A stretch of DNA of 22,375 bases from a virus (IMGVR_UViG_3300031251_000111:1-22375), one strand, 5' to 3'. Positions 1 to 22,375 are shown, counted from the stretch's first letter. Notes: generated by a model not told the origin, from the letters alone. A program made the numbers and translations.

Positions 1-214
1 CACCATCAGCAATCTTTGCTGTTGAAACAGAACTAGTCGCCAGTTTAACCGTAGTAACAGCGCCAGAAGCCAATTTGACGTCAGTAACAGTTCCATCGCC
101 GATGGTTGCGCCATCAAACGTGGGGCCAGCGACACCTTCATAGACCGAGATAGTAATCGGATCTTCATCGGTTTCCGCATCAACAACAGATACAAAAACA
201 TCAGCGTATGACAT
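1..214 (-). CDS. Tail fibre or other virion surface protein, N-terminal part (runs off the window)
   Basis: The ATG at 214 follows a GGGGAGTGAG ribosome site, three bases after the stop of the preceding gene, and the frame stays open to base 1. The 71 visible residues start MSYADVFVSVVDAETDEDPI. They then show a short repeated pattern (TVTDVKLASGAV, TTVKLATSSV, STAKIADG). Runs of this V/A-K-L/I-A-S/D-G type are common in beta-rich tail-fibre and baseplate-associated proteins. The position after the tail-tube gene fits a virion surface role. The missing C-terminus means the exact function cannot be told. Confidence 0.75.
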   Translation of the reverse strand, partial: MSYADVFVSVVDAETDEDPITISVYEGVAGPTFDGATIGDGTVTDVKLASGAVTTVKLATSSVSTAKIADG

Positions 215-216
215 AC

Positions 217-594
217 TCACTCCCCTGCGTCTTTAGAGATGACACTGGTACGTCTAATGTACCCTTTGTCAATCAGCGGAAACCCTCTTGCGTTTGTTAT
301 GCCTGAATCGGAGATGATGATGTCAAACCACCCAGATTCGGTAATAGACCTAGTGTCAGCGCCAGTCATGCCGACGTTAACCCTGAGATTATCGGCGTCC
401 ATGAAGGTCGGCGTCAACGTGGTCTTAAGATCGGTAATTAGGTTAGAGGCCTTGTCCGGATCTTCTCTAACCTGAAAAGACAACTCGAAATCTGAAACGC
501 TAGTCCACCAGCTCCGCCCGGTCGGGAGCGTCACGAGAAGCGACTTCGCAAATGGCAGACCCGATTTGATGTCCCAACGGATACTCGTGGTCAC
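217..594 (-). CDS. Tail-associated protein, unknown
   Basis: This is a 125-residue protein with a GTG start. GGAG lies five bases upstream of the start, after a 75-base gap that contains a hairpin. No family was recognised. It has mixed hydrophobic and polar segments, no membrane span, and a motif-poor C-terminus (SDSGITNARGFPLIDKGYIR). It lies between the tail-tube gene and the putative fibre gene. Likely roles are tail assembly or a small structural part, but this is inferred only from position. Confidence 0.75.
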   Translation of the reverse strand: MTTSIRWDIKSGLPFAKSLLVTLPTGRSWWTSVSDFELSFQVREDPDKASNLITDLKTTLTPTFMDADNLRVNVGMTGADTRSITESGWFDIIISDSGITNARGFPLIDKGYIRRTSVISKDAGE

Positions 595-669
595 TTGTAC
601 TCCATTCTTTTAAATGCTTAAACGAAAAGAACTCCCATTTTGATTACCATTAGAAAGTTCTTAAACCGT
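595..669 (-). terminator. Hairpin between tail-tube gene and next gene; possible terminator or attenuator
   Basis: AAGAACT (627-633) and AGTTCTT (656-662) form a 7-bp stem around a long loop. An outer AAACG/CGTTT pairing extends it. Read on the minus strand, the stem is followed by TTCGTTT, a poor T-tract. A partial terminator that lowers expression after the highly expressed tail-tube gene is plausible. The long loop makes it uncertain. Confidence 0.35.
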
Positions 670-1551
670 TTAGCTACGAGTGAAGACCCAATCGTCATCG
701 CTGGCGGCGCTGAAGACATAGGCACCAGTAGAAGGCGAAGCCTGAATGGTCAGAGAAGCGCCAGACGTAGCGATGGTGACCGTGCCAGTAACAATAGCGC
801 CGGTATCGGCACGACGATAGGTAACGCCAGTGACAGTCGGAATAGTGATGACGCCAGTTCCGGCCACGAAGGTCGGAGCAACCGTAGTGGCAACAGTTTC
901 AGATCCAGCACCCATAGAGATGATCTCGTCAGGAAGAGGAAGCCGAGGAGTCAGCGAATCCGTTCCATAAAGAGCATTCTCGATGGTAGCAAGAACCCCA
1001 GACGACACCTTAGTGGAATCCACGACAATCAAAGCCGAGGGCTTGAGATTGGTCACCGGAACGGGGGTCGTGGTGAACTGCCACTTGAACACAATGGCGT
1101 CGGGGGTGTCATTAATCGTGGCGTACGCCTTAGCCGACGGAGCCGCAAGCGCCCCATAGACAAGATGAAGCTTATAGCCGTGATCCTGCCCAGCAGTATC
1201 GTTTCCGAGCTTCGATCGGTACGAAAGACCAAACAGCGCACGGGCCTGCTGAGTAATACTAATGCCATCGACAGGCTCTGCCGTACCATCACACTGAGCA
1301 AACTCGTCAGGATAGGTGTAGGCCTCAATCGTTCCGTCAAACTCCTCAACGGAAAGCAGATTCAGGTACTTAGTGTTATCGGCGTAGAACGCCTTGGCCT
1401 GTGCGCCACTAGGCGACTCGGTAACAGCCGTAAGACCATTCCAAGCTACACCAGTGTCATAAACCCCACCAGTAGGCAGGTACAGGACGCCCTTGTCGAC
1501 GCCGACTTCGTAAAGCCGATCGCCGATGTCGTCCCACGTAAGCTTAGCCAT
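670..1551 (-). CDS. Major tail (tube) protein with C-terminal Ig-like domain
   Basis: This is a 293-residue protein starting MAKLTWDDIGDRLYEVGVDK, with AAGGAG upstream of the ATG. Residues 1 to about 215 have the layout of siphovirus tail-tube proteins: the early GVDKGVLYLP segment, VAWNGLTAVTESPSG, and a long beta-rich core. They are placed directly after the tail-terminator gene. Residues of about 220-293 form a separate beta-rich Ig-like or bacterial-surface type domain ending DDDWVFTRS. This domain resembles the C-terminal domain of the capsid protein encoded at 2228-4201. In the family, such appended domains decorate the tail surface. The tube assignment rests on order, size and pattern; no alignment was run. 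Confidence 0.85.
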   Translation of the reverse strand: MAKLTWDDIGDRLYEVGVDKGVLYLPTGGVYDTGVAWNGLTAVTESPSGAQAKAFYADNTKYLNLLSVEEFDGTIEAYTYPDEFAQCDGTAEPVDGISITQQARALFGLSYRSKLGNDTAGQDHGYKLHLVYGALAAPSAKAYATINDTPDAIVFKWQFTTTPVPVTNLKPSALIVVDSTKVSSGVLATIENALYGTDSLTPRLPLPDEIISMGAGSETVATTVAPTFVAGTGVITIPTVTGVTYRRADTGAIVTGTVTIATSGASLTIQASPSTGAYVFSAASDDDWVFTRS

Positions 1552-1560
1552 AACTACTCC

Positions 1561-1866
1561 TTAGTAGTATAGATAGAAAACATCGTGATTTAAATCATCA
1601 GCGGTATAGTTTCTATAAAACGAACACAGCGGTAATTGTGCGACCTTATCCGGAATATCACTATCCGGATCTGAATCAATCACTGTAACCACGTATCGTT
1701 TCACATTCCTATACGGCTGATTGTCAGAAAAAATTGTTTTTGCACTGTACCTTTTGTACACAATGCATGGGTATGCCATCACAACCGATGGTGGTGGTTG
1801 AAAATATACATTATCACTACCAAGAAGATCCACTAAAAGCGCTTGAAGATCGAGTCTGTCTGTCAC
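1561..1866 (-). CDS. Tail terminator protein (HK97-type)
   Basis: This is a 101-residue protein. The GTG start overlaps the stop of the upstream gene (GTGA). It contains VVMAYPCIVYKR, YRNVKRYVVTVIDSDPDSDIPDKVAQLP and LNHDVFYLYY. This order is typical of siphovirus tail-terminator proteins, which form a ring capping the tail tube and joining it to the head. The neighbours, head closure upstream and tail tube downstream, agree with the usual head-tail gene order. Confidence 0.8.
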   Translation of the reverse strand: MTDRLDLQALLVDLLGSDNVYFQPPPSVVMAYPCIVYKRYSAKTIFSDNQPYRNVKRYVVTVIDSDPDSDIPDKVAQLPLCSFYRNYTADDLNHDVFYLYY

Positions 1867-2207
1867 GGCGGCGGCTCCGATGAAACTGGGCCATTGTAAA
1901 TATCACCGAGCGTTAAGATCAGTCTAGGTCTTTGTACCTCGACCGTCGAAACAATCCACAGTGTACCTTCCCAGCGAATATAGCGAATCTTAGAGAAGTT
2001 CTCGACGGCATACTGATCAGCTACCACGCTGATAGAGTTCCCAACCGCCACATTATCATTAAGTCCTTGGCCCGGTTCAAGTTTACTAGATTTCCGAATT
2101 ACATCACCATAATATGGTAATTCAGTAATCTGATCCTTCCAAACACCAGACCCAGTTGGGTTCTCAACAGAAGTTCCGTAGCCGATTTCACCGAAAAATC
2201 GGGCCAT
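1863..2207 (-). CDS. Head closure / head-tail joining protein
   Basis: This is a 114-residue protein starting MARFFGEIGYGTSVENPTGS. It continues with a WKDQITELPYYGDVIRKSSK segment and a beta-rich C-terminal half (SKIRYIRWEGTLWIVSTVEV, LILTLGDIYNG). The pattern and the place, between the capsid gene and the tail terminator, match small siphovirus head-closure proteins that sit under the connector and stop DNA leaking out. The stop overlaps the next start. The family assignment is from pattern and gene order only. Confidence 0.75.
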   Translation of the reverse strand: MARFFGEIGYGTSVENPTGSGVWKDQITELPYYGDVIRKSSKLEPGQGLNDNVAVGNSISVVADQYAVENFSKIRYIRWEGTLWIVSTVEVQRPRLILTLGDIYNGPVSSEPPP

Positions 2208-2227
2208 CGAAATCTCCTAACTAGCGA

Positions 2228-4201
2228 TTACGCATCCCGAGTGAAGGTCCAGGACTCGTCGGCATTCTCGGTGAAGAAGTGGCCAGTGGCCGGAGTAGCC
2301 GTGATGGTAACGGAGGTGCCGGCGGCGATAGCAGCGTAAGGCGAGCCAGCGTTGTTGACCACGGTGGTGCCGTTCTTGTACACGACGCCGGAGGTGTCGT
2401 TGATGGTAAGAACACCAGTGGCCGGGTTGAAGGACGGAGCAGCAGGCGTCACCAGGGTCTGACCAGAGGCCTGGGCAACGACCACGAGGGCCGAACGAGG
2501 CTTGACCAGAGCGCCCGAGCAACGGGTCTCCATCAGGTACTTCATGTTGTTGTAGTCGATGTCGAAGAAGTCAAACATGTTGACCTCTCCACCCTTGTCG
2601 GTGCCGAAGACGTAGTCCACGGGGTTGACCAGAATGGCCAGCCACGGGGTGTTCTCCATGGCCTCGACAGGAACGACCGACGAAACACGAAGCTCAGTAG
2701 CCACCTCATCCAGCGACGCATAGATACGCCGACCGGTGGTGTCCTTGAGCATCAGGAACTGAGCGATGACCGTCTCGGTCGTGAACATTGTCGGCAGACC
2801 AGTACCTCGGTACTGCCAACGGTTGAACACGATGGCGTCGATGATCTCGCTCGCAGACGAACCCGAGTCATTGAGCTGCACGTTGATGGTCGTCGTGAAC
2901 AGCTCGTTATCAGTGGCAATCGGACGAATGCACTGCTCATCGATCTTGTCCTCGTTGGAAATATCCCGACCATCGCCGAACAGAGCCGCACGAGCGACTT
3001 CCTCGTCCAGCATGACTCGCATCTCGGTCTGAAGCCACGTGATCACATCGAAATCGGTGATGTCAATGATGTCGTCACGATCGATCTTCTGCTTCTTGTA
3101 GACCGTGGTAGGAACAGTGGTACGCTTAGCAACAGCGAAGAACTCTTCCTTCTTGAGCGAACCAGTAATATAACCCTTGGCTCGGGCCTCATCCTCGGTG
3201 ATGTCTGCCGAGATCGTCTTGATCCGAGCAAACGGGCTCTTACGAGCAGCGCCGAGGAAAGTGGCAACCCACTCAACTCGACGACCGACAAAGTCAGGCT
3301 GGTCGTTGACCAGACGAGCCTCAGGGAACATCTCACCGATGTTCTCGATGCCATGAGCAAGAGCGTACTCTTCGACGGCGTGCTTAAGCGAACCCTGCCG
3401 CTTAGCCATACCGACAATCTCAGTCAAGGCGTCATGCGACAGAACCTCGGTCTTGTTCTCGGGGCTCTGATCGAAAACGTTGTGCTTCATTGAGTTATTT
3501 CCTTCCGTGTCGCCATGAGAGGCATCGTTAGAGTTACTACCAGCATCATCGGCGTCAGGCTCCTGGCTAGCAAGCGCCTCTCCGATCATGTAATCAACTA
3601 CGGTCTTCTGCTCATCGGTCAGTGAATCATAGACGTCCTGAACGGTAGCGTCTGGACCAAGATCATCGTGAGAGATTTCATCGTCGTCATCATCGTCGTC
3701 GATTTCGATCTCGTCGTCATCATCGTCATCAGAGGGGTAGTCAGAATGCTCCAACTCGAGACCGGTCGTGATAATGGCCTCGTCAACCTCTTCAACCTCG
3801 CCATCGGAGTGCGCAATAGTCACGTTTTCGATAAGCGCACCAGGATTGGCGCCGGAAAGCACCAAACTCAGCTCACGAATCTGACCATGAATAACGCTCT
3901 TCGACCGCTCAATAAGCTGGTTGGCCCAAATAGACAGGGCGTTGATGTCCTTGTGCTCGACCAGACCCTTGGCGTGAACCGCCTTGGCCGAGTTGTTGAA
4001 GAAGCCATAGGCGTAAACGCCTTCCGGACGATTCTCCAGAATTGCATGCCCGAGAACGTTCTCGGGATCGCTGTGCCCATGCTGCCAGACAAGAGGAACT
4101 CGAGCCTGGTCCTGATGCTGGAACGCATTAGGCATGATGGTGCGACCGTCGGAGCACTTAAGCCCCGCCTTAGTCGCCCAACCACTGAAATCTGCTTCCA
4201 T
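2228..4201 (-). CDS. Prohead protease fused to major capsid protein
   Basis: One 657-codon frame with AAAGGA upstream of the ATG. Residues 1-130 look like the HK97 U35 prohead protease: WQHGHS at 39-44 (candidate catalytic His), and RELSLVLSGANPGA near 109-122 (candidate Ser region). Residues of about 150-235 are a highly acidic Asp-run linker that may act as scaffold. Residues of about 238-580 resemble an HK97-fold major capsid protein (GRRVEWVATFLGAARKSPFA, LDEEVARAALFGDGRD, ending in ETRCSGALVKPRSALVV). Residues of about 585-657 are an Ig-like surface domain ending ESWTFTRDA. Protease and capsid are usually separate genes, so the single frame is notable. An internal start at 3490 could also give a capsid-only product of 420 residues. 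Confidence 0.92.
   Translation of the reverse strand: MEADFSGWATKAGLKCSDGRTIMPNAFQHQDQARVPLVWQHGHSDPENVLGHAILENRPEGVYAYGFFNNSAKAVHAKGLVEHKDINALSIWANQLIERSKSVIHGQIRELSLVLSGANPGALIENVTIAHSDGEVEEVDEAIITTGLELEHSDYPSDDDDDDEIEIDDDDDDDEISHDDLGPDATVQDVYDSLTDEQKTVVDYMIGEALASQEPDADDAGSNSNDASHGDTEGNNSMKHNVFDQSPENKTEVLSHDALTEIVGMAKRQGSLKHAVEEYALAHGIENIGEMFPEARLVNDQPDFVGRRVEWVATFLGAARKSPFARIKTISADITEDEARAKGYITGSLKKEEFFAVAKRTTVPTTVYKKQKIDRDDIIDITDFDVITWLQTEMRVMLDEEVARAALFGDGRDISNEDKIDEQCIRPIATDNELFTTTINVQLNDSGSSASEIIDAIVFNRWQYRGTGLPTMFTTETVIAQFLMLKDTTGRRIYASLDEVATELRVSSVVPVEAMENTPWLAILVNPVDYVFGTDKGGEVNMFDFFDIDYNNMKYLMETRCSGALVKPRSALVVVAQASGQTLVTPAAPSFNPATGVLTINDTSGVVYKNGTTVVNNAGSPYAAIAAGTSVTITATPATGHFFTENADESWTFTRDA
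3488..3506 (-). promoter_or_regulatory. Internal ribosome-binding site and start for a capsid-only product
   Basis: On the minus strand, GGAAGGAAATAACTCAATG places an AAGGA site nine bases before an in-frame ATG at 3490 (MKHNVFDQSPENK). This lies at the junction between the acidic linker and the capsid domain. Initiation here would give a 420-residue capsid protein without protease. Such an arrangement would keep the protease at low copy against many capsid subunits. Use of the site is inferred. Confidence 0.6.
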
Positions 4202-4227
4202 TTTGATTGTCCTTTCAGAGACTATCC

Positions 4228-5481
4228 TTAAGCCTGTGGAGTGTCTGTTGGAATGTCCGGTTCTTCTGGTTCCGTGCCATCCGGTTGACTCGCCTTCGGG
4301 TTGATGTTACTATTGACCAAGAGATCGGCCTTGGGGTCATTAGATGGAGAGATCCCCATGAAGTCTCGAATCTCGTTTGCCGACAGAATCTCGTTACGAG
4401 AGAACTTGTCTGCGATAACGGCGAGATTGGTCATAGGAGTAAACTTGAATGGGTTCCTAAAGTACCGAATTCTCTCTTCAGACGTATACCCAGAGATCCC
4501 GAGGAACGCCCTCTGCATGCCCTCAATGATTGAATCGAGAATTGGCTCAATAGTCCTACTGTAGTAGTTGTTCATGGCGTTGTCGTCGGCGGTTCCATTC
4601 ATCACCGCTTCCGTAAGACCCAACTGACCGTAAAGCATTTGAGTCAGGTATTCGATTTGGGTCATAAGATTGTTGTCTGCTGGACGATTAAGCTGAGTGA
4701 CTTTTTCGGTTCCATCAGTATAGGCAATACCGTACTGACTTCCCTTCAACTGAAACTCGATGTCCTCTCGACGCTTCTCTGCTTGCTGACGTCGAGCCTC
4801 ACTCTTAATCGTATACGGAAGCTGAATGATTAGATCCAACTTCCCAGAACTTGATTGCTCATCAACAGCATCAAGAAGATTCAGTTTCCTGATCAGACGC
4901 TGAAGCGTTGAGTTTGGTTCGTTCATCACCGAATAGAATGGATTTTCAACGATAGCCACGATGCGCTTTTCAAGCACAATGCTTTCTTGAACGCCAGTAG
5001 CCTCGTTATACAACATCACACGAACGTGTTGCGGATACCACTGAACAACACTACCCACACGAAGAGAATAGATATCTACAGTAGCACTAGTTTCAGGATC
5101 TACTGAAGTATCCACCGGCACAATTGCTGCAACACCCTTATCGATTAATGTGGTTGCGATGTTCTGCCTGAACGACCTTGGGCTCTGGTCCATGTTCGGC
5201 TCAAACTGTAAACAATTATTGAGTGAACTATCCTTATCTTTAGCGTATCGACCAGTGTCATCCAACACGATCTGCTTGATCGGAATGGCAGCGACGTCCA
5301 CCGCTAAACGATTGTAAATTGCAGCAGCAATAGTACGTTCGCTAGAATACCGAAGACGAGGTGTGTATGGCATAACGCTTGAGGTTGGGCCCATGTTGTA
5401 CGTGCTCTGGCCAGGCGTGTCTTCCTGCCCCGAAGAACGAAAGGCGTTCCAAGCATTTAAAACTCTATTAAATATAGCCAT
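4228..5481 (-). CDS. Portal protein (HK97 family)
   Basis: This is a 417-residue protein starting MAIFNRVLNAWNAFRSSGQE, with a strong AAGGAGGTGA site. Portal features include YSSERTIAAAIYNRLAVDVA near residues 45-65, a central QLKGSQYGIAYTDGTEKVTQL, and YLTQMLYGQLGLTEAVMNGTAD followed by YYSRTIEPILDSIIEGMQRA. These give the usual helical stem and crown order. A Pro/Glu-rich tail ends the protein. Portals form the dodecameric ring through which the terminase pumps DNA. Its place directly upstream of the protease-capsid gene is the standard one. Confidence 0.93.
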   Translation of the reverse strand: MAIFNRVLNAWNAFRSSGQEDTPGQSTYNMGPTSSVMPYTPRLRYSSERTIAAAIYNRLAVDVAAIPIKQIVLDDTGRYAKDKDSSLNNCLQFEPNMDQSPRSFRQNIATTLIDKGVAAIVPVDTSVDPETSATVDIYSLRVGSVVQWYPQHVRVMLYNEATGVQESIVLEKRIVAIVENPFYSVMNEPNSTLQRLIRKLNLLDAVDEQSSSGKLDLIIQLPYTIKSEARRQQAEKRREDIEFQLKGSQYGIAYTDGTEKVTQLNRPADNNLMTQIEYLTQMLYGQLGLTEAVMNGTADDNAMNNYYSRTIEPILDSIIEGMQRAFLGISGYTSEERIRYFRNPFKFTPMTNLAVIADKFSRNEILSANEIRDFMGISPSNDPKADLLVNSNINPKASQPDGTEPEEPDIPTDTPQA

Positions 5482-5504
5482 GTAGTTTCACCTCCTTGTT
5501 GGAA

Positions 5505-6095
5505 TCACCTGACGCCCATCTTTTTGAATTGCCTGCTCAAGTTCACCGCATTAGCCTGTCGCTTTGCCTCACTAAATGCCACCTTAGAAAGACGGCTTAC
5601 ATGGGCTCTGACCTTCGGGTTTAGCGCTGCAGTGCCAATGGCCGCCCCGGCAATAGTTACAGGCGCCCCGGTTTGAAGCACAGTATTTTTTACCCCTCTT
5701 GCCGTTTTTGCAGTGCTATTCTTAACGTCTTTACGTCGACGCTCAGCCTGAGCCTTGGTTGCATGATCCGCCAAGTTCTGATTAGCCAAATGATGATCAA
5801 ACGCCTTCTTATAGTCTGGGCGAACTTTACTCTTACCCTCGACCTTATTCTTGATCAGCTTGCGACGAGTCCCGGCTCCTTGCCCGTAAAAAAGCTTGGC
5901 TCGAGCAAACTCTTTAGCGTCCTTCTTGGCTTCACGATTAACCTTATTCGACACGTCAGGGTGATAATCATTTCTAATGCCCCACTTCATTCCCTTGACG
6001 CCGTGATGCTCGAAATACGCATCGATCTCCGAATGAGAAAGACCCTTTTCTTCTAGCATCGTTCCAAGAATATGAATGTCTTTATCCTTTAACAC
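5505..6095 (-). CDS. EHHGVKGMKWG-tagged basic head-module protein A
   Basis: This is a 196-residue protein with a GTG start overlapping the upstream gene by 14 bases and a GAGGA site. Residues 19-43 read GLSHSEIDAYFEHHGVKGMK then WGIRN, a tag shared with the next two tagged proteins. The rest is rich in Lys and Arg: FARAKLFYGQGAGTRRKLIK, then AFDHHLANQNLADHATKAQA, then RRRKDVKNSTAKTARG. A short hydrophobic Ala/Gly segment near 143-160 (VTIAGAAIGTAALNP) follows. The motif set recurs in head modules of many siphoviruses of Gram-positive hosts. I know no tested function. A DNA-binding internal virion or assembly protein is a guess from charge and position. Confidence 0.85.
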   Translation of the reverse strand: MLKDKDIHILGTMLEEKGLSHSEIDAYFEHHGVKGMKWGIRNDYHPDVSNKVNREAKKDAKEFARAKLFYGQGAGTRRKLIKNKVEGKSKVRPDYKKAFDHHLANQNLADHATKAQAERRRKDVKNSTAKTARGVKNTVLQTGAPVTIAGAAIGTAALNPKVRAHVSRLSKVAFSEAKRQANAVNLSRQFKKMGVR

Positions 6096-6870
6096 GGGCG
6101 ATCCTCGCTAACGTACGTGGATCATCGGGGCCGTATTTGTTAAGAACCTCCATATCGCTCATTTTACTAAGTGGCTTTGTGGAAGTTTTTCCAGACGCAA
6201 GCTGCTTTACTCGTTTAGCATACTGAGAATTCACGGTCTTGCTAATGGCTTGGTTTTCGGCCCTAGTGGGTCGTCTTCCATGCTTAGTATAGATGGCCGT
6301 TTGCATTTTAGTAACCTGGTTAGCTGCTTCATTACGAGCTTGCATCTTATGCGCTCTTGTCGGCTTCGGAGTTGCCATAGGAATTGGCTTAGGTTTAGGG
6401 CCTGGGCTCCCAGGAGGACGAACCGGCTTTGCGATCTGGTAGTAGTTGATGGCAGCAAGTGGTGTTCCCAAAACTCCAGCCGCAACAAGTTTAACAGTGA
6501 ATGCCGTCCCACTCTGTGTCTTTTTAGCCAACGGGGACTTCGGGTCTAACGGCTTAGCTATAGTATTGTATAAGGTATCGCCAATACCAGGAAGAATGAT
6601 TGCAGCGGCGACACGCTTTACATTTCTAGCGGATCGAGACTGATACCTTCCCCCAGTTCCAGAAGCAGTTCGACCTTGCCTATTAAAACCGGGGTGATTT
6701 TTGTAAGCCTTACCAGCTAAAACGCCGTCCACCCTATTCTTAGCGTTACGAATACCCCACTTCTGGCCTTTAACGCCGTGATGCTCGAAATATGCGTCGA
6801 TCTGTGCGTGCGAAAGCCCAGCAGCCTCCAGATCTTGACCAACGGCTAGATACTGTTCATCTGTAAGCAT
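6082..6870 (-). CDS. EHHGVKGQKWG-tagged basic head-module protein B
   Basis: This is a 262-residue protein. Its first 42 residues closely match those of the 196-residue neighbour (GLSHAQIDAYFEHHGVKGQK then WGIRN), also at the DNA level, which points to tandem duplication of the tag. The body is basic (GRTASGTGGRYQSRSARNVK). It has hydrophobic stretches near residues 85-105 and 125-145, then a Pro/Lys-rich linker (PPGSPGPKPKPIPMATPKP) and a Lys-rich C-terminus. The start has GAAAGGT upstream. Function is unknown. The tag plus position between the portal and large terminase suggests a minor head or ejected protein. Confidence 0.83.
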   Translation of the reverse strand: MLTDEQYLAVGQDLEAAGLSHAQIDAYFEHHGVKGQKWGIRNAKNRVDGVLAGKAYKNHPGFNRQGRTASGTGGRYQSRSARNVKRVAAAIILPGIGDTLYNTIAKPLDPKSPLAKKTQSGTAFTVKLVAAGVLGTPLAAINYYQIAKPVRPPGSPGPKPKPIPMATPKPTRAHKMQARNEAANQVTKMQTAIYTKHGRRPTRAENQAISKTVNSQYAKRVKQLASGKTSTKPLSKMSDMEVLNKYGPDDPRTLARIARVKG

Positions 6871-6899
6871 TCAAATACCTTTCGCTCATGATGAACCTA

Positions 6900-7295
6900 T
6901 CAGGTCATCGTGCCAATCTGGTGCAGGGTAGCGCCATCGAAGTAGAACAAAACAATACCATTGGCAGCAACAACAAGCTTAGCGGTAGCAGAAGCAGTGC
7001 CTCCGAGCTTCATCGGAATGGCGCCACCAGTAGCAAACGTAAGCGTAGGCGTGTTGGCGCTGTTGCCATTGGTAAACTGCACCGGAACCAAGGTGTTGGT
7101 CTTAGGCAGAGGAGAAGCAGTAACCTTGGTCGCCGTGCCAATAGCCGTAGCCGTGACCACGGGCGCAATCACAGCATCAGCACCTGATCGAGGTGACCCA
7201 TCAGAGTTAAAGAGAGCAAGCTCAGTAACGTTGTCCTCTGGGTTAATCTGTGCCTGCTGCACAACGACAGCCTGCATAACAGCATTTTCATCCAT
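6900..7295 (-). CDS. Small Ala/Thr-rich putative virion surface (decoration/fibre-like) protein
   Basis: This is a 131-residue protein with AAAGG upstream. The second half (TNTLVPVQFTNGNSANTPTL then KLGGTASATAKLVVAANGIV and FYFDGATLHQIG) resembles short repeats in phage fibre or head-fibre proteins that form beta-strand trimers. The N-terminal 50 residues are acidic and polar. It could be a head fibre or decoration protein. The gene sits between large terminase and the tagged proteins. Moderately sure it is virion-exposed; the family was not identified. Confidence 0.75.
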   Translation of the reverse strand: MDENAVMQAVVVQQAQINPEDNVTELALFNSDGSPRSGADAVIAPVVTATAIGTATKVTASPLPKTNTLVPVQFTNGNSANTPTLTFATGGAIPMKLGGTASATAKLVVAANGIVLFYFDGATLHQIGTMT

Positions 7296-7321
7296 TTCAA
7301 AAACCTTTCAACGTTGTAGTA

Positions 7322-9073
7322 TTACTCGAATGCTTCCTTATTTGCCTTATAGGCGACATATGCATCCATCAGAGCAGACACATTATCAATCTTCTCATCC
7401 GCACGCTTCTTCAAAAGCTTACGGTTACCATTAGTATCTTCTAATGTAATAGCGTTGCCCATAGCAAACGACATCAGCTCCTGGTCGAATATGAGAATTC
7501 TTTCTTCACTAAGAATTTTCAATTCCCCAAGAGGAACAGACTCGGTCTTAGCTCCCTGAATAACCTTCTCAATGCCATAAGGACCGTTCTCCTGTTCCCA
7601 GCGAGTAACGAACTCCTTGGCATTGTAGGGGTCGAAACCAAGACAACGAACGTCCATCTCCTGCTCTAATATAAACGCATCTAGATCTTCATAGACCTCC
7701 ATCATGTCAAGAATATTGCCTTCGAGAATCTGTAAACTCCCCTCGGCAATAAACTCGTCATACTTGATGCGCATAGCGGCAGGGAGACGTAGTAGAGTTA
7801 GAGATGTAATATAGCTTCTGGTCTTTACGCCAAACGCCCCATTGGATAGCGGAAATAAGAAAGTAAATGCACAGAAGTCGTCTCCTTGCGATAGGTCAGC
7901 ACCTAAAGCGCAAGGTAATCCCCAAAACTCCCTTGACGAATGAGGAAGAGTTTCTTCGTATGTGAAGAAATATGTGTACCCTTCCATAGGAATGCCAAAC
8001 CGCTTCGCCAGAATATCATTACGAGAAGCAGGAGCTTTCTCTGCTCTTTCTACTTCTAGATGATAGACGTCATACGTTACCGTTTGCCCAAGATTAGGAT
8101 TGGCCTTTAACCATGTCGCTGGGTCAGCAACTTCTTCCAAATCATCAAGTTTGTAATGCCAGATCGAAACGTGTGGTGCTTGGTAGTCTCCACGAAGGAT
8201 ACTGGCCAGCTCCATCTTGATCGTGTCACCAGAGCCATTACGAACCGTACCTTCAGAGCTGATCGCTACAATTAAGTAATCGTCCAACTTGGAGGCGCCC
8301 TGCTCGATAGCCCCGACAACGTCCTCTCGAATATCACCAGATAGCCACTCATCAATAGTGGAGATCTTAGGGCGAAGGCCTTGAAGCTTGTTGATCGACA
8401 TAGGACGGATCTCAAGAAGAGAACCAGTTAAGAAGTTCTCAACGCCCTTCTTGGTAGACGCCAGCTTTACTCGGTTCGCCTTTGAACCGGTAGTATTCTG
8501 CAAAGAACCTTCAGTAAGAAACTTGAATAGCGGACCACGAGATCTAGTGAGCGAGGTTCGAAACGGAGACATTACTTCGTCTGCCTGTTTCATTGTTGGT
8601 GCAGTAGTAATCTGATGAGTTGTCGAGGTGTCAATGTTTAGAAAATATGCATGAATGCACATTGCATACATAGACTTCGCCGCCCCTCGAGCAACGATCA
8701 AATACTGCTTTGTGGTCAGCCTTTTTCTTACAGTTCTCTTTACAAATCTTCCAGGCGATCCGTCTTTTCCTGGTTGATAAACGCTGCGTTCAACGTAATA
8801 GTACCACCCAAATATCTGCTCGGCCCACACCTTGAATGTATCTAGCAAATATAGGTCACTGCCATCAGTCAGAGTTAATTCGTTTTCGCAGTACTTGATG
8901 AAACCCTCAACGGCGTTTATGTCGTAATAAATATTAGGGTTTGCAATCAGTGCGTCGATCCGATTCATCTCCATGCTGATTTCCCGGTTTACTGGAATAT
9001 CACCACGAAGTACGGATTCTCTAAACTCGCCATAGTATTTAGGGGTTGCTTTGTTTTGAAGAGCTAATGCCAC
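7322..9073 (-). CDS. terL: Terminase large subunit (packaging ATPase and nuclease)
   Basis: This is a 583-residue protein. I chose GTG at 9073 because AAAGGAGG lies six bases upstream; the TTG two codons earlier abuts the site. The ATPase domain shows a Walker A of the form ARGAAKS (about 128-134) and Walker B ISTIDE (about 237-242). The nuclease domain shows ALGADLSQGDD (Asp near 393), CLGFDPYN (Asp near 481) and KIDNVSALMDAY (Asp near 563), the expected acidic metal ligands. The length suits a Terminase_1/HK97-type enzyme. It cuts and pumps concatemeric DNA through the portal. It lies several genes away from the probable small subunit, which is unusual. Confidence 0.95.
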   Translation of the reverse strand: MALALQNKATPKYYGEFRESVLRGDIPVNREISMEMNRIDALIANPNIYYDINAVEGFIKYCENELTLTDGSDLYLLDTFKVWAEQIFGWYYYVERSVYQPGKDGSPGRFVKRTVRKRLTTKQYLIVARGAAKSMYAMCIHAYFLNIDTSTTHQITTAPTMKQADEVMSPFRTSLTRSRGPLFKFLTEGSLQNTTGSKANRVKLASTKKGVENFLTGSLLEIRPMSINKLQGLRPKISTIDEWLSGDIREDVVGAIEQGASKLDDYLIVAISSEGTVRNGSGDTIKMELASILRGDYQAPHVSIWHYKLDDLEEVADPATWLKANPNLGQTVTYDVYHLEVERAEKAPASRNDILAKRFGIPMEGYTYFFTYEETLPHSSREFWGLPCALGADLSQGDDFCAFTFLFPLSNGAFGVKTRSYITSLTLLRLPAAMRIKYDEFIAEGSLQILEGNILDMMEVYEDLDAFILEQEMDVRCLGFDPYNAKEFVTRWEQENGPYGIEKVIQGAKTESVPLGELKILSEERILIFDQELMSFAMGNAITLEDTNGNRKLLKKRADEKIDNVSALMDAYVAYKANKEAFE

Positions 9074-9092
9074 TAGCAACCTCCTTTGTCTA

Positions 9093-9563
9093 CTATGGCG
9101 CAGCCGCAGCGGCAGCGGAGATGGTTTTAATTACGGTGTCCCCGTGCTTATTGAAAAACTCTTGAGTGATTCTTTGTCGACGACTACGACGGTCGGTCTT
9201 CTTAACCAGAGCATGGAATTGCTGCTCCATGTTCATACGTTGAATGGCCGCTTGTAGATCCTTATTGCTTAGAACATCGGTTGTGCTTTTCTTAGCAAAC
9301 TGCCTAGAAGCAGCAACATCGACAGCGTCTTTACTAGCAAGTTGTCGTTTGCCACCAACCGTTCTTACAAACTTTCCTGGCTTCTGAGTAGCCGTTACAT
9401 CAGATGCCTTTCGACGCAATTTGCTCGTGGTCGTCTTAGACGTTGTGGTTCGAGTCGATGAGGTATGATCGTTGCGAATGCCCCACTTCTGGCCCTTGAC
9501 GCCGTGATGCTCGAGAATCTCTTCTGGCGTTAAAGCAAAAATATCAGCAATATTAGCCATCAT
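9093..9563 (-). CDS. EHHGVKGQKWG-tagged basic protein C
   Basis: This is a 156-residue protein. Residues 11-31 are LTPEEILEHHGVKGQKWGIR, the same tag as the proteins at 5505-6870. The rest is Thr/Ser/Lys/Arg-rich (TTTSKTTTSKLRRKASD; KKTDRRSRRQRITQEFFNKH) and ends in an Ala run. The start overlaps the connector stop by 11 bases. The second ATG one codon later is an alternative start. The basic, low-complexity body after a conserved tag suggests a nucleic-acid-contacting or internal head protein. Function is unknown. Confidence 0.8.
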   Translation of the reverse strand: MMANIADIFALTPEEILEHHGVKGQKWGIRNDHTSSTRTTTSKTTTSKLRRKASDVTATQKPGKFVRTVGGKRQLASKDAVDVAASRQFAKKSTTDVLSNKDLQAAIQRMNMEQQFHALVKKTDRRSRRQRITQEFFNKHGDTVIKTISAAAAAAP

Positions 9564-9981
9564 ACATCACCCCTTCTATATACCAATACTCCCTATTCGG
9601 GTCTGGCGGTGGAGGAACGAGCGTCTTAGGATCAACAGGATCGAGCATCCACTCCCTATGATAACTGATACGCTGTTCGAATTCTTCGATTTGTTGCTTC
9701 ATTGCGTCTAGTGCGAACGACGTAGACGGAGGATCAAACAGGAGCTTGACCCTTAGATAAATATAAGACTGGCACATGTTAAGAATCGCATCGTCGTTAG
9801 TAAACTCAGACCAGGAGGTTCCTTCTCCACTAATGGAAAACCCTTCGGCAGGCCCAATGCCTAGTTGAGAAAGAGTCCCAATGGCTGAGTTAATATGAAC
9901 AATGATGTCCTGATCAAATGCCGTATAGTCACTGGAAATACCAAGGATCTTTTTTGTACTTCTAAGAATATCATCTTCCAT
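9553..9981 (-). CDS. Head-tail connector / adaptor-like protein
   Basis: This is a 142-residue protein with a strong AAAGGAGGTGA site. It starts MEDDILRSTKKILGISSDYT and continues AFDQDIIVHINSAIGTLSQL and YIYLRVKLLFDPPSTSFALD. This mainly helical layout is typical of gp6-like head-tail connectors in siphoviruses of Gram-positive hosts. Such proteins bind below the portal. The Pro-rich C-terminus (VPPPPDPNREYW) is additional. Its place upstream of terL, rather than after the capsid gene, is out of the usual order. Confidence 0.75.
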   Translation of the reverse strand: MEDDILRSTKKILGISSDYTAFDQDIIVHINSAIGTLSQLGIGPAEGFSISGEGTSWSEFTNDDAILNMCQSYIYLRVKLLFDPPSTSFALDAMKQQIEEFEQRISYHREWMLDPVDPKTLVPPPPDPNREYWYIEGVMYDG

Positions 9982-10007
9982 TGTAGATCACCTCCTTTTC
10001 TGTTATG

Positions 10008-10787
10008 TCAGTAGTGAATACCAAGGAACGCCTCAACCTTTGAGAGCTGAGACATCACCTGAGGGCCTGCAATCCCAGCGTCCACTGAAATATGCTGATT
10101 GACCTCGAACCAGTGCACCATTCCAGCAGTATCTCCACCGAACTGGCCGTCTTCCACAATCTGGTGATAGGCGGGTTGTCCGGCATGCTGGGCGCAATAC
10201 TCAACAGCATTCAATCGAAGCTGAAGTAGTTGGACACCAAGCCCAGCGTCCCCACTCTGCAAAACGCCGGCCTGCTTAATGTGTGTAGCAGGAGTAGGCA
10301 GATGCTGAACAGGAGCACCAGGAGAAACAGGTGGGGTTGGAGCGGCCTCTGGCGAATAAGGAGGACGAGCAAAACCTGTAATATAGGAATTCCCGTTCAA
10401 CTGGCGAACAAGACGCTGTACCTTGTTGCCCCAGTTACCCTCAATCGTAGTGATGGTGTTGTTCGTCCGATTCACAGATTCAACGACACCAGTGTGTTCG
10501 CCATTCCCATAGCAAGCAACGTCGCCGGCTTGAACGTCGCCAGTACCAGGATGCCAACTCAAACCATTAAACCCACTCTTGGCCCAAGCAATAATCTGGC
10601 TAACACTCGCCGTGTGAAACCACGGAAAGCCGATCCGCTTCATTGCCACGGAAACGGTTTCCGCACACCAAGCAACATAATCCCATCCATACTCAACGCC
10701 AATGGGAGTGTTGTTTGATCCGTCAGGAACCTCATGAATACCAAGGAAGCTTCGCATTACATTAAGCAATGCTGTAACAGTCTTCAT
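10008..10787 (-). CDS. Endolysin: CHAP-type peptidase/amidase with peptidoglycan-binding domain
   Basis: This is a 259-residue protein. Residues of about 10-130 form a CHAP-like domain: YVAWCAETVSVAMKRIG gives candidate nucleophile Cys41, EHTGVVESV gives His98, and TTIEGNWG gives the third residue near Glu116. A Pro-rich linker (about 142-168) leads to a PG_binding_1-like domain near 171-245 (SGDAGLGVQLLQLRLN and EDGQFGGDTAGMVHWFEVNQ). It would cut peptidoglycan to release progeny. No signal peptide is seen, so release should need a holin, and none is obvious here. The start overlaps the upstream 49-residue gene by one base. It is unusual to find lysin among packaging genes. Confidence 0.92.
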   Translation of the reverse strand: MKTVTALLNVMRSFLGIHEVPDGSNNTPIGVEYGWDYVAWCAETVSVAMKRIGFPWFHTASVSQIIAWAKSGFNGLSWHPGTGDVQAGDVACYGNGEHTGVVESVNRTNNTITTIEGNWGNKVQRLVRQLNGNSYITGFARPPYSPEAAPTPPVSPGAPVQHLPTPATHIKQAGVLQSGDAGLGVQLLQLRLNAVEYCAQHAGQPAYHQIVEDGQFGGDTAGMVHWFEVNQHISVDAGIAGPQVMSQLSKVEAFLGIHY

Positions 10788-10936
10788 CAGTCGTTCACCT
10801 CGCTACCTGGCGTTTGTTCAGAATGCGTAATAACATTCGCTGATGCATGCGGCTGATCGGCTGGATTAGCCAATGGTAACGCATCCACCTTCTCGCCAGT
10901 CGTTGGATCGATCAATGCGTTTGGAATATCACTCAT
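10787..10936 (-). CDS. Small 49-residue protein, unknown
   Basis: ATG at 10936 follows AAGGAGATCTGGC, a strong ribosome site. The product is MSDIPNALIDPTTGEKVDAL, then PLANPADQPHASANVITHSE, then QTPGSEVND. Its TGA overlaps the endolysin ATG by one base (TGATG), so it is probably translationally coupled to endolysin. It is acidic, polar and has no membrane span, so it is not a classical holin. It shares an MSD start and Pro/Asp richness with the upstream repeat protein. Function is unknown. Confidence 0.7.
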   Translation of the reverse strand: MSDIPNALIDPTTGEKVDALPLANPADQPHASANVITHSEQTPGSEVND

Positions 10937-10947
10937 GCCAGATCTCC

Positions 10948-11502
10948 TTACCAGCTAGAAGCTGCGGTGTCGACGGAGGGAACCGACGCAGGAGCAGGGT
11001 CAGTAGACGGATCATACGGAGCAGGATCGGGAGCCGGAGCAGGATCAGTAGAGGGAAGCGGCGCCGCTACTGGATCGGGCTGAGGAGCAGGAGTTCCAGG
11101 GGGAAACTCTGGATCGACAGCCGGAGCAGGATCAGGCGCAGGGACAGGATCAGGCGCAGGGACAGGATCAGGCGAAGGGATAGGATCAGGAGCCGGAGCA
11201 GGATCGGGAGCAGGGACAGGATCGGGAGCCGGAGCAGGATCAGGCGCAGGGACAGGATCAGGAGCCGGAGCAGGATCAGGCGCAGGGACAGGATCAGGAG
11301 CAGGATCAGGCGCAGGGACAGGATCAGGCGCAGGAGCAGGATCGGGAGCCGGAGCAGGATCAGGCGCAGGGACAGGATCGGGAGCCGGAGCATCCTCTTC
11401 CTCAATCACCTCAGTAATCTCAACAACCTCTTCGACAATCCTGCCATGCGGCGGATCGGTCTGAAGCTCTCCGCCAGACTGAGTGTTCTCAACATCGCTC
11501 AT
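10948..11502 (-). CDS. Pro-Ala-Pro-Asp repeat protein
   Basis: This is a 184-residue protein with AAGGAG upstream. The first 40 residues are acidic (GRIVEEVVEITEVIEEEDAP). Residues 40 to about 150 are an array of PAPDP/PVPDP units, with variants such as PIPSPDP and PAVDPEFPPG. The end is Ser/Asp/Ala-rich. Such rods are extended, rigid spacers in other proteins, for example in surface or cell-wall-spanning regions. No signal peptide or anchor is visible. It sits beside the lysis gene. The repeats at DNA level could change copy number by slippage. Function is unknown. Confidence 0.85.
   Translation of the reverse strand: MSDVENTQSGGELQTDPPHGRIVEEVVEITEVIEEEDAPAPDPVPAPDPAPAPDPAPAPDPVPAPDPAPDPVPAPDPAPAPDPVPAPDPAPAPDPVPAPDPAPAPDPIPSPDPVPAPDPVPAPDPAPAVDPEFPPGTPAPQPDPVAAPLPSTDPAPAPDPAPYDPSTDPAPASVPSVDTAASSW
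11000..11395 (-). repeat. Short tandem DNA repeats encoding the PAPDP array
   Basis: The + strand repeats units such as GGATCAGGCGCAGGGACA and GGATCGGGAGCCGGAGCA, 12-18 bp long, many times over. Units differ at third codon positions (GGA/GGC, TCA/TCG), which suggests amplification followed by drift while keeping the amino-acid pattern. This coding repeat is not a CRISPR, because there are no unique spacers. Confidence 0.85.
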
Positions 11503-11514
11503 TGGAATATCTCC

Positions 11515-11925
11515 TTACCAGAGACGTGTGTCTCCTCTAGTTCGCTCAACAAACGGAACACGAAGCTTACTTCGATCTCCGTAATGTATAGCATTGTGGG
11601 TGTCTTTAGTTGTAGTAATAAGGTACTCAGGATCATACACCCAACTTTCGCCGTGCACGATGTCGTCGGCAGACATTGGGTTAATATGATGCACGAGTAG
11701 TTCAGCATTAATCTCATAGCCAGGAATGCCTAAGTCGCAACCTTCGTCTCTGAGAATAACGTGCCTACGTGCGTGTCTCCATTCAGATGACCGATAGAAC
11801 TCTTGATTAATGTACCTATCGAATCCGAAGGTAGACACCCCAACTTCTCCCCCCAGCATCAGATACTCAAAGCGTTCTTCAAACGTCTCTAAACGTCTTA
11901 GCTCTGAATATCGTCTAGTTTTCAT
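11515..11925 (-). CDS. HNH endonuclease next to the terminase genes
   Basis: This is a 136-residue protein. The HNH core has LLVHHINPMS (His79, His80, Asn82) and a later THNAIHYGD (His110, Asn111, His114). A preceding segment, FYRSSEWRHARRHVILRDEG, holds a single Cys (Cys63). HNH proteins beside terminase genes in cos-type siphoviruses (HK97 gp74 is the known case) help the terminase cut DNA specifically. The overlap of 11 bases with the small terminase-like gene supports that role here. A free-standing homing endonuclease is less likely given this position. Confidence 0.9.
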   Translation of the reverse strand: MKTRRYSELRRLETFEERFEYLMLGGEVGVSTFGFDRYINQEFYRSSEWRHARRHVILRDEGCDLGIPGYEINAELLVHHINPMSADDIVHGESWVYDPEYLITTTKDTHNAIHYGDRSKLRVPFVERTRGDTRLW

Positions 11926-12262
11926 AGCCCGCTTCTAACTCGTCAATCTCTTCTCCACGGTACTCACGGAAAACACGGAGCGCTTCTTCGTACAGTTCTT
12001 CCATGTGCTTCTGCGATTCCATCTGCTCTACCTTGGCGTCCAGCAGTCTGTTCTCGTTCTCAAGTCTAGCCTGCTCTAGACGTTCCCTTGTGGAACCGAG
12101 CTTTAGGTAGTGACTAATAACCTGAGCTGAAGCAGTACCTTCTTGTAGTTGCCTTTCCGCAAGATCGACGGCCTGAGCAATGAGTTGGTTCTCTCTGCCT
12201 TCTGGAGTCGTGGCACGACGCTGCGGTCTTTTAGTTTCGTTTACCTTACGTCTAGATGCCAT
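11915..12262 (-). CDS. Probable terminase small subunit
   Basis: This is a 115-residue, highly charged, mostly helical protein with AAAGGAGGTGA upstream. The N-terminus is basic (SRRKVNETKRPQRRATTPEG). It is followed by ENQLIAQAVDLAERQLQEGT and ASAQVISHYLKLGSTRERLE, then a long coiled-coil segment (LENENRLLDAKVEQMESQKH). It matches the pattern of small terminase-like proteins coded directly upstream of an HNH gene in siphoviruses of Gram-positive hosts. It would recognise the packaging site. An alternative is an unrelated DNA-binding coiled coil. Confidence 0.7.
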   Translation of the reverse strand: MASRRKVNETKRPQRRATTPEGRENQLIAQAVDLAERQLQEGTASAQVISHYLKLGSTRERLEQARLENENRLLDAKVEQMESQKHMEELYEEALRVFREYRGEEIDELEAGYEN

Positions 12263-12286
12263 GGCTGGTATTAGTCACCTCCTTTA

Positions 12287-12733
12287 CTAAAGAAAGAACG
12301 TTATGCTTTGCGTTCCGTACCCGACATAGATCCTATCAAAAGCAATCATTCCAGGAACAACGCCGTCATACGAACCCTTTGGACCGATTGTACAATGCGG
12401 GTTGAATGGATACTGACTAGCGTTCCATCGAGACACAAGCTCACGCATCGACAGAAGTCTTGGCGTCGGTAGTAGTTTAATCACCTCTACCGGATCAGAA
12501 TCATCATCATCTCCGCCGAACTCATCGATTCCAATAGTGCTAAGCGTTATAGATCCTGGGCTAAGAACCGACAACGAATATGCGTCCTTTGCCAGATCGT
12601 TAAACGCCGTGGCACTTAGATCTGGAATCTGACCAGCGTACACAAGTGTCATGTGCGGCAAAGCAATCTTGCACCAATCAGAGTTGATCGGAAGAAGAGC
12701 TAGCATTACTGATTGACTAAAATCTTCAGGCAT
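12287..12733 (-). CDS. 2H phosphoesterase-like protein (2'-5' RNA ligase / cyclic phosphodiesterase superfamily)
   Basis: This is a 148-residue protein with two H-x-T motifs: LPHMTLVYAG (His27, Thr29) and NPHCTIGPKG (His113, Thr115). They are spaced as in the 2H superfamily, where the two motifs face each other in the active site. Members act on 2'-5' bonds, cyclic 2',3'-phosphates or cyclic oligonucleotides. Phage members include the anti-CBASS enzyme Acb1 and RNA-repair enzymes. The acidic loop GGDDDDSDP near 73-81 is additional. The ATG overlaps the end of the DUF6527-like gene by eight bases. The substrate cannot be read from sequence. Confidence 0.8.
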   Translation of the reverse strand: MPEDFSQSVMLALLPINSDWCKIALPHMTLVYAGQIPDLSATAFNDLAKDAYSLSVLSPGSITLSTIGIDEFGGDDDDSDPVEVIKLLPTPRLLSMRELVSRWNASQYPFNPHCTIGPKGSYDGVVPGMIAFDRIYVGYGTQSITFFL

Positions 12734-13085
12734 GGTCGTCGTCCTCGGATAGTTCCGTTACCCAGTCTGGTAAATCAGGCATCGGAACGGATTGGCCAGA
12801 CAATGGATGATCGGAATCACTTAGAAACTCGAAGACGCCGTCTCTCAAAAATGAATGACAACGACAACGGCCTTGTGAAAGGATTGATGGGTGAAGTGTT
12901 GGAGACTCTAAATCTCCGTTCCAATCCCACGATGCTTTCTCAATATCAACTTCAAGATTAACTGGCAGCATGTGAATGCCGTCGTAAAATCCGTTAGGGT
13001 CTGCGGAGACACAACCAGGACAAGAAAACATTAGAGCGTCGTATGTAACACCATGATCAACCACCGTCCTAAGCATTGCTTTCAT
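12726..13085 (-). CDS. DUF6527-like protein
   Basis: This is a 119-residue protein. I prefer the ATG at 13085 because GGAGGT lies five bases upstream; the ATG at 13088 is only two bases away. It shows FSCPGCVSADPN, WDWNGDLESPTLHPSILSQG, CRCHSFLRDGVFEFL and DSDHPLSGQSVPMPDLPDW. This order is characteristic of the DUF6527 family of small phage and bacterial proteins, some of which were once mislabelled as ammonia monooxygenase. Four Cys and a His (CxxC, CxCH) could hold a metal. Function is unknown. It is coupled to the 2H phosphoesterase gene. Confidence 0.75.
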   Translation of the reverse strand: MKAMLRTVVDHGVTYDALMFSCPGCVSADPNGFYDGIHMLPVNLEVDIEKASWDWNGDLESPTLHPSILSQGRCRCHSFLRDGVFEFLSDSDHPLSGQSVPMPDLPDWVTELSEDDDHA

Positions 13086-13088
13086 CAT

Positions 13089-13231
13089 TCACCTCCAGTC
13101 CTTTGCCATCGATCTAAAAACCCGAAAATTTTCACGGAAAAGTACCGCCGGGGCTTTTTTTGGAAGCCAGGCGATGCGCAGGGGGGGTCTGATATGCGAG
13201 GTAGGCCCCCCTACCTTCAATTAAAATAATT
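13089..13231. other. Non-coding region; possible cos/pac packaging site
   Basis: This is one of the longer gene-free stretches outside the 17.6-kb repeat region. It holds a palindrome GAAAATTTTC, a GTACCGCCGGGGCTTTTTTT segment, a seven-G run in GCAGGGGGGGTC, and a 7-bp hairpin AGGTAGG-CCCC-CCTACCT (13,199-13,216). An AT-rich tract lies at 13,217-13,240. It stands upstream of the genes leading to the small terminase and HNH nuclease. A packaging recognition or cut site is a reasonable inference. The hairpin could instead end transcription from the preceding gene, but it lacks a T-tract. Confidence 0.4.
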
Positions 13232-13471
13232 TTAAATTTCTCGAGTCACTCTTTTGTATAAACCTAAAACATTTTCAGAAATAATTTCATCAATCGCATC
13301 TTCATTGGCCTGAAGCTGATCAGCATCTGATAGTTCATCCGATGTCACAGTGATACGAGCGAGGAACGGTAGTGTGTTGTATCCCTTACTCATGTCATAG
13401 GCAAGCCACTCATCGAACTCATCGAACGGCGAGTAAGGATTGTCCACAGTTGTTAGCATTGACTCAACCAT
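13232..13471 (-). CDS. Small acidic protein, unknown
   Basis: This is a 79-residue protein. ATG at 13471 follows AAAGGAGAG and overlaps the stop of the RNAP-like gene by eight bases (ATGGTTGA); two upstream ATGs in frame lack such spacing. The sequence begins MVESMLTTVDNPYSPFDEFD, then EWLAYDMSKGYNTLPFLARI. It is acidic, with an ADQLQANEDAIDEIISENVL helix. Overlap with the large gene suggests translational coupling, and it may be a partner or regulator of that protein. No family was recognised. Confidence 0.8.
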   Translation of the reverse strand: MVESMLTTVDNPYSPFDEFDEWLAYDMSKGYNTLPFLARITVTSDELSDADQLQANEDAIDEIISENVLGLYKRVTREI

Positions 13472-16154
13472 TACTCTCCTTTCCATGTGTCGCTTCATCT
13501 AGAGTGGTGAGTGATACACCAAGTGCGGACGCAACTTCTGCTCTTGTATAACCAGACGCAAGCATCTGCTGTGCTCGTGTAGTCTTAGCAGGAGTCATCT
13601 TGACTGCACGCTTAGGGGTGGCGAGCTTACGAACAACATCTAGGTCGGCCTTGTTTAGAATCTCATTTAGTTTAGTGGTGCTTATAGCACCGGCCTGAAT
13701 GGCTTCCCATTCCTTAGGTGTGATAGTAATCTCTGTACCACGTGCGTTCATGCGGGCACGGGCAGCAGAAAGAGCCTGATACTTTACCTTCTTCTCAGTC
13801 TCATCGTCCATGTTTGGATTAGCTTCACGCACCTGCTTGATGACGGCGCCTGCGATGAGTTGGGCCTGTCGCTCCTGGGGTCTGTTTCTATAAACTAATT
13901 GTAGTTTAGAATTGAGGGAGGATACTTCTGCGGCATACGTTTTACGAGCGCTAGGAGAGTACTTAGCAGGCGGTGTGTTGACTGCTTCTTTCCTAGCCGC
14001 ATCGCCAAGAGCCTTAAGCTTGTTGGAGTGATCAGCATACAGGCGCTCTTGTGGTAGACCAGATGACAGAGTATGAGCATCCTCAGTTTCAGCAAGCGCT
14101 TTAGACTTGATCTGAATTGGTTTAGGAGTGCCGTCTTTGCCAGGTATAGTTCTACCTGTCTCAACATAGACTCTCTTACCAGTTGCCTTATCAATGGGTC
14201 CACCATCTCGTGCTGGTCTTGCTACACGTTCTGGAATACGAACCTCAGCGCCGGCCCTAGAAATTAAAGTGCTTGCTCCAGCACGGGCATTGCCACGATA
14301 CTTCTTATTAAGCTGCGCAATACCGTTAACTCTGGCCGACTCTTTGTAGTTAAGCTCATGCTTCTCTGCATCGATGACCACCATTGAGTGCTTGATCGCA
14401 CGGGTAAGTTCGGATCTTGTAGCACCCATGATCGTCATGTCAGTAATCAGGTTAGAGATAGACCCCATCTCTTGGCCCTTCTGACGAGAAGTCATAACGG
14501 GCATGCCAGGATACTTTGGAAAGGAGGCCTTAGGATCGAAGTCCTTAAGACCTTCTAACGCAGGAGTACTCTTAACTTTGCGGCTACCATTAGGTATAAC
14601 AATAACCGCATCACCATCAAAGTCTGCGCCAGACAAACGCTCTGCTACGGCATGATGAATCCCAATAGCGTCTCGGGCATCGCCCAACAATTTCTTTGCT
14701 TCTGGATTGTTATTGTTAACAGTAAGTTCAGGAATTTCAAAAGTTCCACCATGAGGATGTCGAATCAATACAACCTGTTCACCATTATGGAAGTTAGGCG
14801 CATACACCTCAGTCTCTTTAAGACTATCCATAGGGAGAATAACATGGGTGGCCTGACGAGTATTGATAGCAGCAGCCTTCAGGTGTACCGCAGCCTTAGA
14901 TGTCTCATCCCCAAAAGACTCGAGAAGTTTCTTTCGAACAGCCGGGTTTGTCAACTCGGATAGCCGATTGAATTCCTTTAGTCTTTGCTCATAAGTCATT
15001 GCCAACTGCGAACGAATGAGTGATGGACTCTGCTTAGACAACATCTGAGAAGAAAGATTCTTACTCCAATCTTTCCAGTTACCTTCCTCATTAACGATGT
15101 TCATCACCGAAGTGAGATGTTCATTACCTTTGTCGTCCTTCTCAACAAGCTGACGAGCAATCTGAGATCCGAACGGATTGTTTGGATCTACCTTTCCCTG
15201 ATCATCAGTCTCGAGTTTCTTCATTGCGTCGAGCTTATTACCGGTGTCTTCCTTGTTCGTATTGAACTGAAGATCTACGCCAGGAGGCAGACCATCTTTG
15301 TACATGGCCATGCCTTTAAGGTAGTGCGTGCCATCGACCATGACACGAACTTGAGCATACCTAGCTGAACCTAAAGACACATCCTTAACGCCTGGCCTAA
15401 CAAAGATCACACCATCAGCATTCTTTCCACCTTCTGAACCGTACTTAACTGCGACTCGACTAGAGTCAATGCCCATTGGAAAGTGAATGCCATAGAAAGT
15501 TCGGCCGCCATCATCAGAGAAATTATAGACCTGCTTGATGTTAGCGAGATTCTGCCATGCTTCTTTCTGCGTTGTGCCTGGAGTAGCAAGAATCTTATAG
15601 TTGGTGTATTGTCCGGTGGCAACCTGAGGGCCTTTAACTGAATGGACCTCATACCCTTGTTCTTTAAGAATGGCTAAAGCAGCGCCAAGCTTAGTCGCAC
15701 TAATCCCAATGTGAGTCTCAACACCACTGCCCACATCGACAAACTTCTTCTCATCTACCTGGTTCTTCAACATGTTCGCAGTTGAAAGAAGAACGTCTGC
15801 CTTATCCTTAGCGCCAGGAGCTAGTAAAGAACGAACGTAAGATTCGTTTCTACCAAGACGCTGACCAATAGCAACATTAGACATGCCTTTGTTTCGGTAA
15901 CGCTGAGCAGTGTCAATCTCTGCTTGCTGCTGTTGGTTCTTCGCAATTGTCTTTTGCGCACGAAGTTGAGTAGTCGAAAGTCCAAAGCCCTTAGCAATGT
16001 CTGTTTCCGACATTCCCTTCTTCTTAAGATCCGAAATCATGTTCAAAAACAAACGATTGTGCTCTGGTTCGTCTACTCCAGAACCCCAAGGATATCGACC
16101 ACTACGACGAAGGATGCCATAGTGCTCAAGATATTGCTCTTCGCTGATTAGCAC
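13464..16154 (-). CDS. Two-barrel RNA polymerase-like protein with HTH-like segments and an N-terminal head tag
   Basis: This is an 896-residue protein; GTG start overlaps the previous stop by one base. Residues 4-27 are a variant of the EHHGVKGxKWG tag (EEQYLEHYGILRRSGRYPWG). Residues 48-72 and 86-112 are HTH-like (SETDIAKGFGLSTTQLRAQK; MSNVAIGQRLGRNESYVRSL), as is the C-terminus near 865-890. At 504-516, AERLSGADFDGDA contains DFDGD, the metal-binding signature of RNA polymerase beta-prime. VVLIRHPHGGTFEIPEL lies upstream, where beta-prime has its RAPTLHR segment. Residues 274-298 (DGTHYLKGMAMYKDGLPPGV then DLQFN) resemble the beta-subunit barrel with its catalytic Lys (candidate Lys280). 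Both barrels in one chain recall YonO and QDE-1. Enzyme activity is inferred. Such proteins occur in other phages, generally unannotated. Confidence 0.85.
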   Translation of the reverse strand: MLISEEQYLEHYGILRRSGRYPWGSGVDEPEHNRLFLNMISDLKKKGMSETDIAKGFGLSTTQLRAQKTIAKNQQQQAEIDTAQRYRNKGMSNVAIGQRLGRNESYVRSLLAPGAKDKADVLLSTANMLKNQVDEKKFVDVGSGVETHIGISATKLGAALAILKEQGYEVHSVKGPQVATGQYTNYKILATPGTTQKEAWQNLANIKQVYNFSDDGGRTFYGIHFPMGIDSSRVAVKYGSEGGKNADGVIFVRPGVKDVSLGSARYAQVRVMVDGTHYLKGMAMYKDGLPPGVDLQFNTNKEDTGNKLDAMKKLETDDQGKVDPNNPFGSQIARQLVEKDDKGNEHLTSVMNIVNEEGNWKDWSKNLSSQMLSKQSPSLIRSQLAMTYEQRLKEFNRLSELTNPAVRKKLLESFGDETSKAAVHLKAAAINTRQATHVILPMDSLKETEVYAPNFHNGEQVVLIRHPHGGTFEIPELTVNNNNPEAKKLLGDARDAIGIHHAVAERLSGADFDGDAVIVIPNGSRKVKSTPALEGLKDFDPKASFPKYPGMPVMTSRQKGQEMGSISNLITDMTIMGATRSELTRAIKHSMVVIDAEKHELNYKESARVNGIAQLNKKYRGNARAGASTLISRAGAEVRIPERVARPARDGGPIDKATGKRVYVETGRTIPGKDGTPKPIQIKSKALAETEDAHTLSSGLPQERLYADHSNKLKALGDAARKEAVNTPPAKYSPSARKTYAAEVSSLNSKLQLVYRNRPQERQAQLIAGAVIKQVREANPNMDDETEKKVKYQALSAARARMNARGTEITITPKEWEAIQAGAISTTKLNEILNKADLDVVRKLATPKRAVKMTPAKTTRAQQMLASGYTRAEVASALGVSLTTLDEATHGKESNG

Positions 16155-16711
16155 TACAGACCCCTTTCTTTAAGCAACTCGATCTTCATGTCAAGTTCGA
16201 CAATACGACTCATGATCCTATCAATCTCAACGGGATCACCTTCCCAAATCTGAACATCTCCGTTTTGGTAGATACGGAATTCCATCTTTATGTCATATGG
16301 ATTCACGTTATACTCTAAACAAAATATAGCTGCATAAACCTCGAGCTGATGAACCGAAGCCGGCGTGGTTCCAGTTTTCAGATCATGAATACGCAACATA
16401 CCACGACGAAACGACAGCGTGTCAGCGTGACCAAAACAATTGTCAGAGTAATATAGCGGCTGTTCAACACTCATCTTGTAGCCGATGCCATCATTCACAT
16501 ATCTAGACAACGTTGGGTCTGCTTTAGAAAGCTTTACGCCAAGTTGAATCGCCGTATGTGCAAGATCATGCAGAGCAGTTCCTCGAGCTGCGGCTCTCTG
16601 CGAAATATAACGAGCTTCTAACTTTTGATCATTGTAGTTGAGCCAATGGTAATAGCTCGGGCTTAGAAAGGAGTGTCTACCTTCTAACGCCGAATGCGAG
16701 TTGAAGTCCAT
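16154..16711 (-). CDS. PD-(D/E)XK nuclease, Cas4/RecB-like exonuclease
   Basis: This is a 185-residue protein with AGAGGT upstream; it overlaps VRR-NUC by 35 bases. It has ARGTALHDLAH (His48), GHADTLSF (Asp97), IHDLKTG (Asp110, Lys112) and HQLEVYA (Gln122, Tyr126). This is the ordered motif set of RecB/Cas4-type nucleases. I see no Cys set for an iron-sulphur cluster, unlike classical Cas4. It probably degrades or processes DNA ends during replication or recombination. It lies between a second nuclease and the RNAP-like gene. Confidence 0.88.
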   Translation of the reverse strand: MDFNSHSALEGRHSFLSPSYYHWLNYNDQKLEARYISQRAAARGTALHDLAHTAIQLGVKLSKADPTLSRYVNDGIGYKMSVEQPLYYSDNCFGHADTLSFRRGMLRIHDLKTGTTPASVHQLEVYAAIFCLEYNVNPYDIKMEFRIYQNGDVQIWEGDPVEIDRIMSRIVELDMKIELLKERGL

Positions 16712-16973
16712 CTAATACCTCTTGCTCGTTCTCCGGAAATATAAACGCAGCAAACGACTCTCTGTCCATCATTTCTACGTAGTACCGTTGGTTAGGCTGC
16801 TCGATAGCATGCCTATTCGCTTTGACTTCTAGCATAGCCCAATGTACGCCATAGAATATAGAAAGATCGGGAACACCTTGTAGGTAGCTCGAATCGTTTT
16901 TCAAAATGATGCAGCCAGGAAACATGCGTTCTAACTTTTTAATAAGACTTGCTTGATACGCAGACTCTCTCAT
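16677..16973 (-). CDS. VRR-NUC domain nuclease
   Basis: This is a 98-residue protein that is essentially one VRR-NUC domain. It starts MRESAYQASLIKKLERMFPG (Glu3), then GVPDLSIFYGVHWAMLEVKA (Asp36, Glu49, Lys51) and QPNQRYYVEMM. These match the E...PD...ExK...Q order of the family, known from FAN1 and many phage stand-alone proteins. Family members cut branched or flap DNA, including Holliday junctions. The ATG has GAGGTGA upstream and follows a weak terminator. It likely works with the adjacent Cas4-like nuclease and the helicase. Confidence 0.92.
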   Translation of the reverse strand: MRESAYQASLIKKLERMFPGCIILKNDSSYLQGVPDLSIFYGVHWAMLEVKANRHAIEQPNQRYYVEMMDRESFAAFIFPENEQEVLDGLQLAFGVRR

Positions 16974-16989
16974 GGCTCACCTCACTCAG

Positions 16990-17013
16990 AAAAAGAAAAG
17001 GGGTGTTCTCCCT
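16990..17013 (-). terminator. Weak Rho-independent terminator before the VRR-NUC gene
   Basis: On the minus strand AGGG-AGAACAC-CCCT is followed by TTTCTTTTT. The stem is only four pairs, so termination may be partial. It lies between the HNH gene and the VRR-NUC gene. The T-tract is good; the stem is not. Confidence 0.45.
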
Positions 17014-17039
17014 ATTACAGTCGGTGTTTTACTGACGAC

Positions 17040-17068
17040 TTTATACTTATTTAGGTTTATACCTATTT
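17040..17068 (-). repeat. Two tandem copies of the GTATAAA element
   Basis: The minus strand reads AAATAGGTATAAACC followed directly by TAAATAAGTATAAA. These are variants of the AAAGTAAGTATAAA element found five times at 17,583-17,855. They lie just after the NUMOD4/HNH gene, so that gene is flanked on both sides by the element. They may be operators, promoters or replication elements. Confidence 0.6.
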
Positions 17069-17069
17069 G

Positions 17070-17567
17070 TTACAGCTTCACCCAATCGAAGATTTGGTAG
17101 GTTGGGAAGGTTGGTACTTTGTTTACAAGCGACATGTACACTTCTTCAAACAGTAGGCCATTAGTGACAGACGCTTCAACCACATCAGAATACAGCAGCC
17201 CACTCTTACGATCTTTAACAGGACCGAGACCAGAATATTGTTCTAGGTGTTGAAACTGTCGCTTGTACTTCCACGCAAACCATCTTGGACGCCAGACTAA
17301 ATTACTAGCATTATTATTTTCCTGATTACCGTCCAAATGCATGGGCGTATCGAAACGCTCGCTGGCACCATCAACGAACGCCTCAGCTACGAGAACTTTT
17401 ACACTTCGTGTGTATTGTCGACTTCCAGATACGAGCCCAACCTTCACACCTCCTTGTTGAGTCAAACTTGTGTTCATCAGACGACCACGATCTTCATTGC
17501 GGACACGACCGTGAGAGCTAACCGAATAGTTTGGGAAATTCTTTATCGTGAGCCACATTTCATCCAT
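17070..17567 (-). CDS. NUMOD4/HNH endonuclease, probably homing type
   Basis: I take the ATG at 17567 (165 residues) because CGGAG lies seven bases upstream; an upstream in-frame ATG at 17630 would run through a repeat element. Residues 5-24 are WLTIKNFPNYSVSSHGRVRN, a NUMOD4 DNA-binding motif. They are followed by VKVLVAEAFV and HLDGNQENNNASNLVW (about 77-92), an HNH_3-type core. Family members are mobile free-standing endonucleases in phages that cut intronless or related alleles. It is flanked by repeat elements, which fits insertion. The C-terminal half has no recognised domain. Confidence 0.88.
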   Translation of the reverse strand: MDEMWLTIKNFPNYSVSSHGRVRNEDRGRLMNTSLTQQGGVKVGLVSGSRQYTRSVKVLVAEAFVDGASERFDTPMHLDGNQENNNASNLVWRPRWFAWKYKRQFQHLEQYSGLGPVKDRKSGLLYSDVVEASVTNGLLFEEVYMSLVNKVPTFPTYQIFDWVKL

Positions 17568-17582
17568 AAAAATACTCCGAGG

Positions 17583-17787
17583 TTTATACTTACTTTTAGC
17601 ACTTTTTAGGCTTTGGCCAAAAATGGACAAAAACCTTGAAAAACTTTTTTAAAAAGGGGTAGGTTTATACTTACTTTCTCTCGCGCGTACAGAAGAAGTA
17701 GGTATAAAGTGACCATATTTTAAAAAGTTTTTGACTTTTTTTCTCGTTTTTGGCCAAAGCCCGAAATGACCGAAAAGTAAGTATAAA
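17583..17787. repeat. Large imperfect inverted repeat, 205 bp, with a CGCGCG centre
   Basis: Arm 17,583-17,677 and the reverse complement of 17,696-17,787 share four blocks in the same order: TTTATACTTACTTTT, GGCTTTGGCCAAAAA, AAAAACTTTTT and TTTATACyTACTT. All pairs centre near 17,685, inside CGCGCG. The outer blocks match over 14-15 bases. The region lacks genes apart from the HNH upstream sequence. It could be a replication origin, a two-sided regulatory site, or a structure-forming element. Nearby helicase and nuclease genes favour replication. Confidence 0.85.
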
Positions 17788-17840
17788 GAATAGCCGTTTT
17801 TCTGCATAAGCCCAGGTCAGAGGCCTAACGGTCTAAAACA

Positions 17841-17898
17841 TTATACTTACTTTCCGGTCTTACGGAGGGCTAAATCTCTGGCCATTTTTGAAATTCCC
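17841..17898. repeat. Third, degenerate copy of the repeat unit
   Basis: The + strand TTATACTTACTTTCCGGTC, then CGGAGGGCT and TGGCCATTTTTGAAATT, repeats the block order of the 17,696-17,787 arm (TTTATACTTACTTTTCGGTC, CGGGCTTTGGCCAAAAA), but in the opposite orientation in the window. On the minus strand its core reads AAAGTAAGTATAAT, with a perfect TATAAT -10 hexamer. It fills the space up to the helicase stop. Confidence 0.7.
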
Positions 17899-17899
17899 A

Positions 17900-19129
17900 T
17901 CACAAAACCCCATGTTTCTCGTCCATGGACGTCGTGAATTCGTCAAAATATGGAAGGTTTTCATCAGCCCATTTGTTCTCATTAAATGACTCTTTTTTGC
18001 TCAAAGAATTGCGAATTGCTCGGTCCACGGCAGAATTGGCCATAAATGTGAAGTAGTACAAGTCAGAAAAGTAAGTATTAAGTCTATCGATTCTGCCCTG
18101 TGCTTGGTGAAATTGTTTGTACGAATATGTGAGCGAATAGAAGACGATAATGTTCGTTTCTGTACAGTTCCAACCCTCAGATCCGGCTGTGTATTGGACC
18201 AAATATACCCAGCGGTCAGATTTCGGAATAGGCTCATGTTTGTGCCCGTTCCATTCTGCCACCTCAACCAGATCTGCCTTATCGTCGTACAACTCACGCA
18301 AAATATCCAGCTCGTAGTTGAAGTTGTAGAACACGATGATCTTAGGATATCGATCCATAAGACCACGCAACTGCTCGAGCCTTGATCTGTCACCAAACAC
18401 AATCCTACGCAACACAGCAAACATCTCAGACACATCTCGCATTGGGCGATCTTCAAATATGTTCCATCGCTCGTCCTTAGCTTTCTTGAACAAGTCGATG
18501 TCGTAGAACACCCGAACGTCCTGATGATGTCTAACCGCATCGCTCAAATATGGCATTTCTACAAGCACGTCACGTTTGTGTTGTTCCAACGTCTTTACAT
18601 CTAGGTACCGCTCAATTCTCGGGTATCTACTGAATGGTGCATAGACGACATGCTCCCTCTTGAACTGAGTGATGTTCTTGTAGAAACCATTAGCGATGAA
18701 TACCGGCACGTAATCCAGCCAAGTGTCACCCGGCGTCGCCGTGAGTATGAGCCAAGCGTTGCCGCCTTTAACAATCTTATGAAAAGATTTAACCCAAGCT
18801 CCATTCCCCACTAACCTTTGTTCGTCGAAGATGAAGAAGCATCCGGTTCGCTCTTCGTATTTTCCGATGTTGTTCCAGGAATCAACCGTAAGCGTTCCCG
18901 CAAGCGTTGCTTCTGTAGTCTTACCGATTCCGAACTTTGCCGCATCACCTTCCCATTCAAGCGAGTCACGCTTCTTGGCAGTCGTGATGACGATGATTTC
19001 ATCCATCAACTCCTTTTCCATGTAGTAGGCCAGAGCCACGATGCTCTTCCCACTACCAACTCCGCCCCAAAGGATTTTACCGTTACTCAGTCGTTCCAGT
19101 ACTTCCTTCTGATGAGGCCTTAAGTTCAT
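17900..19129 (-). CDS. SF2 helicase (SNF2/DEAD-like ATPase)
   Basis: This is a 409-residue protein. I chose ATG at 19129 because AGGAGG stands seven bases upstream, and MNLRPHQKEVL is the usual N-terminus of such enzymes. Motif I WGGVGSGKS (22-29), motif II FDEQR (101-105), motif III LTATPG (129-134) and motif VI QAQGRIDR (342-349) appear in order with a motif V-like TAGSEGWN near 314-321. It should use ATP to move on double-stranded DNA in replication, repair or recombination. DEQR instead of DEAH is a family variant. The gene start overlaps the upstream gene by 47 bases. Confidence 0.93.
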   Translation of the reverse strand: MNLRPHQKEVLERLSNGKILWGGVGSGKSIVALAYYMEKELMDEIIVITTAKKRDSLEWEGDAAKFGIGKTTEATLAGTLTVDSWNNIGKYEERTGCFFIFDEQRLVGNGAWVKSFHKIVKGGNAWLILTATPGDTWLDYVPVFIANGFYKNITQFKREHVVYAPFSRYPRIERYLDVKTLEQHKRDVLVEMPYLSDAVRHHQDVRVFYDIDLFKKAKDERWNIFEDRPMRDVSEMFAVLRRIVFGDRSRLEQLRGLMDRYPKIIVFYNFNYELDILRELYDDKADLVEVAEWNGHKHEPIPKSDRWVYLVQYTAGSEGWNCTETNIIVFYSLTYSYKQFHQAQGRIDRLNTYFSDLYYFTFMANSAVDRAIRNSLSKKESFNENKWADENLPYFDEFTTSMDEKHGVL

Positions 19130-19466
19130 TAATAGCCTCCTGGATTTTGGCAGTCGTTTGTGGATCATTAACCCATTTCAAATATGCTTCTTCATCTTCA
19201 TACATAGCTTCACGCTCTCGCCATTGGTCAACCAACTCGCCTAGGCGTTCCCAACCGTCGACGCCAATACACATCAGCTCAACATCATCAAAGTTGGAGT
19301 CTCGAAATCTGAAATCATGGCATCGTTTACCAATATGGACATTCAAACCAAACCCGGGTTCGAATCGAACATACAGTCCGCATTCTTCATTTTTAGCCCC
19401 CAATCGCTTGTACCGATCGGTTACTGGAACTCCAAACTCGTCCGTATCAACAGTTACATTACTCAT
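19083..19466 (-). CDS. Unknown acidic protein next to helicase
   Basis: This is a 127-residue protein. Its ATG overlaps the stop of the upstream gene (ATGA), with GGAGG upstream. The sequence has an N-terminal beta-type part (NEECGLYVRFEPGFGLNVHI, then GKRCHDFRFRDS), then a helical acidic part (WERLGELVDQWREREAMYED) and a Ser/Thr/Glu tail. No domain is recognised. Coupling with the helicase gene suggests a shared operon and perhaps a shared process. Confidence 0.85.
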   Translation of the reverse strand: MSNVTVDTDEFGVPVTDRYKRLGAKNEECGLYVRFEPGFGLNVHIGKRCHDFRFRDSNFDDVELMCIGVDGWERLGELVDQWREREAMYEDEEAYLKWVNDPQTTAKIQEAINELKASSEGSTGTTE

Positions 19467-19735
19467 GTGTAGCCTCCGTATTTAGGAAGTGCGCCGTGAA
19501 ACACACCAGGACGCAGCGAATATACATACCTGCCATCAACTCTCTCACGAAGCATAATTCCCTTACGCACCATCATTCGGACAACCTCGCCAATACGTTT
19601 GGCTTGTTTATCCATCTCAACAGAGATCTCCCAGATGGTTACGTACCATGGGCCATCACCACGTGTCCGATATAGATGCAAAAGAATTGCTCGTTGATTA
19701 TCGCTTAGATCACAGACCCGAATCGGGAAGTTCAT
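19463..19735 (-). CDS. Winged-helix-like DNA-binding protein
   Basis: This is a 90-residue protein. LSDNQRAILLHLYRTRGDGP, then VTIWEISVEMDKQAKRIGEV and VRMMVRKGIMLRERVDGRYV form helix-helix-recognition-helix-wing in the MarR/wHTH style. The Arg/Tyr-rich wing ends RYVYSLRPG. It could regulate transcription in this small-gene block or bind DNA in replication. Its start overlaps the upstream gene by 26 bases, and its ribosome site is weak. The fold is inferred from pattern only. Confidence 0.75.
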   Translation of the reverse strand: MNFPIRVCDLSDNQRAILLHLYRTRGDGPWYVTIWEISVEMDKQAKRIGEVVRMMVRKGIMLRERVDGRYVYSLRPGVFHGALPKYGGYT

Positions 19736-19898
19736 TTGGATAACCCCTAAATATAGCTTCGCCAGTGATTATGTCGTTTCGTCGCTCATAAGGTCTTGAC
19801 GTATCTATACCTCTCTGTCTTAGTATAACTCTACGAAGAGCAAAAGGATGCCAGAAATCATCGTCAGGACCAATTCGTATTTCAATTATCTCGTCCAT
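19710..19898 (-). CDS. Small unknown protein
   Basis: This is a 62-residue protein, MDEIIEIRIGPDDDFWHPFA then LRRVILRQRGIDTSRPYERR, with AGGAG upstream of the ATG. It is charged, with no membrane span and no Cys. Overlap with the winged-helix gene suggests coupled translation. No family was recognised. Confidence 0.75.
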   Translation of the reverse strand: MDEIIEIRIGPDDDFWHPFALRRVILRQRGIDTSRPYERRNDIITGEAIFRGYPNELPDSGL

Positions 19899-19906
19899 GC
19901 CTTCTC

Positions 19907-20200
19907 CTAGTTATTATTCGGATCGCCAAAGACAGTTTTTTCACTTTCGTCAGCAGGAGGAATGATCAACCACCCACTCATGTTCGGCTTGATTTTGTCC
20001 AAATATAGTTTCAGCGTGAAACCAGGCAGCGGCTCCATGACCACATCCAAATTGCCATGAGATACGGAATATGACTTGATCGTACCTAGACGCACAGCAT
20101 TCTGCCCAAGCTGAACAATCAACTCACTTCCAGGCTCGATCAACAGATTTTGCGCAAACGTCGTTCCGTCTGGGCGAGGTGCTCGCAATCGTACGTCCAT
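19907..20200 (-). CDS. Small beta-rich protein, paralogue of the next gene
   Basis: This is a 97-residue protein with AAGGAG upstream. MDVRLRAPRPDGTTFAQNLL continues with RLGTIKSYSVSHGNLDVVME. It aligns with the 78-residue protein at 20210-20446 through P-R-x2-G-x2-FA, I-x2-G, R-x-G-x-I-x-SY-x-V-x2-G-x-L and E-x2-P-x-F. The two look like a tandem duplication. This copy has a longer Glu/Asp-rich tail. Function is unknown. Confidence 0.82.
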   Translation of the reverse strand: MDVRLRAPRPDGTTFAQNLLIEPGSELIVQLGQNAVRLGTIKSYSVSHGNLDVVMEPLPGFTLKLYLDKIKPNMSGWLIIPPADESEKTVFGDPNNN

Positions 20201-20209
20201 AATTACTCC

Positions 20210-20446
20210 TTAAATTGGGTGCGGTCCTGGCTTAAAACCAGACAGGTCCGTGATGTGGTTGCTAAAAGAGGGTGGGGTCTCAATCGTCAAATATAATTCG
20301 CCATCCTCAACTCGGTATGATACAATCTTTCCGTATCGGATTTGAATAGTGCCGAAGTTGGAGACGAAATCGGTACCGTTGACAATGTCCAGATCGTCAG
20401 CGAATCTTTCTCCACGCTGGCGTGGCACCAGAATCTCGAATTGCAC
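20210..20446 (-). CDS. Small beta-rich protein, paralogue of the previous gene
   Basis: This is a 78-residue protein with a GTG start at 20446 preceded by GAGAGGAA. It lies 50 bases inside the end of the zinc-ribbon gene. Alignment with the paralogue at 19907-20200 supports this start. Key parts are VPRQRGERFADDLDIVNGTD, then IRYGKIVSYRVEDGELYLTI, ETPPSFS. It probably shares the fold and role of its neighbour. Unknown function. Confidence 0.8.
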   Translation of the reverse strand: MQFEILVPRQRGERFADDLDIVNGTDFVSNFGTIQIRYGKIVSYRVEDGELYLTIETPPSFSNHITDLSGFKPGPHPI

Positions 20447-20729
20447 GGCGTTCCTCTCGTTCTTGCTTTAGTTTTTCCTCGAACTTGGTCTCTTCTTTTA
20501 CCTGCTCATCCACATCCGCAAACACATTACGCATCTGCACATCAGTACGAGCATCATGCGCTGCCTTCTCCCGAATATCATTACGCAGTGCGTAATTGGT
20601 ACATCCTTGCCAGCCGCAGATGACCTGTGTCGGAATGCTCTCCCTAAACACAGCAAACGGGGTTGTTGGGTGACAAACGAGTTCTTTAGTTGCTCCACAA
20701 ATATCACATGTGTATGTTGCGCCGCTCAT
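20397..20729 (-). CDS. Cys-rich zinc-binding protein with C-terminal coiled coil
   Basis: This is a 110-residue protein with GGAGG upstream. The N-terminus has YTCDICGATK and later QVICGWQGCTNYALRN, giving a four-Cys zinc site (CxxC ... CxxxxC). Residues of about 65-100 form an acidic coiled coil (VDEQVKEETKFEEKLKQERE). It ends ATPAWRKIR. It may bind nucleic acid or a host protein. No specific family is recognised. Confidence 0.82.
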   Translation of the reverse strand: MSGATYTCDICGATKELVCHPTTPFAVFRESIPTQVICGWQGCTNYALRNDIREKAAHDARTDVQMRNVFADVDEQVKEETKFEEKLKQEREERRAIRDSGATPAWRKIR

Positions 20730-21095
20730 CTATCCTCCTAGTGGTACGAGCCTCATATCCTGAGTTAGACCACAGCCAATACATGGAATCCGGTCAGGAA
20801 GACGCTCAACGAACTCTTGAATGGTCATCGCCTCTTCTTTAGAAACTCGACGTTCTTGCTTGCATTTGTTGCATTTATAGGTTCGAACACTTTGGTTCGC
20901 CGGCATTGGTAGAAGGTTGAACCCCGCCAGCTCGTATAAAAACCCTGCTCCAACTCGCACCTGCCTCAAAATCGGCGTCAATCGATAATCAGCCAGAGAT
21001 TCAAACTCAATCACCGCTTCATCAGTAAGGGTGATGGTCCCGATCAGTTGATCGTAGCGTCCACCATCACTGATACGAAATGATCTATCGGCCAT
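20730..21095 (-). CDS. Zinc-ribbon protein, unknown
   Basis: This is a 121-residue protein with GGAGG upstream. The first 75 residues are beta-rich without Cys. Then come YKCNKCKQERRVSKEEAMTI and PCIGCGLTQDMRLV, a two-knuckle zinc ribbon (CxxC, CxxC). The stop directly abuts the start of the next gene, so translation may be coupled. Function is unknown. Confidence 0.82.
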   Translation of the reverse strand: MADRSFRISDGGRYDQLIGTITLTDEAVIEFESLADYRLTPILRQVRVGAGFLYELAGFNLLPMPANQSVRTYKCNKCKQERRVSKEEAMTIQEFVERLPDRIPCIGCGLTQDMRLVPLGG

Positions 21096-21105
21096 GATTC
21101 CTCCA

Positions 21106-21119
21106 AACTAAGTATAAGG
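21106..21119 (+). repeat. Isolated copy of the AGTATAA element
   Basis: AACTAAGTATAAGG is a degenerate version of the element in the 17-kb region. It sits between a terminator and the start of the zinc-ribbon gene. The orientation is opposite to the genes, so an operator role is as likely as a promoter role. Confidence 0.35.
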
Positions 21120-21121
21120 TT

Positions 21122-21155
21122 AGAAAAAGAAAGACCCTTTGTATTAACAGGGTCT
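21122..21155 (-). terminator. Rho-independent terminator
   Basis: On the minus strand AGACCCT-(10 nt loop)-AGGGTCT makes a perfect 7-bp stem, followed by TTCTTTTTCT. It lies right after the stop of the 71-residue gene. It should separate that gene from the zinc-ribbon operon. Confidence 0.8.
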
Positions 21156-21166
21156 CTCCTTTAGAT

Positions 21167-21382
21167 CTACATGTCTTCTTGGGTGACGATGTCCCAGAAC
21201 TTGGCGGTCACCAACTGGTCGTCCAGCACCTTTATGAAGTTGTGCAGAGAATCCACGAACTCCTCAGCCGCCTCAGTAGCAACCTTACGTTGCTTCTTGC
21301 GCTTCAGATGTCCATGGATCTCAACAGCAATCCATCCAAGGGCCAGACCACCAGCTAGCGAGAGCTTGGTTTTGTCGGTCAT
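21167..21382 (-). CDS. Small membrane-associated protein
   Basis: This is a 71-residue protein with AAAGGA upstream. Residues of about 7-23 (LSLAGGLALGWIAVEIHG) are hydrophobic enough for one membrane span. They are followed by a basic patch (HLKRKKQRK) and an amphipathic acidic helix (ATEAAEEFVDSLHNFIKVLD). Flanked by a promoter upstream and a terminator downstream, it forms its own transcription unit. Single-gene units of this type often code host-takeover proteins, but this is a guess. Confidence 0.78.
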   Translation of the reverse strand: MTDKTKLSLAGGLALGWIAVEIHGHLKRKKQRKVATEAAEEFVDSLHNFIKVLDDQLVTAKFWDIVTQEDM

Positions 21383-21410
21383 TGAAATCCTTTCGATTAT
21401 GTATTATCTC

Positions 21411-21439
21411 ATTATAATCGCTGTAAAATATGCGAGCAA
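21411..21439 (-). promoter_or_regulatory. Sigma70-type promoter for the small membrane protein gene
   Basis: The minus strand carries TATAAT (21,411-21,416), a 17-base spacer, then TTGCTC (21,434-21,439). The -10 is a perfect match and spacing is ideal; the -35 is weak (TTG only). It lies directly after a terminator and before an AAAGGA ribosome site, as expected for a separate early unit. Confidence 0.6.
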
Positions 21440-21463
21440 AAAGAAAGCCCGTGTAGGACTCTC
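21438..21463 (-). terminator. Rho-independent terminator
   Basis: The minus strand GAGAGTCC-TACAC-GGGCTTTC forms an 8-bp stem with G-U pairs and is followed by TTTTTGC. It ends the transcript from the Thr-rich membrane protein gene, whose stop lies at 21,475. It overlaps the -35 of the next promoter by a few bases. Confidence 0.7.
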
Positions 21464-21474
21464 TTTTCTCAACC

Positions 21475-21828
21475 TCACCCAGTGAAAACAGGTGATGCTG
21501 TAACCGCAACTGCCGTCCCGATACTGACTGGCTTTGGAGCAGCGTTGTGAATATCCCCAGGGGTCACCGTGGTGCTGGTCGTATGCCATTCCCGATGTTC
21601 GGTAGTGGTCGTATACGATGGCCCACAGTTCTCCAAATATGGATTGTCACAGACGGTCGTGCTCGTTGAGCTTGTTGGCGGAGCTGTCTCGCCAGGACCG
21701 ATCTGACAGGTAATCGGCTTGGTCGTCGTGCAAATATCCGTTGCCCCAGACGAAGCGATCATGAACACAGCAATGAGAACAAACACGAACACCACAAAGC
21801 TGAAAATATACAGAACAGTCTTAAGCAT
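21475..21828 (-). CDS. Thr-rich membrane-anchored protein
   Basis: This is a 117-residue protein with AAGGAG upstream. Residues of about 4-26 (TVLYIFSFVVFVFVLIAVFM) are a strong membrane segment. The rest would be external: ICTTTKPITC, a disulphide-capable CDNPYLENC, and a Thr/Ser-rich stalk (TTTTEHREWHTTSTTVTPG). The Thr clusters could be glycosylated in an actinobacterial host. It could be a surface or superinfection-type protein. No lipobox is clear. Function is inferred only from topology. Confidence 0.82.
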   Translation of the reverse strand: MLKTVLYIFSFVVFVFVLIAVFMIASSGATDICTTTKPITCQIGPGETAPPTSSTSTTVCDNPYLENCGPSYTTTTEHREWHTTSTTVTPGDIHNAAPKPVSIGTAVAVTASPVFTG

Positions 21829-21848
21829 ATCATCTCCTTAATTATTAG

Positions 21849-22109
21849 TTAACTGGCCAGATCCCTAGCCAGGTTGTACAGAGCTTGACACTTGGAACAA
21901 ATCGGGTGTTTCCTGTGGTCACGTGAAGGCACCCACAAATATCCGCAGATGGCCTTGACGGGAGTTCCGTAAATGCGGGCCTCGAGAACACGGGTCTCAG
22001 CGTCCTTACCGTCTTCGCCCCTCTGCACAATATGCGTGAAAATTGGAGTGTCGTCATCCAGCTCCACAACCTCAACGAGGTCTAACTGTTCATCAGTGAA
22101 TATACTCAA
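21849..22109 (-). CDS. DUF3039-like protein
   Basis: This is an 86-residue protein with a TTG start that overlaps the upstream stop (TTGA). An AGAGG site lies nine bases before. IYGTPVKAICGYLWVPSRDH then RKHPICSKCQALYNLA matches the DUF3039 pattern: G-x-P-V-x-A-x-C-G, W-V-P-x-R-D, then CxxC. This family is widespread in actinobacteria and their phages, which supports an actinobacterial host. The Cys residues are probably zinc ligands. Function is unknown. Confidence 0.88.
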   Translation of the reverse strand: MSIFTDEQLDLVEVVELDDDTPIFTHIVQRGEDGKDAETRVLEARIYGTPVKAICGYLWVPSRDHRKHPICSKCQALYNLARDLAS

Positions 22110-22375
22110 AAGCTTAACCTCTTTTCGTTGTAAAGGTTCAGGAAATCACCCCAGCACCGAAGCACAATGGTCAAACCCTCGATCGGCTTCCCGTTCTCGA
22201 GCCACTTGTACTCAGTAAGCGTTATCTTGTCGGGATGGGTCTGTTCAGATCCCTGCTCGACGGTCCACGATCTTGCGTCCTCGAACATGACCTCGAAATA
22301 TACCCCATACCAGTGCTTGTCGCCATCTGGCGTATCCACCAAATAGCCAGGCACGTTCTCAACCTGGATGTTACA
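22106..22375 (-). CDS. Unknown protein, start outside or at the window edge
   Basis: The frame is open through the window edge. A GTG at 22354 is possible but has a poor ribosome site, and the codons upstream of it (CNIQVEN) are in frame, so the real start is likely outside. Visible residues include PGYLVDTPDGDKHWYGVYFE, then MFEDARSWTVEQGS and GKPIEGLTIVLRCWGDF. No family was recognised. The stop overlaps the DUF3039-type gene start. Confidence 0.7.
   Translation of the reverse strand, partial: CNIQVENVPGYLVDTPDGDKHWYGVYFEVMFEDARSWTVEQGSEQTHPDKITLTEYKWLENGKPIEGLTIVLRCWGDFLNLYNEKRLSF

Follow-up and report, generated by a model that had tools for sequence, protein, structure and literature searches.

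A family of single-chain two-barrel phage RNA polymerases bears an N-terminal variant of a head-module peptide tag and may be delivered in the virion

A viral DNA of 22,375 nucleotides (IMGVR_UViG_3300031251_000111:1-22375; hereafter the window, by which we mean this entire stretch) encodes an 896-residue protein that we identify, with hardly any reservation, as a single-chain two-barrel RNA polymerase (RNAP); RNA synthesis itself and the facing of K280 toward the metal site are inferred. With moderate confidence, we take this RNAP to be DNA-dependent and most likely carried inside the virion, to which a peptide tag at its N-terminus would target it. Underlying this reading are the observed fold, motifs, tag conservation, tag similarity, gene neighborhood, and a database record of a homologue as a structural protein, whereas catalysis, packaging, ejection, and promoter recognition are inferences.

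Results

The gene occupies the interval that a sequence-only reading of the window had delimited exactly, including the length of 896 residues. That reading had overlooked, however, that the open reading frame lies on the minus strand, where it begins with GTG. A plus-strand reading of the same interval is ruled out by its many stop codons. The gene and the elements of its product are as follows:

13464..16154, minus strand: single-chain two-barrel RNA polymerase, 896 aa, GTG start (open reading frame; full-length PHROG 4291 match; fold matches QDE-1/RDR2/phage gp64-type RNAPs)
15840..16046, minus strand: N-terminal tandem helix-turn-helix (HTH) region, residues 37-105 (HTH_38 at 78-105, E 1.4e-5; RepB-like at 37-70, E 0.03; helices in the model)
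15084..15479, minus strand: barrel B, beta-like double-psi barrel, residues 226-357 (segment model aligns with QDE-1 681-786, RDR2 525-624, P32 gp64 92-185, and designed double-psi barrels, Z 3.5-4.6)
15315..15317, minus strand: Lys280, candidate catalytic lysine (invariant in 58 homologues)
14580..14867, minus strand: barrel A, beta-prime-like double-psi barrel, residues 430-525, with RHPHGG and GADFDGD (residues 425-626 align with the largest subunit of Pol II, Z about 11; invariant motif residues)
14610..14624, minus strand: DFDGD metal-binding motif, residues 511-515 (sequence; invariant in 58 homologues)
14328..14489, minus strand: two long helices after barrel A, residues 556-609 (MG..SNLITDM ... 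HSMVVIDAEKH; helices 556-575 and 580-599 in the model, within the stretch aligned to QDE-1 and Pol II)
13500..13586, minus strand: C-terminal HTH, residues 857-885 (HTH_23 and HTH_7, E 4e-6 to 4e-5)

Residues 3-891 match positions 6-907 of the 909 in the PHROG 4291 profile with 1248 bits, and 250 public phage records contain a homologue, which is matched over at least 80% of its length in 249 of them. Because of this score and these records, the observation lies far beyond chance. The records stem mostly from phages of Arthrobacter, Gordonia, and Streptomyces. Additionally, close relatives occur on at least 228 IMG/VR contigs, identity to the PHROG 4291 members of the phage collection does not exceed 59%, and the sole homologue in the bacterial species genomes scanned lies in an alphaproteobacterial MAG. 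A search of an anti-phage defence library returned no match, and Pfam recognized the HTHs alone. In the database, PHROG 4291 is named 'RNA-dependent RNA polymerase'; its phage homologues are usually labeled as helix-turn-helix proteins, several as RNA-dependent RNA polymerase in their RefSeq versions. The family is thus already catalogued, and the sequence-only reading had missed these annotations. Our literature search found no paper testing the function of the family. Judged by sequence, the window protein is a further member of this catalogued family, with nothing essential different. Members such as those of Rhodococcus ReqiPepy6, Lactococcus 1706 (orf75), and many Arthrobacter, Gordonia, and Streptomyces phages share the order HTH-barrel B-barrel A-HTH, the N-terminal peptide, and the place beside an exonuclease and near the cos end.

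The polymerase assignment rests on structure and on conserved residues. Searching the sequences of solved structures with the single sequence or a profile gave no RNAP match worth quoting (a beta-prime match appeared at E 2.7). Foldseek with the AlphaFold model (58-homologue alignment; mean pLDDT 79.7, pTM 0.59) retrieved QDE-1 (E 2e-9), P74 gp62 (E 2.5e-7), and RDR2 (E 5e-7), with P32 gp64 also among the best solved matches and crAss gp66 (6vr4) matching more weakly (E 8e-3). VIA-align gave Z scores of 16.4 to QDE-1 over residues 225-729 and 13.6 to P74 gp62. Folded alone, segment 205-440 had very high confidence between about 225 and 320. It resembled QDE-1, RDR2, phage gp64, and double-psi barrels of designed proteins; the Z scores are low but consistently point to this fold. 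Both barrels were recovered in one chain: first barrel B, which holds the invariant lysine, then barrel A, which holds DFDGD. Invariance was judged from the alignment of 58 homologues, in which K280, D511, D513, D515, and the RHPHGG residues R465, P467, H468, and G470 never vary. Moreover, Pfam RdRP PF05183 was matched, weakly, by 22 of 27 homologues (best E 7e-5). Owing to the fold matches, the segment model, the invariant motif residues, and the PF05183 matches, the two-barrel reading is solid.

The sequence-only reading had anticipated much of this architecture. It had located DFDGD at residues 511-515 and Lys280 within THYLKGMAMYKDGLPPGVDLQFN, and both positions are confirmed; the upstream segment it likened to RAPTLHR, VVLIRHPHGGTFEIPEL, is placed as described. 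The second, beta-like barrel it suspected near residues 247-298 corresponds to barrel B, the order beta-like then beta-prime-like in one chain recurs in the model, and its overall proposal of a single-chain two-barrel RNAP is supported by the fold matches to QDE-1, RDR2, and P74/P23-45-type enzymes. Of its three comparisons, QDE-1 proved strong and gp66 weaker, while the profile comparison with YonO was not significant. The helices after barrel A are the probable bridge-helix/trigger-loop region, an assignment inferred from position. The flanking HTH-like segments likewise exist at both ends, the unit near 37-70 being weaker than HTH_38 at 78-105. They probably hold the RNAP on phage DNA, and a role in promoter recognition is inferred.

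YonO of Bacillus phage SPbeta (PHROG 8308) is, like the window protein, a single-chain phage RNAP with a DxDGD motif, which reads DNDGD in YonO and DFDGD here. The PHROG 8308 profile matches residues 439-522 only, in barrel A (20.5 bits, E 2.8e-4), compared with 1220 bits for YonO itself. Membership of the YonO family was rejected, as there is no full-length match and hhalign was not significant.

QDE-1 and plant RDR2, the best solved fold matches over both barrels, are eukaryotic RNA-silencing enzymes of about 12-14% identity without HTHs or tag. As they are the nearest folds and PF05183 matches weakly, the RNAP could be imagined to copy RNA templates into double-stranded or antisense RNA, as the database name would have it. 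We consider this highly improbable: the fold does not discriminate between templates, QDE-1 structures with DNA templates exist, P23-45 gp64/gp96 and YonO are DNA-dependent (PMC10770324, PMC7481178), and the HTH domains favor a DNA template.

Ahead of the first HTH lies a segment that the sequence-only reading had passed over and that resembles a tag carried by proteins of the head module:

16077..16142, minus strand: N-terminal tag, residues 5-26 (EEQYLEHYGILRRSGRYPWGSG; invariant residues in 58 homologues)
5505..6095, minus strand: DUF7211-tagged head-module protein (YFEHHGVKGMKWGIRN; PF23847, E 4.6e-8)
6082..6870, minus strand: DUF7211-tagged head-module protein (YFEHHGVKGQKWGIRN; PF23847, E 1.1e-4)
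9093..9563, minus strand: DUF7211-tagged head-module protein (ILEHHGVKGQKWGIRN; PF23847, E 1.4e-5)

Residues 1-27 of the RNAP are predicted to be disordered (pLDDT <50 in the AlphaFold model). Nevertheless, H11, G13, R16, S18, G19, R20, Y21, G24, and S25 are invariant in the 58 homologues, giving the motif HxG..R.SGRY..GS (peptide form LxHYGxxRxSGRYPWGSG), and essentially all relatives start with (L/I)xH(Y/E)GxxRxSGRYxxGS. The classic, DUF7211-type tag reads LxHYGVKGMKWGVRR. When trained on 183 tag segments taken from non-RNAP proteins, an HMM matched the N-terminus of all 76 RNAP homologues searched, at up to 13.3 bits, whereas shuffled or reversed copies reached at most 1.4 bits. Only the first half (ExYLAHYG) is common to both, however; the second half differs and is longer in the RNAP, and Pfam DUF7211 (PF23847) did not match the RNAP at E up to 1. 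For these two reasons, we call the peptide a putative variant of the DUF7211 tag rather than a member of DUF7211, a resemblance supported by our own tag HMM only. A search of an open literature library found no paper on DUF7211 or the tag sequence, and the N-terminus seems to be a new part of the RNAP.

The three tagged genes of the window lie near the large terminase (TerL) and portal genes and bear YFEHHGVKGMKWGIRN or a close variant, and ReqiPoco6 has seven tagged open reading frames before and around its terminase and portal genes. As a DNA pattern, the classic tag occurs on 25 of 26 long RNAP-bearing contigs, with no hits for reversed-pattern controls. Conversely, among 20 contigs picked by the tag alone, 14 encode a clear RNAP, one gives a weak partial match, and five give none; these five may be incomplete or truly lack the RNAP. 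No YonO-type or RdRP-type polymerase was found on the tag-bearing contigs without RNAP, and therefore the tag appears independent of the polymerase. Common descent of one phage lineage is the main alternative explanation for the co-occurrence of tag and RNAP.

Of 234 tagged open reading frames, 233 have a homologue of one of the window's TerL, portal, capsid, connector, or 2H genes no more than 3 kb away, on the same strand throughout. Locus size partly imposes this closeness, but not the strand agreement. In 120 diverse tagged proteins, little is conserved besides the tag, whose columns are fixed by the selection. Recognizable domains comprise 2H phosphoesterase/2'-5' RNA ligase (14 and 5), papain-fold Gln amidase (8), GNAT acetyltransferase (4), ADP-ribosyltransferase (1), and portal (1), and many of the proteins have no recognizable enzyme domain. 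In the 2H proteins, the enzyme comes first as a rule and the tag sits near residue 180, while the single tagged portal has it at the C-terminus. For a movable peptide on unrelated enzymes, a portal, and a polymerase, an address label fits better than a catalytic domain. The label could also be a head-assembly device, docking for instance on portal or scaffold, with the RNAP tagged for assembly-linked regulation and nothing injected. The clustering near TerL, portal, and capsid genes, the tagged portal, and the many carriers without enzyme domain would suit such a device; since the recognizable carriers are mainly enzymes unrelated to assembly and a polymerase has no obvious role there, we regard it as improbable.

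The surroundings of the RNAP gene contain the following genes:

16677..16973, minus strand: endonuclease-like gene, first of the gene run (PHROG 93, E 4e-11)
16154..16711, minus strand: Cas4/RecB-like exonuclease, directly upstream of the RNAP gene (PHROG 3953, E 6e-72)
13232..13498, minus strand: conserved 88-aa partner gene, immediately 3' of the RNAP gene (an open reading frame with the same motif follows the RNAP gene in 20 of the 33 loci that allowed the comparison; 1706 orf76 similar)
12287..12733, minus strand: weak 2H phosphoesterase-like protein, untagged in the window (2_5_RNA_ligase2, E 0.0012, below the Pfam cut-off; HMTL..HCTI motifs)
7322..9079, minus strand: large terminase (PHROG 9, E 5e-107)
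4228..5481, minus strand: portal protein (PF04860, E 6.5e-19)
2228..4201, minus strand: protease-major capsid fusion (Phage_capsid at 334-573; the N-terminal protease is deduced from the annotations of 1706 orf10, 'capsid/protease', and ReqiPoco6 gp026, 'prohead protease')

The endonuclease-like gene is presumably of the VRR-NUC type. In relatives, the RNAP gene adjoins the cos end and the head genes. With TerL, connector, portal, and protease-capsid fusion present, the siphovirus assignment made earlier is plausible, but it remains indirect, as no tail gene was identified in the window. Rfam found no RNA family in 12900-18200.

Upstream of the gene run, two kinds of short elements stand out:

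17012..17019, minus strand: conserved -10-like element (TGTAATAG in the window), upstream of the nuclease-exonuclease-RNAP run
17040..17852, no strand assigned: clustered short phage-specific repeats (AAGTAAGTATAAA, both orientations)

In 61 of 78 related loci, the pattern T[AGT]T[AG]AT[AT]G is present in sense between about -845 and -918 relative to the start of the RNAP gene, as against 0 or 1 per sense control block. In the four checked contigs that carry it, TATAATAG is present as a single copy at the -10 site. To go by its sequence, this single-copy element looks host-type, and the RNAP gene seems to be transcribed by the host RNAP. The short repeats lie around the -10-like element and about 1.4-1.9 kb upstream in both orientations; their sequence varies between phages, while their place is kept in a subset of relatives. 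Dispersed early promoters of the phage RNAP were considered and dismissed for the repeats, as a near-complete contig (G040) has all copies at one place. In appearance, the repeats resemble operators or iterons more than early promoters, and they, too, point to the host RNAP as the enzyme that transcribes the gene.

A link to the particle comes from Lactococcus phage 1706, and the sequence-only reading had not taken it up. Its orf75, a full-length RNAP homologue, is recorded as 'structural protein', as is orf7, which has two tag copies, LQHRGVIGMRWG and LLHKGVKGMKWG; ReqiPoco6 gp106 inherits the label. The 1706 labels reportedly stem from the virion mass spectrometry of Garneau and colleagues in 2008. 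Since the small proteins orf62 and orf71, from outside the structural region, are likewise labeled 'structural protein', contaminants are possible among them. From this indirect database record together with the tag, we lean toward delivery of the RNAP by the virion, with packaging and ejection inferred. A point against delivery is that a clamp-bearing RNAP of about 100 kDa would need unfolding to pass the narrow siphovirus tail.

The strongest rival is a non-virion RNAP like P23-45 gp64 or YonO, made in infection for middle or late genes, whose peptide would, for example, bind a partner, the 1706 label then reflecting contamination. The closest phage structures are indeed clamp-bearing non-virion RNAPs of the gp64/gp62 type (PMC10770324), the gene run has a conserved host-type -10 element upstream, and the labels of orf62 and orf71 weaken the 1706 record. 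The tag was not found in YonO or anywhere in SPBc2, an absence in another single-chain phage RNAP that fits either view. We nevertheless hold this rival to be unlikely, if far from negligible, as the peptide is invariant though disordered and matches the tag of head-module proteins, the gene adjoins the cos end and head genes in relatives, and in the 1706 record the structural label is given to orf75 and also to orf7 with its two tags.

Discussion

In the mechanism that we propose for a virion-delivered RNAP, the enzyme would be made during infection from the host-type promoter, with an active site made up of barrel B (226-357, K280) and barrel A (430-525, DFDGD); the helices that follow barrel A would serve as bridge helix and trigger loop. 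The N-terminal tag would direct it into the prohead alongside other tagged proteins. Injected with the DNA, the RNAP would transcribe the first phage genes without a host sigma factor, using its HTHs.

For a short peptide that would send varied enzymes into the prohead for injection, T4 offers an analogue, no more than that: its internal head proteins (Alt, IPs) carry a capsid targeting sequence that is cleaved by a prohead protease. Virion RNA polymerases occur in N4-like, crAss-like, jumbo, and P23-45 phages, and their route into the particles is largely open. The crAss-like phage phi14:2 carries its two-barrel RNAP gp66 (6vr4) in the virion as a 2166-residue chain with a different packaging route. 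P23-45 gp64 (non-virion) and gp96 (virion) are single-chain two-barrel siphovirus RNAPs like the window protein, and gp96 is a precedent for a virion RNAP in a siphovirus (PMC10770324). While gp96 makes up the N-terminal end of a tape measure protein of 5,002 residues and is flat, without a clamp (PMC10770324), the window RNAP stands alone as an 896-aa chain that has HTHs and an N-terminal tag, lacking a tape measure fusion and followed by the 88-aa open reading frame. According to its authors, the packaging details of the P23-45 virion RNAP are still to be elucidated (PMC10770324).

More broadly, and only as a tentative proposal, DUF7211-type peptides could be a modular virion-cargo tag of a large siphovirus lineage of Gram-positive hosts that loads into the head the stand-alone RNAP and a variable complement of enzymes (2H phosphoesterases, GNAT acetyltransferases, papain-fold and ADP-ribosyltransferase-like proteins); injected with the genome, these proteins would start transcription and disarm the host. 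If a short shared tag loads the RNAP, the packaging question would become directly testable in phages that grow on ordinary laboratory hosts. If true, the proposal would account for the DUF7211 proteins, which lack an assignment, and would lead one to expect a first wave of injected enzymes in many actinophages; the tag would also serve as a portable address label by which proteins could be loaded into phage heads.

Upstream region of the polymerase gene run

A -10-like TATAATAG element lies upstream of the nuclease, exonuclease and RNA polymerase (RNAP) genes and is conserved in 61 of the 78 loci. At the expected place of a -35 element, upstream of TATAATAG, phage-specific repeats occur instead. 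In the window, AAGTAAGTATAAA-type repeats in both orientations surround the HNH gene and cluster at 17040-17852. A subset of relatives retains such clusters with the spacing to the RNAP gene unchanged, while the repeat sequences themselves differ.

Elements upstream of the polymerase genes
17012-17019, window copy of the -10-like element, TGTAATAG
Lactococcus phage 1706, repeat directly upstream of the RNAP homologue orf75, AAACTTCGGGA
ReqiPoco6, repeat, counterpart of the window cluster, ATAGGGTATTAAG
Related locus L118, repeat, counterpart of the window cluster, AAAGTGGCACA

The cluster at 17040-17852 could represent an operator, an iteron, or the site of an unidentified binding protein.

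Neighboring and tagged genes

Window positions 13232-13498 encode an 88-residue protein (LTTVDNPYSPFDEFDEW...GYNT) that adjoins the RNAP gene in many relatives and is possibly a polymerase partner. In locus L267 (contig G017, 6427-6681), a 107-residue open frame matches only RNAP residues ~123-206, representing either a polymerase remnant or a stand-alone piece. Further, window 10948-11502 encodes a protein consisting mainly of PAPDP repeats (18-nt units), with an endolysin gene nearby.

The portal protein of locus L254 (5124-6575), 53% identical to the window portal, carries a C-terminal DUF7211 tag, the short peptide of head-module proteins. This tag is combined with a 2H phosphoesterase domain in single proteins of L255, L264, L265, L149, L159, L210, L216, L234, and others, some of which bear two tags. 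The late region of the window contains a weak 2H phosphoesterase-like gene without tag (12287-12733). Hypothetically, the tagged 2H enzymes could target cyclic-nucleotide defence signals.
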